IMG/VR virus record: IMGVR_UViG_3300030107_006174
Span: 1-43,963 of that record
Reading direction: 5' to 3' (one strand)
Length of the DNA stretch: 43,963 nt
Origin: a virus
Positions 1 to 43,963 of this stretch are shown piece after piece. The position numbers and the translations under genes are program-made. The notes beneath the pieces were generated by a model. The model saw only the letters and a list, made by a program, of their open reading frames with translations. It ran no database searches and had not been told where the DNA came from. Every line of letters starts with the position of its first letter. Position 1 is the first letter of the stretch.

Positions 1-428
1 TGGGATGGTTTTCTAGGTGGGATATATTATCCGAGGATGATAAAAGAAAATATTCTAGGGATAAATCTAAACATGAAGAAAATAATCCTGGAATATATTT
101 CAATAATAATTGCTGGTTATGGAGACCACTATGGGATTTTACATGCAAATATGTGGGATGCTTAACTGAGAAAGACCAGACAAGTGGTCATTATAATAAT
201 AGCCATGTAATAAGTGCAAATAAAGCAAAACAGATAGCCATAACATTAAAGGAGCTTTTAGATGATGGGACTGTTGACCTTTATAAAGCCAAATGGGATG
301 CATTTAAAGGTGAGCAAAGACAGGAGGCTGGATTTAGGCACAGTCAAGATGACTATCCATTCTACATAGAGAATGTAATAGCATTTACTGAATTTTGCAA
401 AGATTCAGGTGGATTTGAAATAAGTTAA
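1..428 (+). CDS. 3' part of the MGMDV-type phage protein split by the window edge
   Basis: The frame is open from base 3 to the stop at 428, so the gene began before the window. An internal ATG at 153 is not the real start, because the conserved-looking stretch NNNCWLWRPLWDF lies upstream of it. Joined to the open frame at the right edge (43863 onward, beginning MGMDVHGLNP), it gives one protein of about 170 residues. Small phage and bacterial proteins starting MGMD(V/I).G.NP and carrying a W-x-WRPLW core are common and have no known function. The join suggests a circular or permuted genome. The function is unknown, but I am confident that it is coding. Confidence 0.8.
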   Translation, partial: GWFSRWDILSEDDKRKYSRDKSKHEENNPGIYFNNNCWLWRPLWDFTCKYVGCLTEKDQTSGHYNNSHVISANKAKQIAITLKELLDDGTVDLYKAKWDAFKGEQRQEAGFRHSQDDYPFYIENVIAFTEFCKDSGGFEIS

Positions 429-451
429 CAACAAACAAAAAGGAAAGTAAA

Positions 452-1270
452 ATGAAAACAATACTAAACAGAATAACAAACAAACCAACTCATGACAAAA
501 CTTCACCATATGAAGGAGAATCAGTAGAAGAGTCAAAAAGAGTTCGTAGTGGATGCACTAAAGACTACAGTCAATTCATAATACCAGCACACCAGAGAAT
601 ACAAAGTGATGCTAATATGAAATCAATAATAAAAAGCATACAAAAACATGGAGTGATATCTTCCATTGCTACAAGACCATCAACAGAATATCCAGACAAG
701 CTTGAGGTGTGGGATGGTCAACATACATTATCTGCATGTAAGATATTAGGAGTTCCTGTTAATTATGATGTGTGGATTGGTATCACTAATAGATGTATCA
801 TTGCAGCAAATGGGGATACAGGTAAAAACTGGACACTAAAAGACTATCTTAAATATGGAGTTGATGATAAGATAGAAGATTATATGTTTATTGATAAAAT
901 ATATAAAGAAGAAGGTAAGATTGCCCTTACAGGTCTTTTAACTCTCTTTGGTGGTGGATACAGTAATATCCCTTTCAAAAGACTTAGATGGAAAGCACTA
1001 TCAAAAATGCATGGCTTTAAAGTGCTGAGCTATGCTAAAGATTTTGCTAAAATGTACAACACTAAGCATTGGTTTCATGCAAGATTCTTATGGGGACTGT
1101 CTATGGTTGTTAAAACAGAGTTATATGAACATAAGAGAATGTTGAAACAAATGGATAAATGCTCTCATTTCCTTGCAGGTCAAAAATCACCAGAGGACTA
1201 TCAAAAGAATATAGAGATGGTATACAATTACAATGTCAACAATAACAACAGAGTAAAGTTTGTACAATGA
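452..1270 (+). CDS. ParB/Srx-fold domain protein
   Basis: A 272-residue protein whose N-terminal part has the layout of the ParB nuclease-like (ParB/sulfiredoxin) fold. There is a short strand around IIPAHQR (43-49), then the helix and turn SIIKSIQKHGVISSI (58-72), then VWDGQHTLSACKILGVPV (86-103), matching the family's V.DGqHR..A...LG.p pattern. Here H91 is followed by T instead of the usual R. Such domains bind or cut DNA or hydrolyse CTP, and in phages they also occur as host-takeover or methyltransferase-linked proteins. No centromere-like repeats were seen nearby, so a partition role is not supported. The C-terminal half (about 150-272) is unrecognised. The start follows an AGGAAAG site 5-6 nt upstream. 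Confidence 0.7.
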   Translation: MKTILNRITNKPTHDKTSPYEGESVEESKRVRSGCTKDYSQFIIPAHQRIQSDANMKSIIKSIQKHGVISSIATRPSTEYPDKLEVWDGQHTLSACKILGVPVNYDVWIGITNRCIIAANGDTGKNWTLKDYLKYGVDDKIEDYMFIDKIYKEEGKIALTGLLTLFGGGYSNIPFKRLRWKALSKMHGFKVLSYAKDFAKMYNTKHWFHARFLWGLSMVVKTELYEHKRMLKQMDKCSHFLAGQKSPEDYQKNIEMVYNYNVNNNNRVKFVQ

Positions 1271-1353
1271 TTGAGATTGTTCAGGGGATACTATTAATAA
1301 TATTGTTTTGGGCATTTGCTGAAATAATATATAAAGCAATGAAAGGAAAGTAG
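1267..1353 (+). CDS. 28-residue single-pass membrane peptide
   Basis: A short frame starting at an ATG that overlaps the preceding TGA stop (ATGA) and ending directly before the next ATG. The product is a hydrophobic helix (residues 4-21, ILLIILFWAFAEII) followed by a basic tail (KAMKGK), the form of a small inner-membrane phage peptide. The tight spacing on both sides and the sensible membrane topology argue that it is real, but it has no recognisable family. Confidence 0.5.
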   Translation: MIEIVQGILLIILFWAFAEIIYKAMKGK

Positions 1354-1596
1354 ATGGCATTCTTAATTAAATATCAGGATGATACAAACACATATCAAAT
1401 CAAACATGCAAACGCATGTGACCATTGCAAACATAAGTCTGGAAATAGTCTAGCAGTTATGAAAGTGGTGCTTGATGATGATGGAGCAACTGATTATTCT
1501 ATTAAGTTCAAGGAAATTCTCACGATAGGTCAAGTCAAGAGACTGATACCATATGTTGAAGAATATATCCAAGATGTAATAGAAGCAGGTAGATGA
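1354..1596 (+). CDS. hypothetical 80-residue protein
   Basis: Begins right after the preceding stop with an AAAGGAAAG ribosome-binding site 6 nt upstream. It contains one C-x2-C pair (ACDHCKH, about residues 22-28) and an acidic centre. The C-terminal helix IGQVKRLIPYVEEYIQDVIEAG looks amphipathic. No family is recognised. It sits in the run of small early genes between the ParB-like and AbrB-like genes. Confidence 0.6.
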   Translation: MAFLIKYQDDTNTYQIKHANACDHCKHKSGNSLAVMKVVLDDDGATDYSIKFKEILTIGQVKRLIPYVEEYIQDVIEAGR

Positions 1597-1609
1597 TAAT
1601 AACAGAAAT

Positions 1610-1627
1610 GGGGGGATTTATCCCCCT
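1610..1627 (+). promoter_or_regulatory. G/C-rich hairpin in the leader of the AbrB-like gene
   Basis: GGGGGA (1611-1616) pairs perfectly with TCCCCC (1621-1626) around a TTTA loop, with a G-T pair extending the base. It lies between the stop at 1596 and the AAGGAG ribosome-binding site at 1638-1643. A short TGTTT follows, so it could be a weak terminator or attenuator, or an mRNA-stabilising hairpin. It stands out in this A+T-rich sequence. Confidence 0.45.
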
Positions 1628-1652
1628 GTTTCAAACAAGGAGACAAAATAAA

Positions 1653-1820
1653 ATGGCAATGAATATATCTAAAATAATAATTGATAAAAAGGGCAGAATA
1701 ACTATACCAAGAAGTTTTATGGTAGCTAACAATATAAAACCAGGGACACAAGTAATATTGCAAACTGTTTACAACAATGATAATTGTTGCAAGTTGGAGT
1801 TTATCAATGAAGAACAGTAA
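1653..1820 (+). CDS. SpoVT/AbrB-like DNA-binding protein
   Basis: A 55-residue protein with the swapped-hairpin AbrB pattern: SKIIIDKKGRITIPRSFMVA (about residues 5-24), then NIKPGTQVILQTV, the usual second strand pair. Such proteins are dimeric transcription regulators or antitoxins. The frame is open further upstream (an ATG at 1593), but that extension would read through the G/C-rich hairpin. The strong AAGGAG at 1638-1643 is 9 nt before the ATG at 1653, so I chose the shorter start. No toxin-like neighbour is obvious, although the overlapping downstream gene is uncharacterised. Confidence 0.7.
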   Translation: MAMNISKIIIDKKGRITIPRSFMVANNIKPGTQVILQTVYNNDNCCKLEFINEEQ

Positions 1821-1980
1821 TAGAAAGATGATGGCAGAGATGATATTAGCTATGGTTAGAAAGAATGCTAATGATAAACACTCTGCTATGATTGATTCTT
1901 ATTTTGAGCTGTATTACAATGGTATGGATAAATTTATTGAAAGCATAAAAAAGGAGAAAGAGTTATGGAACATCAATTAA
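1807..1980 (+). CDS. hypothetical 57-residue helical protein
   Basis: Overlaps the end of the AbrB-like gene by 14 nt. I chose the ATG at 1807, which has TGGAG 6 nt upstream, over an earlier in-frame ATG at 1777. The product is all-helical by eye and charged, with several methionines near the N-terminus (MMAEMILAMV). No family is recognised. Its overlap with the AbrB-like gene implies co-translation. Confidence 0.5.
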   Translation: MKNSNRKMMAEMILAMVRKNANDKHSAMIDSYFELYYNGMDKFIESIKKEKELWNIN

Positions 1981-2564
1981 AGTGGAGTGTTATGTCTGGT
2001 AAGATGAAAGGAATACCAGCATTAAATACTGATACTACAACAAATAAGTTCTGCATAGCAATGTCAAAAAAGAAGGATACAATTTGTAGTGAATGTTATT
2101 CTTGGAATATGTTGACGACTTTCAGAAAGAATGCTGTTCCTAGATTTCAATTGAATAGCAGAATATTATCAGAAAGAGTCCTAGATTTCAATGAATTGCC
2201 TAGACCAAATGGGAATATTGCAAGATTCAATGCACATGGTGAGCTAATTAATACGAATCACGCACAAAACATGGTGAATTACGCACTTTTTTATCCTAAG
2301 GTAACCTTTACCCTATGGACAAAGAAAAAGGCTCTTATTCAATCGTTTTTTAATAAATGCGATAAACCTAGTAATTTGATATTAATCTACAGTAACCCAG
2401 CAGTAGGCATTGTTTATAAGCAAGTACCAAAACACTTTGATAAAGTATTCAATGTAGTTGAAAGTAATAGTGAATCAGTAAACTGTAGTGGAGATTGTAT
2501 AGATTGTTTAAAGTGCTATGACACCAATGATTTAACAGAGCAAATAACAGAAATAATAAAGTAA
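1965..2564 (+). CDS. GP88-like cysteine-rich phage protein
   Basis: A 199-residue protein with the layout of the phage GP88 family: MSGKMKGIPALNT (10-22), a first cysteine group C30, C41, C44 (KFC...ICSECYSW), then RK and RF motifs. A central RFNAHGEL (87-94) leads into FTLWTK (115-120). The C-terminal cluster C174, C178, C181, C184 (CSGDCIDCLKC) could bind a metal or an Fe-S cluster. Members are common in phages and have no established biochemistry; the cysteine spacing recalls metalloenzymes. The gene overlaps the preceding gene by 16 nt and is followed by a regulatory-looking gap. Confidence 0.6.
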   Translation: MEHQLKWSVMSGKMKGIPALNTDTTTNKFCIAMSKKKDTICSECYSWNMLTTFRKNAVPRFQLNSRILSERVLDFNELPRPNGNIARFNAHGELINTNHAQNMVNYALFYPKVTFTLWTKKKALIQSFFNKCDKPSNLILIYSNPAVGIVYKQVPKHFDKVFNVVESNSESVNCSGDCIDCLKCYDTNDLTEQITEIIK

Positions 2565-2577
2565 GGAATTGATTGAT

Positions 2578-2653
2578 AATACATTGAAAATACATATATT
2601 TTATTGGAAAAATATCTTTTTTTAATGAGAGCTTTATATGTAATATATGTATT
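2578..2653. promoter_or_regulatory. operator-like cluster of repeated boxes upstream of the RHH gene
   Basis: The 128-bp gap holds a perfect 12-bp inverted repeat: AATACATATATT at 2589-2600 and its complement at 2642-2653. AATACAT is also repeated directly at 2578-2584 and 2589-2595, one helical turn (11 bp) apart. TATATGTA is repeated at 2635-2642 and 2644-2651. Short, helically phased boxes in front of a ribbon-helix-helix gene are what an autoregulatory operator looks like. The stretch probably also holds the promoter, but no convincing -35/-10 pair could be chosen in such A+T-rich sequence. Confidence 0.5.
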
Positions 2654-2692
2654 ATCTCATATAGCAAAATTATGAATATAAGAAAGGTAATT

Positions 2693-2851
2693 ATGGGAAT
2701 TAAAAAAACGGAGTCTAAGGGGAAGACATTTTTAATCAGAGGAATATCAGAGGAAAAATGGAAGAAGTTTAGAATTAAAACAATAGAGAATAATCACAAG
2801 ACTTGCAATGATGTAATGTTATTGTTAATTGATAGATATATAAAATCATGA
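2693..2851 (+). CDS. ribbon-helix-helix (CopG/Arc-type) regulator
   Basis: A 52-residue protein with an AGAAAGG ribosome-binding site; its stop overlaps the next start (ATGA at 2848). After a basic arm (GIKKTESKGK) comes a strand KTFLIRGIS, a helix EEKWKKFRIKTIENN, a turn at HKTCN and a second helix DVMLLLIDRYIKS. This is the complete strand-helix-helix layout of a dimeric RHH repressor. The gap upstream holds repeated boxes suited to a dimer or tetramer, so autoregulation and control of the following recombination operon are likely inferences. Confidence 0.7.
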   Translation: MGIKKTESKGKTFLIRGISEEKWKKFRIKTIENNHKTCNDVMLLLIDRYIKS

Positions 2852-3690
2852 AGAGTGATTTAAACCCATTCGATTTGGATAAGATGTATGAACAGTATAT
2901 CGACAATAAGAATGATGAAAACTACGAAGAAAGATATAAAAACAATGAGGGTTGGTATAGAGCTTCATCTGCAGGTTTCTGTTCAAGGAAGATGTATTAT
3001 GAATCTGTAATGAAACTTGAGCCAACAATTCAACCTTCAAAAGAATCTAAAATGAAAATGAGATTGGGTACAATTTTCCATGATGAGGTTCAAGGAGCTT
3101 TAAAATCTTTTTCTCCTCAATATATATATAAGTATATATATAATACTGATATAAATACTGATAATATATATATAAAAGAAAAAGATAAATATATTAAAGA
3201 AAAAGAAAAGAAGGTTGAAGTTCATGTTGAGGGCAATATTCAGATTGATGATTTGAATGTTAGAGGTCACTATGATATAGTCTTTGATGCTGGTAAGGTT
3301 TACCTGTATGATATTAAGACTATTGGCTCATATCCTTGGAAACTTAGGTTTGGTAGAAATAGAACTCCAGAGCATAGGGCATACCCTCTTCAGCTTGGAA
3401 CATACGCACTTGGTGTAGAAGAAAAATTTGGTAGGATTGATGGGATGTTCTTGTACTTTTATAACAAGGACACATCTAAAACCAAAACAACAGAAGTACC
3501 CATGATATGGAAGTCAAAGGCATATATGTATTGGGAATCTATAAATGAGGAACATGCAAAGGGATTACCAGAGTTAAATCTAGGTCAATCTCCAGAGAAA
3601 GCTTGGGCATGTAATTATTGTGGATTTAAGGATATATGCAAACCTGATGGGTTTATTAAAGAACAAAAAAGTAAAGGAGTTTGGAGATAA
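2848..3690 (+). CDS. Cas4/RecB-like PD-(D/E)XK nuclease with Fe-S cysteines
   Basis: A 280-residue protein with the full Cas4/AddB-type set. The first cysteine is C45 in SSAGFCSRKMYYE, followed by H78 (GTIFHDE), D143 (GHYDIVFD), D155-x-K157 (LYDIKT) and the QLGTYA motif (182-187). The last three cysteines are C255, C258 and C264 (CNYCGFKDIC). Together they predict a 4Fe-4S nuclease, probably a 5'-to-3' exonuclease that makes single strands for the annealing protein encoded next. Residues 92-121 are a low-complexity Tyr/Ile/Lys insert made of an AT microsatellite. The gene overlaps the next start by one base (TAATG). Confidence 0.85.
   Translation: MKSDLNPFDLDKMYEQYIDNKNDENYEERYKNNEGWYRASSAGFCSRKMYYESVMKLEPTIQPSKESKMKMRLGTIFHDEVQGALKSFSPQYIYKYIYNTDINTDNIYIKEKDKYIKEKEKKVEVHVEGNIQIDDLNVRGHYDIVFDAGKVYLYDIKTIGSYPWKLRFGRNRTPEHRAYPLQLGTYALGVEEKFGRIDGMFLYFYNKDTSKTKTTEVPMIWKSKAYMYWESINEEHAKGLPELNLGQSPEKAWACNYCGFKDICKPDGFIKEQKSKGVWR
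3120..3212 (+). repeat. AT microsatellite inside the nuclease gene
   Basis: Runs of TATATATA broken by AGT, ATACTGATA and similar are followed by AAAAGAAAAAG purine blocks. They are translated in frame as a Tyr-Ile-Tyr-Lys and Lys-Glu-Lys-rich insert (residues 92-121) between H78 and the D143 active-site strand. A closely similar string occurs in the non-coding control region at 38530-38630. Confidence 0.6.
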
Positions 3691-4268
3691 TGGTTACAAA
3701 AAAAGAACACTACTTTGAAACATTGCGTAAACATAATGTTTCTGATTACATGGAAAAGAAAGGACAATTTAATTATCTTAGTTGGGCATATGCTGTAGAA
3801 GAGCTAAGAAAGTTAAAACCGAATGCTACATGGAGAGTTATTAAAGATGAGAATGGATACCCATATACATCAACACCTGCAGGTCACTTTGTAGAGGTTG
3901 AGGTAACTGTGGATGACATATCTTTATCTCAAATACATCCTGTGCTTGACCATAGAAATCAAACTGTTGAGAATCCAAATGCATTTCAAATCAATACATC
4001 AATTCAAAGATGTTTAGCAAAAGCAATTGCATTACATGGATTAGGTCTTTATATATTTAGAGGTGAGGATTTACCAGAATCAGACCCTTTGAATAAAAAG
4101 CAGTTAGATGAAATTGACATGCTATTAAGACAAATAGATGATGATGCTTTTACTGAGCTTGTAAATGCAAGGATTGATTCAAATCAAATCAATGATGGAA
4201 ATTACAAAACAGCGATAAGCAAATTACAAAACAAAATCAATACAATAAAGGAAAAAGAAAATGAGTAA
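3690..4268 (+). CDS. DUF1071 (Sak3-type) single-strand annealing protein
   Basis: A 192-residue protein with the family's signature blocks: FNYLSWAYAVEELRKLKP, then HFVEVEVTVDD, HPVLDHRN, AFQINTSIQRCLAKAIALHGLGLYIFRGEDLP (written here as family landmarks) and a helical C-terminus. DUF1071 proteins are phage recombinases that anneal single strands, grouped as Sak3 in phage recombinase surveys. The reading frame also allows a TTG at 3681, but the ATG at 3690 overlaps the previous stop and follows AAAGGAGT, so I use it. It sits between a Cas4-like nuclease and an SSB-like protein, a classical phage recombination cassette. Confidence 0.85.
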   Translation: MVTKKEHYFETLRKHNVSDYMEKKGQFNYLSWAYAVEELRKLKPNATWRVIKDENGYPYTSTPAGHFVEVEVTVDDISLSQIHPVLDHRNQTVENPNAFQINTSIQRCLAKAIALHGLGLYIFRGEDLPESDPLNKKQLDEIDMLLRQIDDDAFTELVNARIDSNQINDGNYKTAISKLQNKINTIKEKENE

Positions 4269-4902
4269 CATAGATGAAATAATTGGGGATGATGACTTTT
4301 TTGCAGAGACTACAAAACCTAAACCAAAAGCTGAAAAGACACCAAAGCCACAATGGACTCCTTTTGCTAATGGAGAATACTATGGGCATATAACTGAAGT
4401 AACAACAAGAGAAGTGAATACTCATGGTGGTAAACATAAAGCTTTAGTATATAACTTTATGATAAAAGTAGCTGAAGAGAATGAGATTAACAACTATAGT
4501 TATGATTGGGGAAATACTAACTATGATGTTAAAGGTGCAGAATATATTGGTAAAAAGATAAAATGTGTTGGTGTGTTTAGATATCTTGCTCCAAAGGAAA
4601 ATGATACTTTTGCATCTAATCCTGATGGCAATAAAGGTTATGTTATGTTTTGTGAAACAATTGGCATTCAATTACCTACTACAACAAAGGAGATTGATGG
4701 TGAGAAAGTTACTGTTAAAAGCTTACCAACAATAAAAGAAAGTGATATGGAAGGTATGCCTGTTATTGCTGTGGTTGGTGAAGGTAAAAAGTATACAAAT
4801 AAAAGTGGAAAAGAAGTTACGCCTAAAGTTGCTAAGTTTGTCAAGGCTTGGAAAAATGGTAAGAAAAAGGAGATGACTAATGAAGCAGACATCCCTTTTT
4901 AA
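4261..4902 (+). CDS. SSB-like single-stranded DNA-binding protein
   Basis: A 213-residue protein. It has an acidic N-terminus (IDEIIGDDDFF), a basic proline-rich linker (KPKPKAEKTPKPQW), a central beta-rich domain of OB-fold type (about 40-130) and an acidic-hydrophobic tip EADIPF. The tip is the hallmark of bacterial SSB proteins, where it recruits partner enzymes. The domain itself is not a close match to standard SSB, so the assignment rests on the tip, the size and the position next to the DUF1071 gene. It overlaps the upstream gene by 8 nt. Confidence 0.7.
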   Translation: MSNIDEIIGDDDFFAETTKPKPKAEKTPKPQWTPFANGEYYGHITEVTTREVNTHGGKHKALVYNFMIKVAEENEINNYSYDWGNTNYDVKGAEYIGKKIKCVGVFRYLAPKENDTFASNPDGNKGYVMFCETIGIQLPTTTKEIDGEKVTVKSLPTIKESDMEGMPVIAVVGEGKKYTNKSGKEVTPKVAKFVKAWKNGKKKEMTNEADIPF

Positions 4903-4927
4903 GAGACTTGGAATAAGGCTACTTTTA

Positions 4928-5017
4928 ATGTTAGATATACCTGTTACAACGATATCACGCTTATATAGTGTAAGTCAAGTAACTGTATATAGAGTAAAAA
5001 ACAAAAACAAAAAATAA
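4928..5017 (+). CDS. 29-residue helix-turn-helix-like micropeptide
   Basis: The ATG at 4928 has AATAAGG about 10 nt upstream, and the frame ends at TAA 5015-5017. The product, MLDIPVTTISRLYSVSQVTV followed by YRVKNKNKK, closely fits a single helix-turn-helix: ISRLYSVS as the first helix and turn, QVTVYRVK as the recognition helix, then a basic tail. Many resolvase and phage regulator HTHs use S-(Q/E)-x-TVYR. It is unusually short for a free-standing regulator and could be a remnant of a larger gene. Confidence 0.4.
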   Translation: MLDIPVTTISRLYSVSQVTVYRVKNKNKK

Positions 5018-5211
5018 TTCTCAAGAGAGCCATAGGCAACAGTATTGAGTGTTTACTATGGAATTGCATTTGATGCTGACCACAAGGTAGGGCATATTAC
5101 AAGGCTGCAAGTTGCTTGAGTCAATAACTGGTCCTGATTTAAGGAATATGTGAGACTAGAAAAAAACTGTAAAAGTCCTATGGCTAGAGAATAACGAAAG
5201 GAACAAGAAGA
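5018..5211 (+). ncRNA. structured leader or ncRNA candidate upstream of the AsnRS-like gene
   Basis: There is no gene-sized frame here. A perfect 9-bp long-range stem joins AGCCATAGG (5028-5036) to CCTATGGCT (5177-5185). The same 5' arm can instead pair locally: CCATAG (5030-5035) with CTATGG (5056-5061), so the two pairings exclude each other, as in a riboswitch or attenuator. Further helices are TCCT/AGGA (5131-5134/5141-5144), GCAT/ATGC near 5065-5076, and a possible pseudoknot CTCAAG (5020-5025) with CTTGAG (5115-5120). The AAAGGA ribosome-binding site of the downstream gene lies just after the long stem. It does not match a tRNA, tmRNA, T-box antiterminator or RNase P core by eye. Confidence 0.5.
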
Positions 5212-6051
5212 ATGAAAAACATGTATGAATATAGCTTTGCTGTCAGAAGAATGAGAGATTTCTTTCAAGGACAAAAAGGCTTTATTGAAGTACCTGCCCA
5301 ATCAAGGCAATCAATATTAGCAGCATGTGAAGACCCAGCTACAATATCACAATATATATTTAGTGGTATTAACTGGCCTTTACCTCAAACTGGTCAAATG
5401 TGGCTAGAGAGAGAACTGCTTGACAACCCTGATGTTAAAGGTGTATTTTGTGTAACTACAAGTTATCGTAATGAGCCTAATCCTGTTGAAGGTAGACATG
5501 ACAAGGTATTCCCAATGTTTGAATTTGAATCACATGGTGGAATGGAAGAAATGATGGATTTAGAAGAGCAGTTATTAGAGTTTTTAGGATTTGGTACTCA
5601 CTATACATCAATAGATTATGATGAGGCTTGTAAGAAGTATAAGGTTGATTTACTTGACTACGATGAAGAAGAAGCTTTATGTAAAGACTTTACTGATTGC
5701 ACATTCCTTAAGAACTTTCCATTAAGAACTCATCCATTTTGGAATATGAAACATGCTGGTAATGGAATCTATAATAAAGTTGATGTTATTATGCATGGTA
5801 TGGAAACAATTGGTAGTGCTGAAAGAGCAACATGTATAAAAGAAATGAGAGACCAATTCCATAACATATCTGATGGTGAATATGCTCAGCTATTATTCAA
5901 TCATTTTGGTGAAAAAAGAGTTGTGGATGAATTAGAAGAATATCTTGCGTTACCTATGTTTAAAAGATTTGGTGGTGGTATTGGAGTTACAAGAATGGTT
6001 AGTGCGATGAAAAAGCATGGAATAATGAAAGAAAAAGTAAATGCCAAATAA
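5212..6051 (+). CDS. class II aminoacyl-tRNA-synthetase-like enzyme of the AsnRS/AspRS group
   Basis: A 279-residue protein made only of the catalytic core. Motif 2 is SYRNEP (84-89; R86, E88), followed by R95-H96 and PMFEFESHG (101-109). The block FPLRTHPFWNM (169-179) and DVIMHGMETIGSAER (191-205) match the AsnRS region around the conserved GS.RE. Motif 3 is GGGIGVTRM (254-262, R261). It lacks the N-terminal OB anticodon-binding domain of AsnRS/AspRS. Free-standing cores of this type include archaeal asparagine synthetases (AS-AR), so asparagine synthesis or amino-acid transfer to something other than tRNA is as likely as tRNA charging. The AAAGGA site lies 8-10 nt before the start, after the structured leader. 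Confidence 0.75.
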   Translation: MKNMYEYSFAVRRMRDFFQGQKGFIEVPAQSRQSILAACEDPATISQYIFSGINWPLPQTGQMWLERELLDNPDVKGVFCVTTSYRNEPNPVEGRHDKVFPMFEFESHGGMEEMMDLEEQLLEFLGFGTHYTSIDYDEACKKYKVDLLDYDEEEALCKDFTDCTFLKNFPLRTHPFWNMKHAGNGIYNKVDVIMHGMETIGSAERATCIKEMRDQFHNISDGEYAQLLFNHFGEKRVVDELEEYLALPMFKRFGGGIGVTRMVSAMKKHGIMKEKVNAK

Positions 6052-6145
6052 GAAAGCCAAACAAAGAAAAATGGAGCGTAAACAAAGGAATCAAGAGCTT
6101 AAACGTCAAAAGAGATTAAAGAAACTTAAAAAGAAAAAAGAATAG
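6041..6145 (+). CDS. 34-residue extremely basic peptide
   Basis: Starts inside the last codons of the AsnRS-like gene (11-nt overlap) and ends at TAG 6143-6145. Apart from the first few residues it is nearly all Lys, Arg, Gln and Glu (for example KAKQRKMERKQRNQELKRQK), an extended basic helix suited to nucleic-acid or ribosome binding. Base composition alone can produce Lys runs here. However, the overlap and the orderly Arg/Gln content, including CGT codons, support a real gene. Confidence 0.5.
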   Translation: MPNKKAKQRKMERKQRNQELKRQKRLKKLKKKKE

Positions 6146-6152
6146 GAATAAC

Positions 6153-6386
6153 ATGGACAATATATCTAAAATATACCTATCAATTACTTTAATTATAGTG
6201 ATATATACAAGTTATCAAGCTATTAACATAGAAAAGATAGATGTAAGTGATTGCTGTAAAAAAAGATATAGCAAAGTAATAGACAGGAAAGATAATCCAA
6301 GGTATTGGTGTCTAGGTTGCAGAAAATGGTGTAAGTTAACAAAAGTATATGCGAAAAAAGATAAAAGAAGTAAAAGACTGGACTAG
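6153..6386 (+). CDS. membrane-anchored protein with a cysteine cluster
   Basis: Residues 7-22 (IYLSITLIIVIYTSYQ) form one membrane helix. It is followed by a small four-cysteine-plus domain, C34-C35...C53-x2-C56...C60, ending in a Lys/Arg-rich tail. The probable topology is N-terminus in the membrane and a metal-binding basic domain in the cytoplasm. No family is recognised. It follows AATAGGAAT and belongs to the run of small genes after the AsnRS-like enzyme. Confidence 0.55.
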   Translation: MDNISKIYLSITLIIVIYTSYQAINIEKIDVSDCCKKRYSKVIDRKDNPRYWCLGCRKWCKLTKVYAKKDKRSKRLD

Positions 6387-6477
6387 AAAGTTTAATAAAC
6401 TTTTCAGGAAGAGACCTTATGGAGAATTGGGAGATAGGTCTTGTGAGTTAGGAAAGGATAAAGATGTCAAAGAGTAA
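6349..6477 (+). CDS. possible 42-residue basic protein
   Basis: This frame overlaps the previous gene by 38 nt and the next by 14 nt and fills an otherwise empty 77-nt gap. The product begins MRKKIKEVKDWTRKFNKLFR, has a KRPYGELGD centre and one cysteine. No strong ribosome-binding site precedes it. The composition looks coding, but the double overlap leaves doubt. Confidence 0.3.
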   Translation: MRKKIKEVKDWTRKFNKLFRKRPYGELGDRSCELGKDKDVKE

Positions 6478-6712
6478 TGGTTGGTGGGTAACCACAACAG
6501 ATGCAACAAGGAAGCCTGCAAGATATGATGCTGTTGCAAGTAAGGGCTTAAAAGCTGTTAAAAGAAGAAGAGAAAAACAAACATTATTTTTTTGTGAAGA
6601 GTGTAGTTATGTATGGCAACCATCAAGGTTTCCACATAGACAACAGAGATATGAAGGTTTGCCCTCATATGGACTTGAAAGAAAAGAATGTTTTAAATGT
6701 AAGGAGAAATAA
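6464..6712 (+). CDS. zinc-ribbon-like small protein
   Basis: An 82-residue protein. The N-terminal half is basic (SKGLKAVKRRREK); the C-terminal half has a C-x2-C pair (FFCEECSYVW, about 43-52) and a second C-x2-C (KECFKCKEK) at the end, a treble-clef or zinc-ribbon layout. The start follows AGGAAAGG by about 5-6 nt. The function is unknown; the role is probably nucleic-acid or protein binding. Confidence 0.6.
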   Translation: MSKSNGWWVTTTDATRKPARYDAVASKGLKAVKRRREKQTLFFCEECSYVWQPSRFPHRQQRYEGLPSYGLERKECFKCKEK

Positions 6713-6713
6713 T

Positions 6714-6914
6714 ATGGGTAGAGCAATAGATATGGAAAACGATATACATAAACTTAAAGAAAGAGTCAACAGGATTGATGCTGCTGTTTCTAAGATTATA
6801 AATGTTGTTGAAGAATTACAATCAAAATCAGTAAAGGTTACTACAAAAAATGACACTAAAAGTAAGCAACGTACAAGTAAGGCAAAGAAAGAACCAGCCA
6901 AGGAGAGTGTATAG
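6714..6914 (+). CDS. 66-residue coiled-coil protein
   Basis: AAGGAG at 6701-6706 sits 7 nt before the ATG at 6714, so this start is preferred over the longer open frame that begins at 6594 inside the previous gene. Residues 5-38 form a charged heptad-like helix (MENDIHKLKERVNRIDAAVS), followed by a Lys/Thr/Ser-rich tail. No family is recognised. Confidence 0.55.
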   Translation: MGRAIDMENDIHKLKERVNRIDAAVSKIINVVEELQSKSVKVTTKNDTKSKQRTSKAKKEPAKESV

Positions 6915-7095
6915 CTGTGAGCTTTGTGGTATAAGTTACAAGAATTATCCATACGAGATAACATTTGTTTCTGTTGTTGGCATGGAAAGTAAGACCTACA
7001 CTTGCTGTAAAAAATGTTGCTATAAAGAGGCTTATGGAACAAAAGGTATGGTTAGTAAAATGAAGGATAAGATAATTGAAGAAAAAACCGACTAA
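6850..7095 (+). CDS. zinc-finger-like protein with two cysteine pairs
   Basis: An 81-residue product with SCELCG (about 22-27) and a second cluster TCCKKCCYKE (about 50-59), typical of a four-cysteine zinc site. Its ATG at 6850 overlaps the previous gene by 65 nt. A GTG at 6908 would give a shorter protein beginning just before the first cysteine, but its AAGGAG would be too close. The start is uncertain, the coding status reasonable. Confidence 0.5.
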   Translation: MTLKVSNVQVRQRKNQPRRVYSCELCGISYKNYPYEITFVSVVGMESKTYTCCKKCCYKEAYGTKGMVSKMKDKIIEEKTD

Positions 7096-7267
7096 AAAAG
7101 AACTTGAATTAGTAATATCAAATTTGATTATGCATATTCAGAACATAGAGAAAAAGTTAGAGGCTTTGGATAATGTGTTTGGAATGTATATTAAATATAA
7201 AAAAGAAGGTGAGGGTTTTCAACAGTTCATCAAACAAAAGCTAGAAAAAAACAACGACAAAAAATGA
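7076..7267 (+). CDS. small helical phage protein with TTG start
   Basis: A stop lies immediately upstream in frame, and the only start that keeps the conserved-looking N-terminus KKKPTKKELELVISNLIMHI is TTG at 7076, with AAGGA 9 nt before it. Proteins of this small type (P-T-K-x-E-L...I..YI..K) occur widely in phages without known function. The product is helical with coiled-coil character and ends in a basic tail. The stop overlaps the next start (ATGA). Confidence 0.6.
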   Translation: MKKKPTKKELELVISNLIMHIQNIEKKLEALDNVFGMYIKYKKEGEGFQQFIKQKLEKNNDKK

Positions 7268-7614
7268 GAGGGTTATCACAAGAGCTTGGATTCATATACA
7301 TAACTTCAACAGGAGAAAAGTATGTTGATAGACAAGCTGCTATAAATCGTCAAGGACAAATTGACATGGCAACGGAGTCAAAAGAGATTATTAAAAGGAG
7401 AAAACAAATGGAAGCAGATGAAGTATTAAAGATATTAGAAGATAATGGATGGGCAGTCTTTTATAAAGCCAATCCAATACATCATCTTAGTGTACAAAAT
7501 GCTACACCAATATTCTCTGTAAATGCTGTTAGCAAAGAAGAACTTTTGAGAGCTTTTACTAGCAATCAGAAAGGTGATGATAAATGGCATTCAGAGACAG
7601 ATTCCAATCAGTAG
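7264..7614 (+). CDS. hypothetical 116-residue protein
   Basis: Starts in an ATGA overlap with the upstream stop. The N-terminal 35 residues are beta-rich with GEKYVDRQAAINRQG. The C-terminal half ADEVLKILEDNGWAVFYKAN... resembles a small alpha/beta unit. No family is recognised. An internal ATG at 7408, preceded by AAAAGGAG, could start a shorter product of about 68 residues containing only the second unit. Confidence 0.5.
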   Translation: MRGLSQELGFIYITSTGEKYVDRQAAINRQGQIDMATESKEIIKRRKQMEADEVLKILEDNGWAVFYKANPIHHLSVQNATPIFSVNAVSKEELLRAFTSNQKGDDKWHSETDSNQ

Positions 7615-7811
7615 AAGATTTCGATGATTGGTTATTAGGATTCTACGAAAGTAGGATAATTGAATATATGGATGGAATTGGAGAGTATACCGAACATAAT
7701 ACTCTTATAACTCCATCTGTAATTAAAACAACAATGAAAAGATACATAGAATTATTGGGGAAAAGATATGTTGATGATTGGAAATTGCCTAGAAGAGTTA
7801 AAGAAACTTAA
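7584..7811 (+). CDS. hypothetical 75-residue protein
   Basis: Overlaps its upstream neighbour by 31 nt and the methyltransferase by 44 nt. It is acidic and aromatic at the start (FRDRFQSVEDFDDWLLGFYE), with a helical middle and a basic end. AAAGGTGATG lies upstream of the start. No family is recognised. Confidence 0.5.
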   Translation: MAFRDRFQSVEDFDDWLLGFYESRIIEYMDGIGEYTEHNTLITPSVIKTTMKRYIELLGKRYVDDWKLPRRVKET

Positions 7812-8577
7812 TTCTGGGTCTATACAAACTTGTGTAACGTCTCCACCATATTGGGGACTAAGAGATTATGATGAAGATGGTCAGCTTGGACAAGAGGATA
7901 CTCCTGAAGAATTTGTAGATAAGTTGACAGAAATATTTATGGAAGTATATCGTGTATTAAAAGATGATGGGACATTTTGGCTCAACATTGGAGATACATA
8001 CTTTGGAGCAAAAGGGGGACATTGGGATGGTGGCAATTCAATAACAAATGATTCATCAGGGACGAAATATAGAGAAAATAGAAAAGCTCCTCCCAAACAC
8101 CCCTATTTAAAAACAAAGGACTTGACTGGTGTCCCTTGGATGTTGGCAAAAAGCCTTCAAAGAAAGGGATGGTATCTAAGGCAAGATATTATATGGCACA
8201 AACCAAATCCAATGCCAGAGGCTGTTAATGATAGGTGTGCTAAATCACATGAGCATATCTTCTTATTCTCAAAAAAGAACTCTTATTACTTTGATGCAGA
8301 AGCAATAGCTGAAGAGACAAGAAGAAGAACAGATGTATGGACATTGAATACATCATCATTTGGTGGTGCTCATTTCGCAGTATTTCCACAACAAATTCCT
8401 GAGAGATGCATAAAGGCAGGGAGTAGAGAGGGAGATACTGTACTTGACCCTTTTATGGGTAGTGGTACAACTGCATACGTAGCTCAAAGATTATCAAGGA
8501 AATGGGTTGGAGTGGAACTAAACCCTAAATATGCACAAATAATTAAAGATAGGGTAGCACAAAGGGAGTTATTTTAA
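7768..8577 (+). CDS. DNA methyltransferase, beta class, SPPY motif
   Basis: A 269-residue AdoMet-dependent DNA amino-methyltransferase. The catalytic TSPPYWGLRDYD is at about residues 24-35 and the AdoMet-binding DPFMGSGTT at 227-235, so motif IV precedes motif I (beta order). SPPYW is typical of N4-cytosine enzymes but is also seen in N6-adenine ones. An ELNPKYA stretch follows motif I as usual. GGGG lies 8 nt before the ATG at 7768. No restriction partner is encoded nearby, so protection of phage DNA from host restriction is the likely role. Its last base is shared with the next gene's start region. Confidence 0.9.
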   Translation: MLMIGNCLEELKKLNSGSIQTCVTSPPYWGLRDYDEDGQLGQEDTPEEFVDKLTEIFMEVYRVLKDDGTFWLNIGDTYFGAKGGHWDGGNSITNDSSGTKYRENRKAPPKHPYLKTKDLTGVPWMLAKSLQRKGWYLRQDIIWHKPNPMPEAVNDRCAKSHEHIFLFSKKNSYYFDAEAIAEETRRRTDVWTLNTSSFGGAHFAVFPQQIPERCIKAGSREGDTVLDPFMGSGTTAYVAQRLSRKWVGVELNPKYAQIIKDRVAQRELF

Positions 8578-8837
8578 TGGAATTAGAAAATGGACATAGC
8601 AATATAACTGAAGATGATTTAAACGATAATGTTAATCATCCAAAACATTATACATCAGGTAGTATAGAATGCATTGATTATATTAATGCCTGTAAATTTG
8701 ATTACCTTGAGGGGAACATAGTAAAATATGTTACAAGGTATAAAAACAAAAACGGAGTCGAAGATTTGCGTAAAGCAGAGTTTTATTTACGCATGTTAAT
8801 AGAAAGGGAATCTAATGGAAACGGAGATGAGACTTGA
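8577..8837 (+). CDS. DUF3310 family protein
   Basis: An 86-residue protein with NVNHPKHYTSGSIECIDYI near residues 18-36, then YLEGNIVKYVTRYKNKNG and EDLRKAEFYLRMLIE. These are the landmark blocks of DUF3310, often labelled nucleotide-kinase-like in phages without proof. It shares one base with the end of the methyltransferase and overlaps the helicase gene by 23 nt, placing it in the replication operon. Confidence 0.85.
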   Translation: MELENGHSNITEDDLNDNVNHPKHYTSGSIECIDYINACKFDYLEGNIVKYVTRYKNKNGVEDLRKAEFYLRMLIERESNGNGDET

Positions 8838-10185
8838 GAATATAGTTCTCGGTCTGGCAATTAATAAGCCAGAGCATATAGATGAAATTGCACAATACGT
8901 CCCCAATGGGGATGTTTTTGTTCAGTCAAGAGCAAGAAGATTATGGGAGATTATTGAAAGGTTAAACAGAGAAAAGAAGAAGATTGACCTTTTGGTTGCT
9001 ACATCGGCATTAACTTTATACGATAAGGAACAAGGTGTTGATAATCTTTATCTTGCAGATATCACGACAGCAGCTACTTTTGGAGCTAGTTCTGATTATC
9101 TTGTTCATGCAAAACTTATGTATGAAAAGTATTTACTTAGGAGAGTGTTAAGAGAAACAAAGAATATTGAGTCTTTGGCAAGAAATAATTCTGGAAAGGT
9201 ATATGATGCAATTGAAGGTGCATATAAGCATCTTGGACAAATATTACAACTAAAGCCTGATGAGAATTTTTGTATTGATAAAGAGCTCCTTTCTACCATA
9301 AATTCTATTACAGATAAAGAGTCTCTTTTGGTAAAGACAGGATACGCTTCTTTAGATAGACTTGCAGGTGGATTAACCAAAGGAGAAGTAACAATTATTG
9401 GAGGTCGACCTGGGCATGGAAAGACTACCTTTATGATTAACTTACTATCTCGAATGATTCACTCTGGACTCCGTATAGCATTCTTTAGTAGAGAGCTCCC
9501 CAATAGCGAACTTCTGAAGAAACTTTTAACCCTTGAATCAGGTAAGTTGTCATATGGTATGGTTCGTAAAGGAATCTTTGAACAAGTTGACCTTCAACAA
9601 CTTTCCTATATTAAAGAAAAACTCCAAGAATGGTATTGCAAAGAAAAGTTTGTTATGTTTGATAACATTAGAGACTTTCCATCAACTGCTAGTGAGATTA
9701 GAAAGTTTAAGCCAGATGTAGTATTTGATGATTACTTGCAATTAATAGCACCACATGGAAACTTTAAGGAAAGAAGGTTACAATTAGAGCAATTGGTAAA
9801 TGATTACAAGTGGGTAGCAAAAGAGAATGAATGTGCTTTAGTACTTGCCTCTCAATTAAATAGAGCAATTGAGACAAGATATGACCCAGTTCCACAGTTA
9901 TCAGATTTGGCAGAGAGTGGAGCAATAGAGCAAGTTGCTGAGAATGTGTTCTTTGTATACTATCCACATAAGGTAAAGCCTGACAAGGCTGAAGATAATA
10001 TTATAGAAATACGTGCATCTAAAGTTCGTTATGGTGAAACAGGAAGATGTGAGCTTGGATATGATGGTGATAAAGTAAAGATGTACGACTCATTGGAAGA
10101 TTTAGTAGATGAAAAACGTAAAAGCAAAACCAAGAAAACAAGGTCAAAGAAAGAAGAAGCAGCAGACCTTGAAATCCCATTCTAA
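8815..10185 (+). CDS. DnaB-type replicative helicase
   Basis: A 456-residue protein. The N-terminal helical domain (about 1-150) has the DnaB interaction pattern (EIAQYVPNGDVF, RARRLWEII). The RecA-like motor follows, with Walker A GRPGHGKTT (197-205), a Walker B-like DVVFDDYLQLI (about 302-312) and ASQLNRAIE (about 345). It ends with a Lys/Arg-rich linker and the acidic tip DLEIPF, which resembles the SSB C-terminal tip and the EADIPF end of the phage SSB-like protein. It should unwind the phage replication fork. No primase gene was seen. The start could be ATG 8815 or 8827. Confidence 0.9.
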   Translation: METEMRLENIVLGLAINKPEHIDEIAQYVPNGDVFVQSRARRLWEIIERLNREKKKIDLLVATSALTLYDKEQGVDNLYLADITTAATFGASSDYLVHAKLMYEKYLLRRVLRETKNIESLARNNSGKVYDAIEGAYKHLGQILQLKPDENFCIDKELLSTINSITDKESLLVKTGYASLDRLAGGLTKGEVTIIGGRPGHGKTTFMINLLSRMIHSGLRIAFFSRELPNSELLKKLLTLESGKLSYGMVRKGIFEQVDLQQLSYIKEKLQEWYCKEKFVMFDNIRDFPSTASEIRKFKPDVVFDDYLQLIAPHGNFKERRLQLEQLVNDYKWVAKENECALVLASQLNRAIETRYDPVPQLSDLAESGAIEQVAENVFFVYYPHKVKPDKAEDNIIEIRASKVRYGETGRCELGYDGDKVKMYDSLEDLVDEKRKSKTKKTRSKKEEAADLEIPF

Positions 10186-10636
10186 AATTATAGGGATTGA
10201 CCCTGGGAAATCAGGTGGATTAACTGTTATTGATAGCGATGGTATAGTGGCTCATAAATGTCCACCTACACCTGAAAAGATGGCTATATTATTTGGAATT
10301 GCACTCAATGGACACGCTCCAATAGATGTGCAGGTAATAATGGAACAGGTATGGGCAAGACCAACAAATGGTTCAAGACATGCCTTTTCATATGGGACAA
10401 ATTATGGCTTATGGTTTGGAATAGCAGCAGCTCATGAAATAAAGATAGATTTAGTCTCTCCACAGAAATGGATGAAAGAGATTGGATGTCCAAAAGGAAT
10501 GGATGTCAAAAAAAGAAAGCATTGGCTTAAAGATAAAGCAATGGAATTATATCCTTCATTGCCGAAGGTTACACTATTAACAGCAGATTCAATACTGATA
10601 GCACATTATGGAAAACATTTTAAAAACAATCGTTGA
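10109..10636 (+). CDS. RuvC-like Holliday junction resolvase
   Basis: A 175-residue RNase H-fold nuclease: IIGIDPGKSGGLTVID places the first acid at D31, VIMEQVWARP the second at E79, and TADSILIAHYG the last at D160, with conserved order and spacing. It should cut four-way junctions before packaging. The first 24 residues are a basic extension overlapping the helicase gene by 77 nt; the real start could be later. The gene overlaps the following nuclease by 29 nt. Confidence 0.8.
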   Translation: MKNVKAKPRKQGQRKKKQQTLKSHSKIIGIDPGKSGGLTVIDSDGIVAHKCPPTPEKMAILFGIALNGHAPIDVQVIMEQVWARPTNGSRHAFSYGTNYGLWFGIAAAHEIKIDLVSPQKWMKEIGCPKGMDVKKRKHWLKDKAMELYPSLPKVTLLTADSILIAHYGKHFKNNR

Positions 10637-11114
10637 AAAATTCGGAGCATGTGAAATTAAAGAGAAAGGAGTTTGGATGCCATTAAATAAAGATTATACA
10701 AACAAACAGTTTGATGTCAAAATAAATGGTAGGGTTAAATTCGAGAAAGACCTTGATTTTGGGAATATTGGTGAGGTATGGGCAGATAACCTATTCAACA
10801 ATGGAACAATTGAAGTCAAAACAGAGAGAGATACTGGTAAACCAACCCAATGGGTTACCACAGGGAATATCGCAATTGAAATTCGTGGTAGAGACGGAAG
10901 ACTATCAGGACTATCCATTACACAAGCGACCATATGGGTACACTTATTGTCAAAAAATGGGCATATAAAGGGAGGTTTTGTTTTTGAGGTATCACAGCTC
11001 AAGAAAAGAATAAAAGAGCTTCATTCGGCTAATCCTCTGAGAATTGTAAAAGGTGGAGATGATGATGCAACACAGATGATACTTCTACCAATTGATAAAC
11101 TCTTTAAGGATTAA
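10608..11114 (+). CDS. PD-(D/E)XK-type endonuclease candidate
   Basis: A 168-residue protein with FGNIGEVWAD (E56, D60) followed by NGTIEVKTERD (E69-x-K71, E73), the E...ExK arrangement of a PD-(D/E)XK nuclease. ITQATIWVHLL (about 104-114) follows in the usual helix position. It is the last gene of the rightward arm. Its stop overlaps by 11 nt, tail to tail, with the last gene of the leftward arm, and no terminator hairpin was seen between them. A recombination or host-DNA degradation role is plausible. Confidence 0.65.
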   Translation: MENILKTIVEKFGACEIKEKGVWMPLNKDYTNKQFDVKINGRVKFEKDLDFGNIGEVWADNLFNNGTIEVKTERDTGKPTQWVTTGNIAIEIRGRDGRLSGLSITQATIWVHLLSKNGHIKGGFVFEVSQLKKRIKELHSANPLRIVKGGDDDATQMILLPIDKLFKD

Positions 11115-14100
11115 TTTTCTTTTTAATAAGCTCAGGAATATTAAGTTCTTTAAAATATTTATTTTTATTTCTATTAAAACTTCTTATCTTAAAATTATAT
11201 TCATTTTCTAAAGCTCTAAGCTCTTTTCTTTGGCTATCATCAAGATAGTCCATAAGGAATCTCTCAGCTCTTCTTCTTGCTATCTTGTCTCTACTCATCC
11301 ATTTAGCTTTATTTGGATTTAAAAGTTTCATCTTCCTATCCATTGTTTTTTGAGCCTCATTTAGTGCTTCATCTAAATTCCTAATTCTTTTACCAAAAGT
11401 ATCATATCCCTCTTGATAATAATCATTTGCAATTGCAATAGCTGTAAGCACATATGCTTTAGCAAATTCTTTTTCTGTACCTAAATTAAATGCCCTTAAA
11501 AAATCTTTAAAATAAGGAGTCTTCTCATCTTTGGTAATTGAAATAGATGCTTTGGTATCCTTTAATTCTTTGGAGAAATCTGAGTATAATCTTCTATATC
11601 TGCTAAATTTGCCATTATAAGACTTTTCAGTTGATGCCAATTCTTTATTTTTTAATATCTTAGTTGTTTGATTGTAAGCTCCAAATGTTCCCTTTAGAAC
11701 AGAGTCAATTGATTGTCCCCATCCCCAAACGAATGCTTCTCCTTTTGCTACCTCTAAGATATTCTTAGTAAGTAAAATTCCATGATTATATATCGCAGGA
11801 CTTGTCATAAATCCTTGACTATTACTTGGATTCATCAACTCTGACATTATTCCCCCCATTTCACCTTTCCACATTGTTGTAAGGAAATTGTCCCAAGCAT
11901 CACCATTTTCTTGTGGAGGAGATTGTCCTAATATTGAATCATATACTCCCATCAATGCTTTTCCTGAAAGCCAAGCACCAGCACCCATAAGAAGAGGTCT
12001 TAAATAGCTCCCAGTTTTATGTGCAATTCTTATATTCTTTAAACTATTAGATAGAGCTGCATATGCCATACGCTTATAAAGTGTTATAGGCTTCATAAAT
12101 TGAGCTCCAAAAACTTCAGGCATAAACAAATCAACTGTTGCACCTTGCGTGTATATGTGAGCTGCTGTATCCATTTTTTGATAAATTTGATTCATACGTC
12201 TACCAACCTTAGCAGCCTCCATACCTGCTTGAATGCCTTCTGCTCCATTCATACCATTTTCTTTTAATAAATTTATCTCTCCATCTGTCAATCTATAAAA
12301 CTCTTTAAATCTTATAACTGCATTCTTATATTTGCGACCTGAAGGATTTAGAAGTAAATGCCCAACCAATCTTGTTTGCTCTGCTTTAGATGCCCTAACT
12401 GCTATATATCTGTTCATATTTTCAGTTGGTCTCATAAAGCCACCACTAAAAACAAAATCAAGAACTTTATTTACATTTTTGCCTGCTCCAAAAATAGATA
12501 CTTGATTATCAATATGTCTTAATCCCAACTCTGTTTGTCCTGTTTTTCTCATTTCCCTTCTTAAATCCGAATCAAAACTATCCACAACTCCCCTAAGGAA
12601 ATCCCTCATTCTAAATGCTCCAAGTGTTTGGTAGTTACCAACAAGAGCATTCTTTAAACCTGATGTAAAAAATGATAATTGTGTCTTTGCTATAATTGAG
12701 GCATAATCATTTAAAACTCTTTCAGACTTAGGGTAACCTATATCACTTTCATGAACTCCGAGTTGTTTTTCTACTATTTTTGCTATATAATTCTTAGCCT
12801 TAGTGCCACCTTCTACTTCGCTTAATTGTTGTATTTTTGTCTTAAAATTAGCATCAGATTTATATCCCTTAATCTTGGTATATTCAGGGAAAAATTCAAC
12901 AGTTGATGTGAATTTAGCCATACCTAATGCATATTTTCTTACAGTAGCATCATAAGATGTTTCATATACGTCAATATTCTTTTTTAATTTTTGGGAGTAA
13001 ACTTGCTCATCAATCTTTTGAAACATTCTTGGCTGTAAAAATCTTGAAGATATTGATGTTTGCATGAAATTACCTCTATCATACATATACTGCCTTGCAA
13101 TGTCTAAGGCTTCAGCCTCTACCTCAATTATTGCTTTTCTTTTAGCTTCTGCAGATAAATTTGGATTTCTTTGTTCTACTATTTTTCTTGCAATCTCATC
13201 AGCTTGTTTCTTTATAAGTTTCCTTGTTGCATCTGAATTTACAGAAAATGTTTCTTTAAAGTCATTACTAAGACCTCTATGGACATATTCTTTTGAATCA
13301 AGCCATTTTATGTTATTCTTACTTTTCCAATTCTCGTACTCAGCATCATTCATAATTTGCTTCATTGCATCTAAGAAATTATTCTTAATGAGTTTGTTAA
13401 ATTCTGAGACCTCATTCAATGCTTTACCTTCAGGACTATTCATGTTAATGCTACCATCATCATTGAATGCTTTTTTAATAAAACCTTTCTCCTCAACTGT
13501 AAGTAATCCCTTATCTTGACGCTCAATCCTTCTTTCTTTATCCATTAAGTAGAAAAAGTCTTTCACTTTATTGAATTGCTTTTCACCACCAAGATGATTA
13601 ATCATTCTTCCTTCAGCATCTACAAGGTCTCCAACATATCTTGCCTCTTGAGATTGATGGTCAAATAATCTATTCGCTATCTTATCGCCAGTTTTACCAA
13701 GTTTTCTCAATGCAGTTTCTATGGGAGCAACCCATCTATAACCCTCAAATGATAAAGTATCAAACTTTTTTAATAATTCAACATCATTCTTGTCTATCAT
13801 TTCAAAGTTAAAAGCTTCATCTATCCATGTATTATTTTTACCTGCCTTAAAGCCTAAGTCTTTCAATAAATTCTTATAGGCATTTAATGTTTTTATATTG
13901 GCTTTTGTAATATCTCCATCTTTGATACCAAATTGTTTTAATAAGAATTGCTGATTAGCATTATTGACATTTGCCTTTAATCTAAAGTTCTCTACCCCTC
14001 TATATGTTTCTATCCACTTTAAAGTATCTTTTCTTGCACGAAGTTTTTGTATATCACTATCATTAATAATATCCAATAAAGATTGGAGTTCATTAGGTTT

Positions 14101-17100
14101 AAGTTTTGATAAATTCTGCCTTGACATTTTACCTGTATCATAAGCACCTTCAATACCTGCTTGATTCCCAAAATATTTCAACAACTCATTCATGGTTCTT
14201 CTAGTATCTTTATCATCAGTTGTTTTGAATACTTTTTCAATTAATAAATCAAAGTCTTTTCTTACTCTTTTAGCTAATTCTTTTGAATCTGTACCAATTT
14301 CACGCTTCTTGACAGTTTTATCAAACTTGACTCCTGTTGTATCAAACCCTTTTTGAGTTTTTCTTGCAAGTATTCTTGCATAGTCATTGAAATTACCTGC
14401 TCCAAATATTGTTTTTACTCTTGAAACTATTTGTTTTATGAATTGATTTAATCTTGGAATCATTCCTTTTGTAAACTCAATCCTTGAAGCTTTTCCACCA
14501 ACTACATCAGCAAGAAACTCTTCCATATCACGAGTAGGATTCTTTTTCTTCCATGCTTTAAATTCTTTTGCTGTTCTTCCTAAACCTTCAGCTTTATCAA
14601 TCAACTTACTTAATGATTTATTATTTGTTTTATTGGCAAAGGCTTTGAGTCTATGAAGATTTTCATGATAGAAATCAGCAGGTTGCCATTCACCTCGTTG
14701 AAGCTTGATTATACCATCACCAAACTCACCAAGAGTATTAACATCTAAACCAGCTTCTTTTAATTGCTCTCTTGTAAGGTTATTTTTCTTTAATACTTTA
14801 TCAATAAATTGTTTTCTTTGAACCTCTACATCTTTCCCTTTAAAGACCTCTTCACCTTTACCTCTCTGAAAAGTTGTACGTTTTTTAGCATCTTTAAGAA
14901 CCTTTTGAAGACCAAGCTGTTTTATTACTTTATCTCTATTAATTATTAAGTTTTGCTTGGTTTTACCCTCTTTAGCTTTTGCAATTTTTTTATTATAGTC
15001 AACCAATTCCTTTGATGCAGATAGTTTCATGCCTGCTTCCCTCATCTGCCCTTGAAGTGTTTCACGTTGAGATGCTGTCTTTGCAGTCTTCAATCTTTCT
15101 TTTATTCTTGCTTGTTCTTGCTTCCAATATTCAACACTTGTCTCAGCACTATCAATCTCATTAATTTTGATAATTTTTTTAGGTTCTGCTTTTGCCTTAG
15201 GTGTATCAAATATACTTAATTCAGACCTTGGAACTCCTACTTTTTCTCCTTTTAATATAGCATATTCTGTGCCATCAGGAGCTTTTTCAAATCTTAATAT
15301 TTCTCTAGGTTCTATAAACCTATCAACATCACCAGATGTCCATTGAACTTTATCCCCTACTTTAACAGTAGGCTCTGCTTTTGCTTTAGTAGATAGTTTT
15401 TTAAACCCAATAAAGTCTAAATACTTTTTAGTGGGAAGAATGTCTGTACTTCGAGCACTTGTTTCTATATAATATCTAAGAAGTGTTTCAAAGTCTTTGG
15501 AGGTCATAGACTTATGGTCTTTACGCTTTTTACCAGTAGCTGTTAGGGGTGTCCCAATCTCATCTTGTTGTCTTACATATTCTATTGCTTTTCTTAATTC
15601 ATATGTAGAAAGAGAATTTTTTGTTCCTCTCTTTGTATCTAAAGGAGTATCTCCAAATATTTCATTTACAAATTCATTTAATAATTCTACATATTCCTTC
15701 TGCTGAGCCTCGCTAACTTCAGCATATCTGTCAATTAATTCACCTTTTTTCTTCTTTACACTATGTGTCAAACCCATCTCATCGACAAGTTTCATAACTT
15801 GAGGGTCAACTCCCTTACCTCTTACCCATGATGCAAAGGACTTTCTAAACATTTTTTTGCTTATTTTTCTTCCTATAGCACCTTTAAAGTCAAGCTTACT
15901 TAAAAAGTAATCAAACTCAGCACCAGTAACTACGTTACCTTCTTTTGTCCAAAATGAGAAATTATGCTTTATCCCATCTACATCAGTAAACTCAAATGAC
16001 TTCCCAAGTTTTTTATTGACATCAATTAAATCTTGCATACTTTTCTTTAACTCAGGGCTTATTGGAATCTTTCTTGTATCTCCTCCAGCTTTTGATGGGA
16101 CAAATTCTACAAAGTCTCCTTCACCTAAATTCTCTAATCTTACTCCCTTTTCAGCAGCAGTTATTTCTCCTGCCATGCTTACTAATTCTCCTGCCTGCAT
16201 TCCTTTAACATTAGAATTAATAGACTCTACTCTTCTAAGCATATAATTAAGTGAATTGGCAACAGTTTTTGGTTTCCCTGAAACAAAAGAATTAACATCA
16301 TCTGCTGTCATTGTAAGAAAGTTTTTACCTTTTTCTGCTAAATGTCTTGCAAAATTAAAATAATCATCAACCTCTGAAAGCATTGATGGTAACTCAATAA
16401 ATTTTTCTCCTCGTCCACCACCACCTCCCTTTCTATTTGGGAAAGTATTCCTAACAAGATTTTCGATAAAAGATTTACTTGTATTAAAGTTTTGTATTTG
16501 GTTTGGTTCGCCTTCAAAGACTTCATTTTCCACTTTTTGACTCACCTTATCCATCTCAATTTTTCTTTTATTCTTATCTTTCCCTGTAATACCTACACCT
16601 TCAGCAGATGTAGCGATAAATTCTTTATTGGTTAAGGTTTTTGGGACATCTACAGGCTCTACAAGAAGATTCATCAACCTTTCTCTATTGAGGGTTGGTA
16701 TTTTCTCACCTTTCATTATATCAAGTTTATCTTCAGTATACTCTTTTCTAAGGTCTTCTTGAGTTCTTCCTGTGATTCGAGAAGCTTCATCAATAATCTC
16801 AGTATCTGTCATTTCAGATAAATCTTTTCTTTCTGTTTCAACTTTAGTGGTAGGAGTATCAACAATATCAACTTCTTTAGCTTTAGTTATATTCTCCCAA
16901 TTATTTATTTTATCTTCAGCAATTTCAATGGCTTTAATTCGTGCTTTAATAATATTCTCAGTTTTGGGACTCATAATCTCAATGCCTAAAGCTTTTTGAA
17001 GTTCAGGCTGTTCAAGAGTTTCAAGGTATAACCCTTTTATGGATTTCATTGCTTTGAGGGCATTAAATGCCTCTAACTTTTCGCCAATAGTCAAGTCTGC

Positions 17101-18378
17101 TAAAGGCTTATTAAATATCTCTAAAGCTCTATCTACATCTGCAATTAATACATCTACACCTTCTTGTATTGATAAAATTTTATCAATCTCATCTTTTTGA
17201 ATCTCTGAAAATATAGAACTAGATTCAGGGTTTTCATCGATAACATTTCTTATACTTTTACTTAACTGGTCATTATTATCAATTTTAGATTTAACTGCTC
17301 TCTTTAATGAAGAGCTATATTGCTTCAAATCATTACTTGATTGCCTAAATATATCTCCTGTAGCTTTTCTTATAAGAATATCAATACTAAAATCTGTAAC
17401 AAGTTGCTTTCCTACTTGTTGCCATCCTATTGTTCCATCTTCATCTTTTGGGACACCATGAATGAAATATGGTATTGCTGTAAAAGCTGTTGCCTCTACT
17501 CCCACTTGACCAAGCACATTTAAAGTTCTTTTTGTTGCCTTTTCTAAATTTGTAGCATCTTTATTTGCTATTTCCCATTTTGCATATCTATTCCCAATAG
17601 CTTTTGATGCACCACCTGCAACAGCTCCCATTACAAATCCTTCAAGTCCTGATGCAGTTGCATCCTTTGCAACCTTCCATCCATCAATACTTCCATCTCC
17701 CTCTGGGTCAGTTACTTGTTGTGAGGCACTAGAAATCGCACCTGCAGCAGAAGAATATGTTCCAAAACCAAGACCAGTTTGCAATACTCCCTCATATACA
17801 GAAGATTTTAAAGCATCTTGTGAAATATTTTTACGAACTCCATCTGCAAATGCTTTTGTTCCCCATTTGCCAAGTTGCTTTTGTGCAATTTTAGTTCCAA
17901 CCATAGAACCACCAACAGGTAATGCAAAGAATGATATTGCATCGATTGGGTTCATCAATCCAACAGCAAATTGACCAACCTCTTCCATTAAACTTGGGTC
18001 ATAGTCTCCTATATCATATTTAAACTTTCCATTCATAATTGCATATGTCATACCTGCAAGAGATTCATTATATGCCTTCTTGAAAAATTCAGGCTGAAGA
18101 CCAAATCCACCTTCATCTGCATAAGCATCTGCAACATTTAAAAAGCTTTTTACTGTTTCTACCTTTTGAGGAGAATAATCGGCTTCTTCTTCGGTTTTCT
18201 CAGTTATAATAGGTTGCATAGCGAAGGGTTCAAATGGATTCCCTACTTCTTCTAATTCCTCTCTGTATTGTGGAAATGCACCTTTTGCATATTCATATAC
18301 GTCATAATCACTCCTATCATGGAGTCCTGGTTTATTCTCTCTAAACCATGATACAACTTTATTTGGATTTATTGCCAT
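11104..18378 (-). CDS. giant polyvalent-type virion protein with tyrosine recombinase and zincin domains
   Basis: A 2424-residue protein, last gene of the late operon. Regions seen: an N-terminal unit (1-60; SDYDVYEYAKGAFP); Gly/Ala-rich hydrophobic segments (about 135-260); helical stretches; and a glycine linker KGGGGGRGEK (about 645-654). A SAM-like core-binding region (about 660-727) precedes a tyrosine recombinase catalytic domain with R747 (GVRLENL), K763 (SKAGGDTRKIPIS), K842-x-x-R845 (KMFRKSFASW, Lys in place of His), H872 (GLTHS) and Y885 (DRYAE). An SH3-like unit (about 1005-1056) is followed by a zincin with HENLH (1238-1242) and E1286/E1287. The C-terminal helical half has a hydrophobic segment near 2130-2155. 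This follows the known polyvalent-protein plan of phages, in which one protein carrying several activities travels with the DNA. Ejection with the genome is inferred. Confidence 0.8.
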   Translation of the reverse strand: MAINPNKVVSWFRENKPGLHDRSDYDVYEYAKGAFPQYREELEEVGNPFEPFAMQPIITEKTEEEADYSPQKVETVKSFLNVADAYADEGGFGLQPEFFKKAYNESLAGMTYAIMNGKFKYDIGDYDPSLMEEVGQFAVGLMNPIDAISFFALPVGGSMVGTKIAQKQLGKWGTKAFADGVRKNISQDALKSSVYEGVLQTGLGFGTYSSAAGAISSASQQVTDPEGDGSIDGWKVAKDATASGLEGFVMGAVAGGASKAIGNRYAKWEIANKDATNLEKATKRTLNVLGQVGVEATAFTAIPYFIHGVPKDEDGTIGWQQVGKQLVTDFSIDILIRKATGDIFRQSSNDLKQYSSSLKRAVKSKIDNNDQLSKSIRNVIDENPESSSIFSEIQKDEIDKILSIQEGVDVLIADVDRALEIFNKPLADLTIGEKLEAFNALKAMKSIKGLYLETLEQPELQKALGIEIMSPKTENIIKARIKAIEIAEDKINNWENITKAKEVDIVDTPTTKVETERKDLSEMTDTEIIDEASRITGRTQEDLRKEYTEDKLDIMKGEKIPTLNRERLMNLLVEPVDVPKTLTNKEFIATSAEGVGITGKDKNKRKIEMDKVSQKVENEVFEGEPNQIQNFNTSKSFIENLVRNTFPNRKGGGGGRGEKFIELPSMLSEVDDYFNFARHLAEKGKNFLTMTADDVNSFVSGKPKTVANSLNYMLRRVESINSNVKGMQAGELVSMAGEITAAEKGVRLENLGEGDFVEFVPSKAGGDTRKIPISPELKKSMQDLIDVNKKLGKSFEFTDVDGIKHNFSFWTKEGNVVTGAEFDYFLSKLDFKGAIGRKISKKMFRKSFASWVRGKGVDPQVMKLVDEMGLTHSVKKKKGELIDRYAEVSEAQQKEYVELLNEFVNEIFGDTPLDTKRGTKNSLSTYELRKAIEYVRQQDEIGTPLTATGKKRKDHKSMTSKDFETLLRYYIETSARSTDILPTKKYLDFIGFKKLSTKAKAEPTVKVGDKVQWTSGDVDRFIEPREILRFEKAPDGTEYAILKGEKVGVPRSELSIFDTPKAKAEPKKIIKINEIDSAETSVEYWKQEQARIKERLKTAKTASQRETLQGQMREAGMKLSASKELVDYNKKIAKAKEGKTKQNLIINRDKVIKQLGLQKVLKDAKKRTTFQRGKGEEVFKGKDVEVQRKQFIDKVLKKNNLTREQLKEAGLDVNTLGEFGDGIIKLQRGEWQPADFYHENLHRLKAFANKTNNKSLSKLIDKAEGLGRTAKEFKAWKKKNPTRDMEEFLADVVGGKASRIEFTKGMIPRLNQFIKQIVSRVKTIFGAGNFNDYARILARKTQKGFDTTGVKFDKTVKKREIGTDSKELAKRVRKDFDLLIEKVFKTTDDKDTRRTMNELLKYFGNQAGIEGAYDTGKMSRQNLSKLKPNELQSLLDIINDSDIQKLRARKDTLKWIETYRGVENFRLKANVNNANQQFLLKQFGIKDGDITKANIKTLNAYKNLLKDLGFKAGKNNTWIDEAFNFEMIDKNDVELLKKFDTLSFEGYRWVAPIETALRKLGKTGDKIANRLFDHQSQEARYVGDLVDAEGRMINHLGGEKQFNKVKDFFYLMDKERRIERQDKGLLTVEEKGFIKKAFNDDGSINMNSPEGKALNEVSEFNKLIKNNFLDAMKQIMNDAEYENWKSKNNIKWLDSKEYVHRGLSNDFKETFSVNSDATRKLIKKQADEIARKIVEQRNPNLSAEAKRKAIIEVEAEALDIARQYMYDRGNFMQTSISSRFLQPRMFQKIDEQVYSQKLKKNIDVYETSYDATVRKYALGMAKFTSTVEFFPEYTKIKGYKSDANFKTKIQQLSEVEGGTKAKNYIAKIVEKQLGVHESDIGYPKSERVLNDYASIIAKTQLSFFTSGLKNALVGNYQTLGAFRMRDFLRGVVDSFDSDLRREMRKTGQTELGLRHIDNQVSIFGAGKNVNKVLDFVFSGGFMRPTENMNRYIAVRASKAEQTRLVGHLLLNPSGRKYKNAVIRFKEFYRLTDGEINLLKENGMNGAEGIQAGMEAAKVGRRMNQIYQKMDTAAHIYTQGATVDLFMPEVFGAQFMKPITLYKRMAYAALSNSLKNIRIAHKTGSYLRPLLMGAGAWLSGKALMGVYDSILGQSPPQENGDAWDNFLTTMWKGEMGGIMSELMNPSNSQGFMTSPAIYNHGILLTKNILEVAKGEAFVWGWGQSIDSVLKGTFGAYNQTTKILKNKELASTEKSYNGKFSRYRRLYSDFSKELKDTKASISITKDEKTPYFKDFLRAFNLGTEKEFAKAYVLTAIAIANDYYQEGYDTFGKRIRNLDEALNEAQKTMDRKMKLLNPNKAKWMSRDKIARRRAERFLMDYLDDSQRKELRALENEYNFKIRSFNRNKNKYFKELNIPELIKKKINP

Positions 18379-20169
18379 TTATTTACCTTTAAATTCTTTT
18401 CCTTGTTTTGTAAACCACTTCCCTTTAGATGGATTCCAATAAATTCCTCGTGACTTAACATAAGGAACTTTTACTCCATTTCTGTTTATTGTCATTCCAT
18501 CCCACAAAGTCCACTTTCCATCAGAAACAAACAAAAATTTTGAATTTTTACCTTTATTTACTTGAATTATTCTTGCAAGTCCCTGTTCATTCGTTTTATT
18601 GTCTATAGAATATTTTTCATTTACAATGTCTTCTACGCTTTGTTCTTCTTTAGATAATTTAATTTTAATATTATTTTTTTTAAGCTCTGTTTTTGGAGTT
18701 TCTAGTTTTTCTTGTTTCAAAGAAATTGTTTTCTTTTCATTTTCACCCTTATCATCATCCTCTACTTTAGAACGAAAGTTATCTGCTCCACCCTCTTTAC
18801 CTATACCTGTCCAATAATATTGTCTATCGGTTTCTAGTACAATAGCAGATTCATAACTCTTAATCTCTTTATCTAATTCAGCTAAATATGAATCTATTCC
18901 TGCCACACCACCTTCAATATTTTCATTTGCCCAGCTACTTAAAGGACCAGTATCTCCTTTTGCTATCTTTTCTTTGATGTCTCTTCTCTCTGTTCTAAGC
19001 TTTCTAAGTTCAGTTGTATAATTTGTCAAATTTCTCTTAATATTTGCTTCAGCTGTCTTTCTAGTTCCCTCATAATCTCCCATCATAATTGCCATTGCTT
19101 CTTCTTGTGTTATCTTTTTGCCTGTTAGATGAGCTTTCATAGTGTCTTCAAGCTTTTGGTCATAATCATTGAATTGATTGCGTAATGTTGTAAGTGAATT
19201 TTTTCCTTTAGCATATTTAAAGTTATTTTGTTGCCCTAAAACAAATCCTTCCGAATAAGCTTCAAGCTCTCTCATTCTTTTACTTATATCTTCAAAAGTC
19301 ATATTCATAAGCTCATCTTGAGATAAATCAAAATATGAACGACCTTTAACAGTTCCATCTCCATAATTGTAATTTATAGCGTCACTTTTCCCTCCTGATT
19401 CAGCCAATATAACCGATAAAGCTTGGCTTCTATCAGATTCATTATCAAAAGATTCATTTATCTTATTTAATATGTTTGAAGGTATATTATATTTACTTGC
19501 AACAGAGTCAAAGCCATCCTTTTCTATCATATCTTTAAATTTCTTGTCAGATTTATTTTGAACTGTTGCCCATTCTCCCCATCCTCTTGTACTTTTAAAT
19601 TGGTCTGAACCACCCTTAGAAATCATTGACATCATTTCAATATTTTCAATATCGCTCAATTCGTTCACTTTTTTGCCAAATTTCTCATTTGCTAATCCAT
19701 CCCAAGTCTTATCATTTATTTGAGCATATCCATAATCTGTTGAATCAATTTCAGCTTCACTTGGTCTTGAACTTAATTGTTCATCAAACCATTCAGCAGA
19801 TGCTTTGAATTGATTATATGCATCACGTTTTTGACTCGCCTGCATATTTATTGCTTGTCCTAGAAGAGCAGTTTCAGGATTTTTCATTGCATCCATAGAG
19901 AATCTATTAGTTAATTCCATTGCATTTTCCATATCATCTGCACTTGAAGATGATTTGATTATATTACTTAATATAACTGCATCATTTCTTAAATTAACAC
20001 GCTCTTCCTTTTTCTTACTTGCATATAAATTATATATATCAGTCATGCTTGGAAGTTTATCTGCAAATTTGGATATAGGGTCTTCACCACGAAGTCTTTG
20101 TGTAAGTCTTCCATATTCAGGGTCTTGACCTGCAAGTTGTTTTAAAAATTGATAAGTTTTTGTAGCCAT
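18379..20169 (-). CDS. internal virion protein with lysozyme-like segments
   Basis: A 596-residue protein directly upstream of the giant gene, with its stop adjacent to the next start. Residues 146-203 (YGYAQINDKTWDGLA, then SMISKGGSD...GWGEWATVQNK) resemble the second half of a lysozyme/SLT domain. Residues 250-281 (LSVILAESGGKSDAIN, NYGDGTVKGRSYFDL) resemble the first half with the catalytic-type E257. The halves are thus in reverse order. The remainder is helical and charged, ending in a basic beta-rich domain after about residue 510. By position it corresponds to internal core or ejection proteins of short-tailed phages, whose lytic-transglycosylase units open the cell wall during entry. 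Confidence 0.55.
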   Translation of the reverse strand: MATKTYQFLKQLAGQDPEYGRLTQRLRGEDPISKFADKLPSMTDIYNLYASKKKEERVNLRNDAVILSNIIKSSSSADDMENAMELTNRFSMDAMKNPETALLGQAINMQASQKRDAYNQFKASAEWFDEQLSSRPSEAEIDSTDYGYAQINDKTWDGLANEKFGKKVNELSDIENIEMMSMISKGGSDQFKSTRGWGEWATVQNKSDKKFKDMIEKDGFDSVASKYNIPSNILNKINESFDNESDRSQALSVILAESGGKSDAINYNYGDGTVKGRSYFDLSQDELMNMTFEDISKRMRELEAYSEGFVLGQQNNFKYAKGKNSLTTLRNQFNDYDQKLEDTMKAHLTGKKITQEEAMAIMMGDYEGTRKTAEANIKRNLTNYTTELRKLRTERRDIKEKIAKGDTGPLSSWANENIEGGVAGIDSYLAELDKEIKSYESAIVLETDRQYYWTGIGKEGGADNFRSKVEDDDKGENEKKTISLKQEKLETPKTELKKNNIKIKLSKEEQSVEDIVNEKYSIDNKTNEQGLARIIQVNKGKNSKFLFVSDGKWTLWDGMTINRNGVKVPYVKSRGIYWNPSKGKWFTKQGKEFKGK

Positions 20170-20193
20170 ATTAATTCTTTCTCTTAAATATTA

Positions 20194-21534
20194 TTAATCT
20201 TCTCCATATCTATTTCCCCACCATCTAATTAAAGGCACACTGCCAATCATCCCTTCTGCATAATCCCCCATAGTACCCTCTTCGCCTTCTATTGGAGTAT
20301 CCCAAATATTTTTCTCTAGTGCAGTTGTACCTGTTTCTTCATATGCATCTGCAAATAACTTGTCTGCATCTGCTAAGATAGATTCTTCTCCAGATTTATA
20401 TATATCTTCTCTTCCTTTTGCGTATCTTCCTGCCATTTCCCCTGACTTGCCATACATTAAGCCTTGAGCTAAAGATTCACCTCTACTACCAACATTCATT
20501 ATTCCTGTTTGACCTATTTGACTTTGCTGTCCTTTTCTAAACTTCCCAAGTTGAGATGCAATTTTTTCAGAGCCTTCGGTATATTGTTTTCCAAAATCTC
20601 CTACCTGTCCCTTTATATCCATATCTTTTATATTTTTTTGAAGAAGATTTATAACATTAGGGTCACCCATAAGCTTTTCTGTAATTCGACCCATAAATCC
20701 TGAACGTTTATCTTGAGGAATTAAATTTCTATCTGCAATCATTGATGCGATAGATTCTGCATTTTCTTCATTCGGAGCTTTTTTAAATCTATCAATCAAT
20801 AAATTTAAATTATCATATCCTGAAGATATAGTCTGTCTTTTAAATAAGTTATTTTTAGGCTCTTTGCTCCCAAAAAAAAGGAAATCTGTTGCATCAACAC
20901 CTTCATTTACAGAAGACTCTACATTCTCCACATATCCTCCTGTTGCATATTTATTGCCTGGTAATGGGTCACGAGGAATATCTTCTACATTATATTTATT
21001 ACTTCTATAGAATGGGTTATCTTCCCATAAAGGACGCTTAGCTTGTTGCTCTATAATAGCGTTTTTCACTTCCTCTGACATCGATGTAGGTTTTCCCTCC
21101 GAAACCTTTTCATCTTCCGAAACCTTTTTATCTTCAGGGAAATAGAAGTCATACAATCCGTCTAAAAATTTAGAATCTGAACCAAGCAATGTCAATCCTT
21201 TTATTGCCTCTTCTACTCCTCCTAACATTTTTTCAGTTCTCATGTCCTTAATATCTTGACCAAATTCTTCCGATACCTGTTGAGCCTCATATTTTCCCCA
21301 TGGATTACCTTCCAATGCTTTGGCAATTGAAGCTGGGTCAGCACCTCTTCCAAACATATCTCTTGCGACAGTATCTACAAGTGCTGCTGGTATTTTGCCT
21401 CCAGGAATTGCACCAATTAAATTTGTCCAAAAAGAAAGAGCCTCCTCTTTTTCCATTTGACTTTTTAAAGCATCTTTGATATCAGAAGCTGCATATCGAC
21501 TTCTCATATTTACATATTTATCTATATTGCTCAT
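20194..21534 (-). CDS. internal virion protein, unrecognised family
   Basis: A 446-residue protein, first of the three large proteins that close the late operon. The N-terminal part is helical (SFWTNLIGAIPGGKIPAALV, about 35-54). Next comes a short tandem repeat KKVSEDEKVSEG (about 134-145), and the C-terminal half is Gly/Gln/Ser-rich helical (GQTGIMNVGSRGESLAQGLM). No enzyme motif was found. Position and composition suit a small ejection or internal core protein analogous to T7 gp14/gp15, which is inference only. GGAGGAG lies just before the start. Confidence 0.5.
   Translation of the reverse strand: MSNIDKYVNMRSRYAASDIKDALKSQMEKEEALSFWTNLIGAIPGGKIPAALVDTVARDMFGRGADPASIAKALEGNPWGKYEAQQVSEEFGQDIKDMRTEKMLGGVEEAIKGLTLLGSDSKFLDGLYDFYFPEDKKVSEDEKVSEGKPTSMSEEVKNAIIEQQAKRPLWEDNPFYRSNKYNVEDIPRDPLPGNKYATGGYVENVESSVNEGVDATDFLFFGSKEPKNNLFKRQTISSGYDNLNLLIDRFKKAPNEENAESIASMIADRNLIPQDKRSGFMGRITEKLMGDPNVINLLQKNIKDMDIKGQVGDFGKQYTEGSEKIASQLGKFRKGQQSQIGQTGIMNVGSRGESLAQGLMYGKSGEMAGRYAKGREDIYKSGEESILADADKLFADAYEETGTTALEKNIWDTPIEGEEGTMGDYAEGMIGSVPLIRWWGNRYGED
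21098..21133 (-). repeat. 18-bp tandem repeat in the internal virion gene
   Basis: Two head-to-tail 18-bp units (TCCGAAACCTTTTCATCT and the same with C to T at one position) code for the duplicated hexapeptide (D/E)(K/E)KVSE. The single difference suggests recent duplication by slippage. Confidence 0.7.
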
Positions 21535-21543
21535 AAACTCCTC

Positions 21544-21945
21544 CTACTGAAGTCTTTCTAAAATTTTATTTATTGTTACTGCCATTTCATTAATTTTTGA
21601 TGCCAATGATGCAAGGTCATCTTTCACGCTTGATGTTGTATCGTTAATTACATTACCAGAAGCTCCACCTGTACTATCAGTAATGATTGTAGTGCTTGAT
21701 TGCATCTTTAATTCTTCTATTTTCTTTGGTATATTTAAATCTCTAACAAGACCAGTTGAGTACCATTGTCCGTTATATTTTGCGTATAATTTAAGACCAA
21801 TAGAGGTATTATTTATACTTATATCTCCATCACTACCTTCAGTTGGACGTGGGACTCCAATACTGACTTTTGGTCTAAATCCCTTTTGATGATGTAGGTT
21901 TCTACTCTCTCTCAATGCATCTTTTCCTTCATATCTCGTACTCAT
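21544..21945 (-). CDS. virion protein with coiled-coil C-terminus
   Basis: A 133-residue protein. Residues 25-70 (VSIGVPRPTEGSDGDISINN, then GLKLYAKYNGQWYSTGLVRD) form a beta module frequent in phage structural proteins of marine type. The C-terminus (about 105-133) is a heptad helix (LASLASKINEMAVTINKILERL). Its start overlaps the stop of the 992-residue tail protein by one base. It is probably an accessory tail or fibre protein. Confidence 0.55.
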   Translation of the reverse strand: MSTRYEGKDALRESRNLHHQKGFRPKVSIGVPRPTEGSDGDISINNTSIGLKLYAKYNGQWYSTGLVRDLNIPKKIEELKMQSSTTIITDSTGGASGNVINDTTSSVKDDLASLASKINEMAVTINKILERLQ

Positions 21946-24923
21946 TATTTAGCACTCTTTATTCTATGTACAATTGAAATATCATTAATCTCAAAATCAG
22001 CATCTACATTTTCTCCTGATTCATTGAAGAATTTCAATCCAAATGATTTAATGTTATTTGCTTCAGAAGATGTTGCAGGAACTAATGAAGCAGTCTCCCA
22101 ATTGCCATCTGTATCATCTAACTCTGCTACACTTGAAACTAAATTAATACTATCATCATTATCCATAAAAGGATTTGAAGAATTTGTTGTAAAATCATAC
22201 AATGCTGATGTATTGCCATTAACATAATATTTAACATGAACATTTGATGGGTCTGCACCACTTCCATCTCCACATCTATATGTAATATAAACTTTATAAA
22301 TTTTCTTTCTTTGAAGTGGAGCTCCAAAATGATAAGGCTTTGTATAAAAACTTAAAGTTGAAACTGCCGAAGGAGTATCGCTATATTTTAAAGTTACATC
22401 ATTACTCCCACTTGCTAAATCTTCATGATATATAAACATCCCATTATAATTTCCAAAATTAGACTTAACAACATCATTATTCATAGCATTTGACATCTTT
22501 GTCCATGCTTTTAGATTCATATCATAGATAAGTATATCCTCAGTATCACTTCCACCACTATGAGCAGTTTTAGAGCATAATATTTTGTTTGAGGATTCAT
22601 CATATCCAATTGTTGGATGGTCATTCGCATCACTTAACCAAAAAGCTGTTTCATCACTCCCATTCCCAATAGATTTTGGTTGCCCTTTCCATAAAGCTTC
22701 AATCTTCCCATCTGTTAATGATTCTATTAATTGACCATTATAGTGATAAGCACCTTTTGAATTTATCCAAGCAACTCCACTTGATGTAAGGCATGACTGA
22801 TGTGGCTTACCATTATCTAAACCAAGCCCTTTATGAGAGCTTTCTAACACCTCAACATCTCTTGATATATTTAAGATATGTAAAGTATTTTTCTTAAATA
22901 CGAGCAATCTATCAGCAAAGGCTTCCAATTTTACTATTTCATCCCCATCATCACTTCCTAAAAGCTCAAGAGCATTTTCTTCAGGGAAAACATCATATTT
23001 GCCAACAGGAGATTTTATAATTCTATCACCAAATATTGGGTCATTAGTTGTTGTAGAGCTATATTCTTGTGCTCCATTTGTTCTGCTTACAGCATTGAAT
23101 GTAGCAACTTGATTTCTTTGTATATTAGCTATATAAGCTCTTCCATTCGCTATGACAGCAGTTTTCCATTTTGCTTGTATTTTTGAATCATGTCTATATC
23201 CATTCAAAGATTCATATGTTTCATATTTTGGAGGATAAAGAAAAAGATTATCATCTGTAGTAGCTGAAGTCCAACCTGTATACATTGCATCTTCTGCCAA
23301 TATTTCAACCCAAGGAATATAATCAGATACAGTTGGTTCTGATTTACCCAATCCATATGCTTTAACACCTTTCTCAAAATCACAATCAAAAAGTATCCAA
23401 AGATTTCCATGTCCTTCATCAGAAGAAGAATAATAATATCTTGTTCCAACAATTCTTTCATTCCCTGCAGACCAAATAGTAGCAGCTTTATTAGTAGTGT
23501 CACTTACGGAACTAGGATATGTATATGTAAATGTATCTGCATCTGTTTTAGTTATCTTTACAGGAGTAGTAAGTAAATCATATGCATCTGCTCCACCAGT
23601 TGTACAATTAACAAAAACATAGTCTCCTGTTTCTAGCCCATGTGCAGAAGTAGTGTTTACAGTTGCTACATCTGAGACTACATCTAAATCTGTAGTTTGA
23701 GTGTAACCAATTAATTGTCCTCCAAAGCAAAATGCTGTTGATGTATCTATATTTACTTTAGTTGCTGGATTAAAGAATAAAGAAAGATTTGTTCCTACTT
23801 TAGAATAATATGCATTTTCTGCACTTACTGTCCCTGAAGTTCCATGCTCATAAGTAAATGTATCAGCATCATTATCAACTGTAACTGTAAATATGCCACG
23901 TAAAGAATCACTTCCCTCTATTATTATTGTATCTCCAACCTCAATATTATGAGTTTCTGCACTATCTCTTGCAGCATTATCAAATGTATTTACAGTAACT
24001 GTAGTTCCACTTCTTGATACAGTGCAATAATTATAATTAGCATCGCTACTTGTATCCACAAATTTCAATGTATCCGAAGATACTACAGCATCAGCTCCAT
24101 CTGTATAATCTCTTAAAGTAGGATACATTTTAAATGGAGTTGGATGCCCTTCTTGCCCATTATCATAAACATATGATGCATAAAATTTATAATCAACATC
24201 TGTACTTGGTTGCCATGTACCAGCAGTAGAAGATTCAGCATATGTTAACCTTGCTCCCCACTCAACTGTGCCATCATTAAGTGACCCTAAATCCGTAGTA
24301 GCAGATTTATCATTATTAGCCATAAATGCATTTGTTGCAATACCATTTGCATCTCTTGGATATCCTCCTTCAACAGATGCCAAATAATCTCTCCATATAC
24401 CACCAACACTTGCATCAGCATCTGAACTCGCTGGTCCGTATGTTTTTGGGGGGATATATCCATACCATGTTGGATTATTTGCATTATTATTTGAATTATT
24501 AAATATTCCATCAGCAACACGCAAATCTCCATTTGGAGCATAAAAAGAAAGTTGAGTCGCCACAGTACTACTAGCATCAGTATTCTTATTTTCTCCTAAA
24601 TCAAATGAAGATACCCAGCTACTACCATCATATATAAATACTGTGCTTCCATCCCCTTTTGTGAGATATTTTGTGGCAGTTTGAGCTCCACTTTGGTTAT
24701 AGTCTGAATCAAAGGTAAACAAGCCATATCCAGCCAAATCAAGTGCTTCTTTAGCAGCAATTCCACTTGAGGCTTTGATATCTCCATGAGTCTGGATTCT
24801 TCCAAGTTTACTCACAGAAATACCAACAGCTTCAATCAATTGATTCTCAGCAATATCTTCAGGAGCATAATCAGTATTCATTCCCCCATCAAATCTGCCA
24901 ATATGTCTAATTTGTTTAGGCAT
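21945..24923 (-). CDS. large tail-hub or nozzle-like virion protein
   Basis: A 992-residue, beta-rich, Asn/Ser/Thr/Asp-rich protein. It begins IRHIGRFDGGMNTDYAPEDI, a start typical of phage structural proteins that carry a propeller-like body and form the tail nozzle or stabilising ring. Two internal modules of about 70 residues (about 294-369 and 411-479) share the pattern ...TVNT...(A/T)H...E.GD...V/I...DADTFTY. The C-terminal 150 residues look like a jelly-roll (YHFGAPLQRKKIYKVYITY). It is the biggest structural gene before the internal proteins, as expected for a short-tailed phage. The exact role is inferred. Confidence 0.55.
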   Translation of the reverse strand: MPKQIRHIGRFDGGMNTDYAPEDIAENQLIEAVGISVSKLGRIQTHGDIKASSGIAAKEALDLAGYGLFTFDSDYNQSGAQTATKYLTKGDGSTVFIYDGSSWVSSFDLGENKNTDASSTVATQLSFYAPNGDLRVADGIFNNSNNNANNPTWYGYIPPKTYGPASSDADASVGGIWRDYLASVEGGYPRDANGIATNAFMANNDKSATTDLGSLNDGTVEWGARLTYAESSTAGTWQPSTDVDYKFYASYVYDNGQEGHPTPFKMYPTLRDYTDGADAVVSSDTLKFVDTSSDANYNYCTVSRSGTTVTVNTFDNAARDSAETHNIEVGDTIIIEGSDSLRGIFTVTVDNDADTFTYEHGTSGTVSAENAYYSKVGTNLSLFFNPATKVNIDTSTAFCFGGQLIGYTQTTDLDVVSDVATVNTTSAHGLETGDYVFVNCTTGGADAYDLLTTPVKITKTDADTFTYTYPSSVSDTTNKAATIWSAGNERIVGTRYYYSSSDEGHGNLWILFDCDFEKGVKAYGLGKSEPTVSDYIPWVEILAEDAMYTGWTSATTDDNLFLYPPKYETYESLNGYRHDSKIQAKWKTAVIANGRAYIANIQRNQVATFNAVSRTNGAQEYSSTTTNDPIFGDRIIKSPVGKYDVFPEENALELLGSDDGDEIVKLEAFADRLLVFKKNTLHILNISRDVEVLESSHKGLGLDNGKPHQSCLTSSGVAWINSKGAYHYNGQLIESLTDGKIEALWKGQPKSIGNGSDETAFWLSDANDHPTIGYDESSNKILCSKTAHSGGSDTEDILIYDMNLKAWTKMSNAMNNDVVKSNFGNYNGMFIYHEDLASGSNDVTLKYSDTPSAVSTLSFYTKPYHFGAPLQRKKIYKVYITYRCGDGSGADPSNVHVKYYVNGNTSALYDFTTNSSNPFMDNDDSINLVSSVAELDDTDGNWETASLVPATSSEANNIKSFGLKFFNESGENVDADFEINDISIVHRIKSAK

Positions 24924-25121
24924 TTATAGCTTTTCCATTATAACCTTTTTAACAATACCTTCAACTGTATCATAAACAGCATTCATGATTTTTTCTTCAG
25001 TCTTTTCAGATAAGAATGGAATATCTACATTTTTATTTAATGCATCAACAACTTCTTTCTGAAGGTCTTCATTAAATACCTCTTCCATTATATCTTTTTT
25101 AAGTGAATCAAACATGCTCAT
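24924..25121 (-). CDS. small acidic helical protein
   Basis: A 65-residue product with alternating acidic and hydrophobic residues (FDSLKKDIMEEVFNEDLQKE) and no cysteines or membrane helix. It abuts the tail protein gene. Tight packing and the lack of better frames support it; the function is unknown. Confidence 0.55.
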   Translation of the reverse strand: MSMFDSLKKDIMEEVFNEDLQKEVVDALNKNVDIPFLSEKTEEKIMNAVYDTVEGIVKKVIMEKL

Positions 25122-25124
25122 CTA

Positions 25125-25313
25125 TTATTTCTCCTTTTCTAAGTTAATTATTCTTGCTTTTAAGTAATCTATTTCGTCTTGTAAATCTTTTACCTTATCA
25201 TCTAATTCGTTTTCTTGGAATACATAGTCCATAACCTTATCCATTTTAAATTGCTTAATAACCATATCAAGAACTTTTGGTACAATAAGTTTTATAAGTG
25301 CTGCTGGTATCAT
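25125..25313 (-). CDS. small protein with hydrophobic N-terminus and coiled coil
   Basis: A 62-residue product. Residues 1-22 (IPAALIKLIVPKVLDMVIKQ) are hydrophobic or amphipathic, and residues 34-62 form a heptad coiled coil (ELDDKVKDLQDEIDYLKARI). It is co-translated with the next upstream gene (4-nt overlap). With its neighbour it may belong to the lysis set, for example as a membrane-associated regulator; no family is recognised. Confidence 0.5.
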   Translation of the reverse strand: MIPAALIKLIVPKVLDMVIKQFKMDKVMDYVFQENELDDKVKDLQDEIDYLKARIINLEKEK

Positions 25314-25603
25314 TCATCCTTCTTTCTAAGTCCGTTACCAGATAATGCCTGTACTATCTCAACAAGTGATTCATAAGATGAACGCATATCTGCTATACTT
25401 TCTTTTAAATCTATTTGTAATTCTTTCTGTTGACTTATTAAAGTCACTATAATAGCTTCCAATCTATTTTGAGATTCCTGCAAATCATCCATGAAAAATT
25501 TCTGAATGAATTGTGTCTGTTTCCATATGAACCACATAGATGCACCAGCCACACTTACAGGTACTCCGAGTTTTTCCACGATGTCAATGAATCCCATTTC
25601 CAT
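25310..25603 (-). CDS. holin candidate with one membrane helix and coiled coil
   Basis: A 97-residue protein. Residues 5-28 (DIVEKLGVPVSVAGASMWFIW) can span the membrane once; the remainder is a long charged helix (QFIQKFFMDDLQESQNRLEA and onward). Small phage holins of the BhlA/UviB kind share the short N-terminal helix with a coiled-coil tail. It abuts the phosphoesterase gene and overlaps the next small gene by 4 nt. A holin role is inferred from topology only. Confidence 0.45.
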   Translation of the reverse strand: MEMGFIDIVEKLGVPVSVAGASMWFIWKQTQFIQKFFMDDLQESQNRLEAIIVTLISQQKELQIDLKESIADMRSSYESLVEIVQALSGNGLRKKDE

Positions 25604-26386
25604 CTATTTATTCCCATCTAACAATTCACCCCATAAAGATGTCTTGCCATTAATTATTTGTATTACATGAACAGTAAAAAATCCATTCTCATAATAATCA
25701 ACTATAGCAAATGCGTGAGACCAATTAATGTTCCTACCTCCAAGCCAAGCATTTTGCTCTATTGACATATCCTTTAAACATCCAATACTCCAAGCACTCT
25801 TAACACCATCCATGTGAGTAATACTTGTCTGTTGAATATCATGATGATGTCCGTACATTACATTCGCACCAGTACGTATAAGATGATTGCGTGTATGATG
25901 AACTCCAGCAAAGTGATGTCCATGATAATACCACAGCTTCCCTATCCTTAGATACTTCCCAGCAGGGTAATACTTGTATCCACGTTCTTTTAGATTTACG
26001 CATTCTTTAAACCTCATTTCTTGTAAATATGGATGTTCATCAACAAACCTATTCATCCAATCATCATGATTACCTTCAATCATGTATTTTTCTTTGCAAT
26101 TTGTCTTGTCTAAGGATTCATCAATAATATCCATACCTTTATTTACATCAACGATATCTTGCTCAATAAAAGGCAATTGGTATTCCAATGGTGGTCTCTT
26201 CCTCTTCGTCCATTGCCAATGACTACATCCATGCCATTCTCCAACATCTCCCAAGTCTATATATATATCAGGCTTTACAATTTCAATCGCTTGACATAAA
26301 ACATCAATTGCTGCCATGTCTGCCAATGGAAAGTGCTTATCAGGCGTTACAATTGCTCTTTTAACTACTCCTTTAGTTCTTCCCAT
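25604..26386 (-). CDS. calcineurin-like metallophosphoesterase
   Basis: A 260-residue protein with the full metal-binding series: D16-K-H18 (TPDKHFPLAD), GDVGEW (D48), EGNHDDW (N106, H107, D108), YYHGHH (155-158) and YGHHHD (178-183). This is the two-metal phosphoesterase fold. Phage members may act on nucleic-acid ends, nucleotides or phosphoproteins; the substrate cannot be read from sequence. Its location among late structural and lysis genes, not replication genes, is unusual and hints at a virion-associated or late-stage role. AGAGG precedes the start. Confidence 0.85.
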   Translation of the reverse strand: MGRTKGVVKRAIVTPDKHFPLADMAAIDVLCQAIEIVKPDIYIDLGDVGEWHGCSHWQWTKRKRPPLEYQLPFIEQDIVDVNKGMDIIDESLDKTNCKEKYMIEGNHDDWMNRFVDEHPYLQEMRFKECVNLKERGYKYYPAGKYLRIGKLWYYHGHHFAGVHHTRNHLIRTGANVMYGHHHDIQQTSITHMDGVKSAWSIGCLKDMSIEQNAWLGGRNINWSHAFAIVDYYENGFFTVHVIQIINGKTSLWGELLDGNK

Positions 26387-26420
26387 TTAAACCTCTATAA
26401 ATTCCATATAATTAATACTA

Positions 26421-26939
26421 TTAAGCCTCTTTAAATGAAATATTATCATAAAAACATCTTTTAGCACTTCTAACACAAACAAATGTAAGCCATATAACTG
26501 AATTGTCACCTGAATTAAAATTTGCTGTATGTGTAGTATTATCTGTAATCGTTGTAGCACTAAAAAAGGTATCATCATCAGCTGATGTTCCAACCTTAAA
26601 AGTTCCTTGGCTATTAGCACTATTATTAGGGTCAAATAGACATGTAGCTGTATAATTTACATTTGGAACAACACTTACAGCAATTGCTGCATATCCATTA
26701 GCAGCAGTCCCATCAAGTCTCAGTGTTTCGCTAATTCTATAAATATTAACATTAGATGTTGTATAATCATCTATATGAGATGCATCAGAAAAATCTCCAA
26801 TATAATCAGCTTCCCTCCCTTTTCTACCTATTGGATTTGAGCTAGAATTATAAGTACTTCCAGTATGGAATCTTTCTCTATACCTTTCTCCTTTGGCATA
26901 TGCTTCTTCACTATTTACTGATGAACCTAATCCTAACAT
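26421..26939 (-). CDS. beta-sandwich virion protein, probable carbohydrate-binding module
   Basis: A 172-residue protein. The N-terminal 45 residues are polar with a Ser/Asn-rich stretch (GERYRERFHTGSTYNSSSN). The remainder has the strand pattern of a jelly-roll or CBM-like module (GYAAIAVSVVPNVNYTATCL, NSGDNSVIWLTFVC, CFYDNISFKE). Such modules appear in tail fibres and spikes. The start sits just after the 89-residue gene, and the role in host binding is inferred. Confidence 0.5.
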   Translation of the reverse strand: MLGLGSSVNSEEAYAKGERYRERFHTGSTYNSSSNPIGRKGREADYIGDFSDASHIDDYTTSNVNIYRISETLRLDGTAANGYAAIAVSVVPNVNYTATCLFDPNNSANSQGTFKVGTSADDDTFFSATTITDNTTHTANFNSGDNSVIWLTFVCVRSAKRCFYDNISFKEA

Positions 26940-26942
26940 ATC

Positions 26943-27212
26943 TTAACCTCTATAAGCAAATACAGTTCCACTATCCAACTCTATAGATGCAAATTGCCCA
27001 TAGATTGTGACTCCTTTTGGAATTGTAAAATCAGCTACATCTTCTATAAAAGACATATCACATTCAGAAACATCAACTACTGCATCTGTTAATGCTGTTA
27101 TCGCTACAAATGGACCAGTATGTGCATCTTGGTCATCTATCATAATAACTCCTGCTTGACCTAGCCCTGCATTTTGTGCCTCTACTACTGTATATTTATG
27201 TAAACTTGCCAT
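26943..27212 (-). CDS. small virion protein, decoration or fibre-associated
   Basis: An 89-residue beta-rich protein (AGVIMIDDQDAHTGPFVAIT, VADFTIPKGVTIYGQF) typical of small phage structural units that coat the particle or attach fibres. GAAAGGAAT precedes its start. It is followed by a fibre-like gene with similar composition. The specific role is unknown. Confidence 0.5.
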   Translation of the reverse strand: MASLHKYTVVEAQNAGLGQAGVIMIDDQDAHTGPFVAITALTDAVVDVSECDMSFIEDVADFTIPKGVTIYGQFASIELDSGTVFAYRG

Positions 27213-27266
27213 GTTTATTCCTTTCTTTAAGTTATGCTTTAAGGTCTTGACGAGACCATGAGTGCA

Positions 27267-27422
27267 TTATTTTATATCATTTTTAATTTTTACTATTATA
27301 TGAATAAGTGTAGCTATTAATATGCCTACCCTCAAAGCATCAGGTAAAGCACTCCAAAAACTAATTGCAATTCCTGTTGCTCCTTGCCCTGCTGTTATTA
27401 ATGAATCTTTCACACTTTCCAT
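27267..27422 (-). CDS. 51-residue membrane protein, holin candidate
   Basis: Found in the 212-nt gap between structural genes. It starts at the ATG whose complement is 27420-27422, directly after the fibre-like gene. The product has a short polar N-terminus (MESVKDS), then two hydrophobic segments (LITAGQGATGIAISFW and ALRVGILIATLIHIIV), and a basic tail KIKNDIK. Two short membrane helices with a charged C-terminus are the classical small-holin plan. No sequence family was recognised. Confidence 0.5.
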   Translation of the reverse strand: MESVKDSLITAGQGATGIAISFWSALPDALRVGILIATLIHIIVKIKNDIK

Positions 27423-27424
27423 AT

Positions 27425-28075
27425 TTATCTAGCCTTATATTTTAATGTTACTTGACATGATGCCTTATCAGTATGGTCATCAACCTCTACACAAACAACA
27501 ACAATTCTTCCTTCCGTAAGATTAGCTGAATTTATTGTGAATGCATCTGATAATTTCAAAGCATTTGCACTAATGCCACTAACAGTAGCAGAAGATGCTA
27601 TTAAAGTTCCACTTCCTAAATCACCATAATTCGTGCTATTATCTAAAGTATACTCAGTTACATGCCAATTAAAAGCTGTAGATGTACTCCCAGAAGTAGT
27701 TGCCAATGCTCTTACTTCTGTTACTGTAGCATCAAAAGGAACATACCAATAACTTGCAATATAATCATCCATAATATTGTCAGTTATTCCTGAGATATCA
27801 AGACTTGTAGCAGGGTCTGTTCCAGTACCAAAGGTAGCTGAAGCACCTACAGAAATCATCATTCCTGTGCATAATCCATGATGAGTTCCAGCAACAAGAG
27901 TTTCATTATTTATACCAAATTGTTGTACATATGGAATACCTACAACACTACCACTTGCTGTAAAAGTTCCTGCGACTGTAAGAGTCCCATCAAGACTTAC
28001 ATTATTAGAAGTAGAACTTGTTGCAGTTGCTTTAGTATTCGCATCGGTACTCCATGATGTGCTAATTGAACTCAT
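27425..28075 (-). CDS. fibre-like virion protein
   Basis: A 216-residue protein. The Ser/Thr/Ala-rich N-terminus includes SLDGTLTVAGTFTASGSV (about 27-44), a pattern common in phage fibre shafts. The beta-rich remainder has Trp/Tyr-rich strands (YIASYWYVPFDATVTEVRAL). It ends CQVTLKYKAR. It is likely a tail fibre or head fibre subunit, judged by composition and position only. Confidence 0.5.
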   Translation of the reverse strand: MSSISTSWSTDANTKATATSSTSNNVSLDGTLTVAGTFTASGSVVGIPYVQQFGINNETLVAGTHHGLCTGMMISVGASATFGTGTDPATSLDISGITDNIMDDYIASYWYVPFDATVTEVRALATTSGSTSTAFNWHVTEYTLDNSTNYGDLGSGTLIASSATVSGISANALKLSDAFTINSANLTEGRIVVVCVEVDDHTDKASCQVTLKYKAR

Positions 28076-28084
28076 AAATTCTCC

Positions 28085-28489
28085 CTACATATGTGGTACA
28101 GACAATTGTCTAATACCTGATTTTCTTGTTGGATATTGTTTTAACATTTTTTCATACATTTGCCTAAAATATGCAGCTTGTTGAAATTCACCTTTATCTT
28201 CAAGCATTCTTGCTTTAACATAGCAAACAACACATTGCTGTAATCCTGTGTCTACTCCATGTGTTGCACTCATTTCTCCAGTTAAATTGTCAGTACTAAT
28301 AGTTTCATATTTAGCATTATATGTAATCCTTAAACCATTTGATACATCAGCATCTTGATAAGTATCATATTTTTCTTTAGTTTGCTCAGAAGATGAAGTC
28401 TCTCTATCAACAGCTACAATAGCAATACGCTTATCATCATTGTACCATGCAAAATAATTATTTGGGAATGTTCTACTATTAGTTGCCAT
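28085..28489 (-). CDS. structural protein of the connector region
   Basis: A 134-residue protein. The N-terminal part has FPNNYFAWYNDDKRIAIVAV; the C-terminal helices read VKARMLEDKGEFQQAAYFRQ and MYEKMLKQYPTRKSGIRQL. The helical end resembles proteins that follow the head-tail adaptor in late operons. CCTCC on the plus strand (GGAGG on the coding strand) lies near the start. The function is inferred from position. Confidence 0.5.
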   Translation of the reverse strand: MATNSRTFPNNYFAWYNDDKRIAIVAVDRETSSSEQTKEKYDTYQDADVSNGLRITYNAKYETISTDNLTGEMSATHGVDTGLQQCVVCYVKARMLEDKGEFQQAAYFRQMYEKMLKQYPTRKSGIRQLSVPHM

Positions 28490-28496
28490 ATACCTC

Positions 28497-28820
28497 CTAA
28501 GTTAAATCGTCTGTTGCACTTCCATCAGAAATATCAATATCTGTATCTTCACGAAGAAGTTTATGGGAGTCTGCTAATTTTGGTATCATTACATAACGAC
28601 TATTTGTATCTAATATTTCTACCTTTTTAACATCAATAACTTGGTCATCAAGCTTATACCATCTCTTATATTGCTCTAATGTTGTTACTGCTGAAACATC
28701 GTATTCTTTTTTCTTGGAAGACATATCAAGTAAAGCATCATTCATTAATCTAATCATATAGCCTTCTGGTTGTCTTCCCATTAAATATTCAATTTGTTGT
28801 ATTACTTCTTTTGGTGTCAT
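28497..28820 (-). CDS. small connector-region protein
   Basis: A 107-residue protein starting MTPKEVIQQIEYLMGRQPEG. Helices are followed by strands (YKRWYKLDDQVIDVKKVEIL), and the tail is acidic (DTDIDISDGSATDD). Its start overlaps the stop of the adaptor gene by one base. It is probably a head-completion or tail-joining protein, by context. Confidence 0.5.
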   Translation of the reverse strand: MTPKEVIQQIEYLMGRQPEGYMIRLMNDALLDMSSKKKEYDVSAVTTLEQYKRWYKLDDQVIDVKKVEILDTNSRYVMIPKLADSHKLLREDTDIDISDGSATDDLT

Positions 28821-29449
28821 TATTTACCTCCTGTAAGAGCTGATACACCTTGAGCATAATCTTGTTTTAATGTTGCAAGTTGTGGAGCATATACTTCAGC
28901 ATCTTCTTGGTCAAGCATAAGCCTTTCAGTTGCCCTAATTGCTGCATATAAGACAACTAAATAATTTGCCTCATCAGGGAAGTTTCCTATCTCACTAGTA
29001 GCAAGATTTATTTGTGGATGTGAAACATGGTATACTTTTGCAGGTTGCAAGGATGTAGGTGTAGGCTTCACAAATAAGGTTGAAGAACCAGACGAATTAC
29101 TTTCAATATAATATATAGGGTCAGTAGAAGTTGCTCCATAAATAATATTATCAGAGTCATTTGTGAGGTCACCATACATTGAATGTATTTTTCTACATGG
29201 AGTAAAAACCCCACTGTTAGCATTTTCACGAGTAACATAAAGTATATCACCTTTTCCATCCATATCCATTGTAGTATCTGTATTATCAATATATAAATTA
29301 GTAATTGTCATGCATTTTTCTTTTAATTCTAAAGGAAATGCATTTATAAGTTCAACTGCACCTGCTTCACACCAATCTTGAAGTGCATTATCTTCGGTAC
29401 TTGCAAATCCAGTTAAAGCATCAACTTGATTCTTTATACTCTCAGCCAT
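28820..29449 (-). CDS. head-tail adaptor candidate
   Basis: A 209-residue protein with helices at both ends (KNQVDALTGFASTEDNALQD; YLVVLYAAIRATERLMLDQE) around a beta-rich centre (MTITNLYIDNTDTTMDMDGK, YYIESNSSGSSTLFVKPTPT). This helix-sandwich-helix layout is typical of gp4/gp11-type adaptors in short-tailed phages. It lies between capsid-module and tail genes, where an adaptor is expected. No sequence-level family match can be asserted. Confidence 0.5.
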   Translation of the reverse strand: MAESIKNQVDALTGFASTEDNALQDWCEAGAVELINAFPLELKEKCMTITNLYIDNTDTTMDMDGKGDILYVTRENANSGVFTPCRKIHSMYGDLTNDSDNIIYGATSTDPIYYIESNSSGSSTLFVKPTPTSLQPAKVYHVSHPQINLATSEIGNFPDEANYLVVLYAAIRATERLMLDQEDAEVYAPQLATLKQDYAQGVSALTGGK

Positions 29450-29677
29450 TTACCACTTACCTCCCATACCTTCAACTGATTCTTGCATTGTTTGTGGAGT
29501 AAACTCAACTTGAGTTTGTCCAGACCAAGTAGTTCTCATATTTACATGATTTTTTGTATTATTAAAAGTTGCACCGAAAATGTGACCACATTCGCATTTA
29601 GTCATCTCAGTTCTCGGAAAGACAAAATCTACCAGTTTCTTGCATGTTTCGCAATAATATGTCTTCGTTCTTTTCAT
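29450..29677 (-). CDS. zinc-ribbon protein
   Basis: A 75-residue protein with C-x2-C (YYCETCKKLV, about 8-17) and C-x-C (KCECGHIFG, about 27-35), a compact zinc ribbon. It is followed by a polar tail (TTWSGQTQVEFTPQTMQESV). It lies in the late operon between capsid and adaptor genes. AAGAGA precedes the start. The role is unknown. Confidence 0.6.
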   Translation of the reverse strand: MKRTKTYYCETCKKLVDFVFPRTEMTKCECGHIFGATFNNTKNHVNMRTTWSGQTQVEFTPQTMQESVEGMGGKW

Positions 29678-29753
29678 AATTATTTCTCTTATCTTTTTTT
29701 TTATATTTTTTGTTTAATTTTTTCTTCTCATATTCGCTACTTTTATAGCCCAT
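29607..29753 (-). CDS. possible 48-residue basic protein
   Basis: Its ATG overlaps the stop of the upstream gene by one base (TAATG), the same coupling used between the two genes before it. The product begins MGYKSSEYEKKKLNKKYKKK. However, it overlaps the zinc-ribbon gene by 71 nt in another frame, and a Lys-rich product is what A-rich sequence gives by chance. Listed as uncertain. Confidence 0.3.
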   Translation of the reverse strand: MGYKSSEYEKKKLNKKYKKKDKRNNYEKNEDILLRNMQETGRFCLSEN

Positions 29754-29923
29754 TACTCAACTTCTCCACCATCTTCCATATACATTTGAGAACGATTTCT
29801 TGCGTCTACCATTCCACCACCATAATACATTTCCATTTCTTGATTAGTCTTTTTAGCATATTCTTCAGCCTTCTTCATTCCTTCTTTATCATAACTAAAT
29901 TCTTTATTACCTACTTTTGGCAT
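29753..29923 (-). CDS. 56-residue acidic late protein
   Basis: AAGGAG lies about 10 nt before the ATG, which overlaps the preceding stop (TAATG). The product reads MPKVGNKEFSYDKEGMKKAE, then methionine- and glycine-rich EMYYGGGMVDARNRSQMYM and an acidic end EDGGEVE. It starts like its upstream neighbour (MPNKKF...), and both carry acidic GG motifs. The function is unknown; it probably belongs to the particle. Confidence 0.55.
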   Translation of the reverse strand: MPKVGNKEFSYDKEGMKKAEEYAKKTNQEMEMYYGGGMVDARNRSQMYMEDGGEVE

Positions 29924-30135
29924 TAAAATGTCTCCTTTCTGTCTCTTGCATCCATTAATGGAATATCTCCATATTCATTAATATATTCTAAAATTGCTAA
30001 TGTGGAAGGATTAACCGATTCCTTTCTTACAATAAATTCACCACCTTCAGCTTCAATTGGTATTCCACCTTCAGCATGAGAATTACCTTCAAGAGCTCCT
30101 CCATTAGGATATTTTTTAAATTTTTTATTTGGCAT
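29923..30135 (-). CDS. small late protein with EGGEFIV motif
   Basis: A 70-residue protein MPNKKFKKYPNGGALEGNSH... with GGIPIEAEGGEFIVRKES in the middle and a helical end (STLAILEYINEYGDIPLMDA). The same short motif (NGG..EG.SH..GG..IE.EGGE(F/Y)I) occurs in small phage structural proteins and at the ends of large ones, without known function. GGAGG lies 5-6 nt before the start, within a small CCTC/GAGG hairpin that could mask it. Confidence 0.6.
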   Translation of the reverse strand: MPNKKFKKYPNGGALEGNSHAEGGIPIEAEGGEFIVRKESVNPSTLAILEYINEYGDIPLMDARDRKETF

Positions 30136-30159
30136 ATTGCCTCCTTAATTGAGGGATTT

Positions 30160-30187
30160 GGGAGAAGCCCTTTATACGACCTCTCCC
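30160..30187 (-). terminator. stem-loop after the capsid genes, possible weak terminator
   Basis: GGGAGA (30160-30165) pairs with TCTCCC (30182-30187) across a 16-nt loop, in the 87-nt gap following the decoration-like gene on the leftward strand. There is no clear T-run, so partial termination or mRNA processing that keeps capsid transcripts abundant is only a possibility. Confidence 0.3.
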
Positions 30188-30222
30188 CAGTTCCCAATAA
30201 CTGTTATCCGTTAGGATTGATT

Positions 30223-30684
30223 TTACTGGTCAGCAAAAACAATTGCAGTATTAGTAGCTGATGCAATATTTCCATTAACGTACCATTTTAATCCATCACA
30301 TACAAACTTTACCCAAGTTCCACATTCTGGAGTTAAAATACTCATTTTTGAATTACTGCTACCATTAGCATCTATTACAGCACTAAGCTCACCATCAGTA
30401 TCATTATGATGAGCTCCACCAACAAAGTAGTTAGTATCTGAACCTGTAGTAAATATCCAATCTTGAGCATCAGCAGCAGTGCCACCATACCAAAATTCAA
30501 ATACAAGTCCAACTGCCTCAGTTGGGAAGGTCAATGTACAATCAGCAGTCAAATCAGGACAAACATGAATTTTACCTGAATCTGCTGCTAGCATTGTATA
30601 TGTTGCTGCATCTGGAACTTTTACAATCCCTAGATTCTCTCCACCATAACTATTACTATTTTTATTTAAGACATCACTTCTCAT
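30223..30684 (-). CDS. capsid-associated (decoration-like) protein
   Basis: A 153-residue beta-rich protein (ATYTMLAADSGKIHVCPDLT, VGLVFEFWYGGTAADAQDWI, TWVKFVCDGLKWYVNGNI). It lies directly downstream of the major capsid gene with one base between them. The DSGK.H..PDLTADCTLT.P pattern appears in phage beta-sandwich structural proteins. Capsid decoration is the natural reading of its place. Confidence 0.5.
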   Translation of the reverse strand: MRSDVLNKNSNSYGGENLGIVKVPDAATYTMLAADSGKIHVCPDLTADCTLTFPTEAVGLVFEFWYGGTAADAQDWIFTTGSDTNYFVGGAHHNDTDGELSAVIDANGSSNSKMSILTPECGTWVKFVCDGLKWYVNGNIASATNTAIVFADQ

Positions 30685-30685
30685 T

Positions 30686-32035
30686 TTAGATTGCCTCCAA
30701 GTTTATGACTGCATGAGTTTCAGGAAGAGATACTTCAAGACCAGCTTCGGTCAATATCATATCTTTTCTTAAATCCTCATCAGCCTGTTGAACATTAGTC
30801 GTAATTGAAGTATCACGATTAACACCATTACCAACAAGAGGTCTATATGAAACATGGTCAAGGTCAACAAAACACATAAGTCCTGAAGAATTGTTTCTAA
30901 ATAATGGCTCTTTTACAATTGTACAATCACCATGAGCAGTCTCAATTTTCATTACTTTATGTCCGAATGCACCTTTAGATGCTTCAAAATTATATTGTCC
31001 CTTTGAAGATGTCAAACTTCCTTCTGCAAATCCACTTATTTTATTAAAGTGAGAAATTACAGGAAGAGAAGCTAAACAAAGCTTACTTGAGCTTCCACCT
31101 CTAGCTGGGTCATACATAACTTCAAATGCACCAAGTAAATTATCATATGTCATTTCAGTTGTTGCCCATCCACCTAAGTATGGAGCACCTTCAACATAAG
31201 AACCAATACTTCCACCACCTGTGTTTGTGCCATTTTGCAAAATATGACCTACAATACCTTCAGTATATTGAACACCACCTTGAGAACCACGCATACCAAA
31301 TAACATTGCACGTTCAATATCAACTTTATGCTCACGTAACTTTAGATTCCAAAGACGTTGCCATTCATCAGCATATCCACGATATACAGTTGCACGAGCA
31401 GTATTTGACATCTCACAAGCTGTTTTAAAGATTTGAGTATACCCATAGTCATGGTCAAGTTCTTGAGACCATACATCAGGTGCACCTGAACCTTGCTCAA
31501 ATGCTGTACCTATTACTACACAATCAGCATTATCATCAAGTGTAGTTGTAGCAGCACCAGCAGTAGCAGCAATAGTTGTTACTTGGATTGAAGTGTCAGC
31601 TGAATTTTGCGTTACAGATTCAATTTTACCTGTTGCTCTTGTTACAGATTCTGTATCAGTGCCACCAGATAAATTTACATTCTGAGCAAACTCAACAACC
31701 ATGCCTGGTATAAGCCAATCAACAGTAGCTCCACCAACATCTACAAGCACAGTAGTGCTTCCACCTGGAGCTGCTAATGTTTGACCTCCATCAATTTTAA
31801 AGCTTCGGTCAGTAATCGCAATTTTAGTCCTATCTTCCAAAAATCGGAATTGCGAATCCGATGTTGGAACTTTCCCTACTTTAGACAAATATACAAAAAA
31901 CGGAGATTCATCTGGAGCTAAATCAGCGACTCTATCGCTAAAGTCATATAATCTTCTTGACCCTTGTGTTAACGATAAAGCTGTCTGTGACCCAGGAGTT
32001 CCGAACTTAACTTGTCCACTATTATAATTAGCCAT
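30686..32035 (-). CDS. major capsid protein
   Basis: A 449-residue protein preceded by a scaffold and portal and followed by a decoration-like gene, the standard order. N-terminal landmarks are YDFSDRVADLAPDESPFFVY (about 29-48), then a beta-rich insert with Thr/Val-rich strands, FKTACEMSNTARATVYRGYA (about 198-217), and a helical region RAMLFGMRGSQ. These suit an HK97-type coat of the kind found in phages with P22-like portals. The fold is inferred; its place as main coat protein is well supported. GGAG precedes the start. Confidence 0.8.
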   Translation of the reverse strand: MANYNSGQVKFGTPGSQTALSLTQGSRRLYDFSDRVADLAPDESPFFVYLSKVGKVPTSDSQFRFLEDRTKIAITDRSFKIDGGQTLAAPGGSTTVLVDVGGATVDWLIPGMVVEFAQNVNLSGGTDTESVTRATGKIESVTQNSADTSIQVTTIAATAGAATTTLDDNADCVVIGTAFEQGSGAPDVWSQELDHDYGYTQIFKTACEMSNTARATVYRGYADEWQRLWNLKLREHKVDIERAMLFGMRGSQGGVQYTEGIVGHILQNGTNTGGGSIGSYVEGAPYLGGWATTEMTYDNLLGAFEVMYDPARGGSSSKLCLASLPVISHFNKISGFAEGSLTSSKGQYNFEASKGAFGHKVMKIETAHGDCTIVKEPLFRNNSSGLMCFVDLDHVSYRPLVGNGVNRDTSITTNVQQADEDLRKDMILTEAGLEVSLPETHAVINLEAI

Positions 32036-32052
32036 TATAGCTTCTCCTTAGT

Positions 32053-32790
32053 TTATTTTAATACGTTAGTGCGTCCTCCAGCCTTAACAATTCCATCCCA
32101 CATAGCATCAGCATCAGATTTTGGCATTTGAGGTTTTTCACCTTGCAATATACCACCTGCTTGTTGAGGTTGACTTTGTACATTACGTACTTGGTCTAAG
32201 GGACTTTCTTGCTCTTCTCGGACTGGAGCACCATTTACAGCCTGCCACATTTTAATTACATTGTCCAAGCCATACTCAGAGGGATGCTTGTCAGCAAATT
32301 GAAAGAATGATTGAACTTGCTCATCATTTAAACCTTTAGCTTTAAGTTGAGAGTTCAAATTCGCTCTTCCAGTTTCTTTACGAATACCTTGAGTAGCTTG
32401 ATTAACTGCACTATTAATGCTTTGCTGCATTTCTTGCATCCTAAATTTATAAGATGCAGATGTCGGGTCATTATAGGCTTCCCATGGGTCGAACTCATCA
32501 GGTTTAATCATTGCAGGTTCTTGTGCTTTTGGTTGACCACTATCTGCTTTTCCAGCTATTTGCTGTACTATGTCAGGACGTGATTCCAAAAATTCACCAA
32601 TTTCCTTATATTGACTTAACTTTTGATTTTCAGCATAGAGTTTATCCTTCTCTGATTGGTGGTACTTTGCTTGTGCCTCCCAGTCAGTAGAAGAAGTCTC
32701 TTCCTGTGTTTGACCTTCATCTTGCCCTACAAATTGCTCGGATTGACCAAGTTCATCTTGAATTTGATTTCCTCGTTCATTTGCGTCCAT
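32053..32790 (-). CDS. scaffold protein
   Basis: A 245-residue, Gln/Glu-rich, highly acidic protein with no cysteines. Helical stretches lead with EAQAKYHQSEKDKLYAENQK (about 38-57), and the short C-terminus is basic (MWDGIVKAGGRTNVLK), as used by phage scaffolds to bind the coat. It sits between the portal and major capsid genes. No protease motif was seen. Confidence 0.75.
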   Translation of the reverse strand: MDANERGNQIQDELGQSEQFVGQDEGQTQEETSSTDWEAQAKYHQSEKDKLYAENQKLSQYKEIGEFLESRPDIVQQIAGKADSGQPKAQEPAMIKPDEFDPWEAYNDPTSASYKFRMQEMQQSINSAVNQATQGIRKETGRANLNSQLKAKGLNDEQVQSFFQFADKHPSEYGLDNVIKMWQAVNGAPVREEQESPLDQVRNVQSQPQQAGGILQGEKPQMPKSDADAMWDGIVKAGGRTNVLK

Positions 32791-32791
32791 T

Positions 32792-34840
32792 TTATTTTTC
32801 TCCTTGTTTGCTATCTCTCTTAGCTTTTTGAGTTTGACTACGTTTCTCTTGCTCTGTGGCTAAACGTAATTTCTCAGCTTCGAGTTTAACAGCGTTTGAT
32901 AATCTTCCGACTTGAAGTTTTTGGTCTGCTTTTGAAGTAGACTCTGTTTCTTTAAGTCGACCTTTAAATTTCTCAACTTCAGTTGCTTTTCTTGATTGTA
33001 TTGATTCACGATGTGCAGTTTGCAAGTCACCAGATAGCTTTTTAATTTGCTCTTCTGATGCTTGAAGTTGTTGTTGAAGTTTTTGTATCGTATCCATTCT
33101 TCCGATAACACCTTCCTTATCAAATATTTCAGTTTTCTTTAATGCCTCCTGCCTGTCAATAAGACCTGCTTGGTATGCTTCCATATATACATTCCATTCC
33201 CCCCATTTATTTGAAGGCATTGTAGAATTACCAATAATACGAATATCAAATTGACCAACAGATATATCATTATATATCTCTTGAAGTTCCTTTGTTTTGT
33301 CGTCATATAATCGCTTATTGATAGTAAATTCTGTCAAATCATTATTTGGTTGGACTATTCTAAATATTTTCTTAAAGCTATAATGAGACTTAGATAGATT
33401 ATATATAACTCTACCAAGCCTTTTTAAAGAGCCTTCAATATCTCTAAGCTTTGACTTTGAACGTCTTTGTCCAAAATCTTCCAACATCATTGTGGCAGAG
33501 GAAGTACGAGGTGCAACCTCAGTATTCCCCTGCATCATTTCAAAAATACCCATATTTAAATCAATATATTTCTCTACCATTTGAGGTAATTGTAATATTG
33601 AACTTGCAAGTGGCTGTGGAGAAGGGAAGTGAGGTTCACCAAAAGAAGGGTCATATTCAATTGTTGCATTCGGATTTGCCCAATCTCTTTCTAATTCTTC
33701 TATATCATCAACCGAGCCTTCAGGAATAAGTAATTTTAACCCAGCTGAAGCTTGAGCATGTGAGGTAATAAGCGAGACCAACTTGTTCAAGAATCTCTGT
33801 GAGTCTTTATTCTTACGAATATCACTCATAGGATACGGAGTATTTGTCCATATATTTGGTACTGGAACGATAGGGTATACATCAGTATCCAGTACTCTCT
33901 CGTATAAAACTAATTGTCCAACAATGCAAGTTAATTTAATTCTTGTTTGCATAACTTGAACAATGTCAATCATACCCTTTTCGACTGCAAGTTGCATTCT
34001 TTCATCTTGAAGCATAACTTGTAAGCCATTTTCATCTAAAATCTTTTCATCTCCACTTTGCATATCCATAACACGATAATATGGAACTTTTACTTTGGAG
34101 AATGATTCAATAAGTCTATATTTCTCAGAACCTTCTCCTGTATCATAGTCTTTTACAACATCAGGAGTAAATCTAGGTTTTTCATAACTTTGAGTGGAAG
34201 AAGGAAAATCTTCTTCAAAATAATCATTATTCTCTAATTCGTCTATTAATGTCTTACCATTCTCTTGCTCTTCACCTAATTGAGGATATAAATCCATTAA
34301 TTGCATTTTTGTGAGAGTGGTTGATAGCATCATACCTGCTGCATCATCAAACCAACGACTTCTACTATTTGGGTCTACCACTACTCTAAATGGGTCAACA
34401 TATGTAAATTTTACTTCACCTCTACCATAATCAGCTTCAGGGTCTATATATGAATAAAAATATCCTAAACCTGTAACAGAATAATCATGGATAGTTTGCT
34501 TGAATGTTTCATTTCCATCTGAAATGTCCCATACATATTCAAGTATTCCTTTCCATACATTAGCCATCTTATTATCGGAATCTTCTCTGCCTACAGCAGC
34601 GAATTTAGGTGGTTTTGATGTTATAATTGCTTTAAACTGCTCAACAGCTGAGTGAAGCCTATCCATAGGCAATGCAGATTGGTTTCGCTGTTCAAGCTCA
34701 GAAACTTCACTATCATTCCAATGGTTTCCCAAATAGAAGTCTATATCTTCACGAGCCTGTGTATCCCAGTCTTTACGAGCATCACTCCAGCGTCTCCAGA
34801 GTTCTCTGATTGATTTTACTCTAATATCTTCTTGAATCAT
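32792..34840 (-). CDS. portal protein, P22-like
   Basis: A 682-residue protein. The N-terminal half carries the portal landmarks RRWSDARKDWDTQAREDIDF, YLGNHWNDSEVSELEQRN and YVDPFRVVVDPNSR. The middle matches the stem and clip region (SSATMMLEDFGQRRSKSKLR). The last 110 residues are a long coiled coil (LQQQLQASEEQIKKLSGDLQ and onward), similar to the barrel of P22-type portals. Twelve copies should form the DNA entry ring. It directly follows the large terminase gene. Confidence 0.88.
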   Translation of the reverse strand: MIQEDIRVKSIRELWRRWSDARKDWDTQAREDIDFYLGNHWNDSEVSELEQRNQSALPMDRLHSAVEQFKAIITSKPPKFAAVGREDSDNKMANVWKGILEYVWDISDGNETFKQTIHDYSVTGLGYFYSYIDPEADYGRGEVKFTYVDPFRVVVDPNSRSRWFDDAAGMMLSTTLTKMQLMDLYPQLGEEQENGKTLIDELENNDYFEEDFPSSTQSYEKPRFTPDVVKDYDTGEGSEKYRLIESFSKVKVPYYRVMDMQSGDEKILDENGLQVMLQDERMQLAVEKGMIDIVQVMQTRIKLTCIVGQLVLYERVLDTDVYPIVPVPNIWTNTPYPMSDIRKNKDSQRFLNKLVSLITSHAQASAGLKLLIPEGSVDDIEELERDWANPNATIEYDPSFGEPHFPSPQPLASSILQLPQMVEKYIDLNMGIFEMMQGNTEVAPRTSSATMMLEDFGQRRSKSKLRDIEGSLKRLGRVIYNLSKSHYSFKKIFRIVQPNNDLTEFTINKRLYDDKTKELQEIYNDISVGQFDIRIIGNSTMPSNKWGEWNVYMEAYQAGLIDRQEALKKTEIFDKEGVIGRMDTIQKLQQQLQASEEQIKKLSGDLQTAHRESIQSRKATEVEKFKGRLKETESTSKADQKLQVGRLSNAVKLEAEKLRLATEQEKRSQTQKAKRDSKQGEK

Positions 34841-34878
34841 AGTGGTAAATATAATATAAATAACTTATATAATGCAAA

Positions 34879-36447
34879 TCAGCTCCTTGCACCTGTAAGC
34901 CAGTTATAAACCTTTCTTTTTTTACTGTAAGTTCCATCCTGCCCTTTTTCAAGCTTTTTCTTGCCAATTTTCTTATTTCCCTTGGCAAATTGAGTCGATA
35001 ACCAAAAGGCATCAATACAATCATCATGAGAACCTTTAGGGAAATCAATAAGCTCTCCAATAAACTCATGCATATCTTTTCTTAAATGAACTGCTCCTTG
35101 TCTAAATTTTGGTTGCAATCCTTCAAATAGCCTATCTTTCTTCTTTTGGTTGCCATATCCCTTGATACCCATCTCAATTCCTGGGATAAATATTCCTTCT
35201 TTCTTACTTCTCTTTTGAACATAATCTCTTAACATCTCTTGATAGGCAATTGTTTCAATGTTTACTCTTTTGACTGGTGTGTATCTTTCGACATATTTGA
35301 AAATTTCGTCTGCACAATCCATTGGAAGAACTCTTTTCCTCCAATAATCAATAACATAATAGTCAAAATCGACAGTAACAGCAGTAACCATAATAACGCT
35401 GTAGTCATTACGAGACCCAAGAGTAGAAGCTGGGTCAACTCCGATATACAAGTTGACATATTTTTTTTCTCCGTCATCCAATTGTAGATACCAGCTACTT
35501 GCTCCGTCATCATATCTAACATGCCCTTTATACAATCCATCCGTTATATCCTCCTCACTAAAAATTTGGTCTTCAGGAGACTTAGCTTGATTCATATATT
35601 CTTGATAAAACTTGCTTGGAGTGCCAGAATCAATATAGAATTGCTTTCTTTCTTCCAATTTCTTTACTGGCCAACGTGAGGGCCAGAGAGGTGTACCATC
35701 ATCAAGAAGTGCTTTATATGTAACTATATTCCAAGAAAACTCTTCTCCATTTTTCATTGCAGCGTTATGGTCTCTAACTAAGTTGTTTAAGAACGAATCA
35801 TAATGAACGATAGTTCCATTACACCATAAGAATCCATTCTTATCAAAGTCAATCGCTGGATAAACAGCAGCAGTTACCCAATTCTTAATTTGTTGCCTTG
35901 ATTCAGGAGTTTTTGTATTTAACTCTGATTCAAAGTCATCTAATACCATTCCAGTATATCTTGTTGAATTTTGCTTTTTACCACGAAGACGTTGAGATGT
36001 ACCCTTACCAATCATACGACATCCGTTTGATAGGGTAAATTCATTCTTTGTCCATTTATCCCCTTGAAGGTCTCCGAAATAGTAGTGGATAGCAGGATTT
36101 GAATAAATATGATTCATAATCCAACTAATATTGTCAACTGCTTGGTCTTGAGCCTCACCAATCCACGCTATAAACTCAGGCTTGTCTTTTTCTGCAAATA
36201 AGAATCTATGGAGGATTGCAGTTGATGCTAATGTAGATTTAGCATGGTCACGAGGAAGAACAAGACCTAATTGTTGAATTTTTCTATCTAATAGTAAACT
36301 CCCAACCTCACGATGGAAATTAGGAGTTGCTGTTGCCATAAAGTCTTGAGGGGAAAATAGTTTCCCAAATGTTATAAGGTCATGATAAGCATTATGCAAA
36401 ACCTTTTCATTCTCAGAAACATTACCATTTAAATTTAAGTTAGCCAT
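34879..36447 (-). CDS. large terminase subunit
   Basis: A 522-residue packaging ATPase-nuclease. The Walker A-like motif is LPRDHAKST (64-72); Walker B is MVLDDFE (about 166-172, D169-D170). The nuclease has its first acid in YIGVDPAST (about 335) and the last in GSHDDCIDAFWL (about 475-490). It ends with a basic tail (KKRKVYNWLTGARS). It drives DNA into the prohead with the small subunit encoded further upstream. Confidence 0.92.
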   Translation of the reverse strand: MANLNLNGNVSENEKVLHNAYHDLITFGKLFSPQDFMATATPNFHREVGSLLLDRKIQQLGLVLPRDHAKSTLASTAILHRFLFAEKDKPEFIAWIGEAQDQAVDNISWIMNHIYSNPAIHYYFGDLQGDKWTKNEFTLSNGCRMIGKGTSQRLRGKKQNSTRYTGMVLDDFESELNTKTPESRQQIKNWVTAAVYPAIDFDKNGFLWCNGTIVHYDSFLNNLVRDHNAAMKNGEEFSWNIVTYKALLDDGTPLWPSRWPVKKLEERKQFYIDSGTPSKFYQEYMNQAKSPEDQIFSEEDITDGLYKGHVRYDDGASSWYLQLDDGEKKYVNLYIGVDPASTLGSRNDYSVIMVTAVTVDFDYYVIDYWRKRVLPMDCADEIFKYVERYTPVKRVNIETIAYQEMLRDYVQKRSKKEGIFIPGIEMGIKGYGNQKKKDRLFEGLQPKFRQGAVHLRKDMHEFIGELIDFPKGSHDDCIDAFWLSTQFAKGNKKIGKKKLEKGQDGTYSKKRKVYNWLTGARS

Positions 36448-36458
36448 TAATACTTAAA

Positions 36459-36926
36459 TTACTTGGACATTCGCTTTTTATATAGGTTATAAAAGTCTTC
36501 TCCTAAATAATTTTTAAGTGCTTTTGGAGCAATAGCATTTTTAGGAGATTGGCTCATAAAATAATCTTTAAGTGCTTGTGCAGGAATAGTATCTTGAGGA
36601 GACTCCATCATAGACTTTAATGCCAAATGCATTACTTGCTCTCTTGTTCCAGGAGCTATAGCATATGAACTTCCCAATCTCTCTTTTGCCACATGATATC
36701 TAGGCTCTCCACTTTCTGTTTGACTTTTACCTAAAAAATAACCCTTATAGTAATCTTTATCTGGTACCATTAAATAGTCAGTAAGTCCAACTTTAGGAAT
36801 CTTTATTGTCTCCGTCATTACTTCATTCTTAATATTTTGTGGATTACGCTTATTTTGCTCAATCAAAGAATCAAGTTGAGAGTGTGCGTTATTTCCCATT
36901 ATCATATCTATAAGTTTTTTTACCAT
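36459..36926 (-). CDS. hypothetical late protein upstream of the large terminase
   Basis: A 155-residue protein. The frame can be extended to a TTG at 36941, but GAGGAG lies 8 nt before the ATG at 36926, so I use the latter (MVKKLIDMIMGNN). It contains two similar short units near the end: PQDTIPAQALKDYFMSQ and PKNAIAPKALKNYLGED. The N-terminal helix is hydrophobic. No family is recognised. Confidence 0.6.
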   Translation of the reverse strand: MVKKLIDMIMGNNAHSQLDSLIEQNKRNPQNIKNEVMTETIKIPKVGLTDYLMVPDKDYYKGYFLGKSQTESGEPRYHVAKERLGSSYAIAPGTREQVMHLALKSMMESPQDTIPAQALKDYFMSQSPKNAIAPKALKNYLGEDFYNLYKKRMSK

Positions 36927-36927
36927 T

Positions 36928-37065
36928 TCAATTCTCCTCAATTATATGTTCATGTTGAATATCACAATAACTCGGACATGGAGTAATTTGTGATTCATTA
37001 TATTTTTCAAATAAAATTAGTAGGATGAATATTAATATTGCTAATATTCCATCCTGATTAATCAC
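36928..37065 (-). CDS. 45-residue membrane protein beside the endolysin
   Basis: Starts at a GTG that overlaps the endolysin stop (GTGA) and ends one base before the next ATG, so it is locked into the operon. Residues 7-19 (ILAILIFILLILF) form a membrane helix, followed by a soluble tail with C30 and C34 (CPSYC). It could be a holin or spanin-type lysis partner of the adjacent lysozyme-like protein. This is inferred from topology and position. Confidence 0.55.
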   Translation of the reverse strand: MINQDGILAILIFILLILFEKYNESQITPCPSYCDIQHEHIIEEN

Positions 37066-37538
37066 CCTTTATAGTGTTCCATGCTATGTATGAATGATTC
37101 GATGTGTCCTTCTCTATGAGAAGCATCTCCAGCCCAATGATAATCAGCCCACCAATCAGGTAGGTTCTCAGCCGATAAACCTTTCAAACTAGCCTTTGGA
37201 TGATATCTAACATTGCCAAGAAACATCATTTTTTGTGCATCTTCAGTTAATTCAGAGGCATCTACTCCATTATCTCCAATATTAGCCCATGAAGGGATAT
37301 CAACTTCACTAGCATTGAACCATCTAACAAGTCTTCTCATGGCAGTTTCACCACCTTGGCTTTTACCAACCTCAAATTGGAATAAACCTCTACCTGGTCC
37401 ACCACCGATTTGTTTGCAATCCACAACACTTCTTGATTCGTGCCATGCAATACGATTCATTACATCTTCAACATTATCTTCAGATTGTTTGTATCGGTTT
37501 GATATGTTTTGCAAGACATAATTATATAAATTACCCAT
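37062..37538 (-). CDS. lysozyme-like endolysin candidate
   Basis: A 158-residue protein with MNRIAWHESRS (E34 as the catalytic-type acid), followed by QIGGGPGRGLFQFEVG (43-58), matching the E...G-x-G-x-F-Q layout of lysozyme/SLT domains. Later it has WANIGDNG and YHPKASLKGL. No signal peptide or cell-wall-binding domain is present, so export would need a holin; a small membrane protein is encoded just downstream. Its place in the terminase region is unusual but not rare. A virion-associated transglycosylase is the alternative. Confidence 0.65.
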   Translation of the reverse strand: MGNLYNYVLQNISNRYKQSEDNVEDVMNRIAWHESRSVVDCKQIGGGPGRGLFQFEVGKSQGGETAMRRLVRWFNASEVDIPSWANIGDNGVDASELTEDAQKMMFLGNVRYHPKASLKGLSAENLPDWWADYHWAGDASHREGHIESFIHSMEHYKG

Positions 37539-37540
37539 GA

Positions 37541-37789
37541 TTAAGATTCTCCCATTTCGTCCATTCCATGGATACCCACAAGAACAGAGTTTTCATCAAA
37601 CATTCCTTTGCAATGTGGACACATCCATCCATAAGGTTCATCATTTTCGTCAACAAGTCCAATTCTTTTGCTAAATTCTTCATTTAGATACAAAGATTCC
37701 TTGCACATTGGGCATAAATCTTCTTCTTCTTCTTCTTCACTCTTCTTTGTCTTCTGATGATGCATGTATGAGTGGTGTGGCTTTGCCAT
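37541..37789 (-). CDS. zinc-ribbon protein between small terminase and endolysin
   Basis: An 82-residue protein with a His/Lys-rich start (AKPHHSYMHHQKTKK), a run of six glutamates, then C-x2-C (LCPMCKE) and C-x2-C (MCPHCKGMF), a complete four-cysteine zinc ribbon. Its start overlaps the small terminase gene by 53 nt. The function is unknown; a nucleic-acid-binding packaging accessory is possible. Confidence 0.6.
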   Translation of the reverse strand: MAKPHHSYMHHQKTKKSEEEEEEDLCPMCKESLYLNEEFSKRIGLVDENDEPYGWMCPHCKGMFDENSVLVGIHGMDEMGES

Positions 37790-38477
37790 TCTTTACTTCC
37801 TCCAGTTGTTCAGGTGTAAACCCAGCGAATACAGTTAATTGTTCTGACTTTTTCTCATTCAGGTCGAATAGACCTGCGATTTTAGTTAAAGACTCAAGTG
37901 AACGAAGCTTATCTGAGTCACGCTCAGCAACATCAGCAATAGTCTTATACCTACCAATTATCCATTCAGCTGTTACACCTTCCTCTTCAAGACATTTATG
38001 GATTTCTTCTTTAATCATCTTTTGTATACTCTCCGTTCTTAAAAGTTTTCCTATGCTTTTTTGTATTCCAAGCTCAGATTTGGCTCTTGGGAATGCTTTC
38101 TTATAAGCTACAGTTGCCTCAACACCTTGAGCAATATATTGTGCAAATAGGAATTGCCTATTCGTCACGTGTTTTGTTAAGTTAGGGGTCTTTCCAGAGA
38201 ATGAATAGATATTTTCGGCTATTCCGTTTTCACCTATCATTGCCCTATTACGATTCTTAATGTCAAATGTTCCACACACTGTTCGAACACAGTCTTTATT
38301 GCCAATTTTTATTATACGGAGGATTTGACACACATAATCATCATCGGTCTTTACCCATTCCCCTTCAACTCCATCTCTCCAATAATGTCTGAGGGGTTTA
38401 TCGCTATGGAAAGCCCTAAATTCTTCAGGATTATCATATAAATAGTGTTCTTTTCCTTTTATTGTCATGAAATCCAT
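37737..38477 (-). CDS. small terminase subunit
   Basis: A 246-residue protein, first of the leftward late operon. Residues 105-150 (TNRQFLFAQYIAQGVEATVA, then YKKAFPRAKSELGIQKSIGK) form the helix-turn-helix typical of small terminases, followed by LLRTESIQKMIKEE and a helical oligomerisation region. The C-terminal part (LTVFAGFTPEQLEEVKNG) resembles other phage small terminases. The N-terminal 100 residues are an extra unrecognised domain. A second ATG lies at 38468 and the ribosome-binding site is weak, so the start is uncertain. Confidence 0.7.
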   Translation of the reverse strand: MDFMTIKGKEHYLYDNPEEFRAFHSDKPLRHYWRDGVEGEWVKTDDDYVCQILRIIKIGNKDCVRTVCGTFDIKNRNRAMIGENGIAENIYSFSGKTPNLTKHVTNRQFLFAQYIAQGVEATVAYKKAFPRAKSELGIQKSIGKLLRTESIQKMIKEEIHKCLEEEGVTAEWIIGRYKTIADVAERDSDKLRSLESLTKIAGLFDLNEKKSEQLTVFAGFTPEQLEEVKNGKATPLIHASSEDKEE

Positions 38478-38832
38478 AGGTAAATATAGTTAGAAATGTA
38501 TGCAAATTGCAAATTTAGATTAAATCCCCCCTATATATATATATTATCAGTATATATATATCAGTATATATTTATAAATGTTAAATATATATATAAAAAG
38601 AAAAATAAATATAATACAAAAAGAAAAAGTAAAAAAATTTCTAAAAAAAATTTTAGGAAAATGGATATTAAAATTAGAGAAATTTGAAAAATAATATTAG
38701 AATGCGTGTGAGGGTTTTATATGTGTGTGGGTGGGGGTGCAAGTGCCCCTATACTACCTCAATTATGTTGAATTTTTGAATACAATTATAATTTTAATTG
38801 AATTTTATATGATATTAATAATAAAAGAAAAA
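38478..38832. other. non-coding control region: AT microsatellite and G-rich stretch
   Basis: No convincing gene. 38531-38600 is a TATATA microsatellite broken by CAG units, followed by A-rich purine blocks (38594-38670) similar to the insert in the nuclease gene at 3120-3212. 38701-38740 is G/T-rich, ending in a short hairpin GGGG (38734-38737)/CCCC (38746-38749). The only frame (38496-38687) is low-complexity and is not reported as a gene. The stretch must contain the promoter for the leftward late operon. Its composition and its place between diverging arms make it the best candidate for a replication origin. Confidence 0.5.
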
Positions 38833-38850
38833 CCTCGCTAACTTGCGAGG
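38833..38850 (-). terminator. intrinsic terminator of the leftward mini-operon
   Basis: CCTCGC (38833-38838) pairs with GCGAGG (38845-38850) around a 6-nt loop. Read leftward the stem is followed by TTTTTCTTTT, so it terminates the two small leftward genes at 38888-39179. The other side (CTTTCT) is a weaker T-run for rightward reading. Confidence 0.8.
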
Positions 38851-38887
38851 CTTTCTATTAATACATACATAATAACTATTATATATA

Positions 38888-39055
38888 TTATATACTCTTA
38901 ATACTCTCTAACTCATCAATAGACAACATATTAAAACAATCATTAGTAATTTTATTACCTTCTAATTTTCTCTTTCTATTGCTTATTGTCTTGCAATAAT
39001 TATTACTATAAGTTTTACTAATATAATTATTTATTATTGTATTTTCATTTAACAT
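38888..39055 (-). CDS. 55-residue leftward protein
   Basis: The ATG lies one base after the stop of the 40-residue gene upstream, with GGAG about 12 nt before it. The product (MLNENTIINNYISKTYSNNY, with a KTISNRKRKLEGNK centre and an acidic helical end) is Asn/Ile/Lys-rich. No family is recognised. A terminator 38 nt beyond the stop supports a real transcription unit. The pair is oriented with the late operon but separated from it. Confidence 0.5.
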   Translation of the reverse strand: MLNENTIINNYISKTYSNNYCKTISNRKRKLEGNKITNDCFNMLSIDELESIKSI

Positions 39056-39056
39056 T

Positions 39057-39179
39057 TTATATTCTCCAATCTTCTATTTTATTAATAAAATCTTCTATTA
39101 AATCCATAATTTTATGTATCTTGTCCGAATCATTCTCTAATAATTCCATAATTTTTAACTCTAAATCTTCATAATCCAT
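39057..39179 (-). CDS. 40-residue acidic helical protein
   Basis: Preceded by AAGGA about 10 nt before the ATG. The whole product is one amphipathic acidic helix (MDYEDLELKIMELLENDSDK and a similar second half). Such tiny acidic proteins in control regions can act as antirepressors or DNA mimics; no evidence here goes beyond composition. It is the first gene of a two-gene leftward operon. Confidence 0.5.
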   Translation of the reverse strand: MDYEDLELKIMELLENDSDKIHKIMDLIEDFINKIEDWRI

Positions 39180-39418
39180 TATTATTATTCCTTATATTAT
39201 TTAATTAACACATATAATATATATAACAATTATTATTAATACCTAATATATAATAAATAGTTTGTTTATTATTTTCAATAGTGTTAATATTAATCAACGC
39301 ATTTAACTATGTGTTACGCTCTTTGAAATTGTTGGATATAACTTCGTAATAACAAATATGTTACCTTAGTTATAAATAATACTAATAATAATAATAATAA
39401 ATAATAGGAATTAATACA
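39180..39418. promoter_or_regulatory. divergent promoter region
   Basis: 239 bp between the leftward mini-operon and the first rightward gene, without a gene. It is very A+T-rich except for one island with higher complexity at about 39295-39350 (ACGC..., CTCTTTGAAATTGTTGG). It should hold the promoters for both directions, but no -35/-10 pair could be chosen with confidence. AATAATAATAATAATAA triplets (39390-39405) precede the AGGAAT ribosome-binding site of the rightward gene. Confidence 0.4.
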
Positions 39419-39868
39419 ATGGAAACTTCATTATTAAAAAAGTTAGGTGTTAAAAAATCTTCAAATGTTGTTAAAAGTGTTACCGAAAAAAGCTCAATTG
39501 AAAAGCAAATCAATGCTGATTTAGTTCGAGCAGGGCACGAAATGTTATTAAAAAAATATCCTCAATATTATGTAAGTGTTGAAAATTTAGATATAACAAA
39601 AATTGATATTGATGGAAATTTGAAAGTAAATGATAACAATGAAGTGTTAGAAAAAAAACATAGTGGATATGTTATTTTAATACCACAAGACAACACCGAA
39701 ATAAAACACAATAAAAGCGTTATCAAATTAGATAAATCTTTTCGTTGTGGATTTTTAACAAGCTATTTAAAAGATAGTAAAACTTCAATTGTTGAGTATG
39801 TAAAAATAAATGGTAAGAAATGCAACACGATTGAACAAATAAAAAATATCAATAAAAAAGAAGATTAA
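39419..39868 (+). CDS. first rightward early protein, hypothetical
   Basis: A 149-residue, Lys/Asn-rich protein. The N-terminal basic helix (ETSLLKKLGVKKSSNVVKSV) is followed by a beta-rich domain (YYVSVENLDITKIDIDGNLK, HSGYVILIPQDN) and a basic end. It is transcribed alone: a strong terminator lies 25 nt after the stop. It is probably an immediate-early regulator or takeover protein, by position. No family is recognised. Confidence 0.6.
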   Translation: METSLLKKLGVKKSSNVVKSVTEKSSIEKQINADLVRAGHEMLLKKYPQYYVSVENLDITKIDIDGNLKVNDNNEVLEKKHSGYVILIPQDNTEIKHNKSVIKLDKSFRCGFLTSYLKDSKTSIVEYVKINGKKCNTIEQIKNINKKED

Positions 39869-39893
39869 ATTTTATTGATAGATTTTAACAAAG

Positions 39894-39927
39894 CCCTTGA
39901 GCAATAAAAATTGCTTGAGGGTTTTTT
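39894..39927 (+). terminator. strong intrinsic terminator
   Basis: A perfect 12-bp stem CCCTTGAGCAAT (39894-39905)/ATTGCTTGAGGG (39910-39921) with an AAAA loop, followed by six T (39922-39927). It ends transcription after the first rightward gene, so the downstream early operon needs its own promoter or antitermination. Confidence 0.95.
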
Positions 39928-39932
39928 GTTGC

Positions 39933-40016
39933 ATTAAGTTTTTATTCCACTGATAATTTAAAATGGAAAAGGAATTAAGTTTTTAATTATGCTGATAATT
40001 TAAAATGGAAAAGGAA
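39933..40016 (+). repeat. tandem 41-43-bp leader repeat
   Basis: Two nearly identical units in tandem: ATTAAGTTTTTATT or ATTAAGTTTTTAATT, then CTGATAATTTAAAATGG, then AAAAGGAA (unit 1 from 39933, unit 2 from 39974). They differ only at the centre (CCA versus ATG with small changes). They fill the gap between the terminator and the next gene's AAAGGAACAG ribosome-binding site. They are likely duplicated promoter or operator elements of the early operon. Confidence 0.7.
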
Positions 40017-40033
40017 AAGGAAAGGAACAGCTT

Positions 40034-40285
40034 ATGAAAATAGACACTAAAAATTTTAATGTGAAAACATTGAAATATCCTGATGGAAGTGTTCAAATAA
40101 AACTAGAGCCAAAGAAATGCAATTGTTATGGCTGTAGTAAGCAAATAGAGTGGGCAGGAGCAAATAGTATATTATGGATTGATGCCGAAACCAACTGTAG
40201 AATGCAAGGAAGGTTTTGTAGAGAATGTCATCAGCAACTGAAATTGGAAGCTAGAGAATATAAAATCAAAGGTTTAATACTTTAA
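40034..40285 (+). CDS. zinc-finger-like early protein
   Basis: An 83-residue protein with KKCNCYGCSKQIEW (C28, C30, C33 region) and, further on, RFCRECHQQL (C-x2-C), a plausible four-ligand zinc site. It ends in a basic helix. It is the first gene after the tandem repeats, with AAAGGAACAG about 6 nt before the ATG. Function unknown. Confidence 0.6.
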   Translation: MKIDTKNFNVKTLKYPDGSVQIKLEPKKCNCYGCSKQIEWAGANSILWIDAETNCRMQGRFCRECHQQLKLEAREYKIKGLIL

Positions 40286-40303
40286 AATAAAGGAAAACAG
40301 CAA

Positions 40304-40474
40304 ATGAATAATACTAAAAAGTTATTTTATATGCAAGGGACTGAAACAACCCTTGATTCAATAATAAAGGAAAACCCTGAATTGCTTACTGATAAAGAAA
40401 AAGAAGCTATCAGAAGATTAAAGATAACGCAATCAGTATATATTGGAAATATTTTAATTGAAAGAATTAAATAA
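40304..40474 (+). CDS. 56-residue early protein
   Basis: Preceded by AAAGGAAAACAGCAA, the same initiation cassette as the next gene. The product (MNNTKKLFYMQGTETTLDSI, then KENPELLTDKEKEAIRRLK) is helical and charged, with a hydrophobic C-terminal helix. No family is recognised; the conserved leader supports it as a gene. Confidence 0.55.
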   Translation: MNNTKKLFYMQGTETTLDSIIKENPELLTDKEKEAIRRLKITQSVYIGNILIERIK

Positions 40475-40487
40475 AGGAAAACAGCAA

Positions 40488-40721
40488 ATGAAAAACGTAC
40501 TAATGTTAAGGAGTGTAGAGGTAGCCATTGATGAAGAAGGCTGGTTTTATGAACTGGAAAGGAAAGGCAATGGTTACAGAGCATTGATTCAACAAGAACC
40601 AATTTATCACATTGAAGATACTGTTGTAGAATGGTATGATGAGCTTAACAACTATGACCTGATGAGATTAACAATGTGGGTGTATATGTATGAAATCAGT
40701 ACACCATATAACTTTAGATAA
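40488..40721 (+). CDS. 77-residue early protein
   Basis: The ATG at 40488 follows AAAGGAAAACAGCAA, identical to the leader of the previous gene, so I use it instead of an upstream TTG at 40458. Acidic and aromatic: VAIDEEGWFYELERKGNGYR and VEWYDELNNYDLMRLTMWVY. No family is recognised. Confidence 0.55.
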   Translation: MKNVLMLRSVEVAIDEEGWFYELERKGNGYRALIQQEPIYHIEDTVVEWYDELNNYDLMRLTMWVYMYEISTPYNFR

Positions 40722-40738
40722 CAAGGAGTAACAGTAAA

Positions 40739-41056
40739 ATGGAACGACTAGGCAATAGAATTTTAAGGCAACCAGATTGGACTGCAAAGGATGACGAATA
40801 TCCTGATAGAGTAAAGGTAAGAGCTTGTACAGATAAAGCAAAATGGATGAATATTAGCATTGATAGATGTGAAGATGAGGGAAGGCTGTTTATCGGTCTA
40901 TCTTCTTATCATACATCAACAGAATACACTGAAGGCGATATAGCAATGCAAATAGCAATAGAAGATGTGCCTGTGCTAATAGAAGAAATGCAACAGGCAT
41001 ATGAAAAACAAGTAATCAAACAACACCAAAGAAAATGGAGCAATAATAATGACTAA
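40739..41056 (+). CDS. 105-residue early protein
   Basis: AAGGAGTAACAGTAAA precedes the ATG. The product starts MERLGNRILRQPDWTAKDDE and has a beta-rich middle (KWMNISIDRCEDEGRLFIGL), an acidic helix and a basic end. It overlaps the next gene by 8 nt. No family is recognised. Confidence 0.55.
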   Translation: MERLGNRILRQPDWTAKDDEYPDRVKVRACTDKAKWMNISIDRCEDEGRLFIGLSSYHTSTEYTEGDIAMQIAIEDVPVLIEEMQQAYEKQVIKQHQRKWSNNND

Positions 41057-41243
41057 TAATAAAACAGAAATACCAAACCAGAAGAAAACAAGGCTGTTCG
41101 CATCTTTTATAAATAAAGAGCATCAACAGGCTGTATTGGATGATGTATTAAAGGTAATACCACCACATCATCAGCATAGACTGTTCTTGTTTTTAGGTAT
41201 GATGGATTCAACAATAGCAGAGGGGTATTCAGATGACAATTAA
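41049..41243 (+). CDS. 64-residue early protein
   Basis: Overlaps both neighbours (8 nt and 11 nt). It has a polar start, then a helical region with histidines (VIPPHHQHRLFLFLGMMDST). No family is recognised. Confidence 0.5.
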   Translation: MTNNKTEIPNQKKTRLFASFINKEHQQAVLDDVLKVIPPHHQHRLFLFLGMMDSTIAEGYSDDN

Positions 41244-41511
41244 AGAACTTAAAAAACCAGTAGAGATTGATGAGGATTGTCAGTTTATGGATGACCTTGT
41301 AACAATAGACAATGGCAGTAGGAATTATAATCTTGGTATGTGGAACTTAATCTGTTCAATCAGAGACCTTAAGTTGTTCTGCAAAGGAATAAAACCACAT
41401 AGACATTGGAAGCTTACACCTGTAAAGAAATACTTTGGTATGACAGGCAATAAAGAAACAATGTTAGCCAAATTGCAACTGTTAAAACAAACACTTAATG
41501 GAGGAGAATAA
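41233..41511 (+). CDS. 92-residue early protein
   Basis: The product reads IKELKKPVEIDEDCQFMDDL, then NYNLGMWNLICSIRDLKLFC and a basic segment KGIKPHRHWKLTPVKKYFGM ending in a helix that includes MLAKLQLLKQTL. The KY(F/L)G(M/I)(T/K)G block resembles short DNA-binding or methyltransferase-associated phage proteins. Function not assigned. Confidence 0.5.
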   Translation: MTIKELKKPVEIDEDCQFMDDLVTIDNGSRNYNLGMWNLICSIRDLKLFCKGIKPHRHWKLTPVKKYFGMTGNKETMLAKLQLLKQTLNGGE

Positions 41512-41514
41512 CAG

Positions 41515-41739
41515 ATGAGTAATACAATGATAGCTGCACATAAAGTAGGGCAGTTTATAATGAGCAGAACAGGGATTAATTTCTTGGAGTTTCCTGATAC
41601 AGTCGCAGTGAGTGATTGGGTTGATGATGATATGACAGAAAAAGATATTGATGAGATTGTACCTGATATTGCTTGGGAGATTCTGGATAACTCTGGAATG
41701 GATAGAGATGCTGTAGATAATATATGCTATGGAGAATAA
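41515..41739 (+). CDS. 74-residue acidic early protein
   Basis: GGAGAATAACAG precedes the ATG. The protein is strongly acidic (DWVDDDMTEKDIDEIVPDIA) with net negative charge over its whole length. Small acidic phage proteins can mimic DNA, but no specific motif was recognised. Confidence 0.5.
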   Translation: MSNTMIAAHKVGQFIMSRTGINFLEFPDTVAVSDWVDDDMTEKDIDEIVPDIAWEILDNSGMDRDAVDNICYGE

Positions 41740-41742
41740 TAA

Positions 41743-42060
41743 ATGAAGAAAACAATAATAGTTAACAGAGACCATATGATAGATGGACATCCTGAAGATA
41801 GCACATTCTGTGCAATAGCATTGGCTGTGGAAGAATCAGGATTAGTGAGAGGAAATGAGTGCATAGATGTAGATGGTGCAGGAAATATATCTGTAGAACG
41901 CATCGATAATGAAACTATTCAGTTTAGATATATAACTGATGAAATGCACGATGATGCACAGGCTTTTATTGCTTGGTACGATAGAGCTACTGATGAAGAA
42001 ATAATAACAGATTGTTTGACTAAAGAATTTTCATTTGAACTTGAAAGAGAGGATATGTAA
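41743..42060 (+). CDS. 105-residue acidic early protein
   Basis: GGAGAATAATAA precedes the ATG. It starts KKTIIVNRDHMIDGHPEDST with CAIALAVEESGL, an opening shared by some phage proteins that take the form of a small alpha/beta domain. The C-terminal half is acidic (DEMHDDAQAFIAWYDRATDE). Its stop overlaps the next start (TAATG). No family was assigned. Confidence 0.55.
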   Translation: MKKTIIVNRDHMIDGHPEDSTFCAIALAVEESGLVRGNECIDVDGAGNISVERIDNETIQFRYITDEMHDDAQAFIAWYDRATDEEIITDCLTKEFSFELEREDM

Positions 42061-42227
42061 TGAGCAGATTTAAATACCTAAGTAATCAGAAACTTGTAGA
42101 CAGAATCAATTCAAGATATAGAAATAACCTAAATGATGATGATGAGGTAGCAGAATTGTGCAGAAGGAGAGACGAACAGGGCTTCAAGATAATACCAGAA
42201 TATGAATCATATAGGATAGAAGAATAA
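42060..42227 (+). CDS. 55-residue early protein
   Basis: Starts in the TAATG overlap with the upstream stop. The product MSRFKYLSNQKLVDRINSRY then RNNLNDDDEVAELCRRRDEQ is charged and helical, with the tail GFKIIPEYESYRIEE. It has the appearance of a coiled, nucleic-acid-associated protein but no known family. Confidence 0.55.
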   Translation: MSRFKYLSNQKLVDRINSRYRNNLNDDDEVAELCRRRDEQGFKIIPEYESYRIEE

Positions 42228-42254
42228 CTATAAAATAATAAAGGAGAATAACAG

Positions 42255-42566
42255 ATGAAAGAAACAGTAACAGTATATCGCTTTAGAGATGCATTTAGGC
42301 AGAGCGATACATATAAAAATAACTTCAGCTATGAAGGACTTCATGCTCTGTTTGAACATTTTGAAGAGCTTGAAGATGATATTGGTGAAGAAATGGAACT
42401 TGATGTGGTAGCTATTTGCTGTGATTATACTGAATATGAAAACCTTGATGACTTTAACGCTGATTACAGTAGTGATGATAAGGTATATACAATGGATGAT
42501 ATCAGATATGAAACTGTGGTTATTGAGATACCTGATACAGAACGATTCATTATAGGAGCAATTTAA
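42255..42566 (+). CDS. widespread phage/plasmid early protein (FSYEGL...ELDVVAICC type)
   Basis: A 103-residue acidic protein with RFRDAF, NNFSYEGLHALFEHFEELED (about 24-43), EEMELDVVAICCDYTEYENL (about 48-67) and a terminal TVVIEIPDTERFII. Proteins with this order of blocks are frequent in phages and plasmids and remain uncharacterised. AAGGAGAATAACAG precedes the ATG. Confidence 0.65.
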   Translation: MKETVTVYRFRDAFRQSDTYKNNFSYEGLHALFEHFEELEDDIGEEMELDVVAICCDYTEYENLDDFNADYSSDDKVYTMDDIRYETVVIEIPDTERFIIGAI

Positions 42567-42567
42567 T

Positions 42568-42948
42568 ATGAAGAATTGCAAATTAATTGGGATAGCAGGA
42601 GAATATCTTGCATGTGCTGATGCAACAATAAACGGATATTCATGCTCCCTTACTACAGAAGAGTCAGAATATGATATAGTTCTTGATACTGGAGAAACCC
42701 TTTTAAAGGTACAGGTAAAATCAAGTACATATAGTCGTTCAAAAACAGGCAAATCTTTATCTTTTACGATATGCAGAAGAAACAGTTCAATAACTAAATA
42801 TGATGTGGACTTGTTTGCATTTGTCGATATTGAAAACAGAAATGTTGCATGGATGTCAGCGAATAAAGTAGGCAAATTCAGACAATCAGTTAAAAGGGAT
42901 AAATTTAAAAAACTAGATATTGGTTCAGCATTAAATATTAAAATATAA
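42568..42948 (+). CDS. PD-(D/E)XK nuclease-fold protein, PDDEXK/PF11645-like
   Basis: A 126-residue protein with GIAGEYLACADATINGYSCS (E12), EYDIVLDTGE (D36) and LLKVQVKSSTYSR (Q49-x-K51), the E...D...(Q)xK layout of this nuclease fold in which Gln replaces the usual acidic residue. It may be a nuclease or an inactive DNA-binding derivative. It follows its upstream neighbour after one base. It is the third PD-(D/E)XK-type protein in the genome. Confidence 0.65.
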   Translation: MKNCKLIGIAGEYLACADATINGYSCSLTTEESEYDIVLDTGETLLKVQVKSSTYSRSKTGKSLSFTICRRNSSITKYDVDLFAFVDIENRNVAWMSANKVGKFRQSVKRDKFKKLDIGSALNIKI

Positions 42949-42965
42949 TATAGGAGCACTTTAGT

Positions 42966-43310
42966 ATGAGTGATAATTGGATATCAGCAAAAGACTTCAA
43001 TAAAAAAGTTGAAGAGATTGAAGCTGATTTGAATAAAAGATGGGACGATGTTTACCATTGTCAGCTGGTCCAGGGATTCTTTCAATGTAGCAATGAAGAA
43101 GACCATACAGGATATGCATCTTATATAAAGGTTCGTGTATGTGATGGCTGTGGTGATGAATTGCATCCAACAGATAGTGTGTGTGCAGACTTTTGTTGCT
43201 ATGAATGTGAGATGTGGTACTCTGGAATAAGTGGAGATATACTTAAACCACCTTCAATGTGGGGATACGATACAGGAGAATCATTTGATGATGGTGGGAG
43301 ACCTTTGTAG
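42966..43310 (+). CDS. cysteine-rich early protein
   Basis: A 114-residue protein with many cysteines: C33, C42, then VCDGCGDELHPTDSVCADFC (about 58-77) and CYECEMW. The C-x2-C...C-x3-C...C-x2-C series suggests one or two zinc sites. The Trp/Gly/Pro-rich end (PSMWGYDTGESFDDGGRPL) is unstructured. GGAGCAC precedes the start. Function unknown. Confidence 0.6.
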   Translation: MSDNWISAKDFNKKVEEIEADLNKRWDDVYHCQLVQGFFQCSNEEDHTGYASYIKVRVCDGCGDELHPTDSVCADFCCYECEMWYSGISGDILKPPSMWGYDTGESFDDGGRPL

Positions 43311-43312
43311 CT

Positions 43313-43519
43313 ATGGCTAATCTTCAGATAACTACAAAATATATTAGGAGCTGGGAGAATGAACGCAAATGTAATGACTGTGATAATATAGCCATTAAAT
43401 ATGTGAAATATCCAAGACTAAAGGTAATATCTGTATGTAGGCTGTGCTATGAAGAATACTATGAAGAACAGATAATGAGAGATTATAATAAAAAAGGAAT
43501 AACAGATGAAAGGAGATAA
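43313..43519 (+). CDS. small zinc-finger-like protein
   Basis: A 68-residue protein with KCNDCDNIAIKYVKYP (C-x2-C) and VCRLCYEEYYEEQ (C-x2-C), a classic four-cysteine finger. It starts 2 nt after the upstream stop and ends with a basic tail. No family is assigned; nucleic-acid binding is likely. Confidence 0.6.
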   Translation: MANLQITTKYIRSWENERKCNDCDNIAIKYVKYPRLKVISVCRLCYEEYYEEQIMRDYNKKGITDERR

Positions 43520-43523
43520 AGAC

Positions 43524-43655
43524 ATGACAAGAGTAATAATGTTTTTTGGAATAATAGCGTCTGCATTGATGTGTTGGTATCTAATACTAGAGGCTGTTGA
43601 TTGGCTAATAACTAACTTCCCTGATATTATGGGAAGAATAAGATGGAGAAAATAA
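43524..43655 (+). CDS. 43-residue membrane peptide
   Basis: AAAGGAGATAAAGAC precedes the ATG at 43524. The product has one membrane helix (VIMFFGIIASALMCWYLILE, about 4-23), a short amphipathic piece and a basic end (GRIRWRK). The stop is just before the next start (TAATATG). It is a small early membrane protein of unknown role. Confidence 0.55.
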   Translation: MTRVIMFFGIIASALMCWYLILEAVDWLITNFPDIMGRIRWRK

Positions 43656-43656
43656 T

Positions 43657-43860
43657 ATGACTGAATACAGCGATAAAGATACAACAATATTCAATCATTG
43701 TCAATTGCTTGACAAGGCTTTGAGTTATGAGATGCAACAGAATGCTATACTAATAGAAGCACTTGAGCATATTGCAAGTGATACTGAAGAAAACAGACAG
43801 TTAATAGCACAAGAGGTACTTGAAGCTATAGCTGTTACTAATAATAATAAGGAGAAATAA
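43657..43860 (+). CDS. 67-residue helical early protein
   Basis: Begins one base after the upstream stop. It is acidic and helical (LDKALSYEMQQNAILIEALE, then SDTEENRQLIAQEVLEAIAV) and likely a coiled-coil dimer. No family is recognised. Confidence 0.55.
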   Translation: MTEYSDKDTTIFNHCQLLDKALSYEMQQNAILIEALEHIASDTEENRQLIAQEVLEAIAVTNNNKEK

Positions 43861-43862
43861 AA

Positions 43863-43963
43863 ATGGGTATGGATGTACATGGATTGAATCCAGTTATAAA
43901 CAAAAAATCCAATAGTGTTTTACTTAAACAGGTTGGAGATTGTGGTGATGAGGGATGGTTTTC
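43863..43963 (+). CDS. 5' part of the MGMDV-type protein, cut by the window end
   Basis: GGAGAAATAAAA precedes the ATG at 43863. The product MGMDVHGLNPVINKKSNSVL then LKQVGDCGDEGWF runs off the window. The last 12 bases, GGGATGGTTTTC, equal bases 2-13, and the frame continues correctly into the open frame at the left edge. Together they give a protein with a MGMDV start and WRPLW core. Function unknown. Confidence 0.8.
   Translation, partial: MGMDVHGLNPVINKKSNSVLLKQVGDCGDEGWF

Follow-up and report, generated by a model that had tools for sequence, protein, structure and literature searches.

A conserved RNA with a pseudoknot core among the early replication genes of a phage group

What is carried by a 194-nt uncoded gap that a phage keeps directly ahead of a gene resembling asparaginyl-tRNA synthetase (AsnRS)? 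The question is raised by a virus record of 43,963 bases, here called the window, in whose forward-strand gene block the genes mostly overlap and long gaps number only two, this leader being one of them and the second longest gap of the block. An earlier note on this DNA described the leader as a switch-like RNA, in which the 5' arm of a 9-bp long-range stem could instead form a 6-bp local hairpin. Both stems are present, to the base, at the positions given in Table 1. Of 2000 dinucleotide shuffles of 5018-5211, 4.7% contain a perfect stem of at least 9 bp and 96% contain one of at least 6 bp, so that the 6-bp hairpin is unremarkable when taken alone. The leader as a whole, with a folding energy of -47.9 kcal/mol, is more stable than its shuffles (z = -2.7).

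A gapped pattern holding only the stem, GCCATAGG...CCTATGGC, matched 106 stretches, mostly chance palindromes, and among them were four true relatives (L153, L161, L166 and L169) whose interior resembles the window RNA. The core shared by these four, GGCTRYAAGTTGCT ... AACTRYA ... AAGTCCT, was used for later scans. The family of type 1 now comprises at least 21 loci including the window, that is, at least 20 further distinct viral loci, a set that leans toward the core letters used because its collection was pattern-based. Identical or near-identical RNAs were merged (L169 with L153, L240 with L226, L247 with L244), and the RNA occurs once in each of the 21 records searched. A covariance model (R1) built from 15 type-1 loci, with the window left out, matched the window at 5012-5198 with E = 3.8e-14. 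In addition, four loci outside the model (L190, L192, L191 and L272) were recovered at about 4e-9 or better; L286 scored more weakly (4e-5), yet has a 13-bp closing helix and was counted as type 1.

The fold is supported by compensatory changes throughout its helices. When the helix segments (P0, P1, P4 and pseudoknot) of 20 members were aligned without gaps, 97.7% of the cells held standard pairs, a percentage that for P0 and P1 is partly a matter of construction, since these segments were hand-picked as paired, P4 and the pseudoknot having been located by sequence pattern only. Changes on both sides were seen at 19 of the 27 pairs, such cells numbering 91 as compared with 20 in shuffles, and sliding the pairing by 1-3 columns made it collapse to 28-38% paired. 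The long-range stem, P1, is kept by all the aligned members (20/20), with compensatory changes in both arms at 8 of its 9 pairs. Its versions read AGCCATAGG, AGCCACAGG, AGCCACAAG, AACCATAGG, AACCGCAGG, AAGCACAGG, GGTCATAGG, AGATGCAGG and GGTAATACA on the 5' side, a count of versions that the hand-picking does not affect. RNAalifold, given the raw MAFFT alignment, recovered P1 and P4 unaided. As the compensatory changes across the helices exceed both the shuffled and the slid controls, we conclude that the leader holds a conserved structured RNA.

Table 1. Positions of the RNA, its parts and the neighbouring genes in the window
Feature	Sequence	Position (strand)	Remarks
Mini-HTH ORF, 45 aa		4880-5017 (+)	directly upstream; a neighbour, at most a candidate part of the system
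Whole structured RNA, P0 to P0'		5017-5192 (+)	covariance model R1, built without the window
P0, 5' strand	ATTCTC	5017-5022 (+)	pairs with GAGAAT 5187-5192; in the MFE fold; all 6 pairs change on both sides
P1	AGCCATAGG / CCTATGGCT	5028-5036 (+) / 5177-5185 (+)	long-range stem of the earlier note; 5' strand paired in 100% of cells
Alternative hairpin	CCATAG / CTATGG	5030-5035 / 5056-5061	6 bp
P2 hairpin	CAGTATTGAGTGT / GCATTTGATGCTG	5040-5052 / 5066-5078 (+)	G-T pairs included; loop holds 5056-5061
ACCACA motif	ACCACA	5079-5084 (+)	conserved, unpaired; A1 and A2 alignments
P4 hairpin	ACAAG-GCTGCAAGTTG-CTTGA	5099-5119 (+)	loop nearly invariant, supplying the 5' side of the pseudoknot
Insertion between P4 and pseudoknot 3' strand		5120-5164 (+)	45 nt as against the usual 4 nt
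Pseudoknot, 3' strand	AACTGTA	5165-5171 (+)	pairs with T5106-C5108 and A5110-T5113 of the P4 loop, A5109 bulged
Spacer	AAAGT	5172-5176 (+)	AAGT conserved ahead of the P1 3' strand
P0, 3' strand	GAGAAT	5187-5192 (+)	MFE fold and family covariation
AsnRS-like gene, 279 aa		5212-6051 (+)	PF00152; directly downstream of the RNA in 4 lineages only
Three small protein families		6464-6712, 6850-7095, 7584-7811	paired CxxC motifs in two of them

The molecule is closed by P0 and P1, which flank a conserved internal loop with ARAG facing A, and the first base of P0 falls inside the stop codon of the mini-HTH ORF, with which the RNA overlaps at 5017. P2 is a hairpin that in most members ends 0-2 nt from the ACCAC motif, its sequences differing, as checked sequence by sequence; a further hairpin, P3, may follow ACCAC and is absent from the window. 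P4, which in the window lacks its outermost pair, covaries as CAAG/CTTG, CGAG/CTCG, TAAG/CTTA, TGAG/CTCA and ACTG/CAGT around a loop with the consensus GCTRYAAGTTG. From there an A-rich linker runs to AACTRYA, and pairing of this strand with the P4 loop makes an H-type pseudoknot with 100% of cells paired. Its two variable pairs co-vary as AC/GT, GT/AC, GC/GC or GC/GT, and GG/CT, type 2 having GG/CC. Hairpin insertions at the linker enlarged in the window also occur in L191 and L192, with a shorter one in L190.

Of the earlier interpretation, the structured RNA, the covarying long stem and the lack of resemblance to a known class all stood; the two-state switch and, as detailed below, the dedicated AsnRS leader did not. 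Only in the window and L271 can the 5' arm of P1 form 6 bp with the sequence that follows it, the other members reaching 3-5 bp at this alternative pairing, which is about the chance level. No terminator-like site was found in 4700-5300, where promoter-like sites stayed at chance level. Since the competing hairpin is not conserved across members, its 3' arm in the window is part of the loop of P2, itself a conserved hairpin, and a terminator is missing, the switch model is unsupported; switching may nevertheless take place by some mechanism other than the competing hairpin. A short ATG frame from 5059, MELHLMLTTR, was considered as a leader peptide and rejected, as it is without an Asn codon.

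With regard to known classes, none of the 4227 families of Rfam 15 was matched by four members at a permissive threshold or by eleven loci at the gathering threshold, while cmscan of the window and L153 up to E = 10 returned nothing except one chance snoRNA match, and no T-box. ARAGORN found neither a tRNA nor a tmRNA in the window. Literature searches, in which few subscription papers were covered, gave no description of the RNA. Outside the loci collected, exact core patterns produced 29 matches in bacterial genome contigs, none of them a member by model score, and 0 in 793 genomes of two phyla; annotated phage records searched by similarity yielded chance-level matches only, the SSB-like protein used as bait led to no relatives, and no cultured phage of the group carrying the RNA was found here.

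A second type, reduced to the hairpin-pseudoknot core, is represented by at least 10 loci (L276, L291, L297, L316, L322, L333, L334, L349, L356 and L360). This core is nearly constant, ACTGGCTGGAAGTTGCAG(T/G)ATAAAAACTCCA, and forms the same pseudoknot, with GG facing CC. When type-2 loci were tested for a closing P1, one was found in L286 only (13 bp), and most other type-2 elements show, by eye, local flanking hairpins in place of P1. L272 and L286 bridge the two types, the closing helix being of type 1 and the core type-2-like. In L322, L334 and L349 the type-2 core follows the SSB-like gene, with a mini-HTH gene between them in L322 and L334. We therefore argue for homology of the two types, because letters are shared outside the search pattern and the genomic place is the same in these three loci. 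About 100-200 nt 3' of the type-2 core, L276, L291, L297 and L333 carry a near-constant segment, GGGGAGAGTCAAACAATTAACAATTAACGGGAGTTATTATCAATAGTTTGG...GCTCTCCCC, apparently an RNA hairpin.

The RNA lies among early replication genes. In the window it comes after a Sak-type annealing protein, a likely SSB and the mini-HTH gene; the SSB is so named for its SSB-like DIPF tail, but has no Pfam match. The gene order of L226, L247 and L190 is that of the window, with the Sak-type annealing protein (PF06378), the SSB-like protein, the RNA and the same series of small genes, except for the absence of two genes, the AsnRS-like one and its downstream neighbour. Elsewhere, mini-HTH, HNH or coiled-coil-like ORFs are found upstream, and transmembrane peptides, Zn-ribbon proteins and uncharacterised genes downstream. 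The RNA is always codirectional with the genes, and in most members a start codon lies 9-37 nt behind P0.

The mini-HTH ORF of the window matches Pfam HTH_7 below the cut-off, and similar ORFs precede the RNA in L226, L244, L190, L322, L334 and L286. Mini-HTH ORFs also occur about 0.4 kb downstream in L291, L297 and L333, with a recurrent size of 41-47 aa, and those beside the RNA have sub-threshold matches to HTH_7/HTH_23. Three small protein families (c0, c1 and c2) are encoded by most type-1 contigs and some type-2 contigs, and by 0 of 345 other loci. Since they are confined to RNA-bearing contigs, the RNA marks one phage group, for which these families could be markers, or else partners of the RNA; together they offer a sequence marker for an uncultured group of tailed phages. 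The largest ORF of the window, on the minus strand at 11104-18378, encodes 2424 aa.

We consider it somewhat better than an even chance that the element is a structured non-coding RNA specific to this phage group, co-transcribed with its neighbours, whose pseudoknot core engages a partner early in infection, the AsnRS-like gene being exchangeable cargo. The RNA would be made within an early polycistronic transcript, given that neither terminator nor promoter signals of note surround it. It folds into a closed multi-helix body (P0, P1 and P2) and a 5-bp hairpin, the invariant loop of which reaches across the A-rich linker into the H-type pseudoknot. The pseudoknot core would be the functional site, binding a partner, most probably a phage or host protein, and the molecule, as a separate or processed RNA, would serve the early phase of infection; the AsnRS-like gene would then be carried along rather than regulated. 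In favour of this reading, neighbours on both sides are exchanged and the RNA stays, and the core persists in type 2, partly in the same place. As the place is kept while the surrounding genes change, the RNA probably has its own job and is not a switch for the AsnRS gene. The constant codirection and the nearby start codon, as a cis-element would show, count against it, as does the AsnRS-like gene following the RNA in four lineages, oftener than expected of a random gene.

More tentatively, and at less than even chances, such a non-coding RNA could represent a new functional class of phage RNA, acting as a small RNP scaffold, decoy or ribozyme early in infection, with a core of about 33 nt kept while outer helices and neighbours are exchanged. 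It resembles the orphan phage and metagenome RNA motifs of Rfam in having a covariation-supported fold, an occurrence in phages and no assigned function, and departs from them in the novelty of its core and architecture. In L196, L245 and L271 the RNA is immediately preceded by the end of a small HNH gene, which recalls HEARO/OMEGA RNAs. No constant HNH or IscB-type nuclease adjoins the RNA, however, most members, the window included, being without an HNH gene; size and fold also differ, and Rfam gave no match. The RNA adds to the families in Rfam 15 a well-supported one, whose fold is defined by covariation ahead of experiment. The constancy of the pseudoknot core and of its early locus marks a function of the RNA that is always retained in these phages, and knowing the partner could uncover a step in host takeover or gene control that is based on RNA.

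The main rival to a non-coding RNA is a cis-regulatory element, riboswitch-like or protein-operated, acting on translation or stability of whichever early operon follows; we regard it as rather unlikely. On this view, occupation of the A-rich pseudoknot would make P1 and P0 more stable, and both of these helices end a short distance ahead of a ribosome-binding site. The unvarying codirection, the start codon and plausible ribosome-binding site 9-37 nt behind P0 in most members, the lack of a terminator between RNA and gene, and the aptamer-like combination of a conserved core with variable outer helices are all consistent with it. However, the first downstream genes are unrelated (AsnRS-like, transmembrane peptides, Zn-ribbon proteins and others), there is one copy per phage, neither an alternative pairing nor a terminator is conserved, and no bacterial occurrence was found by the core patterns, which is unusual for a metabolite sensor. 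In the H-type pseudoknot riboswitches preQ1-I and SAM-II, the loop of a short hairpin pairs with a downstream strand, and the A-rich linker can occupy the minor groove. The phage RNA shares this topology, P4 and the loop-tail pairing showing joint changes, whereas its consensus letters, its 7-bp bulged pseudoknot and its enclosure by P0, P1 and P2 are different, in addition to the missing Rfam match at a permissive threshold, the varied downstream genes and the single copy per phage.

A closer tie to the AsnRS-like enzyme, with the RNA as its partner, substrate or dedicated leader as the earlier note had proposed, appears improbable. The ORF at 5212-6051 encodes a class II synthetase catalytic domain of the Asp/Lys/Asn group, its best solved relatives being AsnRS; the N-terminal anticodon-binding domain is absent, and a motif 2-like YRNE and a motif 3-like GGGIGVTRM are visible. 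The gene comes immediately after the RNA in four lineages (the window, L153/L169, L250 and L271) and at a distance of 1.6 kb in L245, and in a tree of relatives the enzymes of the RNA-bearing phages group together, adjoining L001-L006, which have no RNA nearby. Most RNA loci, however, are without the gene beside the RNA and are followed by other genes, including the nearest syntenic relatives L226, L247 and L190, which keep the RNA in the same place, and L238 as opposed to L250, although many contigs are fragments, so that absence from a contig is not absence from the phage. Conversely, L001-L007, AsnRS relatives at 72-81% identity, have no RNA nearby; nhmmer with the window RNA found nothing similar among viral AsnRS relatives (80 fetched), and a covariance-model search of a subset of these relatives gave no member. 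This distribution speaks against a dedicated leader and also weakens the idea of a substrate or partner, which retains some support because the gene adjoins the RNA in four lineages, and for which a tRNA-like fold is missing. The position just ahead of a synthetase-like gene recalls T-box and other aminoacyl-tRNA synthetase leaders, but no T-box family of Rfam was matched, terminator, conserved antiterminator pairing and Asn-rich leader peptide are lacking, and the synthetase gene is usually absent behind the RNA. The AsnRS neighbourhood is thus recurrent in this phage group, not defining. Least probable is a DNA-level signal (an origin, recombination or processing site) folding as single-stranded DNA, which would suit a place among replication and recombination genes with neighbours exchanged on both sides and a P1 with 0 G-T pairs in 180 cells, but the G-U pairs seen in 6 of the 20 pseudoknots and in several stems of P2 would be expected from RNA, not from DNA, and the direction in which the element faces the genes does not vary.

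AsnRS-like genes have a neighbour of another kind elsewhere. A tRNA called as tRNA-Asn (GTT), with a long variable arm like that of tRNA-Leu/Ser, comes after the gene in several viral contigs and in the cyanophages P-SSM2 and P-SSM7. A diverged tRNA-Asn of this sort was considered for the window and rejected, since ARAGORN found no tRNA there. The odd tRNAs map to L081 4789-4876, L082 4781-4867, L008 1924-2020, L009 1806-1892, L010 5824-5916, L012 6193-6288, L013 1629-1715, L014 6131-6215 and L006 6881-6969, within about 0.5 kb of the AsnRS-like gene (1 kb in L006); that of L008 is of the same sequence type, its anticodon not being called by ARAGORN. The pairing of a synthetase-like gene with an odd tRNA merits a separate study.
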